Origin: Megasphaera massiliensis
GTDB lineage: Bacteria > Bacillota > Negativicutes > Veillonellales > Megasphaeraceae
Length of the DNA: 60,129 nucleotides
NCBI RefSeq assembly: GCF_000455225.1
Contig: NZ_HF954559.1
Location: 117,680 to 177,808 of the forward strand
Direction: 5' to 3'
The position numbers were made by a program, and so were the translations under genes. Positions within the stretch are counted from its first letter, which is position 1. Each line of letters opens with the position of its first letter. Below, piece by piece: positions 1-60,129 of the stretch. Under the pieces are notes generated by a model that made no database searches, was not told the DNA's origin, and saw only the letters and a list, made by a program, of their open reading frames with translations.

Positions 1-35
1 AGCTTAAAATAATTAGAAAAAAGGCGGATAATCTA

Positions 36-64
36 TTGACTATTAAAATAGACGGATGTATAAT
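36..64 (+). promoter_or_regulatory. Promoter of the T-box leader
   Basis: A TTGACT -35 box (36-41) and a perfect TATAAT -10 box (59-64) are separated by 17 bp. This predicts a transcript starting near position 71, just upstream of the T-box Stem I. Confidence 0.7.
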
Positions 65-70
65 TATCAC

Positions 71-352
71 CAACAAATACAGAACAGTGTTGAATGGAAG
101 TAGTAATGTTAGGGATTTCATGACAGAGACCTGCTATAGGCTGAGAGGCAGGATGGAATCCCGGCGTGAAGTCATCCAGGAGCTGCTGCCCGAACGCAGA
201 TTTGCCAGTAGACGCAGCCGGCAGGCAACCGTTATCCGGCCAGGCATTGGAAGGGGAACTCCGGAGATGCTGGAAAAGTGGTCGTTATGACAATAAGAGT
301 GGTACCGCAGAGTGAAGGCTTTGTCTCTTTTTAGAGGCAAAGTCTTTTTTTT
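71..352 (+). promoter_or_regulatory. T-box riboswitch, probable valine specifier (GUC)
   Basis: The conserved T-box AATAAGAGTGGTACCGC lies at 292-308. It is followed by an intrinsic terminator: stems 317-328 and 333-344, then a run of eight T. Upstream, Stem I can be folded. GGGATT (112-117) pairs with AATCCC (157-162), and an AGAGA bulge and a GC-rich distal stem (130-152) lie between them. The specifier loop has the AGTAGTAA side at 99-106 and GTGAAGTCA at 166-174. By analogy with the B. subtilis glyQS loop, where the specifier is followed by a single A and then the closing stem, the specifier is GUC (171-173), a valine codon. The stem III region AGTAGACGCAGCC is also present. In this class, uncharged tRNA stabilises the antiterminator and lets transcription continue, here into a BASS-family transporter. 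The T-box itself is clear; the specifier is a manual fold. Confidence 0.9.
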
Positions 353-417
353 GCTCCATCAAAACCGTTTGCGTATTTGTATCTTATTTAGTGTAATGTG
401 AAAGGATGTGCCTTACT

Positions 418-1419
418 ATGATGGATTTCATCGGAAAGTTAAGCGGTTTTGTTGGAAAGAATTTGACCTATATCGTCCTCGTCGTCGTTGTGGCAGCTTA
501 CTTTATGCCCGGTGCCTTTTTATGGGCCGTGCCGCATACGGTCCTCCTCTTGGGGGTCATCATGTTCGGCATGGGCATGACCCTTCATGCCAGCGACTTT
601 AAATTGATCCTCCAGCGGCCGAAGGAAGTTCTCGTCGGTTGTACCGCTCATTATACGATCATGCCCCTCTTGGCGTATGGCCTGGTCCTGGCCTTTGAAA
701 TGCCGCCTGAAATCGCCGTCGGCATGATTCTCCTCGGGTCTTGTCCGAGTGGTACGGCGTCGAACGTCATGGGGTTCTTAGCGAAAGCTGACGTTCCCTT
801 GTCCGTTTCCATTACGACCTGCTCGACCTTGTTGGCGCCGATCATGATGCCTTTTATCGTTTGGGGTCTTGCTGGTCAGTGGGTTGAAGTCTCCTTTGCC
901 GCCATGGCCATGACGGTTATGAAAGTTATCTTAGTTCCCCTGGTTTTAGGTCTTTTGGCTCATCGTCTCATGGGGGAAAAGCATATCGCTTCTTTATCGA
1001 AGGTATTGGTCCTTGTTTCAGCCTTTGGCGTTTTGGTCATCGTCGGCGGCGTCATCGCTATCAATGGTGCTAAGATTTTAGATATGGGCATCTTCATCAT
1101 CCTCATGGTTCTCCTCCATAACCTCGGCGGTTTCCTCTTAGGTTATGTCGTTACGGGTAAATTGGGACTCGGGAAAAAGCAGCAGCATTCCGTTACTTTG
1201 GAAGTCGGAATGCAAAACGATGCCCTGGCCATTTCCTTAGTATCGGTATTCTTTGCCCCGGCTGTCGCCATTCCGGCTGCTGTCGGAGCCGCCATCCATC
1301 AAGTAACGGGATCTATCTTGGCGGGAATCTTTGCCCGTCATATGGAAGCTCGGGAACAGAAACAACGTGAGGCCATCAAGGCGCAGGCCGTCATGGATGC
1401 CGTACCGGGAAATCATTAG
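418..1419 (+). CDS. BASS family (bile acid:sodium symporter-like) transporter
   Basis: This 333-residue integral membrane protein has about nine or ten hydrophobic segments. It carries the SCPSGTASNV-type unwound-helix motif of the BASS fold and the EVGMQN motif typical of YocS/PanS-like members. The family couples Na+ to uptake of organic acids such as bile acids, pyruvate or ketopantoate. Two in-frame ATGs exist. The first (406) overlaps the AAAGGA ribosome-binding site (401-406), so the start at 418 (MMDF) is preferred. It is the only gene between the T-box leader and a terminator, so transcription should depend on tRNA charging, apparently tRNA-Val. A branched-chain 2-keto acid or ketopantoate-like substrate is an inference from that control, not from the protein sequence. 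Confidence 0.88.
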   Translation: MMDFIGKLSGFVGKNLTYIVLVVVVAAYFMPGAFLWAVPHTVLLLGVIMFGMGMTLHASDFKLILQRPKEVLVGCTAHYTIMPLLAYGLVLAFEMPPEIAVGMILLGSCPSGTASNVMGFLAKADVPLSVSITTCSTLLAPIMMPFIVWGLAGQWVEVSFAAMAMTVMKVILVPLVLGLLAHRLMGEKHIASLSKVLVLVSAFGVLVIVGGVIAINGAKILDMGIFIILMVLLHNLGGFLLGYVVTGKLGLGKKQQHSVTLEVGMQNDALAISLVSVFFAPAVAIPAAVGAAIHQVTGSILAGIFARHMEAREQKQREAIKAQAVMDAVPGNH

Positions 1420-1426
1420 TTACAAG

Positions 1427-1459
1427 GAGGCTGTCGTATTTTTGCGATGGTCTCTTTTT
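1427..1459 (+). terminator. Intrinsic terminator of the BASS gene
   Basis: GAGGCTGTCG (1427-1436) pairs with CGATGGTCTC (1445-1454) over 10 bp including G-U pairs, and five T follow. It starts 7 bp after the stop codon. Confidence 0.7.
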
Positions 1460-1490
1460 CTTGGTTAAAGGCGGGTATCTTTTTGGCATG

Positions 1491-1526
1491 AAAAAATCAC
1501 CACTCCGATGATAAGGAGTGGTGATT
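1491..1526 (-). terminator. Intrinsic terminator of the minus-strand operon
   Basis: AATCACCACTCC (1495-1506) and GGAGTGGTGATT (1515-1526) form a perfect 12-bp stem. An A-tract on the left reads as a U-tract on the minus strand. It closes the gene ending at 1556. Confidence 0.85.
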
Positions 1527-1555
1527 GAAATGAATCGAGTACGATGGAACCGATT

Positions 1556-2182
1556 TCAAATGGCTTGGGGGAAGGCGTTGGTCAGGATGGTTGCCCCGCC
1601 TTCCGTCGTCTTGGTCTGTAGGCCCGGAATGGTATTTCCCGTCGTTTCGAGGTCCGTCGGAATGCGTTTATACGGGAGCTTTCGTAAGATCCGGGTCATG
1701 GCCGGATAGAGGACGTCGTCGGGATTGTTTAGAATCGACGTCGATTCGATGTCGTAGCCGCTGTCGGAATAGCTGCTCATGCGGTCGGTGCGCTTGTCGT
1801 AGGCATAGACTGTCAGACGGTAGCGGTATTCGGTATACGTTTCGCCGCCGTCGCGGAAGCGATAGCTTCCCATGAACTGACGCCAGTACCAGGTCTGTAC
1901 GACCGGGACCAGGACGACATCGGCGTTATACTGACTGGAAATTGCCCGCAGATTTTCTTCAGTTACGTCCGAAGGAGACAGGATGGCTGACGATTCGATG
2001 CGGTCCCAATAGGGGATGCGGAAAGGCTGTATCAAGGCCCGTTTCATATATCGGGCTGCGTAATTGTCCTGCGTCGTATCGGCGATGACGACGGTACGCA
2101 TATTGTCGAAGCGAACGTTGTCGGCATTGACGACCGTAAGGGTCAGCAGGAAGAACAGGAGAAGGAGAAATATTTTTTTCAT
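1556..2182 (-). CDS. Secreted hypothetical protein
   Basis: The 208-residue product starts with a clear Sec signal peptide: MKK, a leucine/phenylalanine-rich core, and probable cleavage after VNA near residue 20. No lipobox cysteine is present. The mature part is an alpha/beta sequence with RTVVIADTTQDNYAARYMKRAL, ADVVLVPVVQTWYWRQFMGSYR and a repeated YR.YTVYAYD-like beta pattern. I do not recognise the family with certainty; it resembles small periplasmic proteins of Negativicutes with a nucleotide-fold-like core. A GGGAGGTGCC ribosome-binding site precedes the ATG. It is 19 bp downstream of the radical SAM gene and probably co-transcribed. Outer-membrane or periplasmic location is inferred from the signal peptide. 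Confidence 0.75.
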   Translation of the reverse strand: MKKIFLLLLFFLLTLTVVNADNVRFDNMRTVVIADTTQDNYAARYMKRALIQPFRIPYWDRIESSAILSPSDVTEENLRAISSQYNADVVLVPVVQTWYWRQFMGSYRFRDGGETYTEYRYRLTVYAYDKRTDRMSSYSDSGYDIESTSILNNPDDVLYPAMTRILRKLPYKRIPTDLETTGNTIPGLQTKTTEGGATILTNAFPQAI

Positions 2183-2201
2183 GAAGGCACCTCCCGTCAG
2201 A

Positions 2202-3089
2202 TTAGAAATTGCCGTTATCGTTTAAGAGGGGACGCGTATCGTCGGCTTGTGGAATATATTGTTCCAAGGCGGCCAACATCTTGTCTTTGTCCATGGGCAG
2301 GGTGCCGCCGACGGGGAAGAGGTTCGATACGTGATTGCTGCGGAAGATACAGGGATTGGTCATTTCCGTATGGCGCAGGATCATGTCCAATTCTTTGAGG
2401 AATCCCCGGGCCGTAAGGGGCGTGAATTTACCGCTGACGACATCGTCGTAGAGGGGGACTTCATGGGGAATGATGAGGGACAAGGCGCTGAGCATGGTCG
2501 GGTTGATGGCCGAGACGACTTTGGCCGTATGGAGGGCATGCTCTTTTGTCCGTTCCTGACCGCCGAGGCCGAGGAGAATCATCGTCGACAGCTTCATGCC
2601 GGCGGCTAAGGCTTTTTTGCCGGCTTCGATGGTAAGGTCTGCCGTCGTTCCCTTGTCGACATAGGTCAGGACGTCGTCGTCACCGCTTTCGATACCCATG
2701 TATACGATGGCAAGGCCCGCTTCGCGGAGGCGCTTCAATTCTTCCGGCGTCTTGCGGATTAAATCGGCCGGCGTCGCATAGGCGCCGATACGGGTGAGCT
2801 TGGGGAACTTTTCGTAGCATTTTTTCATGATGGCGACTAAGGTATCTGTGGGCAGTACCAAGGCATCGCCGTCAGCCAGGAAGATGCGCCGAATAAAAGG
2901 CAGGGCTTCAGCACCGCGTTCGATGATCCCTTCGATTTCTTCGAGGGGACGGATGCGGAATTTCGAGGCTTTATACATATTGCAGAAACGACAGGTATTA
3001 TGGGAACAGCCGATGGTTACGCGCAGGATAAAGCTGCGGGCTTCACTGGGCGGACGAAAAACGAGGCCGCCGGCGTCGTCAATGATCAT
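2202..3089 (-). CDS. Radical SAM protein
   Basis: This 295-residue protein has CSHNTCRFCNMY near residue 32, the C-x4-C-x2-C variant of the [4Fe-4S]/AdoMet site. It is followed by FLADGDAL and YMGIESGDD, the strand motifs of the radical SAM partial TIM barrel, as in the HemN/oxygen-independent-coproporphyrinogen-oxidase-like (Elp3/MiaB-type core) group. It resembles the stand-alone B12-independent radical SAM proteins common in Firmicutes whose substrate is unknown. An upstream in-frame TTG (3107) exists, but it lies before the AAAGGTGTG ribosome-binding site. The ATG at 3089 is therefore chosen. The gene is followed by the secreted protein gene in what looks like a two-gene unit. Confidence 0.85.
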   Translation of the reverse strand: MIIDDAGGLVFRPPSEARSFILRVTIGCSHNTCRFCNMYKASKFRIRPLEEIEGIIERGAEALPFIRRIFLADGDALVLPTDTLVAIMKKCYEKFPKLTRIGAYATPADLIRKTPEELKRLREAGLAIVYMGIESGDDDVLTYVDKGTTADLTIEAGKKALAAGMKLSTMILLGLGGQERTKEHALHTAKVVSAINPTMLSALSLIIPHEVPLYDDVVSGKFTPLTARGFLKELDMILRHTEMTNPCIFRSNHVSNLFPVGGTLPMDKDKMLAALEQYIPQADDTRPLLNDNGNF

Positions 3090-3160
3090 ATAAATCACAC
3101 CTTTCAAAAGAAAGCAGATAGATTATCAATACATGGTCTATTATACACGAAAAATACGTA

Positions 3161-4069
3161 TTACGAAATAGACTCAGCCGGCGTTTTTTTCTGCAGGATG
3201 ATGATGAATACCGTTGCGATGATGCAGGCGTAGCCGACGAGTTCGACGGGATGGAAGGTCGTTCCCAGGACGAGGGCTGAGGTCACCGAAGCGATGACCG
3301 GTTCCAAGGTTCCTATTAAGGTAGCCTTCATGGGGCCGATTTCACTGATGCCGGTGACAAAGGCCGTAAAGGAAATGGCCGTCCCGACGATGACAATGAA
3401 GGCTACGGCAAACCAGCCCATAGCGTCGAGGGCCGGCCAGTGGGTCCAAACCTGTGTCGACAGGCCTAAGACGATACTGCCGGTAATCATGCCCAGGCCG
3501 TTGGTGATGAGGGCACCCCAGTGGGCGGCCAGGCCTTGAGATAAAACGGGATAGGCGACACCGGCGACGGCGCCCATGAGGCCCCAGGTCAGGCCAAGGG
3601 GCGAGAGGACCATCGTCGACGGGTTGCCCTGGGTTGCTGATAAGTAGACGCCGCCAAAGGCCAGGAAGACCGAGATGATTTCTCTCGTCGTCGGCCGCTT
3701 ATGGAAGCGAACGGCTAAGTAGAAGGACATAAAGACGACGCAGAGGGTCTGCAGGACCGTCGCCGTGCCGGCGTTGGAATTTTTTATGGCTGATAAATAG
3801 GAAAATTGGCTTAGGGTGAGACCGAAAATCGCAAAAATGACCAAATGCCGCAGACTGATCGGGTCATGCAGCATCTGTCGAATTAAATGGCTTTTTTTCG
3901 GTATGACCATGAACGTTAGGAGAAGGCCGGCCAGAGCCATGCGAATCGATGCTACCCATGAGGGTTCTACGGGATAATTGGAGAGCAAAAACTGACTGGC
4001 GACGCCGTTAACGCCCCACGTCACTGCTCCGATGACACAAGCTATGATACCATGCTGCGTTTTGGTCAT
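3161..4069 (-). CDS. EamA (DMT superfamily) transporter
   Basis: The product is 302 residues with ten hydrophobic segments arranged as two EamA repeats (about residues 7-140 and 155-295). GAVTWGVNGVASQFLL lies in the first repeat and LEPVIASVTSALVLGTTF in the second, the characteristic LEPV/A signature of this family. These proteins export amino acids or other small metabolites. A long in-frame extension reaches 4246, but an AAAGGAGG ribosome-binding site immediately precedes the ATG at 4069. That extension would also run through the promoter and the gltB terminator. The gene is monocistronic, with its own promoter and an overlapping inverted repeat. Confidence 0.9.
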   Translation of the reverse strand: MTKTQHGIIACVIGAVTWGVNGVASQFLLSNYPVEPSWVASIRMALAGLLLTFMVIPKKSHLIRQMLHDPISLRHLVIFAIFGLTLSQFSYLSAIKNSNAGTATVLQTLCVVFMSFYLAVRFHKRPTTREIISVFLAFGGVYLSATQGNPSTMVLSPLGLTWGLMGAVAGVAYPVLSQGLAAHWGALITNGLGMITGSIVLGLSTQVWTHWPALDAMGWFAVAFIVIVGTAISFTAFVTGISEIGPMKATLIGTLEPVIASVTSALVLGTTFHPVELVGYACIIATVFIIILQKKTPAESIS

Positions 4070-4086
4070 GCTAAGACCTCCTTTGC

Positions 4087-4133
4087 CGTGTATATTATCC
4101 TTTAAGTATACACGAGAGCTAATAGCGGGGCAA
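4087..4133 (-). promoter_or_regulatory. EamA promoter with overlapping inverted repeat
   Basis: On the minus strand a TTGCCC -35 (4128-4133) and a TATACT -10 (4105-4110) are 17 bp apart. A perfect inverted repeat, CGTGTATA (4087-4094) and TATACACG (4107-4114), overlaps the -10 box and the start region, as a repressor operator would. The regulator is unknown. Confidence 0.6.
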
Positions 4134-4174
4134 GGGGAGTCCGATTCCCGCAAGGGAGGTGCATATGGGCATAG

Positions 4175-4204
4175 AAAAAAGAGCTGCTGAGGCAGCTCTT
4201 TTTT
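4175..4204 (-). terminator. gltB intrinsic terminator (potentially bidirectional)
   Basis: AAAAAAGAGCTGC and GCAGCTCTTTTTT form a strong stem with a TGAG loop directly after the gltB stop codon. T-tracts on both strands make it symmetrical. Confidence 0.85.
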
Positions 4205-4205
4205 C

Positions 4206-7200
4206 TTATTTCTTGCCATTTTTCCCATGTTTCTTTTCAAAGGCAATCATATGGGCTTCTTCGTCGGAATGGCCGTCGGCCTTGGCCTTTTCGATGAGGG
4301 AAACCATTTCTTCATAGGCTTCGGGAATGACTTTGGTCAAGTGATTTACCGTGTCGTCCCAATTTTCCAGGAGAATATGGCCTAAGTTGCTGTCCGTGTA
4401 GCGGACGTGTTTTTCAAGCATCATCTTGACGGCTTCTTTTTCGGATTCATCGGCCAGTGGTTCCAGTTTTACTAAGTCGGTGTTGCACTTTTGCGGGTCT
4501 AAGTCGTAGATATAGGCGATGCCGCCGGACATGCCGGCTGCAAAGTTGTGTCCCGTCTGACCGAGGATGAGGACCCGGCCTCCGGTCATATATTCACAGC
4601 CGTGGTTGCCGACGCCTTCGACGACGGCGTCGATGCCGCTGTTGCGGACGCAGAACCGTTCGCCGGCCGTGCCGTTGATGTAGGCTTCACCAGCGGTCGC
4701 TCCATAAAAGGCGACGTTGCCGATGATGATGTTGTCTTCTGCCGGGAATACCGATTCCCGCGGCGGCGATACGATGATTTTCCCGCCGGAGAGTCCCTTA
4801 CCCAGGTAGTCGTTGGCATCGCCTTCGAGGGTCAGGGTCAAGCCGTGGGGAATGAAGGCGCCGAAGCTCTGGCCGGCAGAGCCGACGAAGGACAAGGCAA
4901 TCGTATCTTCTGGAAGGCCTTTTTCGCCGTAGGCTTTGGTGATTTCACTGCCGAGGATGGTCCCCGTGACGCGGTCCGTATTCTTGATGCGCAGGCGGGC
5001 CCGGATATGCTTCTGCTGTTCCAGGGCCGGTCGGCACATGCGGACCAGTTTGGACATATCGAGGGTCGTGTTGATTTTGTGATCCTGAGGCGTCATGAAG
5101 TGGTGGCCGACAGAAACATCCGTATACGGCCGGTACAGGAGGTTCTTTAAATTGACGGTCCGGGCCTTCCAGTGGCTTATATGATCCCGCTGTTTTAAGC
5201 AGTCGTAGCGGCCAATCATTTCTTCGACGGTGTGGAAGCCTAGGCGGGCCATGATTTCCCGGAGGTCTTCGGCGACGAAATGCATGAAGTTGATGATGTA
5301 TTCCGGTTTGCCCTTAAAGCGTTTGCGCAGTTTTTCGTCTTGTGTGCAGACGCCGTACGGGCAGGTGTTGAGGTGGCAGACGCGAAGCATGTGGCAGCCG
5401 ATGGCAAGTAAAGGAGCCGTGCCGAAGCCGAAGCGTTCGGCGCCGAATAAGGCGGCAATGGCGACGTCGCGGCCGGTGAGGAGCTTTCCGTCTACTTCTA
5501 AGGTGACACGATCTCGCAGACTGTTGAGGAGGAGGGTCTGCTGGACTTCGGCCAAACCGATTTCCCAGGGCAGGCCGGCATGGCGCAGGCTCGTCCGCGG
5601 TGAGGCTCCGGTACCGCCATCATAGCCGCTGACGACGATGGAATCGGCCTTGGCCTTGACGACGCCGGCAGAAATGGTGCCGATGCCGGCGCCGGACGTC
5701 AGTTTTACGCCGATGGACGCATGGCGATTGGCATTCTTCAAATCGAAGATGAGTTCGGCCAAGTCTTCAATGGAGTAGATGTCGTGATGAGGCGGTGGTG
5801 AAATGAGGGCGACGCCCGTCGTGGCGTGACGAGTTTTGGCGATGTCCGGGTAGACTTTATTTCCCGGCAGATGGCCGCCTTCCCCCGGTTTTGCCCCTTG
5901 GGAGCATTTGATCTGGAGCTCGTCGGCATGGATGAGGTAGTCGCTGGTGACGCCGAATCGGGCCGAAGCGACCTGCTTGATGCCGTCATTCTTTTCGGTA
6001 TGGAAGCGGGCGGCATCTTCGCCGCCTTCGCCGGTATTGCTCATGCTGCCGAGGCGGTTCATAGCCGTGGCGATGCATTCGTGGGCTTCTTTGCTGAGGG
6101 CGCCGTAACTCATGGCGCCGGTGCGGAAGCGCTTGACGATGGAATCGGCCGATTCGACTTCTTCGATAGGGATGCTGCAGCCGGCAGGATATTCAAATTC
6201 GAGGAGATCGCGCAGGCGGAAAATCGTCTCTCTGTTGACATGAGCGGCGTACTTTTTATACGTGGCATAGTCATTGGTCTGGACGGCTTTCTGCAAAAGC
6301 TGTACCGTTTCCGGGTCGATGATATGGGGCTGGCCGCCTTTGTGGTATTGGTAGAAATCACCGCGGTCTAAGGCATCCCCCGAGTGGTAGGCTTCTTTAT
6401 GGCGCAAGGCGTTTTCGGCTGCGATTTCGGAAATTCCCAGGCCTTCGATGGGCGACGGGGTGTTGCAGAAATACTTGTCGATGAGGTCGCGGCTGATGCC
6501 GACGGCTTCAAAAATCTGGGCGCCGTGATAGCTGTGGATGGTTGAAATCCCCATCTTAGACATGACGGCTAAGATGCCTTTTACAGAGGCGTCGATATAG
6601 TTTTGCCGAGCTTGTTCATAATCGAGGCGGGGCAGCTTTTTGCCGGCAATCAGTTCTTTAATCGATTCTAAGGCGATGTAAGGATTGATGGCCGTAATGC
6701 CATAGCCGATGAGGGTGCAGAAGTGATGGACTTCCCGCGGTTCTCCCGATTCCAGGACGAGTCCGACGTCGGAACGGACGGCTTTGTCGATGAGGTAGTG
6801 GTGCAAAGCTGCCGACGCCAAGAGGGCCGGAATGGCGGCCATGCGGGAGTTGATGCCTCGGTCCGATAGGACCAGAATATTGGCCCCGTTTTTGATGGCC
6901 TTCAAGGCGTCGATACATAGCGATTCGATGGCTGTTTCCATGCCTTCAGCCCCATTGTTTACGGGATAGAGCATGGATAAGGTGGCTGTGTGGAGCTTGG
7001 GCGTCATGAGCGACTTGATGACGGCCAGCTGTTCATTGGTCAGAATGGGCGTCTTTAAGTACAACGCTGCCGTCGAGGCTTCATTGGGCTCCATGATATT
7101 GGCTACGTTGCCGACCATGATCGATGACGACATGACCGTCTTTTCGCGGACGCCGTCGATGGCCGGATTGGTGACTTGGGCGAAATTTTCTTTAAAATAG

Positions 7201-8768
7201 TCATATAAGAGTTGGGGCCTGTCGTTCAGGACGGCCAGGGGAACGTCGACACCCATGGAGTCGATGGCATGGTGTCCGTCGCGGGCCATGGGCAGGATGA
7301 CCTTGTCCATGTCTTCTTGAGTATAGCCGAATACTTTTTCCTGTTCCTTTAAATCGTAAGGGATGATGGCTTCACTGTGAGGAAGCGATTGTGTATCCAT
7401 GAGGTCGTCGAGGTCGGTGATATGTTCTTTGTACCAGTCGGCGTAAGGATGTTCGGATGCGATTTCGTGCTTTATTTCATCGTCGCCGATGATGCGTTGT
7501 TTTTTCGTATCGACGAGGAGCATCTTACCCGGTTCGAGGCGCCCTTTATAAAGGATGTCTTCCGGTGGGACCGTGACGACGCCGACTTCAGAACTGACGA
7601 TAACCCGATCATCGCGGGTGACATAGTAGCGCCCCGGCCGCAGGCCGTTTCGGTCGAGCATGCCGCCGATGACCGTGCCGTCGCAGAAGCCGATGGCTGC
7701 CGGTCCGTCCCAGGGTTCGAGCATGAAGTTGTGGTAGCGGTAGAAGTCGCGTTTTTCGGGGCTCATCAAGGGATCCCGTTCCCACGGTTCCGGAATCATC
7801 ATCATCATGGCGTGGGGCAGGGAATGGCCGGTCATGTAGAGGTATTCCAGGCAGTTATCGAACATGGAAGAATCGCTGCCCGTGTCATCGACGACGGGAA
7901 ATACCTTTTCCAAATCCGGGAAGAAGGCCGACTTCGATTTACCTTCGCGGGCATTGAGCCAGTTGATGTTTCCCTGAATCGTGTTGATTTCTCCGTTGTG
8001 GACGATATAGCGGTTCGGATGAGCTCTGGCCCAGCTGGGGAAGGTATTGGTGCTGAAGCGCGAGTGGATGAGGGCCATGGATGTGATGAAGTCCAGGTCC
8101 GACAAATCGAGGAAGAAGTGGCGCAGCTGCACCGATGTCAGCATGCCTTTATAGACGATGGTCTTCGACGACAGGCTGGCGATATAGAAATCCGTTCCCT
8201 GTTCCTGACTTTTGGGAACGATGGCTTTTTCGGCTAATTTTCGGATGACGTATAGTTTCCGTTCGAAGTCCATCTGGGTCTTCATGGCCGGGTCTTTGCG
8301 AATAAAGACTTGCAGAAAATGGGGACACGTTTTTTTGGCGATATTGCCGATCAGGCTTTCGTCGACAGGGACGTCGCGCCAACCGAGGATAGAAAGGCCT
8401 TCGGCACGGACGATGTCTTCAAAGGCATCCATTTGTTCCTTACGAAATGTTTTATAACGATGTGCAAAAATCATGCCGACGCCATAGTCGCCCTCGTCGG
8501 GCAACGAAAAGCCGAGGACGTCACATTCGCGGCAGAAGAATTGGTGCGGTATCTGAACTAAGATACCGGCGCCGTCACCGCTGTTGGCATCGGCCCCTTC
8601 GGCGCCGCGATGGCGGAGATTTTCTAAAATCGTAAGAGCGTCGTCAATGATGCTGTATGATTTTATCCCTTTTATATTGGCAACGATGCCGATGCCGCAG
8701 GCATCGTGTTCGTATGACGGATCATACAGGCCTTGCGGCTCTGGCAGATCACGCATTTTCTTATTCAT
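4206..8768 (-). CDS. gltB: Glutamate synthase large (alpha) subunit
   Basis: This 1520-residue enzyme makes two glutamates from glutamine and 2-oxoglutarate. The N-terminal class II glutamine amidotransferase has its nucleophile at Cys24 (HDACGIG) after a short propeptide. A central domain, the FMN-binding synthase barrel (GEGGEDAARF, then IVVSGYDGGTGASP) and a CHLNTCPYGVCTQ cysteine cluster for the 3Fe-4S centre follow. The C-terminal GXGXG beta-helix domain (about residues 1270-1450) is complete, so length and order match bacterial GltB. A TTG lies six bases upstream, but the AAAGGGGG ribosome-binding site fits the ATG at 8768. No gltD lies beside it; the flanking genes are an EamA transporter and a UDG-like gene. 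It must obtain electrons from a GltD encoded elsewhere or from another donor. Confidence 0.97.
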   Translation of the reverse strand: MNKKMRDLPEPQGLYDPSYEHDACGIGIVANIKGIKSYSIIDDALTILENLRHRGAEGADANSGDGAGILVQIPHQFFCRECDVLGFSLPDEGDYGVGMIFAHRYKTFRKEQMDAFEDIVRAEGLSILGWRDVPVDESLIGNIAKKTCPHFLQVFIRKDPAMKTQMDFERKLYVIRKLAEKAIVPKSQEQGTDFYIASLSSKTIVYKGMLTSVQLRHFFLDLSDLDFITSMALIHSRFSTNTFPSWARAHPNRYIVHNGEINTIQGNINWLNAREGKSKSAFFPDLEKVFPVVDDTGSDSSMFDNCLEYLYMTGHSLPHAMMMMIPEPWERDPLMSPEKRDFYRYHNFMLEPWDGPAAIGFCDGTVIGGMLDRNGLRPGRYYVTRDDRVIVSSEVGVVTVPPEDILYKGRLEPGKMLLVDTKKQRIIGDDEIKHEIASEHPYADWYKEHITDLDDLMDTQSLPHSEAIIPYDLKEQEKVFGYTQEDMDKVILPMARDGHHAIDSMGVDVPLAVLNDRPQLLYDYFKENFAQVTNPAIDGVREKTVMSSSIMVGNVANIMEPNEASTAALYLKTPILTNEQLAVIKSLMTPKLHTATLSMLYPVNNGAEGMETAIESLCIDALKAIKNGANILVLSDRGINSRMAAIPALLASAALHHYLIDKAVRSDVGLVLESGEPREVHHFCTLIGYGITAINPYIALESIKELIAGKKLPRLDYEQARQNYIDASVKGILAVMSKMGISTIHSYHGAQIFEAVGISRDLIDKYFCNTPSPIEGLGISEIAAENALRHKEAYHSGDALDRGDFYQYHKGGQPHIIDPETVQLLQKAVQTNDYATYKKYAAHVNRETIFRLRDLLEFEYPAGCSIPIEEVESADSIVKRFRTGAMSYGALSKEAHECIATAMNRLGSMSNTGEGGEDAARFHTEKNDGIKQVASARFGVTSDYLIHADELQIKCSQGAKPGEGGHLPGNKVYPDIAKTRHATTGVALISPPPHHDIYSIEDLAELIFDLKNANRHASIGVKLTSGAGIGTISAGVVKAKADSIVVSGYDGGTGASPRTSLRHAGLPWEIGLAEVQQTLLLNSLRDRVTLEVDGKLLTGRDVAIAALFGAERFGFGTAPLLAIGCHMLRVCHLNTCPYGVCTQDEKLRKRFKGKPEYIINFMHFVAEDLREIMARLGFHTVEEMIGRYDCLKQRDHISHWKARTVNLKNLLYRPYTDVSVGHHFMTPQDHKINTTLDMSKLVRMCRPALEQQKHIRARLRIKNTDRVTGTILGSEITKAYGEKGLPEDTIALSFVGSAGQSFGAFIPHGLTLTLEGDANDYLGKGLSGGKIIVSPPRESVFPAEDNIIIGNVAFYGATAGEAYINGTAGERFCVRNSGIDAVVEGVGNHGCEYMTGGRVLILGQTGHNFAAGMSGGIAYIYDLDPQKCNTDLVKLEPLADESEKEAVKMMLEKHVRYTDSNLGHILLENWDDTVNHLTKVIPEAYEEMVSLIEKAKADGHSDEEAHMIAFEKKHGKNGKK

Positions 8769-8791
8769 AGCCAAGTCCCCCTTTGCGTATA

Positions 8792-8827
8792 TAAAAACGA
8801 GCCGTCACTGTATGAGAGAGGGCTCGT
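8792..8827 (-). terminator. Hairpin terminator or attenuator inside the gltB leader
   Basis: Read on the minus strand, ACGAGCC and GGCTCGT form a 7-bp stem (8797-8803 with 8821-8827) followed by TTTTTATAT. It lies between the best gltB promoter (8849-8877) and the gltB ribosome-binding site, so most gltB transcripts would have to read through it. It may simply end the upstream UDG transcript, but its position fits transcription attenuation. Confidence 0.5.
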
Positions 8828-8848
8828 GGATACTGTGGTGCACTTATG

Positions 8849-8877
8849 ATTATAGACGATTTATAGGGGCGATGCAA
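8849..8877 (-). promoter_or_regulatory. gltB promoter
   Basis: A minus-strand TTGCAT -35 (8872-8877) and a perfect TATAAT -10 (8849-8854) are separated by 17 bp. The leader RNA before the gltB ATG would be about 75 nt. Confidence 0.7.
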
Positions 8878-8954
8878 TGACTTTTTTGAATGTATGAACA
8901 AAAATACCGATAATTTTAATGTAAAAATCGAATTAAATATTATTTTAAAAAGAA

Positions 8955-9635
8955 TTATCGGGAAAAACGTGAAAACTGTTGTCTGAATAATGAGGCTCCG
9001 CCATTAGCTGGGTGACGCATCGTTTCGGCTGTAATGCCGGCGCCTTCTAAGGTCTCGGCCGATTTTCGTCCAATGGCGGCGACGCGGATGTCGGGCCGGC
9101 AGAGGTTGAGCAAGGCTTTGGCATAAGAAAGACCGGCCGCCAGTTCGGCATCGCTCGGTGTGCGGTTGGAGAAGGGCGACTTTTTATGAGGATGGAAGGG
9201 GAAGATGTTCCACAGCAGCACATCCTGGGGATCAATCCCGTTGTCGACGATGGCGCCCCAAACATAGGTGTCGGTCGGCTCGTTCATGCCCTTTTCCTGC
9301 TGAGGTCGACTGGTCATGAAAGTGCAGTCCGGACGGCTCGTGCGCTCGCCGCGACGGCCGAGGATTAAGGCTGAGGATATCTGTTTATGCTCATCGAGGA
9401 GCATCCGTTCACAGGTGATGGGGATTCCCGTAAAGCGGCAGCCCTGGTAACCGGCAGCTTCGGCAATGAGCAAAATGCGGGCGCGGTTCAGGCGGGGTTC
9501 CAAGTAATCCTGAAGCTGACGGCAGCGGATATCCGGCGCTTCCGGACCGATGTCGCACTGTTCGTCGTAGTCTGACCAGGGGTTGAAGACGTCCGGTTCA
9601 TGGTAAGCGCAAAGTGACTGGATAAGATTTTTCAT
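8955..9635 (-). CDS. Uracil-DNA glycosylase superfamily protein
   Basis: The 226-residue product has the UDG-fold signatures ILLIAEAAGYQGCRFTGIP near residue 55, in place of the family's GE.PG..E motif. It also has LWNIFPFHP in the middle and HPANGG near the end, equivalent to the HPS/HPA loop that enters the minor groove. It resembles the uncharacterised UDG-like branch annotated simply as uracil-DNA glycosylase, so base excision activity is inferred. An AAAAAGGAG ribosome-binding site precedes the ATG. It lies 15 bp after the second GT39 gene and is probably the last gene of the dedA-GT39-GT39 transcript, with no obvious functional link to it. Confidence 0.8.
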   Translation of the reverse strand: MKNLIQSLCAYHEPDVFNPWSDYDEQCDIGPEAPDIRCRQLQDYLEPRLNRARILLIAEAAGYQGCRFTGIPITCERMLLDEHKQISSALILGRRGERTSRPDCTFMTSRPQQEKGMNEPTDTYVWGAIVDNGIDPQDVLLWNIFPFHPHKKSPFSNRTPSDAELAAGLSYAKALLNLCRPDIRVAAIGRKSAETLEGAGITAETMRHPANGGASLFRQQFSRFSR

Positions 9636-9650
9636 GATACTCCTTTTTGG

Positions 9651-11261
9651 CTATGGTGCCGGCGTAAAGATATAGTACGAGCCGACTTGGCCCGTTTCAT
9701 GAGTCAAGGGGAAGAAGTCCGATGCCAGATAATCTCGGTAGCGGCTCTTGGGAACGATGATGGTCAGGGCCTGATGGGTTTTCAGGCGGTTGATGACCGA
9801 AGCTTCTTCTTCTGTCGGGTAGAGATGCTTTTTAGACCAGACTTCATCGCGCTTAAGACGGGCATTTTCATCGTATGATGCCGGCGCTGTCCAGATAGCT
9901 GTTTTCCCTGTGTAATAAGGATAAGAGGTCCGGTATTCTTCAAAGAAGTAGGCCTGCCCCGAGATGTTTGCCGTAATCAAGTTTTTCGCTGAACGGTACT
10001 GATAAAAGGGGGTCAAAACCTGGAAGGTTACCATAAGGTAGGTGACGGCTGTCAGCGCCGTGATGAAAATCGGCAGGGCGATGTAAGCCTTCTGCCACCA
10101 GGCGATGAGAATCAGGACGGCCATGACGGCGATGAAGACGGTCAGTATCGTGAGGCTGTCGACGGGGAAAGGAGCTTTATCGGTAAAGAAGGTCAAGGAG
10201 GCAAACAGCAGACCGAAAAGCAGAGTCGGAATGATGACCGTGAGCCACAGACGATGACTGTCTCTTTCGTGGAAAGAATCGATGGCCCAAGCCCCGAGAT
10301 AGAGTAAAGGCCAATTGGCGATATAGGCATAGGTCGGGTATTTCGTGGCCGCGAGGCTGTAGCATAAAATCGTTCCGACAGCCCAAAGGGCCATGAAAAC
10401 GTAGGTATCGTCATGACGGCGGCGCTTCCATAGGCCGTACAGGCAGGGGCCGGTCCAGGGCAGGAGACTGACCGGGACGAGAACCAGATAATAGTACCAG
10501 ACGTCGTATTCCGGATGTTCCGATACGGTGGCCCGTGTGACGTTGTTAAAGCCCAAGAAACCGTCGATGAAATCCTTTCCGTGTATACTGTACATCGAAC
10601 CGTACCAGCTCAGACAGAGCAGTAGGAAGAGGATGATGCCGACCGGTGGGAAGAGACGCTTGGCGTAGGCTGCCTTTTGCTGAACAAGAGCAAAAATCAG
10701 GAGAAATAAACCGGGCAGGACGAGACCGACAGGACCCTTGGTGAGAACCGCGCCGGCAGCCATGACGTAGGCGGCGATCACGTAGTTCTTTTTGGCTTCT
10801 GTCAGGCCGATATACGCAAAAAATAAGGTGGCTCCGCTAAAGAAATAGAGCGGCTGATCGGTGATGACGGATCGGCTGATGAGCCAAAATATCAGGGACG
10901 TCGCCGTCATGGCTGAAAAGAGAAGGGCCGTTGCCGTCCGCCCGGTTTGCCGCAGGGCGAACCAGGCGCCCAGTGTGCAGGACATGGCCCCGAACAGGAC
11001 GGCCGGCAGGCGGGACGCAAAGTCAGTGGCTCCGAAGATGCTGTAGGACAGGCTCAGGAGCCAGTAGAGAAAAATAGGCTTGTCGTACCAATAGGTGCCG
11101 TAAATCTGCGGCGAAATCCAGTTGCCGCTGCGGACCATCTCGAGGGCTGTCAGGGCGTAATTGGATTCGACCGGGTCGGTGACGGCCAGTGTCGATATCC
11201 CGGCAGCCAGAAACAGAAAGGTTGCTGCAAAGACGAGCGTGAGCAGGGATGACTGTTTCAT
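9651..11261 (-). CDS. GT39/ArnT-like membrane glycosyltransferase
   Basis: This 536-residue protein is a GT-C fold enzyme. A first helix is followed by the periplasmic DPVESNYALTALEM motif (about residue 29), which holds the catalytic acidic residue of the ArnT/PMT family. It also has YGTYWYDKPIFLYW and GATDFASRLP, shared almost word for word with the neighbouring paralogue, then about ten more membrane helices and a soluble C-terminal domain. The family uses polyprenyl-phosphate sugars to glycosylate lipid A, proteins or other envelope acceptors on the outer face of the membrane. An AGGAGG site precedes the ATG. It lies 9 bp after its paralogue and is likely a tandem duplicate that has diverged. 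Confidence 0.88.
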   Translation of the reverse strand: MKQSSLLTLVFAATFLFLAAGISTLAVTDPVESNYALTALEMVRSGNWISPQIYGTYWYDKPIFLYWLLSLSYSIFGATDFASRLPAVLFGAMSCTLGAWFALRQTGRTATALLFSAMTATSLIFWLISRSVITDQPLYFFSGATLFFAYIGLTEAKKNYVIAAYVMAAGAVLTKGPVGLVLPGLFLLIFALVQQKAAYAKRLFPPVGIILFLLLCLSWYGSMYSIHGKDFIDGFLGFNNVTRATVSEHPEYDVWYYYLVLVPVSLLPWTGPCLYGLWKRRRHDDTYVFMALWAVGTILCYSLAATKYPTYAYIANWPLLYLGAWAIDSFHERDSHRLWLTVIIPTLLFGLLFASLTFFTDKAPFPVDSLTILTVFIAVMAVLILIAWWQKAYIALPIFITALTAVTYLMVTFQVLTPFYQYRSAKNLITANISGQAYFFEEYRTSYPYYTGKTAIWTAPASYDENARLKRDEVWSKKHLYPTEEEASVINRLKTHQALTIIVPKSRYRDYLASDFFPLTHETGQVGSYYIFTPAP

Positions 11262-11270
11262 GAGTACCTC

Positions 11271-12830
11271 CTAAGGATGATTGATGAGGATGACTTGTGA
11301 CGGCGTTTCTCCGGCAATGCCGAAGTGGTCGATCAACGGTTTTGAGCGGGCCAGCTTATGGAAGGTCGCTTTAGTCATGATGAGGAAAATCTTATCGTTC
11401 TGCGTAAGCAGGGATTCCAGTTCCGGATTTTTTACAGGGTCCCATTCTTCCCCGTACATCCCGCTGTAGTATGTAATGCCCGGGCGGAGAAATTTTTCAA
11501 CGTATAATTGGGAGTGGCCGTCGTAGACGTCAGGCAGGATTTGGGCTGTATCATAAGACGTGACATAGCTTTTGAGTTGGGGGATTACGTGTCCGAAAAT
11601 GCCCCAGGAGAAGCAGATCATGGTGACTGTGGCGACAATAAAGGATGCTCGAAAGCGTCGGTGCCATAAAAAGTACGTCGGCAGAAAGAGGGCGGCGGCA
11701 AGGCCAATCGATACCCAGACGATGGCCGGGCGGAAGAATTCAGCGCCGGGGCTTAAGGGAAGAGCGTTGCAGGCGAGCAGCAAGAGGCCCAGGACATAGG
11801 AGGCGGCCAGAAGGGCACGGGGAAAGGTGCGTTCAATATAAGACCGATACCAATACCAGCCGATGAGATACGCCGTCGGCGGAAACATGGGAGCGATATA
11901 GGTGACGAGCTGAGTCTTTGAAAAGGAGAAAAAGAGGAAGATGAACCCGGCCCATACGAAACAGAATTGGAGCGCGTCGCGAAAGGGGTCCCTCTTTTTA
12001 AACAGCCGCCGAAGGGCCGGGACGAGATAGACCGTCCAAGGCATCATAGCGGCCAATAAGACCGGAATAAAGAAAACCAGGCTGTTCTGACCGGGGTGTT
12101 CCGGGGCGGCAAAGCGGGTGAGGTTGTGATAGCCGATGAAGGTGTCTAAGAAGACTTCACCGTGAACCTTGTACATGAGGACGTACCAAGGCAGGCCGAC
12201 GGCAAAGGCTAAGAGAATGCCCTGGGGAATCTTCATTTCTTTGAGCAGCGTCCATTGCCGGGTCCAGGCGATATAAATCAGCATGATGAGGGCCGGAAAG
12301 GCGTATCCTACCGGGCCCTTGACCAACAGCGACAGGCCGCAGAAGAGATAAGCTGTATAATACTTTTTCCGGTAAAAGGACATCATGGCGACGGTCAAGG
12401 TCAGGATCAGGGTCATGTCGGTGACGGCAGCCTTGCCGATATACATGAAACCGAAGCTTGTTACCAGGAGCAGTGCCGATAAGGCGGCAATGGGCTTATT
12501 GAAAATGTCGCGACCGGCAGCATAGACGTAGATCGTCGTTGCCATGGCGGCCAGGGCGCTGGGCAGACGGGAGGCGAAGTCCGTAGCTCCGAATAGGCTG
12601 TATGAAATCATTTCCAGCCAGTAAAAGAAAGGCGGCTTATCATACCAATAATTGCCGAATATGCGGGGCGAGAGCCAGTCTCCGGCAGCCAGCATTTCTC
12701 TGGCCGTTTCCCCATATACGGGTTCATCCGGATCCATGAGAGGTACCGCACCTAAAAATGGCAGCAAAATGATTGCTGCCACCAAGGCGACGATAAGGCC
12801 GTAGCGATTGTCATATAGCCATTGTTTCAT
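11271..12830 (-). CDS. GT39/ArnT-like membrane glycosyltransferase
   Basis: The 519-residue product has the same GT-C architecture as its downstream neighbour. DPDEPVYGETAREM (about residue 33) carries the catalytic Asp/Glu, and FGNYWYDKPPFFYW with GATDFASRLP follows. There are a dozen membrane segments and a periplasmic C-terminal domain. It is closer to classical ArnT (lipid A aminoarabinose transferase) than the second copy, because the DPDEP loop is intact. The start codon overlaps the dedA stop by four bases (ATGA), implying translational coupling. Together with dedA it suggests envelope lipid modification in a diderm Firmicute; the sugar and acceptor cannot be read from sequence. Confidence 0.88.
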   Translation of the reverse strand: MKQWLYDNRYGLIVALVAAIILLPFLGAVPLMDPDEPVYGETAREMLAAGDWLSPRIFGNYWYDKPPFFYWLEMISYSLFGATDFASRLPSALAAMATTIYVYAAGRDIFNKPIAALSALLLVTSFGFMYIGKAAVTDMTLILTLTVAMMSFYRKKYYTAYLFCGLSLLVKGPVGYAFPALIMLIYIAWTRQWTLLKEMKIPQGILLAFAVGLPWYVLMYKVHGEVFLDTFIGYHNLTRFAAPEHPGQNSLVFFIPVLLAAMMPWTVYLVPALRRLFKKRDPFRDALQFCFVWAGFIFLFFSFSKTQLVTYIAPMFPPTAYLIGWYWYRSYIERTFPRALLAASYVLGLLLLACNALPLSPGAEFFRPAIVWVSIGLAAALFLPTYFLWHRRFRASFIVATVTMICFSWGIFGHVIPQLKSYVTSYDTAQILPDVYDGHSQLYVEKFLRPGITYYSGMYGEEWDPVKNPELESLLTQNDKIFLIMTKATFHKLARSKPLIDHFGIAGETPSQVILINHP

Positions 12831-13420
12831 GCGGCATTTCTCCGGCGGCGCTTATGCCAGAAATAGACGACCGCTGCGATGACGCAGACGACGGCGATGA
12901 CGATGAGGAAGATGTGGTTGTACTGGATGAGATCGCGCCAATGACTGCCGAGGAGCGAGCCGGCCCATACGAGGAGCAGCGTCCAGGGGATGGTGCCGAT
13001 GATGGTGAAAATCGTGAATTTCCAGAAGGGATAACGAGCGATACCGGCCGGGAACGAGATAAAGGTCCGGACGCCGGGCAGGCAGCGGCAAATGAGGACG
13101 GCAGCACCGCCGTACTTATTGAACATGTTTTCTGCCATTTGGAATTTGTGCTCGTTAAAGAAGATGTACTTGCCGTATTTTAAGAGCAGGGGACGGCCGC
13201 CGTACGAGCCGAGCCAGTAGCTTAAGACAGAGCCGACGAGGCCGGCCAGACAGGCGACGATGAAGGTCGTCCAAAAAGAAAATATTTGCTGAGAAATGAG
13301 AAACCCGGCGAAACCCAGTACGACTTCACTGGGGATGGGGATGTTGGCATTTTCTAAGACCATAGCGACGAAAAGGGCGATATAGCCATACGATTCCATG
13401 AGTTGTAATAGCGTATCCAA
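12827..13420 (-). CDS. DedA family membrane protein
   Basis: This 197-residue protein has the DedA/SNARE-associated (VTT) layout. It includes LENANIPIPSEVVLGFAGFL near residue 22, GSVLSYWLGSYGGRP, and FNKYGGAAVLICRCLPGVRTFISFPAGIARYPFWKF with the conserved Arg and Gly-Pro signature. DedA proteins translocate polyprenyl-phosphate or phospholipids. Recycling undecaprenyl phosphate would serve the two polyprenyl-phosphate-sugar-dependent transferases that follow. The start is TTG (13420), 9 nt after an AAGGAG site. A short Arg-rich tail (KRRRRN) faces the cytoplasm. It is the first gene of the four-gene unit. Confidence 0.9.
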   Translation of the reverse strand: MDTLLQLMESYGYIALFVAMVLENANIPIPSEVVLGFAGFLISQQIFSFWTTFIVACLAGLVGSVLSYWLGSYGGRPLLLKYGKYIFFNEHKFQMAENMFNKYGGAAVLICRCLPGVRTFISFPAGIARYPFWKFTIFTIIGTIPWTLLLVWAGSLLGSHWRDLIQYNHIFLIVIAVVCVIAAVVYFWHKRRRRNAA

Positions 13421-13508
13421 TGAGGCACTCTCCTTAGGGTGACTAAAAAAATAAACTTTACGATATATAATAGCATAGATGGTCTGTGCGGGCTAGTAAT
13501 TATGCGAA

Positions 13509-14465
13509 TTAACCCTTGCTTTTAAAGCATGATAGGTGGAGCAGTGCGTATCGGCAAAGGAGATAACTGTAAACGACCAGGATGAGGACGGTCAATAAGG
13601 TTTTCAACCACGAGGCAGCCGCCAGGGGATGGAGAAACCAGGCTGTATGAAGGATAATCGGTTCGCTGATGAAGAACAAGCCGTATCCCAGTCGATGAAG
13701 GGTATGCGACCACGGGCGATGGCCGTTGAAATACCGATGAAAGAAGGCTGTCAGTCCCAAAATGGCTGTCATGGGAAGGGCGGCGGACAAGAAGGCTGTC
13801 ATCCAGGGATTTGCCGGGAGCGTACCGTTCAGCATCAGACTATTGCCAATCAGGATGACGATAAAGGCGATGAATATTCCCAGTGAAGGCTGGTAGCCAT
13901 TGGCTGTAAACCAGCGGCTGCGAAAGGCCTGAAGTCCCATGATAAAGGAAAATGTAGACAGAATCAGCCAGTCGGGCCGGATGACAGCGATGAAGGGAAT
14001 GATCAGCGACTGCGGCAGGAAGAGTCGACAGCCGTATAAGGCCGCTGCTAATAAGAGAAAAAACAACGTCAGAAAAGGAATGGAAGGAGGCGCGAGCTTT
14101 CGCTGCTGCAGGAAACTGTGAGCGCCCCGTTTTACCAGGCTCAATAAGGCAAATAACAACAGCAGCCAGGCCAAGGCCCAAGAGACGATAGGGAGGGTGC
14201 CGGTCACTATTTTTTCTTCAATACCAAAGAGAACCAGTACGATGAGGGGCAGGCCCAAGCGGTGCCATCGATCTTTGAGAAAGAATGTAATCGTACGTAT
14301 CCGAAGTTTTGAGGCTCCGAAATAGGCACTGATAAAAAAGATGACGGCAATGGCAATGGTCGTACTTCCTTCATAAAAGACGGTTCCCAATGGCAGCAAT
14401 AGGGCAGCCAGGGTCAATATAATCGATAAGCTGCGCAGGTTATCGAAATAAATGAGTCGATTCAT
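13509..14465 (-). CDS. Acyltransferase-3-like integral membrane protein
   Basis: The 318-residue protein has about ten hydrophobic segments. It starts with RLIYFDNLRSLSII, the N-terminal signature of the acyltransferase 3 (OatA/NodX-type) membrane domain. FFISAYFGASKLR and FLKDRWHRLGLPLIVLVL follow, equivalent to the family's FF.SGYF and K.R..RL..P segments. The family moves acyl groups onto envelope sugars, but the usual catalytic His of the first loop is not evident, so activity is uncertain. It has its own promoter 75 bp upstream and an AAGAAGG ribosome-binding site. It may act on the same envelope glycans as the GT39 enzymes, though it is in a separate transcript. Confidence 0.72.
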   Translation of the reverse strand: MNRLIYFDNLRSLSIILTLAALLLPLGTVFYEGSTTIAIAVIFFISAYFGASKLRIRTITFFLKDRWHRLGLPLIVLVLFGIEEKIVTGTLPIVSWALAWLLLLFALLSLVKRGAHSFLQQRKLAPPSIPFLTLFFLLLAAALYGCRLFLPQSLIIPFIAVIRPDWLILSTFSFIMGLQAFRSRWFTANGYQPSLGIFIAFIVILIGNSLMLNGTLPANPWMTAFLSAALPMTAILGLTAFFHRYFNGHRPWSHTLHRLGYGLFFISEPIILHTAWFLHPLAAASWLKTLLTVLILVVYSYLLCRYALLHLSCFKSKG

Positions 14466-14539
14466 AGTTCAGACCTTCTTTCTTCTCGGCAGTAAAAACG
14501 AAGCGCTTGTTTCAAACTGCTTCTATATACTATAGTGAT

Positions 14540-14567
14540 ATTATAACGTTTTCTTAACGGATGTAAA
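14540..14567 (-). promoter_or_regulatory. Promoter of the acyltransferase-like gene
   Basis: A minus-strand TTTACA -35 (14562-14567) and TATAAT -10 (14540-14545) are 16 bp apart. Confidence 0.6.
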
Positions 14568-14770
14568 AAATATTCTGAAAATAACTTTCTTTTCGGATTT
14601 GGAATAGGCCTGACGAAGGAACCTAGATATGATACACTGTTGGAAGAAGCCTGTGCTGACGCTCGGTGACTTCTTTACTGTCATCCGTATCCGATCAGGG
14701 TGACTTTGCCCTGATTCCGGAGCGAGTCACATCCTTTTGGTTTGATGCCATCGGCGTAAGGCCTCATTCT

Positions 14771-14884
14771 ATGATGAATGAAGGGCAGGATGACAATATT
14801 TATGTTTCTATGGACTCATCATACCATAGTTATGAGGTATTGACAGATAAAAATAATGTTTTGAAAGAAGTGAAGTACTTATGA
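14771..14884 (+). CDS. Short ORF overlapping the MgtC gene, possible leader peptide
   Basis: An ORF ending at 14884 overlaps the MgtC start codon as TATGA. It is open back to a GTG at 14666 (72 aa), but that start has no ribosome-binding site. The ATG at 14771 has AAGG nine bases upstream and gives 37 residues, with an acidic start (MMNEGQDDN) and a lysine-rich end. A weak promoter (CTGACG 14610-14615, TACACT 14633-14638, 17 bp spacer) would give a long leader of about 235 nt. Translational coupling to MgtC is plausible. It could also be a remnant of a larger gene. I recognise no homologue. Confidence 0.35.
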   Translation: MMNEGQDDNIYVSMDSSYHSYEVLTDKNNVLKEVKYL

Positions 14885-15600
14885 TTTCTACAGAAGACAG
14901 CATTATCCGCTTGGTAATCTCCCTTATCCTGGGGGCCATCATCGGTTATGAACGGCAGTCCCAAAGTAAGTCGGCCGGGCTTCGAACCCATACGCTGGTG
15001 TGCGTCGGTTCTTGTCTGTGTATGATTATTTCAATCAATGTCGCCATGGAGTATTTTTTTGAGTTCGGTTACCGCAATGCCGATCCCGGGCGTATTGCCG
15101 CCCAGGTCGTATCGGGTGTCGGCTTTATCGGTGCCGGGACGATTTTAGCGAATCAGAAAGAACGCAGTGTCCGCGGGCTTACAACGGCAGCCGGCATTTG
15201 GGCCGTATCGGCTATCGGCCTTGTCGTCGGTGCCGGATATCTGGTGGTAGCGATTGTGGCGACGGCGCTTATCTTTTTGGTCCTGACCGTCTTCGTCCGC
15301 TTAGATGCCCGACTGGAAGGGCAGTTCCGGAAAAAATACATCATGCATGTCGTCATGAAAAACAATATCGGCCAAGCCCGGAGACTGTCCCATTTTGTCA
15401 GCGACCATCAGCTCCATATTAAAAAGTTCCACAATTACAGTGACGATGAGGCTCCCCTTTCGGAAATAGAGTTGGAATTGACGGCCCTGTCCCATGTGGA
15501 TGCGCCGGAAATCATCAGTGAGCTCTTGGCGGTGAAGGGAATCAAGGAAGCCGATTTTTATGCCGATGACGGTCAGAAAAAAGCCCTTGTCGGTCCTTAG
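14881..15600 (+). CDS. MgtC/SapB family membrane protein
   Basis: The 239-residue protein starts with ISLILGAIIGYERQSQSKSAGLRTHTLVCVGSCL, the diagnostic MgtC signature with conserved Glu-Arg and Gly-Leu-Arg-Thr. Membrane helices follow (GVGFIGAGTI, then RSVRGLTTAAGIWAVSAIGLVVGAGY). A soluble C-terminal ACT-like domain (about residues 150-239) completes it, as in full-length MgtC/YhiD proteins. The family is linked to growth at low Mg2+ and to control of ATP synthase or membrane potential. The exact role here is unknown. The start overlaps the preceding short ORF, and a long inverted repeat follows the stop. Confidence 0.9.
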   Translation: MISTEDSIIRLVISLILGAIIGYERQSQSKSAGLRTHTLVCVGSCLCMIISINVAMEYFFEFGYRNADPGRIAAQVVSGVGFIGAGTILANQKERSVRGLTTAAGIWAVSAIGLVVGAGYLVVAIVATALIFLVLTVFVRLDARLEGQFRKKYIMHVVMKNNIGQARRLSHFVSDHQLHIKKFHNYSDDEAPLSEIELELTALSHVDAPEIISELLAVKGIKEADFYADDGQKKALVGP

Positions 15601-15602
15601 AG

Positions 15603-15638
15603 ATACTGTATACAATATACTTCATGTGTATACAGTAT
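15603..15638. repeat. 12-bp perfect inverted repeat containing two TGTATACA palindromes
   Basis: ATACTGTATACA (15603-15614) and TGTATACAGTAT (15627-15638) are separated by 12 bases, and TTTT follows. It can fold as a terminator for the MgtC gene. Each arm also contains TGTATACA, a self-complementary octamer of the kind bound by GntR-family dimers. It lies about 60 bp before the likely -10 (TATAAT at 15681-15686) of the aminotransferase. Confidence 0.6.
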
Positions 15639-15745
15639 TTTGCGCCCTTTTCTATATAAAAATAGCCCTTCCGGTGCTATAATGCAGAGCGTTGGAACCT
15701 TTAGATGTGCTAAAGGGGTAATGGATAGAGAGAGGGGTTTTTACT

Positions 15746-17014
15746 ATGACGATTATGGCAGCAGCAAGTAGAGAAGGAAAGGTTTTGCGCGACGTCGTAT
15801 TTTCCGCCAGTGCCGCCGCCCGGGAAGCGGCCGCTCGGTATGGGGCAGAGCGCGTCGTGAATGCAGCTATCGGCTGTTATGCCGGTGATGATGAGAAACT
15901 GGCCTGTCTGCCCGTCGTAGAAGAAATCTACCGCGCCTTGCCAATGCGCGATTTTATCACCTATGCGCCGCCTTTGGGCTTAGAGTCTTATCGTCAAGGG
16001 GCCATTGACGAAGCCTTTGAAGACTGCCGTCCGCAAGGGTATGCCGATGCCGTGGCAACGGCCGGCGGTACCGGAGCGATTCACATTGCTATCGCCAACT
16101 ATTCTGAAGTGGGTGACGTCGTCCTTACGACGAACTGGCGCTGGAATATTTATGATGCCTTGTGCCAGGAAATCGGCCGTCGGCTCCGGCCTTTTTCCAT
16201 GATTGATTCAGAAGGGCATTTTAATATTTCTGCTTTTTCAGAAGCTGTATCACAGGCCTTTGAACAACAAGACTCGCTGCTGATCATTCTCAACACGCCG
16301 GCTAATAACCCGACGGGCTTTGCCTTATCCGACGAAGAATGGAATCAGGTTCTCGACGTCTGTCGCTTCCATGAAAAGAGCGGAAAACGGCTGAGTCTGC
16401 TCGTTGATATCGCCTACATTGCCTATGCCGGTGAAAAGAATAAAGTTCGCTCCTTTATGCAGCAGTTCTCGAACCTCCCGGCCCATATTTTTTCGATGTT
16501 TGCTTTCAGCATGTCGAAAGGCTATACGCTGTACGGTCAGCGGGCCGGAGCCCTTATCGGCGTGTCGTCCAGCAAGGCTGTTATCGATGAATTTGCCGAC
16601 CTCGGAAAGTATTCAGCCAGGACAGCCTGGTCCAATGTCAACCGGGCGGCCATGACACTGCTGACGGAAATACGAGGCGATCAATCACTGAAAGCCCGCC
16701 TCGATGCCGAACGCCTGGCTTTTGCCGATAAGCTTCACCGCCGCGGAGCCATCTTCGTTGAGGAAGCCCGACGCTGCGGTCTGCAGCACGTTCCCTATCA
16801 AGGCGGCTTCTTCATTTCCGTTCCGACGGATCAATCGACTGCCCTTTGTCAGGCCCTTCAAGAGAATCTTATCTTTGCTGTTCCTTTAGCCGAAGGCGTG
16901 CGCCTGGGCATTTGTTCCATTGCCGAAAGCAAGATGAAGGGATTGGCAGGGAGAATCAAGAAGGCTGTCGATGGGCTTGAGGGAATGAATAACCTCTCCA
17001 TGGCCGGTAAATAA
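15746..17014 (+). CDS. PLP-dependent aminotransferase, class I/II (aromatic/aspartate type)
   Basis: The 422-residue fold-type I enzyme has TAGGTGAIHIAIANY, the phosphate-binding loop. LNTPANNPTGF carries the conserved Asn that contacts PLP, VDIAYIAYAG the Asp/Tyr pair, and FSMSKGYTLYGQRAG the Schiff-base lysine. The long AYAGEKNKVRSF insert and the RTAWSNVNRAAMTLL segment match the TyrB/AspC-like subgroup found in Firmicutes as aminotransferase class I/II, often acting on aromatic or dicarboxylic amino acids. A GAGAGGGG site lies 8 nt before the ATG. The gene is alone between two terminator-like structures; the substrate is not determined. Confidence 0.85.
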   Translation: MTIMAAASREGKVLRDVVFSASAAAREAAARYGAERVVNAAIGCYAGDDEKLACLPVVEEIYRALPMRDFITYAPPLGLESYRQGAIDEAFEDCRPQGYADAVATAGGTGAIHIAIANYSEVGDVVLTTNWRWNIYDALCQEIGRRLRPFSMIDSEGHFNISAFSEAVSQAFEQQDSLLIILNTPANNPTGFALSDEEWNQVLDVCRFHEKSGKRLSLLVDIAYIAYAGEKNKVRSFMQQFSNLPAHIFSMFAFSMSKGYTLYGQRAGALIGVSSSKAVIDEFADLGKYSARTAWSNVNRAAMTLLTEIRGDQSLKARLDAERLAFADKLHRRGAIFVEEARRCGLQHVPYQGGFFISVPTDQSTALCQALQENLIFAVPLAEGVRLGICSIAESKMKGLAGRIKKAVDGLEGMNNLSMAGK

Positions 17015-17032
17015 TTTTTTACAATAAAAGAC

Positions 17033-17071
17033 AAAAGGATGACCAAAATTTTTGTGTTGGTCATCCTTTTT
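17033..17071 (+). terminator. Terminator of the aminotransferase gene
   Basis: AAAAGGATGACCAA (17033-17046) pairs with TTGGTCATCCTTTT (17057-17070) in a 14-bp stem. T-tracts are possible on both strands. Confidence 0.85.
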
Positions 17072-17073
17072 AT

Positions 17074-17102
17074 TTGCAAAATTCTCTCAGAACCTGTATA
17101 AT
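17074..17102 (+). promoter_or_regulatory. Promoter upstream of the structured leader
   Basis: A TTGCAA -35 (17074-17079) and a perfect TATAAT -10 (17097-17102) are 17 bp apart, directly behind the previous terminator. Confidence 0.7.
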
Positions 17103-17108
17103 GTAAGT

Positions 17109-17495
17109 ATAAATTTATAATTATATACTATTTATATGAAGTTGTAAAGATTGTGAGTAGAACGGGTAATGGACGGGGTCCTCTCTACAGAGGGCAGCGT
17201 TATTGGCACGGCATATGGAACATCGGAGCAACTTTTTTTATTCCATATGGAGCAAAGTTCAAGCATAGGCAGAGGCCCTTGAGCTGCGTGTGACTTTATA
17301 AATTGAGAAAGGTGGGACAACTGCTGCTGCCTCTGCAGACATAGATCGGAAGACCGCGTCCGTGTAAGGATTGGCAAGTCTTTTCACTTCGGGGGAAACA
17401 ACGGCATATGGAGGATACATCTGCCTTCGTTGCGAACATCTTGTTATAGGACAAAAGCTCTCCTGTATTCTGTGTTTTTAGCAGCAGTGAGCTGC
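17109..17495 (+). other. Long structured leader, possible degenerate riboswitch (unidentified)
   Basis: About 390 nt lie between a strong promoter and the ADP-ribosylglycohydrolase gene. AAGTTG (17139-17144) can pair with CAACTT (17229-17234), which runs straight into seven T, a terminator closing a ~100-nt domain. An alternative 9-bp stem, CATATGGAA (17212-17220) with TTCCATATG (17241-17249), would trap CAACTTTTTTT in its loop. Further on, GCAGAGGC (17269-17276) pairs with GCCTCTGC (17329-17336). The following GATCGGAAGACC (17344-17355) and CACTTCGGGGGAAA resemble the 3' part of cobalamin riboswitches. The conserved CCCGC-ACUGU core is missing, so that identity is weak. The 12-mer ACGGCATATGGA is repeated directly at 17208 and 17401. 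I see no convincing gene in it. Confidence 0.4.
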
Positions 17496-18560
17496 ATGAA
17501 TGGATTGAATCGATTTATGGGTTGTATGTTGGGCGGTGCTGTCGGTGATGCCTTGGGCTTTGTCATTGGCAAAGACGATTTAAAGACGATTCATAAGAAG
17601 TACGGACCTTATGGGCTGCGCACCGTTTTAAAGTCGGCTAAGAACGGCAATAAGAGTATCATTTCCGACGATACACAGTTGTCCTTATTTACGGCAGACG
17701 GGATGCTGTGGGCCGACCACGACGGACTGGAACCGACGGAAGGTTTGTACCGCTCTTATATGCGCTGGTACTATACGCAGACGGAGCGCATCATCCGCCC
17801 GGAACAGGAAAAATGGATGAATCGCCAGTCCCATGAAGTCGCACTGGAATACGACATGATGGGGGAACAGGCTTTATTTGCCCGCCGCTCTCCCGGGAAA
17901 ACTTGTTTGACGGCCTTGGCGTCAGGGAAAAAATTGTCCCGTGATGAAACCATCAATCACAGCAGCGGCAACAGTACGGTCATGCGGGCAGCTCCTATCG
18001 GGCTCTTTTATGAAGGCGATCCGGAGAAGGCCTTTTTTGTCGGCTCTCAGGCTGCCAGTCTGACACACGGCAATCCCAAAGCATTTCTGTCGACGGCAAC
18101 GATAAGCGCCATCATCGCTTCTTTGGCAGTGGGCAAGGATATTAGTACGACTCTCGGCGGGGCCCTCCATATTCTGCAGCGTGAGCCGGAGGGGACGCGT
18201 CTTTTGAAATTGCTCCTGCGATCTATTGATGAAGCGGTTACCGACCGTAACCCCGTCCGGTCTATGAAGAAAATAGGTCTCGGGAAAAAAGCCGATGAGG
18301 CTTTAGCTTTGTCCATTTACTGCGTACTCAAGACGGGAACCTTGAAAGAAGCGGTCCTCATGGCCTGCAACCAGGACGGCGACAGCGATACCTGCGGGGC
18401 TATCTGCGGGAACATTATGGGGACCATCTTTGGCGATAAGGCTATCCCCAAGAGCTGGAGCTGCAATTTGGAATGCGATGTCTTGATTCGGAGATTGTCG
18501 CAGTGCCTTTATGAACACAATCGGCTGCAGCAAGTTGCAAGTGAAGCTGTCAGCCACTGA
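17496..18560 (+). CDS. ADP-ribosylglycohydrolase family protein
   Basis: This 354-residue protein starts at the ATG at 17496; a TTG at 17430 would add 22 residues without a ribosome-binding site. GCMLGGAVGDALG opens the all-helical DraG fold. SDDTQLSLF and, near the end, NQDGDSDTCGAICGNIMG supply the Asp/Thr ligands of the binuclear Mg2+ site. Family members remove ADP-ribose from proteins or hydrolyse related compounds. No partner ADP-ribosyltransferase or nitrogenase gene is nearby, so the substrate is open. The long, possibly regulatory leader is the most unusual part of this locus. Confidence 0.92.
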   Translation: MNGLNRFMGCMLGGAVGDALGFVIGKDDLKTIHKKYGPYGLRTVLKSAKNGNKSIISDDTQLSLFTADGMLWADHDGLEPTEGLYRSYMRWYYTQTERIIRPEQEKWMNRQSHEVALEYDMMGEQALFARRSPGKTCLTALASGKKLSRDETINHSSGNSTVMRAAPIGLFYEGDPEKAFFVGSQAASLTHGNPKAFLSTATISAIIASLAVGKDISTTLGGALHILQREPEGTRLLKLLLRSIDEAVTDRNPVRSMKKIGLGKKADEALALSIYCVLKTGTLKEAVLMACNQDGDSDTCGAICGNIMGTIFGDKAIPKSWSCNLECDVLIRRLSQCLYEHNRLQQVASEAVSH

Positions 18561-18584
18561 TATTTCTTCTGAAGGCTTTTTTTC

Positions 18585-18612
18585 TTGACATTATGTGTGC
18601 ATCCCATATAAT
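18585..18612 (+). promoter_or_regulatory. Promoter of the IclR regulator gene
   Basis: A consensus TTGACA (18585-18590) and TATAAT (18607-18612) are spaced by 16 bp and lie 50 bp before the IclR start. Confidence 0.8.
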
Positions 18613-18661
18613 GAGATTATTATTCTTGGCGTCGTGATGATGCCGGATCGGGGGAGCGCTT

Positions 18662-19411
18662 ATGATTGAATCCATTGACCGGGCCTTGGCCGTTTTACAG
18701 CTCTTTTTAAAGGAAGAGCGGCCCCTCAGTGTAACGCGTATCAGCAAAGTCATGGAACTCCATAAAAGTACGGTAAGCCGTACGCTGGAGACGCTGGAAC
18801 ACCGCGGATTTATTCAAAAGGATGAAGAAACGGGCAAGTACTGGCTTGGACTGCAGGCGTACGCCTTGGGAATGTTGTTTCGCGAAAAGGATAAATTTCA
18901 TAAAGTGGCCTATCCGTATGCCAAGGCCTTGTCCCTGCAATGCAATGAAGGCGTTCATATCACGACCTTTGCCCATAATGGCGCCTCCTATCCGCAGCAC
19001 ATCATCTTGGAAAAGATTAAGTCTCCCAGGACCATCGATACGGCACCGCCTATCGGCGCCGTCCGCCCGGCCTACTGCTCGGCATCGGGCAAGTGTTTGC
19101 TGGCCTTTTCAGAGGACTACCGAAAGGCTTATACGGGCTGTACCTTGAAAAAATTTACAGAATATACCGTTACTGACTGGAAAGAACTCTTGCCGGCATT
19201 GGACGAAATCCGCAATCGCGGCTATGCCATCGAACGGGAGGAAGTCGAGCTCGGCATGGCCTGTGTGGCGGCACCCATCTTTCGCAGCGGTCGCATCATC
19301 GCGGCCATCAGTGTTTCCGGACCGGCCGAACGAGTGGCAGATGCGAATCGGGAGACCACGATTCAGGCTGTGGTCAAGACGGCCGGTGATATCAGCCAGG
19401 CCTTGGACTGA
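18662..19411 (+). CDS. IclR family transcriptional regulator
   Basis: The 249-residue protein has an N-terminal winged HTH (residues 1-65). SIDRALAVLQLFLKEERPLSVTRISKVMELHKSTVSRTLETLEHRGFI is the standard IclR recognition region. The GAF-like effector domain includes GAVRPAYCSASGKCLLAF and REEVELGMACVAAPIF, both family hallmarks. Such regulators usually respond to aromatic or carboxylic acids and control a neighbouring catabolic gene. The gene has its own consensus promoter. Candidates for control are the flanking ADP-ribosylglycohydrolase or radical SAM genes; the sequence does not say which. Confidence 0.93.
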   Translation: MIESIDRALAVLQLFLKEERPLSVTRISKVMELHKSTVSRTLETLEHRGFIQKDEETGKYWLGLQAYALGMLFREKDKFHKVAYPYAKALSLQCNEGVHITTFAHNGASYPQHIILEKIKSPRTIDTAPPIGAVRPAYCSASGKCLLAFSEDYRKAYTGCTLKKFTEYTVTDWKELLPALDEIRNRGYAIEREEVELGMACVAAPIFRSGRIIAAISVSGPAERVADANRETTIQAVVKTAGDISQALD

Positions 19412-19506
19412 GGACGGAGTCGTTTCTCTTGCGCAAATGTAAAATGTTCTTCGATGTGAATTGTTTGGTATAAAAATCATGCGAAACGGGAATATACTAC
19501 ATGCAT

Positions 19507-19534
19507 TTGCAGAAATAGACTTTTATGGTACAAT
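19507..19534 (+). promoter_or_regulatory. Promoter of the radical SAM gene at 19657
   Basis: TTGCAG (19507-19512) and TACAAT (19529-19534) are 16 bp apart, which would give a leader of about 115 nt. Confidence 0.55.
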
Positions 19535-19656
19535 AGGCATGGATACTACATTCGGGTCACAAGATTGTCTGTTGTGAAATGAAAAAATCTTTCCTTTTCA
19601 ATTGCAGCAGTGTGGGAACAGCTTGGGATCTTATCCATGATTCGAGGCGAAAAAGA

Positions 19657-20640
19657 ATGCAAACTACAATCAGTATGGCTGCAACGACAGTGCCACGTGT
19701 GGCCTACCCATATAAAACGCGCAATGGGGGCGCTACTGTTACCATTTTTGTGCCTTACAATTGCCATAATCATTGTCCTTTTTGTATCAATAAGGCTGAA
19801 TATGAAGACATGACCGGCTTTTCGGAAGAAGCCATCTGCCGGAGTATTCGCTTGATGGACAGCATTACGCCTTCTTGTGATTTTGTTTTTACAGGAGGAG
19901 AACCTTTTGCTGATATGGAATCACTGCAGCGCATGCTGGACTGCATTCCCGTGACACATAAGGTATATATCAACACCACCCTTCCGGTTTTTGAAACACA
20001 GACGGAAGACGATATCGTCGCTTTTACTCAGCGGAATCGTCATAAAATTACGTGCATCAACGTTTCTCGTCATATGCAGCATTATGTAGAAGAATCGAAT
20101 GATCAGCTTCTGACGCGATTGGCCGTTCCTTTCCGCATTAACTGCGTCCTGTATAAGAAGTACCCCGTCGATCAGATAAAACCGTATTTGGAACGGTTTA
20201 TTAAACTCGAAGGCGCGTCGATTCAGTTCCGTTTTGACTATACGGAAACGACGCCGGAAAACTTGTACGAAGAAGAAAATGATCAGATCCTTCACGACTT
20301 AAAAAATATCGCCGAGTATACCGGCCTGGACGGCTGCCGTATGCGCTGCGGTTTTCATTTCGATTATCAAGGGATGGAATTGACCTACCACAAGACCCTG
20401 CCATACAGCACGGTCATTGAACGGGATGAAAAAGACGGAAAGAATTACGATATCCTCTATGACATCCTGATCAAGCAGAATGGTGCCATTCATTCTGACT
20501 GGGATGGGACGCCCCTTGATCTTGAAGCTTACCGTAAAGTCGTCTTTGAACCGTATGATCTCCGCTGGATTCAACCGTCGCGGACGGGGATTGGCAAACA
20601 TCTGCCTTTCTTGAAGACCGCTTGCGCTGTTTTTCATTAA
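19657..20640 (+). CDS. Radical SAM protein of unknown function
   Basis: The 327-residue product has CHNHCPFC near residue 43, a perfect C-x3-C-x2-C AdoMet radical cluster site, followed by FVFTGGEPFADMESL, the GGEP motif. No twitch or SPASM cysteine cluster is clear, although RMRCGFHFDYQG contains one extra Cys in the C-terminal third. The start at 19657 has GAGG nine bases upstream; an upstream in-frame ATG at 19579 lacks a site. It lies alone between its promoter and a strong terminator. It resembles short radical SAM proteins of Firmicutes without assigned chemistry; I do not assign a substrate. Confidence 0.85.
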   Translation: MQTTISMAATTVPRVAYPYKTRNGGATVTIFVPYNCHNHCPFCINKAEYEDMTGFSEEAICRSIRLMDSITPSCDFVFTGGEPFADMESLQRMLDCIPVTHKVYINTTLPVFETQTEDDIVAFTQRNRHKITCINVSRHMQHYVEESNDQLLTRLAVPFRINCVLYKKYPVDQIKPYLERFIKLEGASIQFRFDYTETTPENLYEEENDQILHDLKNIAEYTGLDGCRMRCGFHFDYQGMELTYHKTLPYSTVIERDEKDGKNYDILYDILIKQNGAIHSDWDGTPLDLEAYRKVVFEPYDLRWIQPSRTGIGKHLPFLKTACAVFH

Positions 20641-20663
20641 TTGAATATTTTTGTATGACCGAT

Positions 20664-20697
20664 AAGGGATTGCTGAGCGGCAGCAGTCCCTTTTTTT
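20664..20697 (+). terminator. Terminator of the radical SAM gene
   Basis: AAGGGATTGCTG (20664-20675) pairs with CAGCAGTCCC (20681-20690), followed by seven T. Confidence 0.9.
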
Positions 20698-21226
20698 GGC
20701 TCTTTGTCAAATGGTGGGGTGGCCAACTAAATCATCCACCGCGAATGGACGTGAGTGAGTTTTTCTTGCTCTCGTCCATTTTTTTGTTAGGGATAAGAGG
20801 ACGTTCACAGCAAAATCTTTTTTATTAGATGAATGAACAATCTGACAATGGCATATGATAAAAAATGCAAGTGAGTAGGTTGAGGTTGGAAAATTGGGAT
20901 AGAAAAATTTTAATACCGTGTTATGACCATAAAACGGTAGTGTTTAAGGCCCTTGTTTCAGATGTGGGGAGTGAATTGCTAAATCAAGGAAAACTTTCTG
21001 GAAATTATGATTTGCTATATGGGGCCATATTCGTCCTTTTGATAAGGGACGAATGAAAAACATAGCGGCCTTATCTGACGCTTCATCTCTAATTGAATTG
21101 ACTTAGCGAAAGGGACTTTACGGACAGGGACAGATGTCGGAGACCATATTAATGACTAAAATGAAAGAAATTGATGCTATCTTGATTATGTTTTATAATA
21201 TCCTATTCTTTTATTAGAAATAGTAT
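20698..21226. other. Gene-poor interval with an orphan terminator-like hairpin
   Basis: No supported gene is present. A second hairpin, AATGGACG-GAG with CTC-CGTCCATT then seven T (20744-20786), has no gene directly in front of it. It is preceded by GTGGGGTGG...CCACC (20714-20740), which could be the scar of a lost element. A 63-codon ORF at 20865 has no ribosome-binding site and is not accepted. The interval marks the junction between normal-composition DNA and the A/T-rich island. Confidence 0.5.
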
Positions 21227-21282
21227 TTGACAAAATAACATAGTTGCCTTATACTTTAACCATGAATTAAACTTGCATGCAA
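21227..21282 (+). promoter_or_regulatory. Operon promoter with a downstream palindromic operator
   Basis: A consensus TTGACA (21227-21232) and TATACT (21250-21255) are 17 bp apart. The perfect palindrome TTGCATGCAA (21273-21282) lies just past the start site, and a half copy TGCAA follows at 21289-21293. This is a good position for repression. The GntR regulator encoded at the end of the cluster is the obvious candidate. Confidence 0.7.
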
Positions 21283-21318
21283 GAAGAATGCAAATAGGAT
21301 TCAAGACAAGGAGGCAAT

Positions 21319-22278
21319 ATGGAAATTTTAAAAGGAGCGGAAGTTCTTCTTACGACGTGTTCGAATTGTGGTAAGGACGAAAAGATCGCTATCGTTACTG
21401 ATCCTACGAGCTATGAAGCGGCAAAAGCTTTGTATGATGCTGCAAAGGATTTCAAGAACAAATCATTATTACTGATGGACGAAAGAAATATGCATGGGCA
21501 AGAACCGACGGATCTCATTGCGGCAGCCATGCTTGAAGCCGATGTAATCTTTGGTGCTACTAAGTTCTCTCTTTTCCATTCAAATGCAAGACGAAAAGCA
21601 GTAGAAGCCGGAGCCAGATTTGTAAATATGGCAGACTATGATGTTGATATGCTTAAATCTGGCGGACTGTTTGCTGATTTTGAAAAAATCGGCGAAACTT
21701 GCACAAAGATTGCTGAAGTTTTAGAAGGTAAGAAAACTTGTACGGTTACTAGCAAGAATGGGACAAACTTTACTTGTTCTATCGCTGACAGAGCACCTAA
21801 TCCGCAGTACGGCAGGAGCTTAAAGAAGAATTCTTCATCATCTCCTCCGGATATCGAATGTGCAACTTGTGCCGTAGAAAATACCGGCAACGGAATTATC
21901 GTAGTTGATGGCAGTATTCCCCATCCCTTACTTGGCGTAATCAAAGAACCGATTACACTTACTGTTGAAAACAGTCTTGTTACAAAAGTTGAGGGCGGAA
22001 AAGAAGCAGAAATCCTTAAGAAAATTTGGGAAGAAGCTAACGACCCGAATGTATACAATATTGGAGAAATCGGCATCGGTTTAAATGATGAATGTGCTTT
22101 GATCGGCAAGATGCTTGAAGATGAAGGTTGCTATGGGACCTTGCATTTTGGAGCCGGCGACAATATTGGTTTTGGTGGAAAAGTTAAAAGTAAATATCAT
22201 CTGGATCTCATCATCAAAAATCCGAATATGAGCGTTGATGGAGTGAAGATTCTGGTAGATGGCAACGTTGTTTTATAA
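21319..22278 (+). CDS. M29-like aminopeptidase family protein (COG2309/NicX-like)
   Basis: The 319-residue protein matches the AmpS/aminopeptidase T superfamily, which also includes the Fe(II) dioxygenase NicX. It has a Rossmann-like N-terminal half (KIAIVTDPTSYEAAKAL, DVIFGATKFSLFHSNARRKA) and GKKTCTVTSKNGTNFTCSIADR. The metal-site half has NIGEIGIGLNDECALIGKMLEDEGCYGTLHFGAGDN followed by YHLDLIIKNP, giving Glu, His and Asp ligands. It is shorter than true M29 peptidases (about 370-410), so a peptidase role is not certain. It opens an apparent four-gene operon with two PLP enzymes and a symporter. Codon use is A/T-rich, with AGA arginines unlike flanking genes. Confidence 0.72.
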   Translation: MEILKGAEVLLTTCSNCGKDEKIAIVTDPTSYEAAKALYDAAKDFKNKSLLLMDERNMHGQEPTDLIAAAMLEADVIFGATKFSLFHSNARRKAVEAGARFVNMADYDVDMLKSGGLFADFEKIGETCTKIAEVLEGKKTCTVTSKNGTNFTCSIADRAPNPQYGRSLKKNSSSSPPDIECATCAVENTGNGIIVVDGSIPHPLLGVIKEPITLTVENSLVTKVEGGKEAEILKKIWEEANDPNVYNIGEIGIGLNDECALIGKMLEDEGCYGTLHFGAGDNIGFGGKVKSKYHLDLIIKNPNMSVDGVKILVDGNVVL

Positions 22279-22296
22279 AAGAAAGGAAGAATTATC

Positions 22297-23577
22297 ATGA
22301 ACGAATACCCGAATGGCTTAGCATTTTCTGATGAAATGATTAAGGAAGTTAAAGATAAATTTTATTACGTTGATGAAGATCCCATCTTTGGGAAACGACT
22401 TTTCTTTGATAATGCAGGTGGCGCTTTTAGACTAAAAGCAGCCGTTGAAATTCAAGGAAAACTGGAAGCATTCCCGGACTGCCCGGAACGAACCCACAAT
22501 ATGAGCTTGAAACTCCAAGAACATATGGCAAACGGACAACGGGATATCCGAATTGTCTTCAACACACAGGAAGGATCTCTTCTTACGGGTCTTACTGCCT
22601 CGCAGGTTATGTTTAATATCGTTGGAACCATCGCAGAATCTATTGAAGGCGATAATATCGTAACGAGTGTCCTGGAACATCCGTCAGCTTTTGATGCGGC
22701 TGCATACTTTGCAGATAAGACGGGAAGAGAATTAAGAGTTGCTCAAAGTAACCAAGAAACAGGCAAGGTTGATCCCAAAGAAGTCGCCAAATTGATCGAT
22801 AAAAATACGGTCCTCTTGAGCATCATGCATGCCTCAAACTTAACGGGTGCAATTTTTGATATCGAAGAAATTGTTAAAGAAGCCCGCAAGATTAAACCGG
22901 ATTTATATATTGTTGTAGACGCCGTTCAACATGCTCCTCATGGTCGAATCGATATCGATCGGTTAAAAATCGATGGCTTAAACATCGGACCGTATAAATT
23001 CTTCGGCTGCAGAGGATCGGGCATCGGCTGGGTATCTGACCGAGTTTCTCATTTGAGACATATTAAATTGATTCATAAAGATGAAAAAGTATGGGCACTG
23101 GGAACTCCGACTCCGGCGCAGTTTGCATCCATGACTGCAATCGTTGATTATGTTGCTTGGATTGGGTCGAAATTCACAGATCAGACAGATCGAAAGGCCT
23201 TGTTTGAAGAAGGGATTAAACGGATTAAACTTCAAGAACGAGCACTGCTCTATAGACTTCTGGAAGGTACGGACAAAATCAAAGGCCTTAGACACCAAGA
23301 TAATGTGATTGTATTTATTGATAATAAAGATTTGACTTCCAGAGATTTGATTGTCGGTGTTGGCTTTAAGAATTTACCCTGTGCTGATGCTGCCAAAGAA
23401 CTGGAAAAAAGAGGCGTTATTGTAGCTCCGCGGTTAGAAACGAGTGAGTATGCGAAACGTATGCTCGAATCCTTCTCTATCAAAGATGGTGTCCTTCGAG
23501 TATCGCCGCTGCACTGCAATTCTTTGGAAGACATTGATAAATTCCTTGAAATCGCTCAGGAAGTTGCCAAGCTGTAA
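22297..23577 (+). CDS. Class V aminotransferase-fold PLP enzyme (cysteine desulfurase/selenocysteine lyase-like)
   Basis: The 426-residue protein has the fold signatures FFDNAGGAFRLKAAVEI at the N-terminus, VTSVLEHPSAFDAA, LLSIMHASNLTGAIFDIEEI, IVVDAVQHAPHGRIDI (the Asp and Gln that hold PLP) and IGPYKFFGCRGSGIG, the Schiff-base lysine. Family members act as cysteine desulfurases, isopenicillin-epimerase-like enzymes or kynureninase relatives. No convincing active-site Cys loop is seen at the usual C-terminal place, so sulfur transfer is doubtful and a lyase or transaminase role is as likely. It lies 18 bp behind the M29-like gene, with an AAAGGAAG ribosome-binding site, in the A/T-rich island. 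Confidence 0.8.
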   Translation: MNEYPNGLAFSDEMIKEVKDKFYYVDEDPIFGKRLFFDNAGGAFRLKAAVEIQGKLEAFPDCPERTHNMSLKLQEHMANGQRDIRIVFNTQEGSLLTGLTASQVMFNIVGTIAESIEGDNIVTSVLEHPSAFDAAAYFADKTGRELRVAQSNQETGKVDPKEVAKLIDKNTVLLSIMHASNLTGAIFDIEEIVKEARKIKPDLYIVVDAVQHAPHGRIDIDRLKIDGLNIGPYKFFGCRGSGIGWVSDRVSHLRHIKLIHKDEKVWALGTPTPAQFASMTAIVDYVAWIGSKFTDQTDRKALFEEGIKRIKLQERALLYRLLEGTDKIKGLRHQDNVIVFIDNKDLTSRDLIVGVGFKNLPCADAAKELEKRGVIVAPRLETSEYAKRMLESFSIKDGVLRVSPLHCNSLEDIDKFLEIAQEVAKL

Positions 23578-23596
23578 GTGAAATTGAGAGGCTCAT

Positions 23597-24946
23597 ATGG
23601 GAAAAAATAAAGAATCTTCTATGATCAAAAAAATGAGCATCGCGCTAATATCTGCTTTTATAGTAGGTATTGGCGTAATGCTCCTAAAGGTCCATTTGAA
23701 CAACACTGGAAATGCTGCCATTTGGGACATCATCGATGCAATCTTTTTCGTCGATATAAGGGAGCCTGGTGCCAGCGGGCTTGGGATATTGTTTTTAGTC
23801 GGCCAAGTTTTTCTTAAGGGCTTGCAGCTGTCCATTATTCCACTGGTATTTACCTCTCTGGCCTTGGCCATGAGCAGTATCACGGACTTAAAGAAACTGG
23901 GAAGAATTGCTTTTAAAACAGTATTCACCTTTATGGGGTTATATGTCTGTGCCGCTGTCATTGCCGGCAGCGTAGGTATGTTTGCCGTACAGACTGGAAT
24001 TTTCCAATTCGGAGCAGGTTTAACTGCAGGAAGTGCTTCAGATGTGCAGTTGGTAGAAACTGCGAATCCCTTGGCTACCATTTTAGCGTTTGTACCGGAA
24101 AATGCAGTTTTTGCATTCAGCAGTAACCAGTCCATCTTTGCAGTGGTATTCATCGCTGTAGTCATTGGTGTATCTATCGGATTTTTGGGATCCAAAGTTG
24201 CAACTTTAAAAAAATTAATTGAAGATTTAAATGAAATCGTTGCAATTTGTCTGGATGTTTTGATGAATAAGATGGCACCCTATGCAATCTTTGCTTTGAT
24301 TGTTCGGGCCTTTGCTCTCTATGGTTTTGATCAAATCAGACCGGTCCTGACTTACATATCCGTAACGATCGTGACCTTGATTTTCTTCTTGCTTGTTGCA
24401 TATCCGGTCATCATTGCTGCAGTTACAAAACTCAATCCAAAGAAGTTCATGAAAGAACTGATCCAACCGGTTTTGATTGCCTTTTCAGCGGCTGCTAGTG
24501 CACCAGCCCTTCCCTTGAATATAAAAATCAACCAGGAAAAGTTTGGTGTCAGCGGTGAAATTGCAAACTTTGTTCTTCCTCTCGGAATGACAATCAACAT
24601 GAATGGCACAAGCATTATGCATATTATCGGAACGATATTTATTGCTACCGTGTCGGGCTACCATGTAACTTTGGGACAAGTAGCACTCATGGGGCTCCTA
24701 TCCATGCTGGCCGCTGCCGGAACACCTTCAATACCCGCAGCAGGAACGGTATTACTGTTTACCGTTGTAAATGGGTTAGGTTTTACCAATGATACGGCCT
24801 TGTTAACCTATTCACTGATATTGGCCATCAATAAACCGGTAGAAATGGTTTTGACACCGCTCAATATCGTCGGCGATGCAGCTACATCGGTCATGGTTGC
24901 AAAATCAGAGGGAGAATTAGATACGCAAATCTATAAGAGTGCATAG
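23597..24946 (+). CDS. Dicarboxylate/amino acid:cation symporter (DAACS family)
   Basis: This 449-residue membrane protein has the EAAT/GltPh layout of eight helices and two re-entrant hairpins. The first hairpin region carries AFSAAASAPALPLNI, in place of the usual serine-rich SSSAT. LPLGMTINMNGTSIMH is the NMDGT-type transmembrane segment 7. AAAGTPSIPAAG is the second hairpin and NIVGDAATSVMVAKSEG is the helix 8 substrate/Na+ region. The usual helix 8 Asp and Asn/Arg are replaced by a GDAATS.MVAK pattern, so substrate preference cannot be inferred safely. In context it imports the amino acid handled by the flanking PLP enzymes. Confidence 0.88.
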   Translation: MGKNKESSMIKKMSIALISAFIVGIGVMLLKVHLNNTGNAAIWDIIDAIFFVDIREPGASGLGILFLVGQVFLKGLQLSIIPLVFTSLALAMSSITDLKKLGRIAFKTVFTFMGLYVCAAVIAGSVGMFAVQTGIFQFGAGLTAGSASDVQLVETANPLATILAFVPENAVFAFSSNQSIFAVVFIAVVIGVSIGFLGSKVATLKKLIEDLNEIVAICLDVLMNKMAPYAIFALIVRAFALYGFDQIRPVLTYISVTIVTLIFFLLVAYPVIIAAVTKLNPKKFMKELIQPVLIAFSAAASAPALPLNIKINQEKFGVSGEIANFVLPLGMTINMNGTSIMHIIGTIFIATVSGYHVTLGQVALMGLLSMLAAAGTPSIPAAGTVLLFTVVNGLGFTNDTALLTYSLILAINKPVEMVLTPLNIVGDAATSVMVAKSEGELDTQIYKSA

Positions 24947-24955
24947 GAGGATATC

Positions 24956-26128
24956 ATGAAAAATTTTAAATTTGCAGATAGGATGAATAACATTGGAACA
25001 GAAAAAGCCTTTGAAGTTTTGGCTAAGTGTAGAAAATTAGAGGCCAAGGGCGCCGACATTATTCACCTTCAAATTGGCGAGCCCGATTTTGCCACTCCGC
25101 AAAACATCGTAGAAGCCGGCAGACAAGCTCTGAAAGATGGCTACACGCATTACACGCCTAATGCCGGGATGATGGATGTCAGAGAAGCCATTGCAGAATA
25201 TGCTAAAAAAACTAAAAATATCGACACCAATGCGGAGGAAGTCATTATCGTTCCCGGCGGGAAACCCATCATGTTTTATACCTTTATGGCGCTGGTCAAT
25301 CCGGGCGATGAAGTCATTTATCCCAATCCGGGTTATCCTATCTATGAATCCTTAATCCGTTTTACCGGAGCCAAGGCGGTTCCCATGCCATTGGTTGAAA
25401 AAAATGATTTTAGGGTTGATATTGAAGATTTAAAAAGTAAAATCAATGATAAGACAAAATTAATTGTTCTGAACTCGCCGGCCAACCCTACGGGCGGAGT
25501 CCTGACTGAAGAAGATATGAAGAATATTGCCGACTTAGTTCGAGGCAAAGATATCTATATCTTATCTGATGAAATTTATGAAAGAATTAGTTATGGTGTG
25601 AAACCGACCTCTATCGCAAGTATTGAAGGAATGAAAGATCAAACTATCATCCTGGACGGTTTTTCAAAAACCTATGCCATGACAGGTTGGCGGGCCGGAT
25701 ATGGTATCATGCATCCCTTGATTGGCGAAAAAGTTGAAAAATTAGTTGCCAACGTAACCTCGAACACGGCTGCATTCACGCAAAGAGCATTGAAAGAAGC
25801 CCTGGAAGGACCTCAAGACGATGTCGATAAGATGGTCGCTGAATTTAAGAGAAGAAGAGACCTGATCGTTGCCGGGCTGAATTCCATTGATGGAATCAGT
25901 TGCAAAACGCCGCAAGGTGCCTTCTATGTATTCCCCAATATTACTAAACTCAACATGAGTTCAGAAGAAGTGGCAGACTACTTGCTGGAAGAAGCCAATG
26001 TTGCCGTACTGGACGGCAAATCCTTTGGTGAATACGGTGAAGGTCATTTAAGACTCTCCTATGCAACATCGACAGAAAATATTGAAAAAGCCATTGAAAG
26101 AATTAGAAAAGCGGTAGCCAAATTATAG
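24956..26128 (+). CDS. Class I/II pyridoxal phosphate-dependent aminotransferase (aspartate aminotransferase-like)
   Basis: The 390-residue enzyme shows IIHLQIGEPDF, VPGGKPIMFYTF (the cofactor loop, where many relatives have G.TEA), NSPANPTGGV and ILSDEIYERISY. DGFSKTYAMTGWRAGY holds the lysine, and LRLSYATS holds the carboxylate-binding arginine. This is the Igamma aspartate-aminotransferase-like group. GGAGGATATC precedes the ATG ten bases after the symporter stop. It probably transaminates the imported substrate or a breakdown product, with 2-oxoglutarate or oxaloacetate as partner. Strings of AGA arginine codons (about 25850) mark the foreign codon use of the island. Confidence 0.88.
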   Translation: MKNFKFADRMNNIGTEKAFEVLAKCRKLEAKGADIIHLQIGEPDFATPQNIVEAGRQALKDGYTHYTPNAGMMDVREAIAEYAKKTKNIDTNAEEVIIVPGGKPIMFYTFMALVNPGDEVIYPNPGYPIYESLIRFTGAKAVPMPLVEKNDFRVDIEDLKSKINDKTKLIVLNSPANPTGGVLTEEDMKNIADLVRGKDIYILSDEIYERISYGVKPTSIASIEGMKDQTIILDGFSKTYAMTGWRAGYGIMHPLIGEKVEKLVANVTSNTAAFTQRALKEALEGPQDDVDKMVAEFKRRRDLIVAGLNSIDGISCKTPQGAFYVFPNITKLNMSSEEVADYLLEEANVAVLDGKSFGEYGEGHLRLSYATSTENIEKAIERIRKAVAKL

Positions 26129-26475
26129 AAAAATATTAGCCAGCTATAGTCCTCCTTAGGGTTTTAACGGATGTCCGTCAAGCAGCAGCTCGAAAAAGTA
26201 CAATTTAGATCTTGTTTAGGGATTCGTAAAGGCTCTGCTGCGGTGACTGGGTCTAATGTTAGAGGGGCATTGAGATAAATTGCCCCTCTAAAATGTTAGA
26301 TTTAGGAATCAACTTTTGCGAATGATTCAACGATTCTATTAAAGTCTTGTATAGCTTTATTATTAAAGCAGCTGTCTTTTTCACCGTATTTCATTGTTTT
26401 GAACAGAAAATAGGTTGATTTTAGAAAATAGTTTCTGATTATGATATTGATAATAAATTTGTTATAATATTAAGT
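26129..26475. other. Intergenic region with a hairpin, no gene
   Basis: AGAGGGGCA (26261-26269) and TGCCCCTCT (26281-26289) form a 9-bp stem; the following AAAATGTT is not a good U-tract, so it is at best a weak terminator of the four-gene unit. No coding potential is seen in the rest. Confidence 0.45.
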
Positions 26476-26504
26476 GACAACTTGTCTATGATGTTAGTAC
26501 TAAC
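26463..26504 (+). promoter_or_regulatory. gntR -10 region with two palindromic candidate operators
   Basis: A TATAAT box (26463-26468, no good -35) is followed by GACAA-C-TTGTC (26476-26486) and by the perfect 12-bp palindrome GTTAGTACTAAC (26493-26504). The second matches the T.GT...AC.A-like sites of FCD-type GntR regulators and sits just before the ribosome-binding site, suggesting autoregulation. Confidence 0.5.
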
Positions 26505-26521
26505 TTATTTAGGAGTATGCT

Positions 26522-27169
26522 TTGAAAAAAGAAAGAGAAACTCTCACCGAGAAAGCTTATCGGATCATAAAAAATGACATTTTATATGGTAAATTTAAAC
26601 AGAACGAGGTAATCAGCATCAATGCCTTGAGTGATGAACTTGGTATAAGTCGGACTCCCATTACCAATGCCTTTCAAAAATTGGAATTAGAGGATTTTGT
26701 AACCGTACTTCCGAAACAGGGGGTTTTTGTAAAACCGATTACAATAACGGAAACCCGAGAAATCTATGAATTGAGGGCTGCCATAGAAACCTTTTCTGCT
26801 AAAAGAGCTTTCGACATGATTAATGAGGAAAACATTGAATGGCTAAAAGAAAGTGTAAAGAAGCAAAAGAAATTTCTAGACGATGAAAATTATCAATCCT
26901 TTATGGTAGAGGATGTGGATTTTCATAAGTATATCTTAGACATTTACAAAAATAGCAAATTTAAAAATATCATTGACAATTTATATAATAAGGCCTTGAT
27001 GCTTGGAATCATCGGAAGTGAAATGGAAGGTCGAGCCATTGCAGCTATCCATGAGCATGAGCAAATCATTGAGTCACTAGAGAAAAAGGATAAGGAATCT
27101 TTTGTGACGGCTATTGAGGATAATGTCATAAATGGTTATGTCAATTTGACAGGGAATTATAAAAAATAG
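26522..27169 (+). CDS. GntR family transcriptional regulator (FCD type)
   Basis: The 215-residue protein starts with a winged HTH (residues 1-70; KAYRIIKNDILYGKFKQNEVISINALSDELGISRTPI is the FadR/FCD-type signature). The helical FCD effector domain includes ETREIYELRAAIETFSAKRA, EDVDFHKYILDIYKNSKF and AAIHEHEQIIESLEKKD, with the Asp/His residues that bind a metal in this group. The start is TTG, six bases after AGGAG. It closes the A/T-rich cluster and is the likely regulator of the upstream operon; ligands in this family are often small carboxylates or amino acids. Confidence 0.9.
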   Translation: MKKERETLTEKAYRIIKNDILYGKFKQNEVISINALSDELGISRTPITNAFQKLELEDFVTVLPKQGVFVKPITITETREIYELRAAIETFSAKRAFDMINEENIEWLKESVKKQKKFLDDENYQSFMVEDVDFHKYILDIYKNSKFKNIIDNLYNKALMLGIIGSEMEGRAIAAIHEHEQIIESLEKKDKESFVTAIEDNVINGYVNLTGNYKK

Positions 27170-27803
27170 TAAGAGGTTGATTGTATAATGAATTCGGCTA
27201 TATGAGCCGATTAAGTCCTTTCCATTAGATGAAACGTGAATTTGATTGACCTGAGGAATCCCTTTCAGAACTTACGATAGGCGCATATCCGTGTTCGTTC
27301 TTTGAATGAGGTATGAATGAAAACTAGAACGACCTTCTCCGATAATTCATTGTTTAAACGGAGCTGACGCAGTGATAATAACGTTCGTCTAGCTGACTCG
27401 AATGCTGGACTAACGAATTACATCCCCATATATTGGCTTACAACGATATTGCATTGAAGCTTCAGACCGAAGTGTCTCGGGTGTCCTCATGGTATTGCGG
27501 TCTACCTGTCTATTTCTTTCACCGATGCCTAGTCCCAGTGGAAAGACTTTCGATAAAAAAGTAAGAGACATATCTATACGCCTTCGGTTCTTGGTGGTAG
27601 TTGAGAGAACGGATAGGAGTAGATATGTCTTATTTTATATGAAATAGAGGCACTTATGAATCGAATGTGTCTATAAGGCGCCAACATTCAATAGGACCTA
27701 TTTTTTTATTTGTTTGTCTGAGGATACGATAATTTATCAGTCCGTTTCCAGTGGAAATCGGGTATAATAGGGGTAGATCAGATTGGCGTAAGGAGGCACT
27801 TTT
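27170..27803. other. Gene-free interval with several inverted repeats and a possible small RNA
   Basis: No supported gene is present in 630 bp. GACATATCTA (27567-27576) and TAGATATGTC (27620-27629) form a 10-bp stem enclosing a second GTTCT/AGAAC stem, with TTATTTTAT after it: a terminator-like, ~80-nt structured element. TCGTTCT (27292-27298) and a matching AGAACGA about 30 bases downstream form another repeat. A TATAAT box at 27763-27768 and AAGGAGG at 27790-27796 serve addB. The composition is intermediate, consistent with the right edge of the transferred island. Confidence 0.45.
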
Positions 27804-30800
27804 ATGGCAGTTACCATTTTAATGGGCAAGGCCGGAAGCGGCAAATCGTCCCAATGTTTTAAAGAGCTGCAGGACTGGGAAGCAGGGGGCGGAAAGGCGA
27901 TGCTCCTAGTCCCGGACCAGGCGACATACGGCGCTGAACGGCGGTTGGCTGAACACGCTAAAGGGCGGGGCTTTGTGGGAACACAGGTCGTCGGCTTCTC
28001 CCGATTAGCCTACAATGTGTTTCAAGAGCAAGGCCTTTCCCATGCATCGCTGTCAGAGTTGGCTCGGAAGATTATTTTACAGCGCTTGCTTCACAAGGGC
28101 GAAAAAGATTTTTCCCTCTTGCAGACAGCTGCCAGACAGCCTAATTTTGCCGATACGGCCGGTCGATTTTTAGGGGAATGCCGTTCTTTCTGTGTATCCC
28201 CGGATGACCTGCGTAAAGCGGCTGAATCTGTTTCCAGTACGACCTTATCCCATAAGCTCCAGGATATGGCCTTATTATACGAGATGTATCAGGCCTTTTT
28301 AAGCGACCATTTTGGATCAGCTGATGATACCATGACGCTATTGGCGAAGACCGTCGATAAGGATTCGTTTTTGCAGGGCGCCCGCGTTTGGGTCGATGGG
28401 TTCCAATGGTTTACGCCGCAGCAGATGAATATTTTACAACAAATCGAAGCGGTGACCGACCGATTGACCATTACCTTGACCATCGATGCCGACCACCTTT
28501 TGCAGCAGCGGCGGGAAACAGCCCTCTTTCATCGGGCCTATGAGGTATACCGCGATTTACAGCGCCTCTTTCCGCATCTGGAAACGGCCGTCGTCCCGGA
28601 ACAGCCACCGAAAACCTTGACGGCCTTTCAGGAGGACTTCTTCCAAGTTGTTCCGGCGGTACAGTCCCATCCGGTATCGGCCCTATCCATCTGGGAATGT
28701 CAGGATAAAGACGGTGAAATAGAAAATATTGCTCGGGAAATCCTCTGCCAGTGCCGCAAGGGACGGCGGTTCCGCGATTTTCTTATCCTGGCTCGGTCGA
28801 GCGACATGTACCACCATCGGATGGAACGCATCTTTCGCCGTTACGGGATTCCCTGTTTCAGCGATTATCGGCGTCCCATGACCAGCCATCCGGCCGCCGA
28901 GGCCATTTCGGCACTGCTCAGTGTTTTTCGCAGCCGCTGGTCTCATGAGGCCTTGTTCCGCCTGCTTAAAAGCGACCTCTTTCCCATCAGCCGCCGAGAT
29001 GTCGATGACTTGGAGAACTATTGTCTGGCCTACGGCATACAAGGCTATCATTGGCTGAGTGGAAAGGCGTGGAACTATGGCCGTCGTCATGAAGGGCAAG
29101 CCATTATTGAGGAACGCGAAGAAGTTCAGCTCCAGCGGATTCAAGCCATCTGTCAAACCGTGCGGGATATCTTGATGCCGGCTTGGGAGGCATCTCAGGA
29201 GGTACACCGCCTCCGCGATTGGTGTACCTTACTGTATCAATGGCTGCGGACTCTCGGCGTCCCGGCTGCCCTTTCTCGCTGGCAGGAAGACAATGAAGCG
29301 GCGGGGCAGACCGAAGCCGGAAAAGAGCACGAACAGGTTTGGAAAAGAATAATGGATTTTCTTACGGAAATCGTCGACTTCTGTGGTGACGATGTAACCG
29401 ATATCGATGAATTTTCTCAGATTATCGAGGGCGGCTTGGCAACGCTTAAATTCAGCCTCATTCCGCCGACTTTGGATCATGTAACCCTTACCTCAGTCGA
29501 ACGAGGATATACGATGCAGGCACCGGTCGTCTTTTTATGCGGCGTCAACGACGGTATTTTTCCGCAGCACAGTAGTGAAGAAGGGCTGTTCAGTGATAAG
29601 GAACGGCGCAGTCTGGCTGATCTCGGCATCGTTCTCGGGCCGGGAAGCCGGTTTCGTTCCTTCCAGGAACGGTTCCTGTTCTATTTGGCAGCGACCCGGG
29701 CCCGTGAACGCTTTGTCCTTTCCTATATGGTAGCCGACGATGACGGCAGTGCTGTGGAAAAGTCGTCGTGGATTCATCAACTCTGTGATAAGGGATATGT
29801 AGAAGATATCATTCGCCGGGATGATTCGATGGATTTTTCTCAGGATGAAAAGCCGGTTTTGGCCCTGCCGGCGGGACTTCATTACTTGCCCGGTCAGCTG
29901 CGGCCGGCCTTAGCGGGGCAGGCCGTGGACGATACGTGGTGGGCCCTCTATGACTGGGCCTTTAAGCATGGCTGGCACCATCAGGCCGTACGGGCTGTCC
30001 AGGGACTCTTCCATAGGAACTTACCGGTAACACTGCCGGCTAACCTCGTACGCCGCTTATTTGCACCGGATGGTGTTTTGCGCGGGTCGGTTACGAAATT
30101 TGAACAGTATCGGAACTGCCCTTTTGCGTACTTTTCCCGCTATGGACTTAATCTTGAAGAACGGCGGCGCTATCAGTTTGCCGCCCCGGACCTGGGGATG
30201 CTCGTCCATGGGGCGCTGCGCATTATCGGTGAAAAATTGCTTCGAGAAAAGAAGCAGTGGCAGGATATTCCCGACGACGAGGTGCCGGCGATTTGCCGTC
30301 AGGCGACGGATGAGTTGGCACCGCAGGTCCAGCACGACATCCTTATGTCGAATGCTTACTTTTCACAGATCAAAGAGCGACTCATCCAAACGCTGACTCG
30401 CACGGTCCGCCGTCTCTGTGCTTTCAGTGCCGCCTCGGGATTCCGGATGACGGGTCTGGAAAAATCCTTCGGCCGCCCCGGAAGTCCTTGGGAAGCCCTT
30501 CATTTTACCTTGGAAAATGGCCTCGACGTCGTCGTTACCGGTCAAATCGACCGCATCGATATGCTGCGCCAGGACAATCGTACGTATGTCGTCGTCATAG
30601 ACTATAAATCGGGGCGGAAACAGCTTGATATCAGTCAAATTTTTATGGGACTGGAGCTGCAGCTCTTGACCTATATGTTTGTCGCCCTGCTCAATATTGG
30701 CGATGATGCCGTTCCGGCAGCCGTGCTCTACTGCTACGTCCGTAATGACAAAGTGTCGTTGTCGTATCGTATCGATGAGGCCGATAAAAAGAAGGAGTAC

Positions 30801-31211
30801 GATGCTAAGGGCAAATTGACCGGATTTTACCTGAATGACGGCGACGTCATGAAACAATTGGATCGGTCCATGGAAGGCTTTTCGGACTTTTTGAACTTAC
30901 GATTGAAGAAGGACGGCACCTTAAGTGACTCATCGAAGACAATCTACGACGAGGCCGGTTGGAGTCACCTCCTGGCTTGGGCTTCACAGAAACTTCAGGA
31001 TTTGGCCGGCGGCATCGGTGATGGCGATATTTCCATTCATCCGGTCATGCTGAAGCAGCAGACACCGTGTCAGTACTGTCCGTATCGGGCCGTTTGCCGC
31101 TTCGACCTTTCGATGGTCGGTAATACTTACGATGCAGCCGGCAAGGAAGATACGGATGACATGATACGGACTATTTTTGACAGAGGAGATGACGACCATG
31201 GCGTGGACTAA
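27804..31211 (+). CDS. addB: ATP-dependent helicase/deoxyribonuclease subunit B
   Basis: The 1135-residue AddB has a Walker A motif at residues 8-15 (GKAGSGKS), an inactivated-helicase architecture, and a C-terminal RecB-type nuclease with VVIDYKSGRKQ. The Fe-S cluster cysteines are one in YRNCPF and three in CQYCPYRAVC near the end. With AddA it processes double-strand ends for recombination up to a Chi site. AAGGAGG precedes the ATG. Its last codons overlap the addA start by 14 bases, so the two subunits are translationally coupled, as expected for a heterodimer. Confidence 0.96.
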   Translation: MAVTILMGKAGSGKSSQCFKELQDWEAGGGKAMLLVPDQATYGAERRLAEHAKGRGFVGTQVVGFSRLAYNVFQEQGLSHASLSELARKIILQRLLHKGEKDFSLLQTAARQPNFADTAGRFLGECRSFCVSPDDLRKAAESVSSTTLSHKLQDMALLYEMYQAFLSDHFGSADDTMTLLAKTVDKDSFLQGARVWVDGFQWFTPQQMNILQQIEAVTDRLTITLTIDADHLLQQRRETALFHRAYEVYRDLQRLFPHLETAVVPEQPPKTLTAFQEDFFQVVPAVQSHPVSALSIWECQDKDGEIENIAREILCQCRKGRRFRDFLILARSSDMYHHRMERIFRRYGIPCFSDYRRPMTSHPAAEAISALLSVFRSRWSHEALFRLLKSDLFPISRRDVDDLENYCLAYGIQGYHWLSGKAWNYGRRHEGQAIIEEREEVQLQRIQAICQTVRDILMPAWEASQEVHRLRDWCTLLYQWLRTLGVPAALSRWQEDNEAAGQTEAGKEHEQVWKRIMDFLTEIVDFCGDDVTDIDEFSQIIEGGLATLKFSLIPPTLDHVTLTSVERGYTMQAPVVFLCGVNDGIFPQHSSEEGLFSDKERRSLADLGIVLGPGSRFRSFQERFLFYLAATRARERFVLSYMVADDDGSAVEKSSWIHQLCDKGYVEDIIRRDDSMDFSQDEKPVLALPAGLHYLPGQLRPALAGQAVDDTWWALYDWAFKHGWHHQAVRAVQGLFHRNLPVTLPANLVRRLFAPDGVLRGSVTKFEQYRNCPFAYFSRYGLNLEERRRYQFAAPDLGMLVHGALRIIGEKLLREKKQWQDIPDDEVPAICRQATDELAPQVQHDILMSNAYFSQIKERLIQTLTRTVRRLCAFSAASGFRMTGLEKSFGRPGSPWEALHFTLENGLDVVVTGQIDRIDMLRQDNRTYVVVIDYKSGRKQLDISQIFMGLELQLLTYMFVALLNIGDDAVPAAVLYCYVRNDKVSLSYRIDEADKKKEYDAKGKLTGFYLNDGDVMKQLDRSMEGFSDFLNLRLKKDGTLSDSSKTIYDEAGWSHLLAWASQKLQDLAGGIGDGDISIHPVMLKQQTPCQYCPYRAVCRFDLSMVGNTYDAAGKEDTDDMIRTIFDRGDDDHGVD

Positions 31212-34200
31212 TGAACAGCAGGCGGCTATTGACAGCCGAAAACAAACCTTGCTCCTGTCGGCTGCGGCCGGTTCGGGGAAGACGGCCGTCCTGGTCGAGC
31301 GTATGATTCGCCGCCTGTTGGATAAGACCTATCCCATTGACATTACGGAACTGTTGGTCGTTACCTTTACCAACGCCGCTGCGGCTGAAATGAGGGACCG
31401 TGTCGGACAAGCGCTGATGAAAGCTTTGTCAGAGACGAAGGATCCGCGAATCGAACGGCAGCTGGCCTTATTGCCGTCGGCTCATATTTCGACACTTCAT
31501 TCATTCTGTCAGTACGTCATTCGCAAGTATTTCTATACTATCGACTTGGACCCGACCTTTTCCATTGCCGGTCAGGAAGAATTGAATCTCCTGCGCCGCC
31601 AAGTACTATCGGACGTCTTTTTGTCTTACTACGAAGACGAGGACCGGGCGGCCATTCTCTATCCCTTGGCAGATATGTTCGGTAGTGACCGCGGCGATGA
31701 CGTCCTGATGGATACGGTAAGCCGCATGTATACCTATGCCCGCAGTTTGGCTTGGCCGGAACACTGGCTGAAAGCGTCGGCACTGGCTTATGAAACTGGC
31801 CCTGATACGATCCTCGATGACCTTCCCTGGGTACAGCCGGTAAAAGATTTTGTGCAGCGAGTTCTAAAAAAGGATATTTCCCTTTATGAACGCGCCTTGT
31901 ATCATCTGAGACAGCGAGATGCTTTTTCGGCGGCTTGCGATCAGTTTTCATCGGAGCAGGAGTCGCTAAAAGCGGCTGCCGGTGAAAGTCGTTGGGACGA
32001 TTTAAGATGCCGCATCAATGCCGTTGAATTTTCTCGCTTAAAGACGCTGCGCGGCTTATCGGATGACGACAAGGCCGTTTGGGAGCAGTGTAAGGCCTTG
32101 CGGGACAGTGTCAAGAAAGACGTTACGAAAACACTGCAGCCCGTCTATTTTTCGGCATCATCGGAAGACTGGCTGGACGGAATCCGTGCCATGAAGCCGA
32201 TCATGGACGGTTTGGTCACGCTGACCTTGGATTTTTCCAAAGCCTTTTCGGCGGCGAAACGGGAGAAGGGATGGCTCGATTTCAGTGATCTTGAACATCT
32301 GTGCTTAAAAATCCTTCTCAGTCCCGAAGCTACGCCGGACAATCCGATACGCTCGGCGGCAGCCGAAGAATTGCGCAGTCAGTATGAAGAAGTCCTCATC
32401 GACGAGTATCAGGATACGAATGGCGTACAGGAATTGATTGCTCGCCTCGTTTCGTCTGATGACAATCGTTTTATGGTAGGTGATATCAAGCAGAGCATCT
32501 ATCGCTTCCGCTTGGCCGATCCGACGCTGTTCATGGATAAATACCGCACGTTCAGCCGCGATGCCGAGGCCCGTCAGCGATGCATCGACTTGGGGCGGAA
32601 CTTTCGCAGTGTACCCCTTGTTCTCGATGCGGTAAACGATGTCTTTTCCAGAGTCATGACGATGGATGCAGCCGGCATGGATTATGGTGAAAGAGAGAAG
32701 CTCTACGCCGGTCGGACGGCGCCGGAAGATTCATCTTGGCTGGGCGGCCCGCCGGAAGTCGATTTAGTCGACACGTCCGGTGACAATGAAGGACTGACGG
32801 CCTTTGAACAGGAAGCGCGTTTTGTGGCTTCCCGTATCCGTGAACTCTTGGAAAGCGGCAAGATGGCGGCCCGAAAAGACGGGACCTTAGAGCCCTTATC
32901 GTATCGCCATATCGTCATCCTCGTCCGGTCGATGAAAAATAAAGCCGATAAATTGATTGAGGCCCTTCAGGAACGGGGCATCCCGTCATATGCCGAGCAG
33001 CGAGGCGGCTATTTCGCCGCTGTTGAAGTCCAGGTCATGCTGGCTCTTTTACGCTGTATCGATAATCCGGAGCAGGACCTTCCCATGGCCGCCGTTTTGC
33101 GTTCACCCTTGGTCGGACTCGATGAGACGGCCTTAGCCGAATTGCGCCTTATGGGCGACGAGACGTTGTGGCAGAATTTGCCGGCCTTTTCCGACTCCCT
33201 TGACGAGGCGGATCCGTTGAAAGAAGATATCGATGATTTTATCAGTCATTTTGAAGAATGGCGCACCTACAGTCGTCGCCAAGGCGTTGCTGAACTTATT
33301 CAGCGGCTTTATGCCGATACGGCCTACGTCGACTTCGTCGGCGCCATGCCTGGCGGTGACCTTCGTCAGGCCAACCTGAAGGCCCTCTATGACCGGGCAC
33401 AGCAATACGAAGATGCCGGATTCCGCGGCCTTTTCCGCTATTTGCAGCTCATCGATAAGATGATGGAAGACGGACTCGATCTGGCGCCGGCTAAGGTCGT
33501 CAGTGAAAAAGAAGACGTCGTCCGTATCATGAGCATTCATCAGAGCAAGGGTCTCGAATTCCCCGTCGTCATCGTCGCCGACATGGGAAAAGAATTCAAT
33601 CGCAAGGATCTGCAGGAACCGATTCTCTTCCACAATGAGCTGGGAATCGGCCTTAAGCAGTATGATTCGACGTGGCGAATGTTTTATCCGACCCTCATCT
33701 GGAGCGGCATTGAAGCGAAACTTCGCTGGGAAGGGACGGCCGAAGAAGAAAGGGTACTCTATGTAGCCATGACCCGGGCCCGGGATCAGCTGATCCTCAT
33801 TGGGCATGATTCTAAAGCAGCCGATCATTGGGCGCGCTGGGCTGACGGACTCGATCCGGCTCAGGGCAATTCGTACTTTGATTGGGTCATGCCTACGGTG
33901 GCGGCCTATTTTGGAAACCAGGTCAATGCTGAAACTATCCGAGCCGGGGCGTTCTGGCAAGGGGACCGTTGGCAGCTTCACATCGTCTCTTCGGAAGCGG
34001 CTCCCGGTCTGACGGAAGAAGTCCTGGCCGGTGAGCCCCGGTTAGAGGCCCTGCGCCGCGGGGATATGACCGATACGCCTATTCCCGATTGGCTCGATCG
34101 GCAGTTGTCCTGGCAGTACGCCTTCCCTAAGGCCGTTACGACAGCTGCCAAGTTTTCTGTATCTGAAGTCAAGCGAAGGTATCATGAGCTGCAGAGTGAA

Positions 34201-34821
34201 GAACTGGCTGAAGAGAATGGGTTGGCCCTTTCTCCGGTCACGATTCTTCCACCGGAGCATGAAGCTCAGAACCCCTTCGACGATCTGCCGCCCTGGCTGG
34301 CAGATGAAGGGGACGGTGTCAGCGGAGCTCAGCGCGGTACAGCACTTCACAAGGCTATGCAGTATATTACGCCGGCTGCCGATCATACAGAAGGGTCGCT
34401 TCGCCGGGAATTGGCGACCTTCGTTCGACGAGGCATCTTCAGTCCGGAAGAATCTTCACTGATATATGTTCCGGTCTTAGCTTCTTTTTGGCGGTCCTCT
34501 CTGGGACGACGGATGGCGGCCTCGCCAGAGCTGCACCGTGAATATCCCTTTACGGTTCTGTTGGCCGGAGGACCCTTGACGGAGATCGAAGGGGGAGAAC
34601 GCTTTTTGATTCAAGGCATCATCGACTGTTTATTCCGCGAAGACGACGGCTGGGTTCTCGTCGACTATAAGTCGGACCGGTTGGAACAAGATGATGATTT
34701 TAAGGAGCGGTATGCCGTCCAACTGGCTTTGTACAAACAGGCTGTTGAGCAGATTACAGGGATTCCCGTCCGGGAAACCTATATTTATAGTTTTCATTTA
34801 CAGCGTGAAATTATGATGTAA
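31198..34821 (+). CDS. addA: ATP-dependent helicase/nuclease subunit A
   Basis: The 1207-residue UvrD-like helicase has the Q-motif region WTNEQQAAID and Walker A at residues 22-29 (AAAGSGKT). Further motifs are VTFTNAAAAEMRDR, IDEYQDTNGVQE (Walker B), DIKQSIYRFRLADP, IMSIHQSKGLEFPVV and LYVAMTRARDQL. A C-terminal PD-(D/E)XK nuclease ends in VLVDYKSDR. Several upstream in-frame starts exist (31177, 31189). The AGAGGAG site at 31182-31188 is correctly spaced only for the ATG at 31198. It forms the AddAB double-strand-break repair complex. Confidence 0.96.
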   Translation: MAWTNEQQAAIDSRKQTLLLSAAAGSGKTAVLVERMIRRLLDKTYPIDITELLVVTFTNAAAAEMRDRVGQALMKALSETKDPRIERQLALLPSAHISTLHSFCQYVIRKYFYTIDLDPTFSIAGQEELNLLRRQVLSDVFLSYYEDEDRAAILYPLADMFGSDRGDDVLMDTVSRMYTYARSLAWPEHWLKASALAYETGPDTILDDLPWVQPVKDFVQRVLKKDISLYERALYHLRQRDAFSAACDQFSSEQESLKAAAGESRWDDLRCRINAVEFSRLKTLRGLSDDDKAVWEQCKALRDSVKKDVTKTLQPVYFSASSEDWLDGIRAMKPIMDGLVTLTLDFSKAFSAAKREKGWLDFSDLEHLCLKILLSPEATPDNPIRSAAAEELRSQYEEVLIDEYQDTNGVQELIARLVSSDDNRFMVGDIKQSIYRFRLADPTLFMDKYRTFSRDAEARQRCIDLGRNFRSVPLVLDAVNDVFSRVMTMDAAGMDYGEREKLYAGRTAPEDSSWLGGPPEVDLVDTSGDNEGLTAFEQEARFVASRIRELLESGKMAARKDGTLEPLSYRHIVILVRSMKNKADKLIEALQERGIPSYAEQRGGYFAAVEVQVMLALLRCIDNPEQDLPMAAVLRSPLVGLDETALAELRLMGDETLWQNLPAFSDSLDEADPLKEDIDDFISHFEEWRTYSRRQGVAELIQRLYADTAYVDFVGAMPGGDLRQANLKALYDRAQQYEDAGFRGLFRYLQLIDKMMEDGLDLAPAKVVSEKEDVVRIMSIHQSKGLEFPVVIVADMGKEFNRKDLQEPILFHNELGIGLKQYDSTWRMFYPTLIWSGIEAKLRWEGTAEEERVLYVAMTRARDQLILIGHDSKAADHWARWADGLDPAQGNSYFDWVMPTVAAYFGNQVNAETIRAGAFWQGDRWQLHIVSSEAAPGLTEEVLAGEPRLEALRRGDMTDTPIPDWLDRQLSWQYAFPKAVTTAAKFSVSEVKRRYHELQSEELAEENGLALSPVTILPPEHEAQNPFDDLPPWLADEGDGVSGAQRGTALHKAMQYITPAADHTEGSLRRELATFVRRGIFSPEESSLIYVPVLASFWRSSLGRRMAASPELHREYPFTVLLAGGPLTEIEGGERFLIQGIIDCLFREDDGWVLVDYKSDRLEQDDDFKERYAVQLALYKQAVEQITGIPVRETYIYSFHLQREIMM

Positions 34822-34835
34822 AAGGAGGTTTTCTC

Positions 34836-35495
34836 ATGGGTGTTTTTGATGTTGTCGGGCCGGTTATGATCGGGCCATCCAGTTCCCACACGGCAGGGGC
34901 TGCCCGCATCGGGCTCATGGCCCGAGAGATTTTGAAAGACGAGCCGAAAAAAGCCGTCATCACCGTCTACGGTTCATTTGCTAAAACGTATAAGGGCCAT
35001 GGTACCGACCGGGCGCTGGTCGCCGGCCTGCTCGGCTTTTCGGCGGATGATGTCCGCCTGAGAACGTCCTTCAGCCTGGCGGAAGAGGCGGGGCTCGAAA
35101 TCGATTTTCAGCGTTCTGATGCCGAAGTCCACCATCCCAATACGGTGCGCATTGCCATGACCGGGGTTTCGGGAAGGCAGGTTGAAGTCCTCGGCGTATC
35201 TCTCGGCGGCGGTAAAATTGAAATCCGTGAAATCAACCGAGCCGAAGTGGCCTTAAATGGGGAAGAACATACACTGATTACGGTTCATCGCGACCAGCCG
35301 GGCATCATTGCCCAAGCGACGACGGTCCTGGCTATCGGCCATATCAACGTATCGAATATGCGTGTATTTCGCAGCGCTAAAAATGCAACGGCCGTCATGA
35401 TCGTCTGCACGGACAGTGCCGTGCCGCCGGAGATCGTTCATATGATTGAGAACATTACGGCCATCGAAAGCGTCGTGACACTGCGTCCTATTTAG
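34836..35495 (+). CDS. sdaAB: L-serine ammonia-lyase, iron-sulfur-dependent, beta subunit
   Basis: This 219-residue subunit carries the N-terminal serine-dehydratase domain. GPVMIGPSSSHTAGAARIG is its signature, and FAKTYKGHGTDRALVAGLLGF follows. A C-terminal ACT domain (about residues 148-219) holds ITVHRDQPGIIAQATTVLA. With the alpha subunit it deaminates L-serine to pyruvate and ammonia, a fermentative energy route. AAAGGAGG precedes the ATG 14 bp after addA, so it may be partly co-transcribed with addBA. Confidence 0.95.
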   Translation: MGVFDVVGPVMIGPSSSHTAGAARIGLMAREILKDEPKKAVITVYGSFAKTYKGHGTDRALVAGLLGFSADDVRLRTSFSLAEEAGLEIDFQRSDAEVHHPNTVRIAMTGVSGRQVEVLGVSLGGGKIEIREINRAEVALNGEEHTLITVHRDQPGIIAQATTVLAIGHINVSNMRVFRSAKNATAVMIVCTDSAVPPEIVHMIENITAIESVVTLRPI

Positions 35496-35505
35496 GAGGA
35501 ATAAA

Positions 35506-36390
35506 ATGTATAAATATGAATACAATAGCCTTCATGACCTGCTGACTCTGGCTGAAAAAGAAGGAACGACCTTGGCCGATATCGTCGTCCGTCATGAAGT
35601 AGAGTCATCGGAAGTTTCGGAAGAAAAAGTACGGGCCATGATGGACAGCCGCCTTGATGTTTTTCAGGAATCCATCGATGCCGGTATGAACGACCCGGGA
35701 AAATCGGTCAGCGGCCTTGTCGGCGGCGATGCCCATAAATTGGCCGGGAGCACGCCGACGCTTTTGGGAGCACTGGCCCATAAAGCCGCCATCTATGCCT
35801 TGGCGGTCAGTGAGGCGAACGCCAAGATGTTTAAAATCGTCGCCTGCCCGACGGCAGGGTCCTGCGGTATCGTTCCGGCCGTCATGATGGCCGAGGCCGA
35901 AACACTGAATATTTCCCGAGAAGCCATGGTAAACGCCTTGTTTATTGCATCGGGCATCGGCGCCGTCGTGTCTCACAATGCCACCGTTGCCGGCGCCGTC
36001 GGCGGCTGTCAGGCTGAATGTGGCACGGCAGCCGCTATGGCAGCCGCAGCGGCGGCATCCATGGCCGGCGGCAGTAACGATATGATTTTACAGGCTTTTG
36101 CCCTGTGCCTGAAAAATACCTTGGGGTTGGCCTGTGACCCCGTTGCCGGATTAGTGGAAGTACCCTGCGTCAAGCGCAATGCCGTCTTTGCCGTTGAAGC
36201 GCTGGCAGCAGCTGAAATGGCGCTGGCCGGGATTCAGAGCGTTATCCCGCCGGATGAAGTCATTGCGGCTATGGCTGAAATCGGCCGAATCATGCCGGTA
36301 GCATTAAAGGAAACGTCCGACGGGGGACTCGCTCGGACGGAAACGGGGAAGGCCATTGCTGCCCGATTGGAAAAGGCGATGGAGGCATAA
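35506..36390 (+). CDS. sdaAA: L-serine ammonia-lyase, iron-sulfur-dependent, alpha subunit
   Basis: The 294-residue catalytic subunit has VACPTAGSCGIVPAV, GAVGGCQAECGTAAAMAAAA and LGLACDPVAGLVEVPCVKRNA. The three conserved cysteines of these motifs bind the catalytic [4Fe-4S] cluster. It lies 10 bp after sdaAB and matches the two-subunit Firmicute enzyme in length. A bidirectional terminator follows. The cluster makes it oxygen-sensitive, in line with an anaerobe. Confidence 0.95.
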   Translation: MYKYEYNSLHDLLTLAEKEGTTLADIVVRHEVESSEVSEEKVRAMMDSRLDVFQESIDAGMNDPGKSVSGLVGGDAHKLAGSTPTLLGALAHKAAIYALAVSEANAKMFKIVACPTAGSCGIVPAVMMAEAETLNISREAMVNALFIASGIGAVVSHNATVAGAVGGCQAECGTAAAMAAAAAASMAGGSNDMILQAFALCLKNTLGLACDPVAGLVEVPCVKRNAVFAVEALAAAEMALAGIQSVIPPDEVIAAMAEIGRIMPVALKETSDGGLARTETGKAIAARLEKAMEA

Positions 36391-36421
36391 AAAACGCTTT
36401 CAGGGAGATTCGGGCCATGAA

Positions 36422-36445
36422 AAAGACTGCCCATAGGCAGTCTTT
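36422..36445. terminator. Bidirectional terminator between sdaAA and the 57-aa gene
   Basis: AAAGACTGCC (36422-36431) and GGCAGTCTTT (36436-36445) with a CATA loop; the minus-strand reading has five U. It can serve sdaAA and the convergent small gene. Confidence 0.8.
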
Positions 36446-36460
36446 CCGGCTCTTCCTGTA

Positions 36461-36634
36461 CTACTCTTTTTCCCTTATCTCTGCTCGGTTTTGCGCAAGT
36501 GCCGGCTGTTCCTCGAGACGGCGGTAAATCATTCGGCATAGGCTGGCAGAAATGGGAGCATCCTTAGGCTGACAGGTAAATTCAACGATCAATTCAGCTT
36601 CGAAACGATTCAGTTCTACCCAGCGTACCTTCAA
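36461..36634 (-). CDS. Small conserved-looking hypothetical protein (57 aa)
   Basis: A minus-strand ORF starts at TTG (36634), nine bases after AAAGGG, and ends at TAG (36461). It reads KVRWVELNRFEAELIVEF, then CQPKDAPISASLCRMIYRRL and a charged tail (RAEIREKE). It has its own consensus-spaced promoter and a terminator directly after it. Composition (E, R, L rich, no long low-complexity runs) is protein-like. I do not recognise a family. It is convergent with sdaAA. The TTG start and short length mean routine gene calling could miss it. Confidence 0.6.
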   Translation of the reverse strand: MKVRWVELNRFEAELIVEFTCQPKDAPISASLCRMIYRRLEEQPALAQNRAEIREKE

Positions 36635-36681
36635 TGTAAGTCATCCCTTTGCGGTTAATATAGTTCGGTTCGTTACTTCTT

Positions 36682-36710
36682 ATTTTACTATACCGCCCGG
36701 CCTTTTACAA
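36682..36710 (-). promoter_or_regulatory. Promoter of the 57-aa gene
   Basis: On the minus strand a TTGTAA -35 (36705-36710) and a TAAAAT -10 (36682-36687) are separated by 17 bp. Confidence 0.55.
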
Positions 36711-36731
36711 GACAGTTTGCGGCCCTCTGAG

Positions 36732-36760
36732 TTGACAATTTTGAGGTTTGTTGCTATGAT
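36732..36760 (+). promoter_or_regulatory. Promoter of the candidate small RNA
   Basis: A consensus TTGACA -35 (36732-36737) and a TATGAT -10 (36755-36760) are 17 bp apart. Transcription would start near 36767. Confidence 0.75.
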
Positions 36761-36766
36761 ATATCC

Positions 36767-36888
36767 CGTCAATTGAACAGGCGATACGGTCCGCAGGGAA
36801 TCTCTCCGACAAGGAGGCTGGCGACTCTGAAACGGTTATCGTCATAATCGTGAAAGAGGGGGCTTCGCATTTGCGCCGCCCCTTTTTT
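36767..36888 (+). ncRNA. Candidate structured small RNA or riboswitch of unknown class
   Basis: A ~120-nt transcript is framed by a strong promoter and an intrinsic terminator (GGGGC 36859-36863 with GCCCC 36878-36882, then six T). Inside, GGCGATA (36781-36787) can pair with TATCGTC (36837-36843). It encloses CAGGG-AA-TC / GA-CTCTG and a CTCC-GACAA-GGAG hairpin, a compact three-level fold. The element ends about 65 bp before a gene with its own -10 box (TATAAT 36916-36921). It can therefore be a free RNA or a premature-termination leader. It resembles no class I can name; a fluoride-riboswitch-like layout was considered but the pseudoknot partner is missing. Confidence 0.55.
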
Positions 36889-36954
36889 GATTGCCAAAAG
36901 ACGGAATATTTATGTTATAATGAAGTTGAGTATAACGCAAAGGGGGGAGATTCC

Positions 36955-37685
36955 ATGAATACCTTACCGTTACAGACCGCCTGTCGGCCCCGATTTTTTT
37001 CCTTAACGGATACAAAAAAATTAATGGGCTGCACCATGAATACGGACAGGCTGTCCAACAGTATTTCCACCGCCTTTTTCCTCACCGCCGCTGGCAGGTT
37101 TTTCGAGATCCCATTGGCACACCGCTGTCCATCGATGTAGAAATCCTGTACCCGACGGAGGAAGAGCCATTTTACCTGCTTCATACCATGGGCATGAGTG
37201 CGGCGCCCATGCGCTATCCGTCCGGTAACTTTGCGGCGGCGAACGAAAGCTACAGTGAATTGTGTCTCATCCTTCCGGCTCGCTGGCCTTTTCGGCGAGA
37301 GCGGGGCCTGTCACTGAATGATAAGGCGGCCTGGCCGATTTGGCTGCTCATGGAATTGGGCCGCTTTCCCCACGTTCACGACGTATGGATGGGGTATGGC
37401 TTTTTGCTGCCCAATCGGGAAAAACCGGAGTCTTTTGCTGAGGATACAGCGCTGTCCGGCATTGTCATCGTTCAGTTTGAAGGACAGCTGGGAGGCGTTA
37501 AGATGCCCGATGGGACGGCAGTGGAACTTCTCATGCCTATCCTTTTATATAAGGAGGAAATGGATCTGTGCAGCGATATTGGCATTGACAGCTTGGTCGA
37601 TGCGGTTCTCGATGAATGCGGCGGTTCCTTCCTGCTCAATAAAGATCGGCCGAATATCGCCCTCGAGGACGATACGGGGCCTTAA
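36955..37685 (+). pseudogene. Suppressor-of-fused domain protein, frameshifted near the N-terminus
   Basis: The start at 36955 has AAAGGGGGGAG five bases upstream and reads MNTLPLQTACRPRFFSLTDTKK, then goes out of frame and stops at 37140. In the -1 frame the sequence continues seamlessly: KINGLHHEYGQAVQQYF, IGTPLSIDVEILYP, LLHTMGMSAAPMRYP and SELCLILPARWPF to the stop at 37685. These are SUFU-domain features (immunity-like or regulatory proteins in bacteria). The shift lies in a run of seven A (37014-37020), which in the zero frame is an A-AAA-AAA slippery heptamer, or possibly in the seven T at 36994-37000. It may be a true lesion, programmed slippage or a homopolymer sequencing error. I see no direct link to the molybdenum-enzyme genes that follow. 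Confidence 0.6.
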
Positions 37686-37705
37686 AGAAAGGTGGATGGA
37701 CGATT

Positions 37706-38441
37706 GTGATTACCAGTACGACGACGCTCGTTCCAGATAGTCCGGCTGCTGCCTATGATGCCTATCGTCAGGCTGCGTCCGCTGTTTTTTTAGCGGGAAC
37801 GCAGGGGTTGAAATATAGAAAAGAGCATTATGAGTTGGCCGTTGATCTATCGAAGGCCGGGCTCAGCTACATTGAAGAGGAAGGCGATGAAATCGATATC
37901 GGCGCCATGACGCCCTTATGGCAGATTAAGATTTCCCCGGTCATTCAGAAACTGGCCGGCGGTGCCGTCAGCCGTGCCATCAGTGATATTGCCGATAAAG
38001 ATATTCAGCGCTACGGAACTCTTGGCGGCGTTATTTCAGGGAAAGGTGCTTTTTCCGTGTTGCTGCCGATTCTCCTGTCTCTGCACGTCGACGTGCTGCT
38101 CCAGGATAAGGGGCGCATGAGTTTAGAAGATTACCTGCAGTGCCCTCCCATGGGCGAATTGGTTACGGGTATTTCCATTGCCCGAGAAGAAGTGTATACT
38201 GCGTATAAGGCCTATCGGCGGCCGTCCCGGAGCAGCTGCCATTGCCCGGTCGGCCAGTGATGAATTGACGGAAAAGGGCATGGCGGTTAAGGAAAATGTA
38301 GCCCACTTAGCCAGTGAAGAACTGGATTTTGGGAATTTCGGTACCTGCTCGGAAGCGGAACGGCGGAGTTTGACGATTGAAATGGTTCGCAGTCTTATTA
38401 AAGCGGCTTCGAAGGGATACAGCCGTCATATTGCAAATTAG
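37706..38441 (+). pseudogene. Molybdopterin dehydrogenase FAD-binding subunit (XdhB/CoxM-like), frameshifted
   Basis: From GTG (37706, AAAGGTGG upstream) the reading shows the PCMH-type FAD fold. FLAGTQGLKYR replaces the usual AGGTDL loop. DLSKAGLSYIEEEGDEIDIGAMTPLWQI and IQRYGTLGGVISG (equivalent to RN.GTIGGN) follow, then LPILLSLHVDVLLQDKG. The frame stops at 38260. The C-terminal domain (RPGAAAIARSASDEL to SRHIAN) continues in the +1 frame to 38441. The break lies in the G/C-rich stretch around 38212-38226. No molybdopterin or 2Fe-2S subunit is adjacent. The gene is probably decaying or needs resequencing. Its family partner, a YqeC-type maturation factor, follows. Confidence 0.65.
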
Positions 38442-38463
38442 GCGTATAAAAGGGGGTTCATTC

Positions 38464-39252
38464 ATGTTTAAAGATAATCGTTGGCGGCGTATGCTGCAGC
38501 CTGGAATTACGGCCATTGTAGGCGCCGGCGGAAAGACGACAGTATTGGAGCGTCTCGGCACGTATGGCCACGGAGGCCATTTGCCTATGATGGTCAGCAG
38601 TATCGTTCCCATGGACAGCATGCGCGTCGACAATGTCGAGCCGTTTGACGTCATCTGCACGAAAGATGTCGAAAAGGGTGAAGCTTTTTGTGCCGAACGA
38701 ATCGCAGCCGGACACGTGCCGGCCTGGTTTGCCGGTCTCGATGATCAGGACTGCTATATCGGCCTTGATCCTAAGGTCATCGATGAAATCAAACAGCGTC
38801 ATCCGGCTTGGTATATTCTCATCGAGGGAGATGCCGGTCGTGATAAATGGCTCAAGGCACCCCTGGCTGACGATATCCCCCTGCCTGAAAGCTGCGATAC
38901 GGTCATCGGTGTCCTCAACCTGCAAATGCTGGGAAATGTCATCAGCGGTGATAAGATAGAGGGTGTCGAAACGGCGGCGGCTATCATGGGACGTCCTTGC
39001 GGTGCCGTTATTACGCCGGCCATGTTGGCTAAGCTCATCCGGCATCCGCGCGGCTTGTTCCGCGGTACGCGCTGCACGCGCATCCTTTTCTGCACGGGTT
39101 ATAATTCTGTCCAGCACCGCATGACGGAAGCGCTCCTCGACGATCTTGAAGACTTCGACCTTACGGCCAGTGTCCTGGCTGACGGCTATCGAGAAACCTG
39201 CACGATACGGCAGTATATTAATTATGATAATGTAAGAAAGAAACGGATGTAG
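38464..39252 (+). CDS. yqeC: Selenium-dependent hydroxylase accessory protein YqeC
   Basis: The 262-residue protein opens with ITAIVGAGGKTTVLERLG, a P-loop-like glycine-rich motif of the YqeC family. It then has YILIEGDAGRDKWLKAPL, the conserved EGDG/AR..PLKAP-type segment, and GVLNLQMLGNVI. YqeC accompanies selenium-dependent molybdenum hydroxylases, probably in cofactor maturation. The ATG at 38464 follows AAAGGGGG by eight bases; a longer ORF upstream belongs to the frameshifted FAD gene. It appears intact although the preceding enzyme gene is not. Confidence 0.82.
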   Translation: MFKDNRWRRMLQPGITAIVGAGGKTTVLERLGTYGHGGHLPMMVSSIVPMDSMRVDNVEPFDVICTKDVEKGEAFCAERIAAGHVPAWFAGLDDQDCYIGLDPKVIDEIKQRHPAWYILIEGDAGRDKWLKAPLADDIPLPESCDTVIGVLNLQMLGNVISGDKIEGVETAAAIMGRPCGAVITPAMLAKLIRHPRGLFRGTRCTRILFCTGYNSVQHRMTEALLDDLEDFDLTASVLADGYRETCTIRQYINYDNVRKKRM

Positions 39253-39257
39253 TACGA

Positions 39258-40163
39258 ATGAAACAAACAGGAAGATTATTTTTTGGATGTATTTTGTGCG
39301 CTGCCCTGGTAACCTTGGGCTTTCTATTGAATGTCGACCGCGATGAAGTCATTGCTGCGGCGGAAGAGAGCCACGTCCCACCGGTGAAGGAAGTTTTTTC
39401 TTCAAAACCCGATGTGGCCTTCGTCGGCGACGATTTTTCTCTGCCTGCTGTGGATAATGATAAACCGGTTTATGATAAATATACGACTCGTCAGCGTCAG
39501 GAAAAAGGCCTTCCGACGACGTATGGCGGGGTGCGGGATTACTATTACGGCGACAACGTCGTGTACCTGACTTTCGATGACGGGCCGAATGATAAGAATA
39601 CGCCGCGGATCTTGGAAATCCTGAAAAAAGAAAATATAAAAGCCACCTTTTTCTTGACCGGTCAGAACGTCGTCCGTTATCCTGATGTGGTCAAGCAGAT
39701 TTATCAATCCGGAAATGCCATGGGGCTTCACTCCTATACCCATGATTATAAAAAAATATACCAATCGCCTAAGGCGTATATCGGTGAAATGATGGAGACC
39801 GAAGAGGCAATTTATGGTATCATCGGCGTCCGGCCGATTATCTCCCGGGCACCGGGCGGAACAAAAGGGCACTTTACCGATGCTTTTTGGCCGGCTATTG
39901 AAGAACTCGGGTATGTTGAAGTTGGTTGGAATGCCCTGACCGGCGATGCCGACGGTACCGGGAAGTCTGCCGGAAAGGCCGTTGAGAATATTAAACAGCA
40001 GCTTGAACTGCGGCCGTACCTTCACCGCCATCTGGTTATCCTTATGCATGATGCCTCGGGGCACGGTGCGACGGTCGACGCTCTGCCGGCCATCATTAAG
40101 CTCTTGAAAGACCGGGGTTATACCTTCCGCGTCGTTACGACAGCTATCCCGCCGTCCTGGTAA
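39258..40163 (+). CDS. Polysaccharide deacetylase family protein (NodB domain)
   Basis: The 301-residue protein has an N-terminal membrane anchor or signal (residues 5-25, LFFGCILCAALVTLGFLL) and a linker. The NodB domain starts at about residue 95. VYLTFDDGPNDKNTPRIL gives motif 1 with the catalytic Asp pair. GLHSYTHDYKKI is motif 2 with the zinc His residues, RAPGG is motif 3, and VILMHDASGHGATVDALP is motif 5. It likely removes acetyl groups from peptidoglycan or another envelope glycan outside the membrane. It begins five bases after yqeC with only a weak GGATG site, and a strong terminator follows. Confidence 0.92.
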   Translation: MKQTGRLFFGCILCAALVTLGFLLNVDRDEVIAAAEESHVPPVKEVFSSKPDVAFVGDDFSLPAVDNDKPVYDKYTTRQRQEKGLPTTYGGVRDYYYGDNVVYLTFDDGPNDKNTPRILEILKKENIKATFFLTGQNVVRYPDVVKQIYQSGNAMGLHSYTHDYKKIYQSPKAYIGEMMETEEAIYGIIGVRPIISRAPGGTKGHFTDAFWPAIEELGYVEVGWNALTGDADGTGKSAGKAVENIKQQLELRPYLHRHLVILMHDASGHGATVDALPAIIKLLKDRGYTFRVVTTAIPPSW

Positions 40164-40221
40164 AAGCATACATGCTATGTGTATAAAGTATGTAAAAAAT
40201 CGACCGGTTAAACGATTATCT

Positions 40222-40261
40222 ACAAGGATTCTCATATCTATACAGAGAATCCTTGTTTTTT
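40222..40261 (+). terminator. Terminator before the aromatic operon
   Basis: ACAAGGATTCTC (40222-40233) and GAGAATCCTTGT (40245-40256) form a perfect 12-bp stem followed by a T-tract. It separates the deacetylase transcript from the aro promoter. Confidence 0.92.
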
Positions 40262-40266
40262 TAGCC

Positions 40267-40295
40267 TTGACAACTATCTCGTTGAGGTATACAAT
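40267..40295 (+). promoter_or_regulatory. aro operon promoter
   Basis: A consensus TTGACA (40267-40272) and TACAAT (40290-40295) are spaced 17 bp apart, placing the start near 40302, 27 nt before the leader peptide ATG. Confidence 0.85.
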
Positions 40296-40328
40296 GACGA
40301 CAACGAATTTTTAAATGAGGAGATCATT

Positions 40329-40496
40329 ATGAATATGCCATGCTTACGTCAGGCAATTGAATACGTCTTTACTTATTTTGGCTGGGGCTACCTGTATTTT
40401 AGCGCCGGCTATTTTTGGTGCGACGAATTCAATACGACCGATGTAGACATGAGGAGACTTCTATCTGTTCCCTTGAAGCCGGCTTTAGCCGGATAA
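40329..40496 (+). CDS. Aromatic-rich leader peptide of the aro operon
   Basis: A 55-codon ORF starts at ATG 40329, behind GAGGAG, and ends at TAA 40496. Residues 12-34 contain five Tyr (12, 16, 21, 23, 28), five Phe (14, 17, 24, 29, 34) and two Trp (19, 30): 12 aromatic residues in 23. It sits between the operon promoter and an intrinsic terminator 40 bp after its stop. Stalling at any scarce aromatic aminoacyl-tRNA would change RNA folding downstream, the trp/phe-type attenuation mechanism. The mix of all three aromatics fits control of the common pathway. The tail contains CCGGCT-TT-AGCCGG (40479-40492), a hairpin that could take part in the switch. Confidence 0.85.
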   Translation: MNMPCLRQAIEYVFTYFGWGYLYFSAGYFWCDEFNTTDVDMRRLLSVPLKPALAG

Positions 40497-40535
40497 GAAA
40501 GGAACGAGGGACAGGCGAGAAATAAAGGCTTTTTG

Positions 40536-40564
40536 AAGCAGGCTCATGGGAGCCTGCTTTTTTT
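40536..40564 (+). terminator. aro operon attenuator terminator
   Basis: AAGCAGGCTC (40536-40545) pairs with GAGCCTGCTT (40550-40559) around an ATGG loop, followed by a run of T. It lies between the aromatic leader peptide and aroF, 25 bp before the aroF start. The upstream AAGCC/GGCTT segments (40475-40479 with 40527-40531) offer competing pairings. Confidence 0.88.
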
Positions 40565-40588
40565 ATTTGAAAGGGAGGAGACACGACA

Positions 40589-41611
40589 ATGATTATTGTG
40601 TTGAAAGCAAATGCGACAAAAGAAGAAGTAAAACCATTGATTGACAGCCTCAAAGCCAAGGGGATGCAGATTGACATCAGTAAAGGTACCCGCCAGACCG
40701 TCATGGGACTTGTCGGAAACACCGGTGTCATCGATGTCGAACAGGTCCAAAGCTATGAATTTGTTGATAAAGTCATGCGTGTCGAAGTCCCTTACAAACG
40801 AGCCAGCCGTGCCTTTCATCCTCAGGATTCGGTCATTCCTGTCGGCAGCAGCGGTGTTTCTATCGGCGGTAAAAAATTAGCCGTCATTGCTGGTCCCTGC
40901 TCCATTGAAACACCGGAGCAGATCGAAGGCGTCGCCTGTGACGTTGCAAAATCCGGGGCAGCTGTTCTTCGCGGCGGAGCTTTTAAACCGCGGACGTCGC
41001 CGTACTCCTTCCAAGGACTCGGAAATAAGGGGCTCGATATGCTGCGTGAGGCCGGCCGCAAGGCAAAACTTCCGGTCATCACGGAAATCATGTCGGCCGA
41101 TAAATTACCGGTCTTTCTCGAAGACGGCGTCGATATCATCCAAATCGGGGCCCGCAACATGCAGAACTTCGACCTCCTTCGGGAGGTCGGCAAGACGAGA
41201 AAGCCTGTCTTATTAAAAAGAGGCCTCAGCGCGACCATCGAAGAATGGCTCATGTCGGCGGAATACATCATGGCTGAAGGCAACCGCAACGTTATCCTCT
41301 GTGAACGCGGCATCCGGACCTTTGAGACTTATACCCGTAATACCCTGGATTTAAGTGCTGTCCTTGCCGTTAAAAGGCAAAGCCATTTACCCATCGTCGT
41401 CGATCCCAGTCATGCGACGGGAAAACGCTGGATGGTTGCTGATTTAGCCAGAGCCGCCGTGGCTGCCGGTGCCGATGGGCTGATGATTGAAGTACATAAT
41501 AATCCCGATAAGGCGTTGTGCGACGGTGCGCAGTCGATTACACCGGCCATGTTTACGGAGCTCATGGATTCACTTCGTAAATTAGCGCCCATTGTCGGAC
41601 GAGAATTATAA
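40589..41611 (+). CDS. aroF: 3-deoxy-7-phosphoheptulonate synthase (DAHP synthase)
   Basis: The 340-residue type I-beta DAHP synthase condenses phosphoenolpyruvate and erythrose 4-phosphate, the first step of aromatic biosynthesis. Residues 1-75 form the N-terminal ferredoxin-like regulatory domain (MIIVLKANATKEEVKPLID) that binds Tyr/Phe in this subclass. The barrel has VIAGPCSIETPEQIEG, RGGAFKPRTSPYSFQG, QIGARNMQNFDLL, LLKRGLSATIEEWL and VVDPSHATGKR, containing the metal and PEP ligands. AAGGGAGGAG precedes the ATG. Feedback at the enzyme and attenuation in the leader would act together. Confidence 0.96.
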   Translation: MIIVLKANATKEEVKPLIDSLKAKGMQIDISKGTRQTVMGLVGNTGVIDVEQVQSYEFVDKVMRVEVPYKRASRAFHPQDSVIPVGSSGVSIGGKKLAVIAGPCSIETPEQIEGVACDVAKSGAAVLRGGAFKPRTSPYSFQGLGNKGLDMLREAGRKAKLPVITEIMSADKLPVFLEDGVDIIQIGARNMQNFDLLREVGKTRKPVLLKRGLSATIEEWLMSAEYIMAEGNRNVILCERGIRTFETYTRNTLDLSAVLAVKRQSHLPIVVDPSHATGKRWMVADLARAAVAAGADGLMIEVHNNPDKALCDGAQSITPAMFTELMDSLRKLAPIVGREL

Positions 41612-41628
41612 GGAAAGCTGGGTGTGTA

Positions 41629-42516
41629 ATGGATACGGAAGCTAGTGGTTTTAATACGAACGAGACGGTAGCTATCATCGGCTTAGGGCTCATGGGCGGT
41701 TCTTTCGCCCGCGGCCTGCGGCGCATCGGCGTAAAGCATATCATCGCCGTCGATCCCGATGAGAAGGCCCTCCAAAAGGCTAAACAGGAAGGGATGGTCG
41801 ACGAAGTCTATACGACGGGCAGCGTCGCTTTGAAACGGGCTAAGATGATTATTTTCTGCACGGCGTCGGCGGTCATGATTCGATTTTTGGCTGAACATAA
41901 AGCCTTTTTTTCTCCCGGGACCATCGTAACTGACGTAGCCGGCATCAAGGGCGGTACGGCCGAAGCGATTAAGGCGCTTCTCCCGGATGGCGTTGACTTC
42001 ATCCCCGGTCATCCCATGGCCGGTCGGGAAGGGAAGGGCTATGCCATGGCCAGTGCCGACATTTTTAACAATGCGAACTATATCCTCGTACCGATGCCGG
42101 AAAATAAGGAAAATCACATCCTGGCCGTTACCAGTATGGCCATGGCTCTGGGCTGTGCCCATGTCGTTCGCGTATCGCCGGAAAAACACGATCGCTTCAT
42201 TGCTTATACCAGCTGCCTGCCCCATGTCTTGGCGACGGCTCTGGTCAATAGCGAATCGATGGATACGATGACCAAATACTTCGTAGCCGGCAGTTTTCGA
42301 GACGGCACCCGCGTAGCCGACATCAATGCCGCTTTGTGGACCAGCCTGTTCTTAGCCAATAAAGAGAATCTCATACATGAAATCGATTGCTTCCGAAATG
42401 CTTTACATGATTTTTCGACCATGCTCTCAGCGGAAGATACGGAAGGCATGACCCGATTTTTACAGCAAGCCGCCGCGCGGAGAAGGGACTTAGTTTATGA
42501 AACACATTCACGTTGA
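41629..42516 (+). CDS. tyrA: Prephenate dehydrogenase
   Basis: The 295-residue protein carries an N-terminal Rossmann domain (VAIIGLGLMGGSFARGLRR, residues 14-32). DVAGIKGGTAEAI and FIPGHPMAGREGKGYAMA follow, with the catalytic His and substrate residues, then a helical dimerisation domain. It oxidises prephenate to 4-hydroxyphenylpyruvate for tyrosine. It has no ACT domain, unlike many Firmicute TyrA proteins, so control probably rests on the leader and DAHP synthase. Its 3' end overlaps aroB by 20 bases. Confidence 0.94.
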   Translation: MDTEASGFNTNETVAIIGLGLMGGSFARGLRRIGVKHIIAVDPDEKALQKAKQEGMVDEVYTTGSVALKRAKMIIFCTASAVMIRFLAEHKAFFSPGTIVTDVAGIKGGTAEAIKALLPDGVDFIPGHPMAGREGKGYAMASADIFNNANYILVPMPENKENHILAVTSMAMALGCAHVVRVSPEKHDRFIAYTSCLPHVLATALVNSESMDTMTKYFVAGSFRDGTRVADINAALWTSLFLANKENLIHEIDCFRNALHDFSTMLSAEDTEGMTRFLQQAAARRRDLVYETHSR

Positions 42517-43570
42517 ATTAGGTAAAGATTCGTATGATATCCATATTGAAAATGGACTGCTTGACCGGGCCGGCGACTACATCCGCAGCCTGACCAAGTC
42601 GCAGACCTTAGCCGTCATTACCGACTCCCATGTCGATGCCCTCTATGGACCGCGGTTGGAGGATTCTCTGAAGTCGGCAGGATTTCGGGTTCATCGACTG
42701 GTCTTCCCGGCCGGAGAAGAACATAAATGTGCAGAATCCCTTCTCGCCTTATACCAGTCCCTGTCCGATTCGGGAATTACCCGCAGCGACTATGTCATCG
42801 CCTTTGGCGGCGGCGTCGTCGGTGATCTAGGCGGCTTTGCAGCTGCGACCTTCTTGCGGGGCATCCCCTTTATTCAAATTCCAACAACTATCATTTCCCA
42901 GGTCGACAGCAGCGTTGGCGGGAAAGTCGGCATCGATTTGCCGAGCGGCAAGAACCAGGCCGGTAATTTTTATCAGCCCAAAGGCGTTCTCATCGACCCG
43001 GCATTGCTGCAGACCTTGCCCAAACGATTTATCCACGACGGCATGGGTGAAGTCATTAAATACGGCTGTATCCGCGATTTGGAGCTTTTTGAACTGTTAG
43101 AAAACCTCGATGATGAAGCTATTTTTGATCATTGGGAAGAAATCATTGAGCGCTGCTGTAAGAGTAAAGCCGATCTCGTCGAACGAGATGTCCTCGACAT
43201 GGGGGAACGCATGATTTTAAACTTCGGACACACCATCGGCCATGCCATCGAAGGCTGCTACGGCTTTGGCTGTTATACGCACGGTGAAGGTGTTGCTGCC
43301 GGCATGTCGATGCTGACCGGCGTCACCGAGGCGATGGGCCTTACGAAAGAAGGCACGGCGATGCGGCTTCGAAAACTTCTCAGCCGCTACGGCCTGCCCG
43401 TCGACGTCGATGCCTCGGCAGCCGACCTCATCCCCTATATCAGTAATGATAAGAAGATGAGGGGCAATCACATGACGCTTATCATTTTGAAAGAAATCGG
43501 CAAGGGACGACTGCTGCCCATTGAGGCAGAGGAGTTGCCGAAATACATCCGAAAGAAGGTCGCTCCATGA
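42497..43570 (+). CDS. aroB: 3-dehydroquinate synthase
   Basis: The 357-residue NAD+- and zinc-dependent enzyme has FGGGVVGDLGGFAAATFLRG and PTTIISQVDSSVGGKVGID, the NAD and substrate loops. DGMGEVIKYGCI (Glu and Lys) and LNFGHTIGHAIEG follow with zinc His ligands. It turns DAHP into 3-dehydroquinate. The start lies inside the end of tyrA, indicating coupled translation. Confidence 0.96.
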   Translation: MKHIHVELGKDSYDIHIENGLLDRAGDYIRSLTKSQTLAVITDSHVDALYGPRLEDSLKSAGFRVHRLVFPAGEEHKCAESLLALYQSLSDSGITRSDYVIAFGGGVVGDLGGFAAATFLRGIPFIQIPTTIISQVDSSVGGKVGIDLPSGKNQAGNFYQPKGVLIDPALLQTLPKRFIHDGMGEVIKYGCIRDLELFELLENLDDEAIFDHWEEIIERCCKSKADLVERDVLDMGERMILNFGHTIGHAIEGCYGFGCYTHGEGVAAGMSMLTGVTEAMGLTKEGTAMRLRKLLSRYGLPVDVDASAADLIPYISNDKKMRGNHMTLIILKEIGKGRLLPIEAEELPKYIRKKVAP

Positions 43571-44853
43571 ATGTAACCATTAAACCACAGGCCCTGCAGG
43601 GGACGGTAGAAGCTCCGTCTTCGAAGAGCATCGGTCACCGCGACCTCATTTGCGCAGCCCTGGCAGACGGCGAGAGTCTCGTTGACAATATTTCCTTATC
43701 ACAGGATATCGAGGCGACTTGCCACATCCTGAATGCCTTAGGTGCCGATATTACACCGGTGGCTTCGGTTCATCCCGGAAGATCGGCTTACCTCGTCAAA
43801 GGTGGGCTACGGAAACAGTCCGGGACTTTATCGGTCGATGCCAATGAGTCGGGGTCGACACTGCGATTCCTCGTTCCCGTCGCCGTGGTAAGCGGCAACC
43901 GCTGCACCTTTTCCGGAAGAGGCCGGCTGGCAAAAAGGCCATTGACTCCGTATTATCAACTCTTTGATGAAAAAGGCCTCGCCTATGATACGACAGACGG
44001 CGGCCTGCCTTTGACGGTAGAAGGCCGTCTTACAGCCGGATCCTACGCGCTGCGAGGGGATGTGAGCTCTCAGTTCTTTACGGGACTGCTCATGACCTTG
44101 CCCCTTCTCGACGGTGATTCGCACCTTCGCAGTACGACGCCCCTTGAATCGGCAAGTTATGTCGACATGACCATCGACTGCCTGCGCCAGCACGGCGTCG
44201 TCATCGATAAAGAATGGGACGGTTCTTACCGCATTGCCGGCAACCAGTCTTATCAGCCGGGGACATATACTGTCGAAGGGGACTACTCCCAGGCAGCCTT
44301 TTGGCTCTCTGCCGGGACCTTGGGACGGGCCGTCTGCTGCACCGGCCTTCGTCAGAACTCCTCTCAGGGAGACGAAGTCATCGTATCCCTCATCCGCGAC
44401 ATGGGAGGCCAAATTGAAGGTAAGACGGAATTGACGGCCTGCCCGTCGGACCTTGTCGGTCGAGTCATCGACGTGAAGGACTGCCCGGATCTGGTGCCGG
44501 TCCTGACTGTATTGGCCTCTTGTGCCAAAGGGATTACCCGCATCATCCACGCCGGTCGGGTACGCCTGAAAGAATGCGATCGCCTGCACGCCATGGCGAC
44601 GGAGCTCAATAAAATCGGCGGCGACGTCGAAGAAGAAGCAGAAGGACTCATTATTCACGGCGTCGACGGCTTTACGGGCGGTACAGTCAGTGGTTGGAAT
44701 GATCACCGCATCGCCATGGCCCTGGCCGTCGCCTCGCAGCGCTGCAGCCGGCCCCTTCGGATTGAAGGTGCTGACTGCGTCCGTAAATCCTATCCCGACT
44801 TCTGGCAGGATTTCGAGACCTTAGGCGGTATCATTGAAAAGGAGGAAGGATAA
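43567..44853 (+). CDS. aroA: 3-phosphoshikimate 1-carboxyvinyltransferase (EPSP synthase)
   Basis: The 428-residue EPSP synthase has APSSKSIGHRDLICAALADG near the start; the position after SKSI is Gly where Ser or Asn is usual. NESGSTLRFLVPVA, RGDVSSQFFTGLLM, RLKECDRLHAMATEL and WNDHRIAMALAVAS follow, all family motifs with the PEP and shikimate-3-phosphate ligands. It overlaps aroB by four bases (ATGA). Confidence 0.96.
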   Translation: MNVTIKPQALQGTVEAPSSKSIGHRDLICAALADGESLVDNISLSQDIEATCHILNALGADITPVASVHPGRSAYLVKGGLRKQSGTLSVDANESGSTLRFLVPVAVVSGNRCTFSGRGRLAKRPLTPYYQLFDEKGLAYDTTDGGLPLTVEGRLTAGSYALRGDVSSQFFTGLLMTLPLLDGDSHLRSTTPLESASYVDMTIDCLRQHGVVIDKEWDGSYRIAGNQSYQPGTYTVEGDYSQAAFWLSAGTLGRAVCCTGLRQNSSQGDEVIVSLIRDMGGQIEGKTELTACPSDLVGRVIDVKDCPDLVPVLTVLASCAKGITRIIHAGRVRLKECDRLHAMATELNKIGGDVEEEAEGLIIHGVDGFTGGTVSGWNDHRIAMALAVASQRCSRPLRIEGADCVRKSYPDFWQDFETLGGIIEKEEG

Positions 44854-44854
44854 G

Positions 44855-45949
44855 ATGAATACCTTTGGACAGACCATCGGCCTTACGATTTTCGGGGAAT
44901 CTCACGGCGCTTCCATCGGCGCCGTACTGGACGGCCTTCCGGCCGGAATGGCCATTGACTGGGAGGCCGTCAGGCAGGAAATGGCCAGGCGGGCACCGGG
45001 AAAGAATAAGCTGTCGACGACGCGGTCGGAAAAAGACGCCTTTGAAATCCAAAGCGGATTTTTTAACGGCCATACGACGGGGACGCCTTTATGTGCCATG
45101 ATTCGCAACGGTGATCAGCATTCGCGGGATTACGATCAGCTGCGTCATATCATGCGGCCCGGCCATGCCGATTACTCCGGTAAGATTCGCTATGGCGGCT
45201 TCAACGACTACCGCGGCGGCGGCCATTTTTCCGGCCGGCTGACGGCGCCGTTGGTCTTTGCCGGTGCCGTCGCTTCCCAGATGTTGGCCAGTAAAGGTGT
45301 CGTCATCGGATCCCATATCCTGCGCGTGGCTGATGTCACGGATGCGAGCTTTTCGCCCCTCGGTGAATCGGCAGAAACTTTGCAGGCCTTAAAAGCGGAA
45401 ACCCTTCCCGTCCTCGATAAGAAAAAGGCCGCGGCGATGGAAGAACGAATCGTAGCCGCTAAAAATGACCTCGACTCCGTCGGCGGCGTCATCGAATGTA
45501 TGGTTACCGGCCTTCCGGCGGGTCTGGGCGATCCCTTTTTCGACTCCGTTGAAAGCTGTCTCAGCCATATGATGTTTTCTGTTCCGGCTGTAAAGGGCAT
45601 TGAGTTTGGCGACGGCTTTTCTTTAACCGGCCTTCGGGGATCTCAGGCCAACGATGCTTTCTATTACGACCAAGAAGGTGTGGTGAAGACCAAAACCAAT
45701 CACAACGGCGGCATCAACGGCGGCATTACCAACGGCATGCCCCTCGTATTCCGCCTGGCCGTCAAGCCGACATCGTCGATTAGCCGAGCCCAGGACACGA
45801 TTGATACGGATACGCAGGAAAACTGCCAACTGGTCATCAAAGGGCGTCACGATCCATGTATCGTCCAACGGGCCGTGCCCGTCGTCGAAGCGGCAGCTGC
45901 TTGGGCCATCCTCGACGTTTGGCTGTCGACGAAAGGGCGGTGTCTGTAA
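44855..45949 (+). CDS. aroC: Chorismate synthase
   Basis: The 364-residue FMN-dependent enzyme makes chorismate from EPSP. Its motifs are GLTIFGESHGASIGAVLDGLP, DYSGKIRYGGFNDYRGGGHFSGRLTAP, GFSLTGLRGSQANDAFYY and KTNHNGGINGGITNGMPLVFRLAVKPTSSI. The ATG at 44855 follows AAGGAGGAAGG and lies one base after the aroA stop; a start at 44834 would be inside aroA. The next gene starts within its stop codon (TAATG). Confidence 0.97.
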   Translation: MNTFGQTIGLTIFGESHGASIGAVLDGLPAGMAIDWEAVRQEMARRAPGKNKLSTTRSEKDAFEIQSGFFNGHTTGTPLCAMIRNGDQHSRDYDQLRHIMRPGHADYSGKIRYGGFNDYRGGGHFSGRLTAPLVFAGAVASQMLASKGVVIGSHILRVADVTDASFSPLGESAETLQALKAETLPVLDKKKAAAMEERIVAAKNDLDSVGGVIECMVTGLPAGLGDPFFDSVESCLSHMMFSVPAVKGIEFGDGFSLTGLRGSQANDAFYYDQEGVVKTKTNHNGGINGGITNGMPLVFRLAVKPTSSISRAQDTIDTDTQENCQLVIKGRHDPCIVQRAVPVVEAAAAWAILDVWLSTKGRCL

Positions 45950-46800
45950 TGGAGGAACCTGGCGAGAAAGAACTGCGCATCGCCTGTTTCGGCCGGCCCG
46001 GTTCCTATACGGATGAAGCCATGGGGCTCTATTTCGACGATCGGGATTTTACGGCGGCGTATGTCCCGCATTTTGAAGACGTCATCCAAGCCGTCGCTTC
46101 CCGGAAGGTCCGATACGGCGTCTTGCCCATTGAAAATTCCTCGACCGGCGGAATCACCGATGTCTATGACTTCATCCATCGCTATGACTGTTGTATCGTC
46201 GGAGAGAAATACGTCAAGATAGACCATTGCCTGCTCGGCCTGCCGGGGACAAGGATTGACGACCTTCGTGAAGTCTATTCCCATATTCAGGGCCTGAATC
46301 AGTGCCGGGACTATCTGAAACATCACCCAAAGTGGCAGCTCCACCCTTATTTCAGCACATCAGAGAGCGCCGAAAAGGTACGGGATATGAAAAATCCCTA
46401 TATCGGGGCCATTGCCAATAAGACAGCAGCCAAGCTGTACGAATTGGACGTACTGGCAGAATCAATCAACGACAATACCCAGAACTATACTCGTTTTTTC
46501 ATCATTACGGCTGACCGGGAAGAAGTGCCGGAGGCAGATAAAATCACTTTGGTCCTGACGACGCAGCATCGCCCCGGTGCCTTGTATCACGTCTTGGGCT
46601 ACTTTTTCTACAACGGTATGAATATGACTCACTTGGAGTCACGGCCCCTTAAAGGGAGGCCTTTTGAATACTTTTTCCACATCGATGTCATGGGAAATCT
46701 CAGCGATCCGGCAACGGCCCGGGTACTGCATAATCTGGCAGAACACTGCAACTACTTTAAAATTCTAGGCAACTACGTATCCGACCGAGGAGGGATATAG
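45949..46800 (+). CDS. pheA: Prephenate dehydratase
   Basis: The 283-residue monofunctional PheA makes phenylpyruvate. The catalytic domain has RIACFGRPGSYTDEAM, GVLPIENSSTGGI and TRFFIIT (residues 181-187, the essential Thr-Arg-Phe). An ACT domain from about residue 195 holds RPGALYHVLGYFF and LESRPLKGRPFEYFF, which bind Phe for feedback inhibition. No chorismate mutase domain is fused, and no separate mutase gene is in the operon. The ATG overlaps the aroC stop by one base; a longer upstream ORF lies inside aroC and is not used. Confidence 0.95.
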   Translation: MEEPGEKELRIACFGRPGSYTDEAMGLYFDDRDFTAAYVPHFEDVIQAVASRKVRYGVLPIENSSTGGITDVYDFIHRYDCCIVGEKYVKIDHCLLGLPGTRIDDLREVYSHIQGLNQCRDYLKHHPKWQLHPYFSTSESAEKVRDMKNPYIGAIANKTAAKLYELDVLAESINDNTQNYTRFFIITADREEVPEADKITLVLTTQHRPGALYHVLGYFFYNGMNMTHLESRPLKGRPFEYFFHIDVMGNLSDPATARVLHNLAEHCNYFKILGNYVSDRGGI

Positions 46801-47634
46801 ATGAAGTTAGGCGTCATCGGAGCTAAACTGGGCCATACGGCTTCTCCGGCAATCCACGACAAACTGTTTCGCATCTTACAAGTTCAGGATAAATCTCGCT
46901 ACGGCGTCTTAGAAATGGACCGCAACGACATTCCCAATGAACTGCGGCGCCTTCGCCATGAAGGCTATACCGGGGCCAACGTTACCATTCCTTATAAATT
47001 AGACGTTATGCCCTATTTGACGGATATCTCTCGAGAAGCCCGTATCATCGGCGCCGTCAATACGATCCACTTTACCGATTACGGTACCTTCGGATACAAT
47101 ACGGATTACTGCGGTTTCGGAAGATCTTTGGCCCATGCCGGCATCTCTGTGAAAGATAAGGAGTGCGTCGTCCTCGGTTCCGGTGGTGGAGCCCGGGCTA
47201 TCATCCAATACCTCTTTGATTACGGGGCAAAATCCATCGTCGTCGTATCGCGGAGACCTCATTCAAAGACGGACTTTGAAGCCTTTACGAAACGCATCGG
47301 CGTCGAAACTATCGATTATCATACTTTTGAAACGTCTTGCCGCGGCGATATCCTGGTAAACTGCACACCTGTCGGCATGTTTCCCAATATCGACGGTTGT
47401 CCCATATCGGAAGCGGCTGTGGCCAGGTTCCCGGCCGTCGTCGATATCGTATACAATCCGAAAGATACCTGCATTTTGCAGGCCGCAAAGCGCCATGGTG
47501 CCAAGACCTTAAACGGCATGTACATGCTCGTTGCCCAGGCCATAGGCTCTGAAGAAATTTGGATGGATCAGGAAATTGCCTCGACCGTTATTGAAAAGAT
47601 TGCAAAGGAGATGGAACATTATTATGAAAAATAA
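46801..47634 (+). CDS. aroE: Shikimate dehydrogenase (biosynthetic)
   Basis: The 277-residue NADPH-type enzyme reduces 3-dehydroshikimate to shikimate. GVIGAKLGHTASPAIHD replaces the SxSPxxHN substrate motif with TASPAIHD. The catalytic pair is Lys66 (NVTIPYK) and Asp102 (YNTDYCGF). VLGSGGGARAIIQYL is the nucleotide loop and VVSRRP follows strand 2, as in NADPH-preferring AroE. It starts directly after the pheA stop. It differs clearly from the three paralogues in the neighbouring cluster, which have NR(K/D)DEFF or NLKDSFW at this position. Confidence 0.93.
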   Translation: MKLGVIGAKLGHTASPAIHDKLFRILQVQDKSRYGVLEMDRNDIPNELRRLRHEGYTGANVTIPYKLDVMPYLTDISREARIIGAVNTIHFTDYGTFGYNTDYCGFGRSLAHAGISVKDKECVVLGSGGGARAIIQYLFDYGAKSIVVVSRRPHSKTDFEAFTKRIGVETIDYHTFETSCRGDILVNCTPVGMFPNIDGCPISEAAVARFPAVVDIVYNPKDTCILQAAKRHGAKTLNGMYMLVAQAIGSEEIWMDQEIASTVIEKIAKEMEHYYEK

Positions 47635-48130
47635 ACAGAACATCATCATCATCGGTATGCCCGGCAGCGGTAAGACGACTTTCGGACGAGCTTTGGCACA
47701 GCGTCTGGGACGGGACTTTTTCGATGCCGATGACGTCATCGTAGCCCAAGAAGGAAAGACGATTCCCGAACTCTTTGCCGTCAGTGAAGACTGCTTCCGC
47801 GATGCCGAAGTACGGGCCAGCAAGACGCTCGCGGCTAAAGAAGGGACGGTCGTCGCCTGCGGCGGCGGCGTCGTCAAGCGCTCGGAAAACATCGAAATCT
47901 TTAAACAGACGGGAATCGTCTTCTTCCTCGACCGCTCACCTGATGATATCGTCAGTGATGTCGACGTCTCGACGCGGCCCCTCTTAAAGGACGGAAAACA
48001 GAAAGTATACGACCTTTACGACGAACGCATTGGCCTCTATCGCAATGCCGCCGATTACCGTGTCCTCAATGATAAAACCATCGAGGAAGTATTAGATTCC
48101 TTTGAGACCCTTATTGAAACGATTGAATAA
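47624..48130 (+). CDS. aroK: Shikimate kinase
   Basis: The 168-residue kinase has Walker A GMPGSGKT at residues 11-18, the DADDVIVAQEGKTIPELF shikimate motif, FRDAEV.ASKTL, VVACGGGVVKR and the lid/LID-arginine region TRPLL. It phosphorylates shikimate. The ATG at 47624 is inside the aroE end (11-base overlap) behind AAAGGAGATGG; a longer in-frame ORF from 47576 lies within aroE. It is the last gene before a strong terminator. Confidence 0.95.
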   Translation: MKNKQNIIIIGMPGSGKTTFGRALAQRLGRDFFDADDVIVAQEGKTIPELFAVSEDCFRDAEVRASKTLAAKEGTVVACGGGVVKRSENIEIFKQTGIVFFLDRSPDDIVSDVDVSTRPLLKDGKQKVYDLYDERIGLYRNAADYRVLNDKTIEEVLDSFETLIETIE

Positions 48131-48136
48131 CTCCCG

Positions 48137-48186
48137 AAACAGATATCCCCTTAGGGAAGGATTCTTCCCTAAGGGGATATCTGTTT
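48137..48186 (+). terminator. aro operon terminator (bidirectional capable)
   Basis: AAACAGATATCCCCTTAGGG and its reverse complement flank a 4-8 base loop, giving a stem of over 20 bp. It lies 6 bp after aroK. Confidence 0.92.
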
Positions 48187-48190
48187 ATCT

Positions 48191-48207
48191 ATGTGAAATT
48201 TTCACAT
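48191..48207. repeat. 17-bp palindrome ATGTGAAA-T-TTTCACAT
   Basis: This perfect odd palindrome lies between the aro terminator and the end of the LysR gene. It is CRP-like in sequence (TGTGA..TCACA) but with 5 rather than 6 central bases. It may be a protein site or part of a terminator for the LysR gene. Confidence 0.35.
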
Positions 48208-48337
48208 TCTTAATTCGGTAAATCCGGGGATAGACGGACGATGTCGGATTCCTTGGTTTTCCATTAAAAATATGCATAATGCCATAGATAAAATTTTGGT
48301 ATCCGGACTGCTGTTTGGGCATATATCTGAAAAAATA

Positions 48338-49222
48338 TTAGGTATTACGAACTTTATCTAAAACAAATTTTTTGAAATCTTGGACGACCGGCGGGGCATA
48401 TTGGTTCTTATTGGAAATCATATAAAATTTTCGTTCGTATGAAGGATGGGAAATGGGCAGAATCTTGACGTCTAACTGTAAGAGCATATCCATGAAGGGG
48501 ACGACAGCAATGCCGAAGTTCTGTGCGACAAGTCCGGCAACGACCTGATCTTCCGATACTTCATAGGCTATTTTGGGAGTTTCGTTGATTTCTGCAAACA
48601 TATGGGCTACGATGGGACGCAGGCCCGACGTCTTATCGAAGAAGACATAGGGATAATCTAAGGTGTCTCTGAGGTCGACGACATAGTTTTGAGCCAGGGG
48701 ATGGTCATTGGGGACAATCAGAACCAGCTCCTGTTTGGCAATGGCCGTCGCTTCAAATTGAGACATGGTCTGGGGGCGTGATGCAAAGACGACGTCGAAG
48801 GTGCCTTCTGCTAAGGATTGGATGAGGCGGTTGGACAAGCCGATGTGGAAGGTAAAGCGGATATCCTTATCCGGGCGGGACGCTTTAAAGGCGGCAGCCA
48901 GTTCCGGGACCTCGCGGATCCCCAGTGTCCGCAGACAGCCGATACGGATGATTCCGTTGCCGCGGGAGCCGCTTTTTATCGTTTCGATACCGTTGTCGAG
49001 AATATTGAGTGATGAATTGACGCTGGCGAAAAACTGCTTGCCAAAGCCGGTCAAGTCCGTACCGTGAGGCCCCTTTTCGAAGAGAGGGACACCGAGTTCT
49101 TTTTCAAGTTGGGAAATGGCGTGACTCAGACTGGGCTGGGTAATACAGAGCAATTCGGCGGTTTTGGTATAGTGTTTTATCTGGGCTAATTTGACGAAAT
49201 ATCTGAGATGGGAAAGATTCAT
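48338..49222 (-). CDS. LysR family transcriptional regulator
   Basis: The 294-residue protein has an N-terminal HTH (residues 1-60; LRYFVKLAQIKHYTKTAELLCITQPSLSHAISQLEKELGVPLFEK). A two-lobed periplasmic-binding-type effector domain includes IRIGCLRTLGIREVPELAAAF and GTFDVVFASRP. AGGAGG precedes the ATG. It is divergent from the shikimate-dehydrogenase-like gene at 49455 and is the natural activator of the hydroaromatic cluster, with a shikimate- or quinate-type co-inducer as an inference from neighbours. Confidence 0.93.
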   Translation of the reverse strand: MNLSHLRYFVKLAQIKHYTKTAELLCITQPSLSHAISQLEKELGVPLFEKGPHGTDLTGFGKQFFASVNSSLNILDNGIETIKSGSRGNGIIRIGCLRTLGIREVPELAAAFKASRPDKDIRFTFHIGLSNRLIQSLAEGTFDVVFASRPQTMSQFEATAIAKQELVLIVPNDHPLAQNYVVDLRDTLDYPYVFFDKTSGLRPIVAHMFAEINETPKIAYEVSEDQVVAGLVAQNFGIAVVPFMDMLLQLDVKILPISHPSYERKFYMISNKNQYAPPVVQDFKKFVLDKVRNT

Positions 49223-49297
49223 GGTCGTCCTCCTGGCGAACTGTCGTCGCCGCAGCTATTACATTTAGTTACATATAAGACCATTTTATCATCGCCG

Positions 49298-49362
49298 ATA
49301 GTTTTAGTCTATGAAAACATGAAAATTATTGATTTGTTAAATGATTCACAATGCGGTACCAT
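49298..49362 (+). promoter_or_regulatory. Divergent control region: LysR box and cluster promoter
   Basis: ATAG-N7-CTAT (49298-49312) is a T-N11-A type LysR palindrome. It is followed by a TTGTTA -35 (49334-49339) and TACCAT -10 (49357-49362) 17 bp apart, reading toward the dehydrogenase cluster. The box lies just upstream of the -35, the usual activator position. Confidence 0.55.
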
Positions 49363-49454
49363 AGACCCATCGAAGGACAGGCGTCGAAGAAAAACAACGG
49401 AGCCTGCCGCATCTTTGATTTTTACACTTACTTATGAAAAGGAAGCGTTTATTC

Positions 49455-50318
49455 GTGCATATTTCAGGACATACCCGGCTGCTCGGTCTCATCGGGACCC
49501 CGGTCGATCATTCTAAGTCTCCACAGATGTATAATTACTGTTTTCAGAAATTCAATCAGGACTTTGCGTATTTTGCTTTCGATGTCAATGCAGACAATGT
49601 CGAAAAAGCCCTTCATTCGCTGAAAACGTTGAACTTTCGCGGTGCTAATGTGACCATGCCTTTAAAAAATGCCGTCATTCCCTTTCTCGATAAGGTATCG
49701 CCGGCAGCCAAGGCAGTCGGTTCCGTCAATACCATCGTCAACGACGACGGTGTCCTCACCGGCCACATTACGGACGGCGCAGGCTATACGCTCAATCTTA
49801 AAACCGGTGGTGTGTCAGTAAAAGGGAAGAAGATCACCTTAGTCGGTGCCGGCGGCGTGGCCTCGGCCATCATGATCCAATGTGCCTTAGAAGGGGTGCG
49901 GGAGATTTCCGTATTTAACTTGAAGGATAGTTTCTGGTCTCGGGCCGAAGCCAATGTAAAGGCTATCTGTCAGTGCGTGCCCGGCGTTAAGATCACCTTG
50001 GATGATTTGGGTGATAAAGACCTGCTGAAACGTGAAATTGCCGACAGCGATATCCTTTCGAATGCCACTCGCTTGGGAATGGCGCCCTTTGAAGATAAGA
50101 GCATCATCGACGGTCTCGACGTACTGCGTCCCGATTTGATCGTTACCGATGTCGTCTATGCGCCGGCTGAAACGAAGCTCCTGAAACAGGCTAAAGCCGC
50201 AGGCTGCCGAACCTTTGAAGGCCTTGGCATGCTGCTCTTCCAGGGCGCTGAAGCATATCGCCTCTATACCGGCGGAACGATGCCCGTCGATGAAATTAAG
50301 GACTTGCTTTATAAATAG
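49455..50318 (+). CDS. Shikimate/quinate dehydrogenase paralogue 1
   Basis: The 287-residue protein is of the AroE/YdiB family. GTPVDHSKSPQMYNY is the substrate loop. The catalytic pair is Lys71 (NVTMPLK) and Asp107 (GHITDGAG), and VGAGGVASAIMIQCAL is the dinucleotide loop. After strand 2 it has FNLKDSFW where the other two cluster copies have FNR(K/D)DEFF. The ATG at 49434 overlaps the AAAAGGAAG site, so the GTG at 49455 (MHISGHT, aligned with GHT in its paralogues) is chosen. First gene downstream of the LysR control region. NAD(P)+-dependent oxidation of a hydroaromatic acid is inferred. Confidence 0.87.
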   Translation: MHISGHTRLLGLIGTPVDHSKSPQMYNYCFQKFNQDFAYFAFDVNADNVEKALHSLKTLNFRGANVTMPLKNAVIPFLDKVSPAAKAVGSVNTIVNDDGVLTGHITDGAGYTLNLKTGGVSVKGKKITLVGAGGVASAIMIQCALEGVREISVFNLKDSFWSRAEANVKAICQCVPGVKITLDDLGDKDLLKREIADSDILSNATRLGMAPFEDKSIIDGLDVLRPDLIVTDVVYAPAETKLLKQAKAAGCRTFEGLGMLLFQGAEAYRLYTGGTMPVDEIKDLLYK

Positions 50319-50389
50319 CTTTTTACTGCGTAGGCAGCGATGAGAATATATAACATATTATTTATATTATACTAAGGAGTGTATCTATT

Positions 50390-51232
50390 ATGTCTAAAAA
50401 ATCCCCGATTACAATAAGTTCCTGGACCCTTGGCGATCAGTGTACCTTTGAAGAACGCGTCAGCGCTGCGAAAGAAGCCGGCTTTGAAGGCATTGGCCTC
50501 CGTGCTGAAACCTATGTCGATGCCTTAGCTGAAGGCCTTCATGACGAAGATATCCTGGCCATCCTCGACAAATACGATATGAAGGTTACGGAAGTCGAAT
50601 ACATCACTATGTGGGCTGAAGACCACCGCTCGTATGAACAGAAGTATAAAGAACAGATCTGCTTCCATATGTGCGACCTCTTCAACGTCCAGCACATCAA
50701 TATCGGTTTGATGGAAAAATACTCCGTTGAACATACGGCTCAGAAATTGAAAGAATTGTGCCACCGTGCCGGCAAATACATCATCGGCGTTGAACCCATG
50801 CCGTACTCCGGTATCCCCGACGTCAAAACGGGCTGGGCTGTCGTCAAAGGCAGCGGCTGCGACAATGCCAAACTCATCCTTGACAGCTGGCACTGGATCC
50901 GCGCTAACCAGTCTTACGATCCGTCGTACCTGGCCGACATTCCGGCAGATAAAATTATCTCCATCCAGATCAACGACGTTCAGCAGCATCCTTATGCACC
51001 GACGATTCTCCGTGACGAATCGATGCATGACCGCATGATTCCCGGTACGGGCTACGGTGATACGGCAGGCTTCGTCAAGATGATCCGCGACGAAGGCATT
51101 GAACCGAAGGTCTGCGGCGTCGAAGTTATCAGCGACGTCATCGTTGCTAAAGGCGTTAAGGAAGCAGCAAAAGAAAACTTTGAAGGCACAAAGAAAGTAT
51201 TAGAACAGGTTTGGCCTGAAATCTGCGGCTAA
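50390..51232 (+). CDS. Sugar phosphate isomerase/epimerase-type TIM barrel (candidate 3-dehydroshikimate dehydratase)
   Basis: The 280-residue AP-endonuclease-2-like barrel starts with ITISSWTLGDQCTFEERVSAAKEAGFEGIGLRAE. Metal ligands are visible in IGVEPMPYSGIPDV (Glu), LILDSWHWIRA (Asp, His), ISIQINDVQQ (Gln) and VCGVEVISD (Glu). The family includes xylose-isomerase-like enzymes, IolE and the QuiC/AsbF 3-dehydroshikimate dehydratases that make protocatechuate. Placement between two shikimate dehydrogenase genes favours the last group or another lyase/isomerase acting on dehydroshikimate. Sequence alone cannot decide. AAGGAG precedes the ATG. Confidence 0.8.
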   Translation: MSKKSPITISSWTLGDQCTFEERVSAAKEAGFEGIGLRAETYVDALAEGLHDEDILAILDKYDMKVTEVEYITMWAEDHRSYEQKYKEQICFHMCDLFNVQHINIGLMEKYSVEHTAQKLKELCHRAGKYIIGVEPMPYSGIPDVKTGWAVVKGSGCDNAKLILDSWHWIRANQSYDPSYLADIPADKIISIQINDVQQHPYAPTILRDESMHDRMIPGTGYGDTAGFVKMIRDEGIEPKVCGVEVISDVIVAKGVKEAAKENFEGTKKVLEQVWPEICG

Positions 51233-51268
51233 TCGGCTGTGATATAGTAAGAGAAGGGAGTTTTAAAC

Positions 51269-52138
51269 ATGGAAGCAAGAATTGATGGACATACACAATT
51301 ATTCGGTTTATTCGGTTCACCGGTCGGTCATTCCGGATCCCCGGTCATGTACAATTATACGTTCGCCCGCCTCGGTATCAATGCGGCTTATTTGGCTTTC
51401 GATGTACAAATCGATCAGCTGCCGGACGTCATCACAGCTGTCCGCACCTTGAATATCGGCGGTTTTAACGTTACCATGCCCTGCAAGACGGCTATTGCCC
51501 AGTACCTCGATGAACTGTCTCCGGCTGCTGAATTGATCGGTGCCTGCAACACTGTCGTCGTTAAGGACGGCAAGTTGATCGGCAACAACACCGACGGCGT
51601 CGGCTTCGTACATAACCTTCACGAAAATGGGGTCGACATCAAAGGCAAGAAAATCGTTCTCCTCGGTGCCGGCGGTGCCGCTACGGCCATTGCCTGCCAG
51701 GCTGCCCTCGATGGCGCAGCTGAAGTTGCCATCTTCAACCGTAAAGACGAATTTTTTGCCAATGCCGAAAAGACGGTCGAAAAGATTACGGCAGCGGACC
51801 TTTCCTGCAAGGTTTCGGTCACCGATTTAGCCGATGAAGAAGCCTTGAAAGCAGCCATTGCCCAAACGGATATCTTGGTCAATGCTACGAAAGTCGGCAT
51901 GGCACCCCTCGACGGCCAGAGCCTGATTAAGAAAGAATACCTTCGCTCCGACTTAGTCGTTGCCGATACGGTTTATAATCCGAAAGATACGCAGATGATC
52001 TTGGATGCTAAGGAAGCAGGCTGCAAAGCGGCTGTCGGCGGCATCGGCATGCTCCTCTGGCAGGGCGTAGCTGCCTTTAAACTCTTCACCGGCAAGGATA
52101 TGCCTCATGAAGAAGTTTTTGAAAAATTCTTCGCTTAA
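51269..52138 (+). CDS. Shikimate/quinate dehydrogenase paralogue 2 (YdiB-like)
   Basis: The 289-residue enzyme has GSPVGHSGSPVMYNY, catalytic Lys73 (NVTMPCK) and Asp109 (GNNTDGVGF), LLGAGGAATAIACQ and FNRKDEFF (NRKDEFF at residues 157-163). The NRxDEF segment is the cofactor-discriminating loop of E. coli YdiB, which accepts NAD+ and both quinate and shikimate, unlike AroE (NRT..RA). An oxidative (catabolic) direction is therefore plausible. It lies 36 bp after the TIM-barrel gene behind GAAGGGAG. Confidence 0.9.
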   Translation: MEARIDGHTQLFGLFGSPVGHSGSPVMYNYTFARLGINAAYLAFDVQIDQLPDVITAVRTLNIGGFNVTMPCKTAIAQYLDELSPAAELIGACNTVVVKDGKLIGNNTDGVGFVHNLHENGVDIKGKKIVLLGAGGAATAIACQAALDGAAEVAIFNRKDEFFANAEKTVEKITAADLSCKVSVTDLADEEALKAAIAQTDILVNATKVGMAPLDGQSLIKKEYLRSDLVVADTVYNPKDTQMILDAKEAGCKAAVGGIGMLLWQGVAAFKLFTGKDMPHEEVFEKFFA

Positions 52139-52167
52139 GTTTATTCATACTCAAGGAGATTATCGAT

Positions 52168-54096
52168 ATGAAATTCAACGCTATGTTCCAACCGATTCAG
52201 ATTGGTTCCGTTACCGTTCCCAACCGCTTCGTCGTTCCGCCCATGGGCAACAACTTTGCCAATACGGACGGTACATTGAGCGATCGCTCGGCTGCTTACT
52301 ACGCAGCTCGTGCCAAAGGCGGCTTCGGTCTGATTACGATTGAATCTACCGTCGTTTACAGTGAAGCTAAAGGCGGCCCGCGCAAACCGTGCCTCTTTTC
52401 CGATGATACAGTCGACAGCTTCCGCAAAGTCGCTGATGCGATCCATGAAAATGGCGCTATTGCTTCTATCCAGCTTCAGCATGCCGGTCCGGAAGGCAAC
52501 TCGGCGCTTACGGGCTTTCCCTTAAAAGCTGCCAGTGCCATCGCTCCCTCGTCGGGCCGCGAAGTACCGGTCGCTATTTCTCGTGAAGAAATCTATAAGT
52601 TGGTCGAATGCTATGGCGATGCGGCTGCCCGCGCTCAGCGTGCCGGCATCGATATGGTCGAAGTCCACTGTGCCCACGGTTACTTGGTCAGCACCTTCAT
52701 TTCGTCCCGTACCAACAATCGTCTCGACGAATTCGGCGGTTGCTTTGAAAACCGCATGCGCCTGCCGCGGTTGATCATTGAAAACATCCGCAAAAAGACG
52801 GGCGGCAAGATGCCGATCCTCTGCCGTATTAACGCCAGCGATGACATTGAAGGCGGTCAGACGATTCAGGATGCAGCAGCCGTTGCAGCATATCTTGTCG
52901 AAGAATGCGGCGTCAACGCCCTCCATGTCAGCCGTGCCGTCCACGTCCATGACGAATTCATGTGGGCCCCCGGTGCCGTTCACGGTGGTTTCAGCGCTCC
53001 TTTGGTCGAAGAAATCAAACGGGCCGTCGACGTTCCTATCATTACCGTCGGCCGTTATACGGAACCGCAGTATGCTGAACTCTTGGTCCGTGAAGGCCGT
53101 ATCGACCTCGTTGCCTTTGGCCGTCAGAGTCTGGCTGATCCGGAAATGCCGAACAAGGCTAAAAACGGCGACCTCGACAGCATGACGCCGTGCATCGGCT
53201 GTCTTCTCGGCTGTGTACCTTACATGTTCCGCGGCGAACCGATTACCTGCGCACTGAACCCTGAATGCGGTCGTGAAGCAGAAATCGTGCCGGCCGACAA
53301 GCGCAAAAAAGTCGTCGTCGTCGGCGGCGGCCCCGGCGGTCTCTATGCTGCCCGCATCTGCGCACAGCGCGGTCATCAGGTCACCCTTCTCGAACGAGGC
53401 GATGAACTCGGCGGCAACTTCCGCTTAGCCGCTTTCCCGGCTGATAAAGGGGATCTGACCTCGGCTATCCGCAGCTACATCGTCCGCGCCGAAGAAGCCG
53501 GTGTCACCATTAAGATGAACACCGAAGCGACGGTCGAACTGCTGAAAGACATGGCTCCCGATGCCGTCATCTTTGCGACCGGTTCGGTACCGCTTATCCT
53601 GAATATCCCGGGCCTGGCTGACTCGGACTACATTACGGCACAGGATATGCTGAGCGGCCGCTATGAAATCGGCAAAAAAGCCCTCGTTGTCGGCGGCGGT
53701 ATGGTCGGCTGTGAAGCTGCCGAATTCCTCTGCGAACGGGATCACAAAGTCACGGTCATCGAAATGAAAGAGCAGCTCGCTGCTGACGTTTCCAAAGAAA
53801 ACCGGGTCTTCATCTTCAACGATTTCGAACGCCACGGCGTAGAACTCGTACCGGGCGCTAAAGTTACGGAATTCTTTAAAGACGGCGTCAACTATGAAAT
53901 GGCTGACGGAACGAAAGGCGAATTACGCGGCTTCGACAGCATCGTCTTGGCCATGGGTTCCCGCAGCTACAACCCGCTCAATGAAGAAGTCTCTAAATTC
54001 GTGCCGCAGACCTTCGTCATTGGCGAAGCTTTCAAAGCACCTGGCAGCGCCCTTACGGCGACGACCGATGCCTTCAATGCAGCCTTAGAAATCTAA
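52168..54096 (+). CDS. Old yellow enzyme family oxidoreductase with Fe-S and FAD domains (2,4-dienoyl-CoA reductase/enoate reductase-like)
   Basis: The 642-residue enzyme has an FMN TIM barrel (residues 1-335; FQPIQIGSVTVPNRFVVPPMGN, IQLQHAGPEG, VEVHCAHGYLVSTFIS with the conserved His). A [4Fe-4S] site follows (CIGCLLGC and a fourth Cys in PITCALNPECG, from residue 342). An FAD domain begins with VVVVGGGPGGLYAA (about 387), and a second Rossmann domain with LVVGGGMVGCEAAEF. Electrons pass NAD(P)H to FAD to Fe-S to FMN to an activated C=C bond, as in FadH, BaiCD and clostridial enoate reductase. In this operon the substrate is probably an unsaturated cyclohexene carboxylate derived from shikimate or dehydroshikimate. 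Confidence 0.92.
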   Translation: MKFNAMFQPIQIGSVTVPNRFVVPPMGNNFANTDGTLSDRSAAYYAARAKGGFGLITIESTVVYSEAKGGPRKPCLFSDDTVDSFRKVADAIHENGAIASIQLQHAGPEGNSALTGFPLKAASAIAPSSGREVPVAISREEIYKLVECYGDAAARAQRAGIDMVEVHCAHGYLVSTFISSRTNNRLDEFGGCFENRMRLPRLIIENIRKKTGGKMPILCRINASDDIEGGQTIQDAAAVAAYLVEECGVNALHVSRAVHVHDEFMWAPGAVHGGFSAPLVEEIKRAVDVPIITVGRYTEPQYAELLVREGRIDLVAFGRQSLADPEMPNKAKNGDLDSMTPCIGCLLGCVPYMFRGEPITCALNPECGREAEIVPADKRKKVVVVGGGPGGLYAARICAQRGHQVTLLERGDELGGNFRLAAFPADKGDLTSAIRSYIVRAEEAGVTIKMNTEATVELLKDMAPDAVIFATGSVPLILNIPGLADSDYITAQDMLSGRYEIGKKALVVGGGMVGCEAAEFLCERDHKVTVIEMKEQLAADVSKENRVFIFNDFERHGVELVPGAKVTEFFKDGVNYEMADGTKGELRGFDSIVLAMGSRSYNPLNEEVSKFVPQTFVIGEAFKAPGSALTATTDAFNAALEI

Positions 54097-54156
54097 GCAC
54101 TTATTGCGAATAGCAACGTGTCTCCCGAATCCTTGATTTGGGAGACATAAAGTGCT
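54096..54156 (+). repeat. Nested intercistronic hairpin between the reductase and MFS genes
   Basis: AGCACTT (54096-54102) with AAGTGCT (54150-54156) encloses TGTCTCCC (54119-54126) with GGGAGACA (54140-54147). There is no U-tract. It is probably an mRNA processing or stability element that sets relative expression within the operon. Confidence 0.6.
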
Positions 54157-54173
54157 ATCAGGAGGAATAGAAC

Positions 54174-55397
54174 GTGGAAGTAACAAAGACCAGTAAAAAG
54201 TTGTATCTTACAGCTATCGTATTATATCTTAACTATCTGATCCTTGGTGTGGCCGCATCCATTCTCGGCCATTATAAACAAGCTTTGGCCCAGCAATGGG
54301 GGTCGGCACAGCTTGCCGGAGGCCTCTATGATGCCAGCGGCGTCGTCTGGGTATCGGCTTCTCTCGGCCTTGGCTGCCTCATCGGCAGTTTCTTTTCCGG
54401 TCCCTTATCCGACCGCTTTGGCCGCCGTATCGTTTCTTTTTTTGGCAGCGTTCTCTATGCCGTCTTTTTCTTAGGCGTCGCCTTTGCCGATAATCTGACG
54501 GTGGCCTATATTGCCGGCCTTATCGGCGGTATCGGTAATGCCTGCCTTAACGGCGGTGTCATTCCGGCTGCTATGGAAATCTTCGTCGGCCGCAGCGCTT
54601 TTGCCAGCATCATGACGAAATTGTTCATCGCTATCGGCCAGTTCATCCTGCCGTTCATGATCATGTTTACGGCTTCGGCTCAGATGCCGCACACGACCCT
54701 GTTTTACTTGTTCCCGGTTATCTGCGCTGTCATCGCCGTCTTGACGATGATTATGCCCTTCCCGAAACAGGCCGGTGTATCGGATAAGGGGGATGAACCG
54801 TCCTTCATGGAAAACCTGAAAAATCTGAAATTTACAGCCAGCAGCATCGCCTTGATCATCATGGGCTTTACGACGACGGCTACTTTCCAGATTTGGGTAA
54901 ACTGCAACCAGGAATACGGCAAATGGGTCGGCATGTCCAACCCGTCGGTCATCCAGTCTTATTATTCTATCGGCGTCATCGTTGCCGTCCTGCTTACGGC
55001 TGCCATTGCCGATAAGGTCATCAAGTCCATTCGCTTGGTATTCTGGTATCCCTTGATTGCCTTCGTCATGTTCGTCATCTTGGCTCTCGTCCAAGATCCG
55101 ACGGTAACCATTATCGGCGGCTTTGTCATCGGCTTTGCGGCAGCCGGCGGCGTATTGCAGCTGGTTACGGCTACGGTCAGTGACCTCTTCCCGCAGGTAA
55201 AAGGGACGATCATCAGTATCGTCATGATCCTTTCCAGTATCGGTACTTGGGTTGGTGTATCGGCAGCCGGTTCGATTGCAACAGCCGGCGGTGCCAATGG
55301 CCCGGTTTACGTCGTTATCTTTGATGCGGCCATTACCTTGTTGAGTGTCTTGTTGGCCCTGTTCGTCAATATCTCGGCTAAAAAAGCAGCTCGCTAG
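54174..55397 (+). CDS. MFS transporter (YdiN/YdiM-like)
   Basis: The 407-residue permease has twelve predicted helices. GCLIGSFFSGPLSDRFGRRIVSFFG is the loop 2-3 signature of major facilitators. LDxxxG-like and acidic/basic charges typical of organic acid/H+ symporters are seen in the first half. The start is GTG, behind AGGAGGAAT. In E. coli the related ydiN gene lies beside ydiB and aroD, the same gene types as here, which supports shikimate- or quinate-type uptake as an inference. A terminator follows directly. Confidence 0.87.
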   Translation: MEVTKTSKKLYLTAIVLYLNYLILGVAASILGHYKQALAQQWGSAQLAGGLYDASGVVWVSASLGLGCLIGSFFSGPLSDRFGRRIVSFFGSVLYAVFFLGVAFADNLTVAYIAGLIGGIGNACLNGGVIPAAMEIFVGRSAFASIMTKLFIAIGQFILPFMIMFTASAQMPHTTLFYLFPVICAVIAVLTMIMPFPKQAGVSDKGDEPSFMENLKNLKFTASSIALIIMGFTTTATFQIWVNCNQEYGKWVGMSNPSVIQSYYSIGVIVAVLLTAAIADKVIKSIRLVFWYPLIAFVMFVILALVQDPTVTIIGGFVIGFAAAGGVLQLVTATVSDLFPQVKGTIISIVMILSSIGTWVGVSAAGSIATAGGANGPVYVVIFDAAITLLSVLLALFVNISAKKAAR

Positions 55398-55405
55398 GAT
55401 AGATA

Positions 55406-55440
55406 ATCTCTGCCAGAATGAAATCTGGCAGAGATATTTT
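55406..55440 (+). terminator. Terminator of the LysR-linked cluster operon
   Basis: ATCTCTGCCAGA (55406-55417) and TCTGGCAGAGAT (55424-55435) form a perfect 12-bp stem followed by ATTTT. Confidence 0.9.
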
Positions 55441-55500
55441 CCTATCTTTTTATCAAACTATGTGAATAATAGAACTTAATAAATTTGAGGTGATTGTACA

Positions 55501-56832
55501 ATGAATACCAATCGATTTCAGGCGTCCCGGGAAAAGGGGCAGAAACCGACTGGCAAACGCTGGTTTATGTTGTCTTTGATTTTTGTGCTGACGGCGATTA
55601 ACTATTTGGATCGGACGAATATGGCCGTAGCGGCTCCGAGCATGAGCGCTGAACTCGGCTTCAGCGCAGCGACGATGGGCATGCTGCTGTCGGCTTTTGC
55701 CTGGGCGTATGCCTTGATGCAGGTACCGGGAGGTTATTTCCTGGAACGAGTCGGCCCGCGCATTACCTATACGATTTCCCTGTTTTTGTGGTCCTTGTTT
55801 ACCATGATCATGGGCCTTGGCAACAGCTTTTTATCTTTGTTCGGCATTCGTTTGGCCATCGGGGCTGCAGAATCGCCGGCTTTTCCGACCAATAGCCGCG
55901 TCGTAGCGGCCTGGTTCCCCGATCATGAACGGGCGACGGCGACGTCTATCTATACGGCTGCTGAATTTATTGGCTTGGCTTTCTTAACGCCGGTTTTGTT
56001 TTGGATTTTGGATACCTTCGGCTGGCGAGAAGTCTTCTATATTACCGGTGTCATCGGTATCGGAGTCAGCGTCATTTGGTATTGGCTATACCGGGACCCG
56101 AAGGACTGCCAAGGCGTCAATCAGGCTGAACTCGACTATATTCGTCAAGGTGGGGGACAGGCTGAAGAGGCCGGTACGTCTAAAAAAATCACCATGGCTC
56201 AACTCAAAGAACTGTTTCGCCATCGCCAGCTCATCGGCATTTATATCAGCCAGTTTGCCAATACGAGCACGATGTACTTCTTCTTGACTTGGTTCTCGAC
56301 GTACTTGATTATGGCAAAAAATCTTCCTATGTTAAAAGCCGGGATTTATGCCATCATCCCTTATTTCGGCGCCCTCATCGGTGTCCTCCTCGGCGGTCGC
56401 TGGTCCGATCACATGTTGAAGAAAGGCGCTTCTTTATCGAAGGCCAGAAAGCTGCCTATTGCCTGCGGCTTGATCTGCTCCATGTCGATCATGGCAGCGA
56501 ATTACTTTGATTCACTGGACATCATCATTGCTATCATGGCCTTATCCTTTTTTGGCCAAGGCATGGCCGCCATCATTTGGAGTACCGTTGGGGACGTTGC
56601 TCCCAAGGAATCGTTGGACCTGGCCGGTGGTGTATTCAGCTTTGCCGGTAATTTGGCCGGTATCGTAACGCCCATCGTCATCGGATTCATCGTCCAGCTT
56701 ACCGGTTCTTTTGTCGGTGCCATGGTCTTTATCAGTGCCGTTGCCGCCGTCGGCGTCTTGTCGCTCATCTTCATCGTCGGCGATATTCACCGCTTGGAAA
56801 CAAAGGACACCTCATCTTCAACCCTACCTTAA
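55501..56832 (+). CDS. MFS transporter, anion:cation symporter (ACS) type
   Basis: The 443-residue permease has twelve helices. It carries LTAINYLDRTNMAVAAPSMSAELGF and AFAWAYALMQVPGGYFLERVGPR, the diagnostic ACS-family opening shared by GudP, ExuT and aromatic acid carriers. RLAIGAAESPAFPTNSRVVAAWFP follows. Substrates in this family are sugar acids and hydroxylated carboxylates, so quinate or shikimate would fit. It is behind its own intergenic region after the previous terminator, with GAGGTGATT before the ATG, and is convergent with aroD. Confidence 0.88.
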   Translation: MNTNRFQASREKGQKPTGKRWFMLSLIFVLTAINYLDRTNMAVAAPSMSAELGFSAATMGMLLSAFAWAYALMQVPGGYFLERVGPRITYTISLFLWSLFTMIMGLGNSFLSLFGIRLAIGAAESPAFPTNSRVVAAWFPDHERATATSIYTAAEFIGLAFLTPVLFWILDTFGWREVFYITGVIGIGVSVIWYWLYRDPKDCQGVNQAELDYIRQGGGQAEEAGTSKKITMAQLKELFRHRQLIGIYISQFANTSTMYFFLTWFSTYLIMAKNLPMLKAGIYAIIPYFGALIGVLLGGRWSDHMLKKGASLSKARKLPIACGLICSMSIMAANYFDSLDIIIAIMALSFFGQGMAAIIWSTVGDVAPKESLDLAGGVFSFAGNLAGIVTPIVIGFIVQLTGSFVGAMVFISAVAAVGVLSLIFIVGDIHRLETKDTSSSTLP

Positions 56833-56851
56833 AAACATCTTTGCAAACGAA

Positions 56852-56891
56852 AACGAGCCCGTCACGACAATCTTGTCATGACAGGCTCGTT
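56852..56891. terminator. Bidirectional terminator between the second MFS gene and aroD
   Basis: AACGAGCC (56852-56859) pairs with GGCTCGTT (56884-56891), and GTCA/TGAC and GACA/TGTC extend the stem with small bulges. A-rich left and T-rich right flanks suit both convergent genes. Confidence 0.8.
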
Positions 56892-56909
56892 ATTTTATGT
56901 CTTATTCTA

Positions 56910-57656
56910 TTAGTGAAGGGCTCGCAGGATTTGCTGCAGTGTCGTAACTTCGAGCTGGCCCGGAGCCGATGCTTTTTTGGCAGAACCAAAGGTCAGGGCC
57001 GAACCGAAAATTTCGCCGCTGATACGGCTGATGGCACCGAGTTTTCCCATGGACATGGTGATGATCGGTTCATCAGGATACTGGGCTTTTACGGCTTCCG
57101 TCGCCGACAGCAAGGTCAGGACGTCTTTGGCAGACGTCGGCATACAGGCCAGTTTTGCCACGTCGGCGCCGAGCTTTTTCATACCCGTCAAGCGGCCGGT
57201 GATGTCATCGAAAGACGGCGTCTTGTCGAAATCATGGTTGCTCATGATGACGGTGACGTTGTGGGCTTTGGCAGCAGCCAAGGTCTTCTCGATGCTTTCG
57301 CGGCTGCGGAAGTATTCGACATCAACGGCGTCGACTTTACCGCTTTCGATGGCGTAGTTGATGAGGTCGAAGTAGTAAGTTTCCGGAACGGCTGTTTCAC
57401 CGCCTTCTTCCTTTGTACGGAAGGTGAACAGAATGGCTCCGTTGGGAAGTTCCCGGCGAACGGCATCCAGGGCTTCGCCGACGGCTTCGAGGGACGTGAC
57501 GTCCTTTAAGAAGTCGATACGGAGTTCGACGACATCGTAAATTTTATCTTGGAGATAACGGCACTCCTGAACGAGCTCATCGACAGAATGGCCGACGATG
57601 GGGACGCAGATTTTAGGCATCCCGTTGTCGAGAGTGACGTTGCCAATTTTAACCAT
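56910..57656 (-). CDS. aroD: 3-dehydroquinate dehydratase, type I
   Basis: The 248-residue Schiff-base enzyme interconverts 3-dehydroquinate and 3-dehydroshikimate. It has ELRID (44-48), FTFRT (77-81), the general base His141 (MSNHDF), the Schiff-base lysine Lys168 (AKLACMP), ITMSMG and FGSALTFGSAKKASAPGQ. It is the only dehydroquinate dehydratase in the window and is missing from the aro operon 9 kb away. It may therefore serve both biosynthesis and hydroaromatic breakdown. It has its own promoter behind a terminator and GGAGG before the ATG. Confidence 0.96.
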   Translation of the reverse strand: MVKIGNVTLDNGMPKICVPIVGHSVDELVQECRYLQDKIYDVVELRIDFLKDVTSLEAVGEALDAVRRELPNGAILFTFRTKEEGGETAVPETYYFDLINYAIESGKVDAVDVEYFRSRESIEKTLAAAKAHNVTVIMSNHDFDKTPSFDDITGRLTGMKKLGADVAKLACMPTSAKDVLTLLSATEAVKAQYPDEPIITMSMGKLGAISRISGEIFGSALTFGSAKKASAPGQLEVTTLQQILRALH

Positions 57657-57687
57657 ATTTTAAATCCTCCTATGCTTTCATGACGCT

Positions 57688-57716
57688 ATTATAACGCACG
57701 TTGATGATGCAGGCAA
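57688..57716 (-). promoter_or_regulatory. aroD promoter
   Basis: A minus-strand TTGCCT -35 (57711-57716) and a perfect TATAAT -10 (57688-57693) are 17 bp apart. Confidence 0.75.
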
Positions 57717-57725
57717 TGAGAAAAC

Positions 57726-57784
57726 TTGTCAGGGCCGGCGGCTGCTGTGCCCTATCGTCAGGGGGACGGCCGGCAGCCTGACAA
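57726..57784 (-). terminator. Terminator of the minus-strand YdiB-like gene
   Basis: TTGTCAGG and CCTGACAA at the two ends, with internal GCCGGC copies pairing, form a long stem. On the minus strand GTTTTCTC follows. It isolates aroD from the upstream gene. Confidence 0.75.
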
Positions 57785-57810
57785 CGTCTCTCGGTTTTTT
57801 TTAGGACGGT

Positions 57811-58689
57811 TTAGAAAAGGACGTCTTTAATGAAGTCTACGGGCATTTCTTTCCCCGTCCAAAGTTTGAAGGCAGCGGCGCCCTGATAGAGCATCATGCC
57901 CAGGCCGTTGAAGTTTTTGCAGCCCACTTCATCGCACCATCTCATCAACTTCGTCTGACGCGGAGCATAGACCGTATCCATGACGACCAAATCCGGGCGG
58001 AGATAGGATTTATCCGGAAGGGCGACGACGTCTTCGAGGGGCTTCATGCCGCACGAAGAGCTGTCGATGAGGATGTCGGCGCTGTCTAATTCTTCTTTTA
58101 ATTTTGCGTGGTCTTCAAGATGGTAAATATTGACGACGCAGTCCGTCCGTTCGCGGAGCTTCTTGACCGTTTCTTCGCCGTGGGCAAAGAATTCATCGTC
58201 GCGGTTGAAAATTGTCAGTTCCCGGACACCGTCGAGGGCGGCCTGGACCTGGATGGCCGTTGCAGCACCGCCGGCGCCGATGACGACCATTTTTTTGCCG
58301 ACGTATTCAACGCCTTCGTCTTTGAGAGCCTGCATGGCGCCGACGCCGTCGGTAATGGTACCGGTCAGAACGCCGTTATCGTTGACGACGGTGTTGCAGG
58401 CGCCAATGATCTGAGAGGCCGGCGACAATTTGTCGAGGTACTGCGTAATCGGCCCCTTGTTGGGCATGGAAACGTTCCAGCCGCGGACTTTCATAGCGCG
58501 AAGGCCTTTTACCGTGTCTTCCAGCGTCGAGTTGTCGACTTCAAAGCAGACATAGACGTAATCGAGGCCCAATTTTTTGAAGGCTTCGTTATGCATCGTC
58601 GGTGACATGCTGTGGCGAATCGGATAGGCGATGAGGCCGATTAATTCCGTATGACCCGTGACGCGTTCTGTAACTGCAATTTTACCCAT
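57811..58689 (-). CDS. Shikimate/quinate dehydrogenase paralogue 3 (YdiB-like)
   Basis: The 292-residue protein has AYPIRHSMSPTMHNEAF, the classical SxSPxxHN motif kept better than in the other copies. The catalytic pair is Lys78 (NVSMPNK) and Asp114 (TITDGVGA). VIGAGGAATAIQVQ and FNRDDEFF follow (NRDDEFF at residues 162-168, the YdiB-type NAD+ loop). A CxxxG-like SSCGMKPLED segment replaces the usual NATP.GM. AGGAGG precedes the ATG. It lies downstream of the second reductase gene on the same strand, mirroring the reductase-dehydrogenase pairing of the plus-strand operon. Confidence 0.9.
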   Translation of the reverse strand: MGKIAVTERVTGHTELIGLIAYPIRHSMSPTMHNEAFKKLGLDYVYVCFEVDNSTLEDTVKGLRAMKVRGWNVSMPNKGPITQYLDKLSPASQIIGACNTVVNDNGVLTGTITDGVGAMQALKDEGVEYVGKKMVVIGAGGAATAIQVQAALDGVRELTIFNRDDEFFAHGEETVKKLRERTDCVVNIYHLEDHAKLKEELDSADILIDSSSCGMKPLEDVVALPDKSYLRPDLVVMDTVYAPRQTKLMRWCDEVGCKNFNGLGMMLYQGAAAFKLWTGKEMPVDFIKDVLF

Positions 58690-58779
58690 GATAGAATCCT
58701 CCTGTTGTGAGAATAAAGGAATATCGTATTTTAATATTTGAATCGTCTTTCCATGAAGGGATACAAAAAGATAGGAAAG

Positions 58780-58815
58780 CAGGACACCGCCGCTTGAAAC
58801 AGCAGCAGTATCCTG
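58780..58815 (-). terminator. Terminator of the second reductase gene
   Basis: Read on the minus strand, CAGGATACTGCTGCT pairs with AGCGGCGGTGTCCTG around a short loop, and CTTTCCTATCTTTTT follows. Confidence 0.75.
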
Positions 58816-58827
58816 TTTTCTGCTTAC

Positions 58828-60129
58828 CTAGTCGTCGAAACCGCCAATCATGTCGATCGTAGCGACGATGTCACGGCCTACTTCCGTGCCGTGGATAATC
58901 TGACCGGTCTTGCGGCTGTTGCCAAAGTTGCAGAAGGGGATTCCCTGTTCTTTGGCATAGGCTTCAAAGGGGTTATCCGACGGGATGTCGGGAACAAGGC
59001 CCATGCAAATGAACCCGTAGTCGAAGGGATACTCGGCAGATTCACCGTTGTGGGAGGCAATGAATTTGTCCGGGCAGACCTTTTTTAAGGACGTGCTGAG
59101 ATGCATGTCAACGGGGTGCTTTTCTAAGAGCTCTTTGAAGGTCGCTTTGGAAACGATATCGGCGTCTTTCCCGAAGGACGGCATCATTTCAATCATGGTG
59201 ACATCGGCTTTTCGCAGGGTGAAGAATTCCATGACGTCCAAACCGACGGCACCGCAGCCGATGACGACGACTTTTTTGCCTTCTGCATTGGCTTCGTAGT
59301 AAGGAATGTTGTCCATGAATCCGTAGATGGAGCGAATGTGGGAACCTTCGGCATCAGTCAGTTCACGGAGACCTTCGATAGGCGGAAGCATGGGACGGGA
59401 GCCCGTTGCGGCATAGAGAATGTCCGGCTTTAATTCAGCCAAGAGTTCCTTCGTTGCCGTCGTGTTCAGGCGAATCGTCAGGTTCGGCAGCTTGGCAGCC
59501 CGGCGTTCGAGATAGGCCGGGAAGTCTTCGATGCGTTTCTTTTCCGGCAGCAAGGCAATCTTGCGGGTCAGGCCGCCCAGTTTGTCTTCCCGTTCGAGGA
59601 GAGTGACCCGACAGCCGACTTCAGCTGCCGAGCAGGCTGCTTCTAAGCCCGATGTACCGCCGCCGATGACGACGACATGGATGTCGCGGGTGACCTTCTG
59701 TTTCTTATATTGGTCGCCGCCGATGACGTCGGGATTGACGGTGCAGCGAATGGGCTGCGATTTGAAAATGCGGTGATCGGCACAGCCGATGTTGCAGGAG
59801 ATGCACTGACGGATGCAGTCCGTACGGCCGAACTGTGCTTTGCGGGCCCAATCGGGATCGGCGATGAGGCCGCGGCCGATGGCGATGAAGTCGGTCTTAC
59901 CTTCGGCAATGACCTGGTCAGCGATTTGCGGATTGCGGATGTTGCCGGATGCGATGACCGGTTTGTTGAATTTCTTCTTGACGGCTTCGGCCAGGTAGAC
60001 GCGCCAGGCGTCAGGCATGTCGCATTTATCGATCTGGTACTGGATGGAGTCGTTGACGGCAGCCGATACGTTGATGATATCGACTTCCGGTTCGATGTAT
60101 TCGAGGAGTTTTAACGAGTCTTCCAAGGT
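58828..60129 (-). CDS. Old yellow enzyme family oxidoreductase, second copy (5' end outside the window)
   Basis: About 433 residues of the C-terminal part are present and the frame stays open to the edge, so the start is beyond 60129. Visible are the end of the FMN barrel (IASGNIRNPQIADQVI, DFIAIGRGLIADPDW) and the [4Fe-4S] site (CISCNIGC with a fourth Cys in PIRCTVNP). VVVIGGGTSGLEAACSAAEVG is the FAD domain, and VVVIGCGAVGLDVMEFF is the second nucleotide domain. It is clearly distinct from the copy at 52168. It is probably an NAD(P)H-dependent enoate or dienoate reductase on a related hydroaromatic intermediate. Confidence 0.92.
   Translation of the reverse strand, partial: TLEDSLKLLEYIEPEVDIINVSAAVNDSIQYQIDKCDMPDAWRVYLAEAVKKKFNKPVIASGNIRNPQIADQVIAEGKTDFIAIGRGLIADPDWARKAQFGRTDCIRQCISCNIGCADHRIFKSQPIRCTVNPDVIGGDQYKKQKVTRDIHVVVIGGGTSGLEAACSAAEVGCRVTLLEREDKLGGLTRKIALLPEKKRIEDFPAYLERRAAKLPNLTIRLNTTATKELLAELKPDILYAATGSRPMLPPIEGLRELTDAEGSHIRSIYGFMDNIPYYEANAEGKKVVVIGCGAVGLDVMEFFTLRKADVTMIEMMPSFGKDADIVSKATFKELLEKHPVDMHLSTSLKKVCPDKFIASHNGESAEYPFDYGFICMGLVPDIPSDNPFEAYAKEQGIPFCNFGNSRKTGQIIHGTEVGRDIVATIDMIGGFDD

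Follow-up and report, generated by a model that had tools for sequence, protein, structure and literature searches.

T-box RNAs respond to starvation. Most BASS transporters take their name from bile acids, and to our knowledge very few bacterial members have a known cargo; in plants, the plastid proteins BASS5/BAT5 and BASS2 are a 2-keto acid transporter and a pyruvate transporter, respectively. Among BASS relatives, which carry small carboxylates, ASBT_NM holds the terminal hydroxyl of pantoate through Asn295 and His294, and this protein bound pantoate but not ketopantoate, a preference for which Asn265 was blamed (PMC10645422). T-boxes in front of branched-chain transporters are already known from the LIVCS family (PMC2494555). 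Among the papers searched, we found none that connects a T-box with a BASS gene.

Such a pairing is present in Megasphaera massiliensis, in a window of 60,129 nucleotides (the whole stretch that was analyzed; contig NZ_HF954559.1, positions 117,680 to 177,808 of the forward strand). A first-pass annotation had placed a T-box before a BASS gene here, and both elements are borne out. The leader matches RF00230 at 81-331 on the plus strand (cmscan; 100.3 bits, E 5.8e-21, full length 1-219/219, above the gathering score of 93), the sole Rfam match within the window, and the gene product matches Pfam SBF PF01758 at 142.5 bits (1.7e-41; cut-off, 24.3). The window opens 80 bases upstream of the leader match. 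Features are as follows, in window positions except for the last.

36 to 64, plus strand: promoter, read from the sequence (-35 TTGACT at 36-41, 17-nt spacer, -10 TATAAT at 59-64)
71 to 352, plus strand: T-box leader RNA, from the Rfam match at 81-331 and the consensus fold
171 to 173, plus strand: specifier GUC (Val), with A174 and then the basal-helix strand UCCA behind it, from alignment and consensus fold
296 to 310, plus strand: T-box sequence AGAGUGGUACCGCAG, with a UGGU bulge at 300-303 predicted to pair with A73-CCA of tRNA-Val
315 to 352, plus strand: intrinsic terminator, with a 14-bp stem (315-328/333-346), a UUUU loop, and a U-run at 345-352
401 to 406, plus strand: probable ribosome-binding site AAAGGA, read from the sequence
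418 to 1419, plus strand: BASS-family transporter gene, 333 amino acids from the ATG at 418; the open reading frame opens at the ATG at 406
Contig 28, 114068 to 115401 (L021:13069-14402), outside the window, 3.7 kb upstream: tandem twin with an AUC specifier

The promoter, which like the terminator is absent from the first-pass annotation, is near-perfect, and the leaders of orthologues retain its TTGAC...TATAAT arrangement. The specifier had been read as GUC from a fold made by hand, and an alignment and a consensus fold, the latter built from 22 leaders of orthologues, give the same codon at 171-173. In the consensus fold (56 pairs, 31 with compensatory changes), GTGAA-GUC-A lies in the internal specifier loop that immediately precedes the basal helix UGGR/YCCA on its 5' side, and the frame rule takes the specifier from positions 2-4 counted from the loop end (TBDB, PMC7778990). 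Two other frames, AGU (then C) and UCA (then U), were rejected because they conflict with this rule, with the orthologue alignment, and with the genome's own valS leader, which has GUC-A-CCC at the specifier position; the ileS leader has AUC-A at the equivalent place. The genome also encodes a tRNA-Val(GAC), ending in A-CCA with discriminator A (A73), that matches both the specifier and the UGGU bulge. Given the fold, this tRNA, and the valS and ileS leaders, the Val reading is well supported, as is, on sequence grounds, the assignment of the leader to the tRNA-Val type of T-box, with read-through on uncharged tRNA as its predicted response. The terminator is supported by the sequence and by columns 281-312 of the consensus fold. 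For the gene behind it, the ribosome-binding site makes 418, not 406, the best placed start codon.

The encoded protein scores 234.9 against the bass subfamily model TIGR00841, under the curated cut-off of 326.3, and 219.9 bits over most of its length against the PanS equivalog NF047939, missing the cut-off of 400. Its nearest solved protein is ASBT_NM (7e-74; 43% identity). The AlphaFold model (pLDDT, 90.5) has the ten-helix crossed-helix ASBT fold and matches ASBT_NM with a TM score of 0.85-0.88, with a Z score of 46.8 and 1.5 A over 308 residues when compared to 8oyf.

Upstream of the window, on the same contig, an operon under an Ile T-box carries ilvC-ilvB-ilvN-ilvD, by names assigned from the gene sequences. 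It is followed, in order, by a PanS-type BASS gene, a DUF554 gene, a uracil-DNA-glycosylase-like gene, and the twin, whose T-box has AUC (Ile) as its specifier and whose BASS gene shares 91% identity with that of the window. The window gene is thus half of a tandem duplicate, and in another genome (G022) the two copies adjoin each other. Of the 20 T-boxes in the M. massiliensis genome, those of branched-chain type precede ileS, valS, ilvC, leuA, the L019 gene (Leu-type), an MFS transporter gene (Ile), and both BASS genes. The MFS transporter belongs to the anion:cation symporter type and stands behind an AUC leader on contig 27 (L005:1501-3166). With D-galactonate and 4-hydroxyphenylacetate permeases as its best models, it is a further transporter of the organic-acid type controlled by branched-chain tRNAs. 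Other T-boxes of the genome include a Phe-type leader (UUC) before a sodium:solute symporter (L001:1501-1817, contig 28), in which two successive antiterminator-like blocks occur (GGTGGTACCGCG twice), and a Cys-type leader (UGC; L010, contig 1, 106054-106268, minus strand) heading a gene that resembles a uroporphyrinogen decarboxylase/methyltransferase-type protein. In the stretch searched, a single in-frame TGA occurs in a further BASS gene (L063:3983-4912, minus strand, contig 5), and its counterpart in G022 (L068) has one too.

In 61 genomes of the order, the window gene has 14 close homologues (70-100% identity), which come from ten Megasphaera genomes, and each of them has a T-box core some 105-150 bases upstream. 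With the set widened by scans of genome contigs, through which Dielma fastidiosa was added, and of 380 Negativicutes genomes, a T-box is present at 28/28 clade genes from 24 genomes of Megasphaera, Acidaminococcus, Phascolarctobacterium, a related genus, and Dielma. Roughly 100 further BASS genes were examined, and apart from one in Pectinatus none has its own T-box. In the maximum-likelihood tree, the 27 T-box rows (without Pectinatus) make up one starred group with support of 98/96; Dielma is basal on a long branch, and its placement is less sure. The Pectinatus haikarae gene (L122) is not a clade member and falls elsewhere in the tree. It was rejected as a counter-example, as its leader has an Ile specifier and heads a BASS-ilvD operon, so that it reads as an ilv leader. 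Non-clade BASS genes adjoin ilvD in three arrangements (L122:4848-7669, from P. haikarae; L021:8697-11509; and L227:13003-15647), and this recurrence suggests a second tie between BASS genes and the ilv pathway. One Phascolarctobacterium metagenome-assembled genome (L194, upstream of 1501) has a T-box that apparently lacks the distal half of stem I, which may be an assembly fault.

Specifiers in the clade are AUC (Ile) in 19 cases, GUC (Val) in eight, and CUC (Leu) in one, and in genomes with two copies they always differ (Ile and Val three times, Ile and Leu once). The tree requires a minimum of three specifier changes, all inside the Ile/Val/Leu set. As we read it, an ancestral Ile specifier would have become Val in one Megasphaera branch and then Leu in M. 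cerevisiae, with the twin returning to Ile. This distribution qualifies the earlier proposal of a valine-responsive importer: control by tRNA-Val, the importer logic, and the branched-chain link stand, but valine alone does not, given the AUC and CUC orthologues and the AUC twin. It also bears on the reading of these genes as bile acid transporters or bile-resistance genes, for which there is the family name and the annotation of gut Megasphaera, strain NM10 having bile acid:sodium symporters listed among its bile-resistance features (PMC3832451). However, NM10's own copy (L073) has a Val T-box and falls in the clade, and control by branched-chain tRNAs makes no sense for bile, leaving this reading scarcely credible.

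Pocket residues were located by reference to the pantoate-bound structure of ASBT_NM (PMC10645422) and tabulated for 27 clade rows and 41 others. Asn295 is replaced by Gln throughout the clade (27/27); Gln is found in none of the 41 others, of which 38 retain Asn. Fisher's test of Gln295 against the T-box gives 2e-29, a figure that relatedness makes meaningless as a probability, and the tree, with one T-box clade plus Pectinatus, is for that reason the fair statement. Gly267 is Ala and Ile203 is Val, each in 26/27 clade rows, and Ser266 is Asp in 21/27 (D272 in the window protein). The carboxylate and C2 contacts Thr112, Ala113, and Asn265 are retained, Asn265 being invariant. Of the positions assigned to the sodium site, Ser114, Asn115, Ser128, Thr132, Glu260, and Gln264 are kept in the window protein. 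Gln77, which we take to be a further sodium-site residue, is His there and in 20 of the 27 clade rows. From the conserved site residues, with this one changed, we infer sodium coupling.

The pocket substitutions weigh against pantoate or ketopantoate, the cargo of a PanS-type importer, which would be tied to valine via 2-ketoisovalerate. Such a cargo could be argued from PanS being a BASS member, from the pantoate bound by the closest solved relative, and from some clade genomes (G013 and G016) that lack panB. Against this, panB is present in the M. massiliensis genome and most others of the genus; as its presence does not track the BASS gene, we discarded it as a decider of cargo. The Ile and Leu specifiers of orthologues, with Ile also in the twin, are unlinked to pantoate; and the site has changed (N295Q, G267A, I203V, and S266D). 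Ketopantoate, named in the first-pass annotation and linked to valine only, is accordingly disfavored by the N295Q pocket, the Ile and Leu specifiers, and the PanS score, and we regard this class of cargo as very improbable.

Branched-chain acids lack pantoate's terminal hydroxyl. A pocket without the Asn295 contact and with Val203, in which the carboxylate and C2 contacts are kept, counts in favor of a branched-chain carbon skeleton, as does the position of the twin downstream of the Ile-T-box ilvC-B-N-D operon. Among such skeletons, the invariant Asn265 speaks against a plain 2-oxo acid. A broad-range importer of branched-chain 2-oxo acids is possible, whereas 2-ketoisovalerate alone would not explain leaders of the Ile and Leu types.

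We also consider it possible, if somewhat doubtful, that the clade carries branched-chain amino acids themselves, having shifted from organic anions to zwitterions. We know of no BASS member that carries a zwitterion, which weighs against this shift, and BrnQ importers are already in all genus genomes. However, transporters controlled by T-boxes mostly carry the amino acid itself, which counts against a skeleton cargo (PMC2494555). The confinement of the specifier switches to Ile, Val, and Leu is likewise in keeping with amino acids, and genomes without ilvC, as in Phascolarctobacterium and Dielma, both with a T-box BASS gene, must import branched-chain amino acids or their skeletons. Within the pocket, the invariant Asn265 accepts a C2 donor, hydroxyl or ammonium, and the Asp266 that most members add could serve an ammonium group, again counting against a skeleton. 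Asp266 is not clade-wide, being absent from Phascolarctobacterium (Ser/Ala) and Dielma (Ser), and with both under the same Ile T-box, we rejected it as proof of amino acid cargo.

Genes beside the transporter gene and elsewhere in the genomes also count in favor of a skeleton cargo. BrnQ-type amino acid importers are found in 15/15 genus genomes, and none in the M. massiliensis genome is behind a T-box, which leaves room for a different BASS cargo. A GldA/HcxA-like Fe-ADH gene lies 18 nt downstream of the BASS gene in Dielma, in the same operon, and is divergent from it in two rumen genomes (L077/L078); a GlcD-type dehydrogenase gene is divergent from the BASS gene at two Megasphaera loci (L057/L060). 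These oxidoreductases are of 2-hydroxy-acid or related types, although they differ by locus, their substrates are uncertain, and they represent only about three independent events. Class I aminotransferase genes flank the BASS gene at L061 and L062, and branched-chain aminotransferases (PF01063) are too patchy to serve as a decider of cargo. Separately, Megasphaera homologues of the Fe-ADH (L225-L229) cluster with CobT- and LarC-like genes and with one or two genes resembling CstA, and some genomes have this cluster close to a second ilv operon.

Another conceivable cargo is branched-chain fatty acids (isobutyrate, 2-methylbutyrate, and isovalerate), which anaerobes can reductively carboxylate to 2-oxo acids. 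The three acids map one-to-one on Val, Ile, and Leu, the carboxylate site is kept, and rumen and gut anaerobes live among such acids; Megasphaera elsdenii is reported to form them from amino acids (PMC10819428). But the C2 contact made by the invariant Asn265 and the helix N-terminus would have no partner, and neither an acyl-CoA ligase nor a 2-oxoacid oxidoreductase was recognized beside the gene in open reading frame lists and a family-library search of some neighbors, so that fatty acids appear an improbable cargo.

Taken together, the evidence points to the clade serving branched-chain amino acid supply, not bile acids or vitamin B5. We tentatively infer, from sequence, that the window encodes an importer of 2-oxo or 2-hydroxy acids under a tRNA-Val T-box, with direction, sodium coupling, and cargo all part of that reading. 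Under this proposal, the T-box would attenuate transcription of the importer gene until uncharged tRNA-Val accumulates and pairs with GUC at 171-173 and with the UGGU bulge, favoring the antiterminator, so that the importer is made; the direction of transport follows from this induction by uncharged tRNA. The sodium-coupled importer would then bring in a branched-chain carboxylate, the leading candidate being a branched-chain amino acid's carbon skeleton in its 2-oxo or 2-hydroxy acid form, and an aminotransferase would convert it to the amino acid, after oxidation in the case of a hydroxy acid, refilling the valine, isoleucine, and leucine pool. The window copy and its upstream twin would act as a duplicate pair, with leaders sensing Val and Ile.

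With its clade-wide tie to branched-chain tRNAs, one BASS branch is left with a few testable compounds as its cargo, and the bile-resistance interpretation of these gut Megasphaera genes is corrected. The clade also provides a natural series of specifiers on one transporter (Ile to Val, Val to Leu, and Val back to Ile), in which a single genome contributes a tandem pair.

Compared with known systems, the leader shares with valS-type Val T-box leaders (RF00230) the stem I specifier loop, GUC followed by A, the UGGU bulge, and the antiterminator/terminator switch, but it controls a BASS gene. The protein has the fold of Neisseria ASBT_NM (3zux, 8oyf, and 8oyg) and keeps its Thr-Ala-Ser-Asn carboxylate site, Glu-Val-Gly-Met-Gln-Asn, and His294, and it differs from that pantoate-binding protein by Asn295 to Gln, Gly267 to Ala, Ser266 to Asp, Ile203 to Val, and Gln77 to His. 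With PanS (NF047939) it has the BASS family in common, yet it falls below the cut-off and its pocket differs, and the PanS-type genes of these genomes lack a T-box of their own, unlike the window gene. The plant plastid proteins BASS5/BAT5 and BASS2 also belong to the BASS family, and the 2-oxo acids that they transport have ties to the metabolism of amino acids. The LIVCS/BrnQ transporters likewise place a branched-chain T-box before a transporter gene, but they belong to a family unrelated to BASS and carry the amino acids themselves (PMC2494555).
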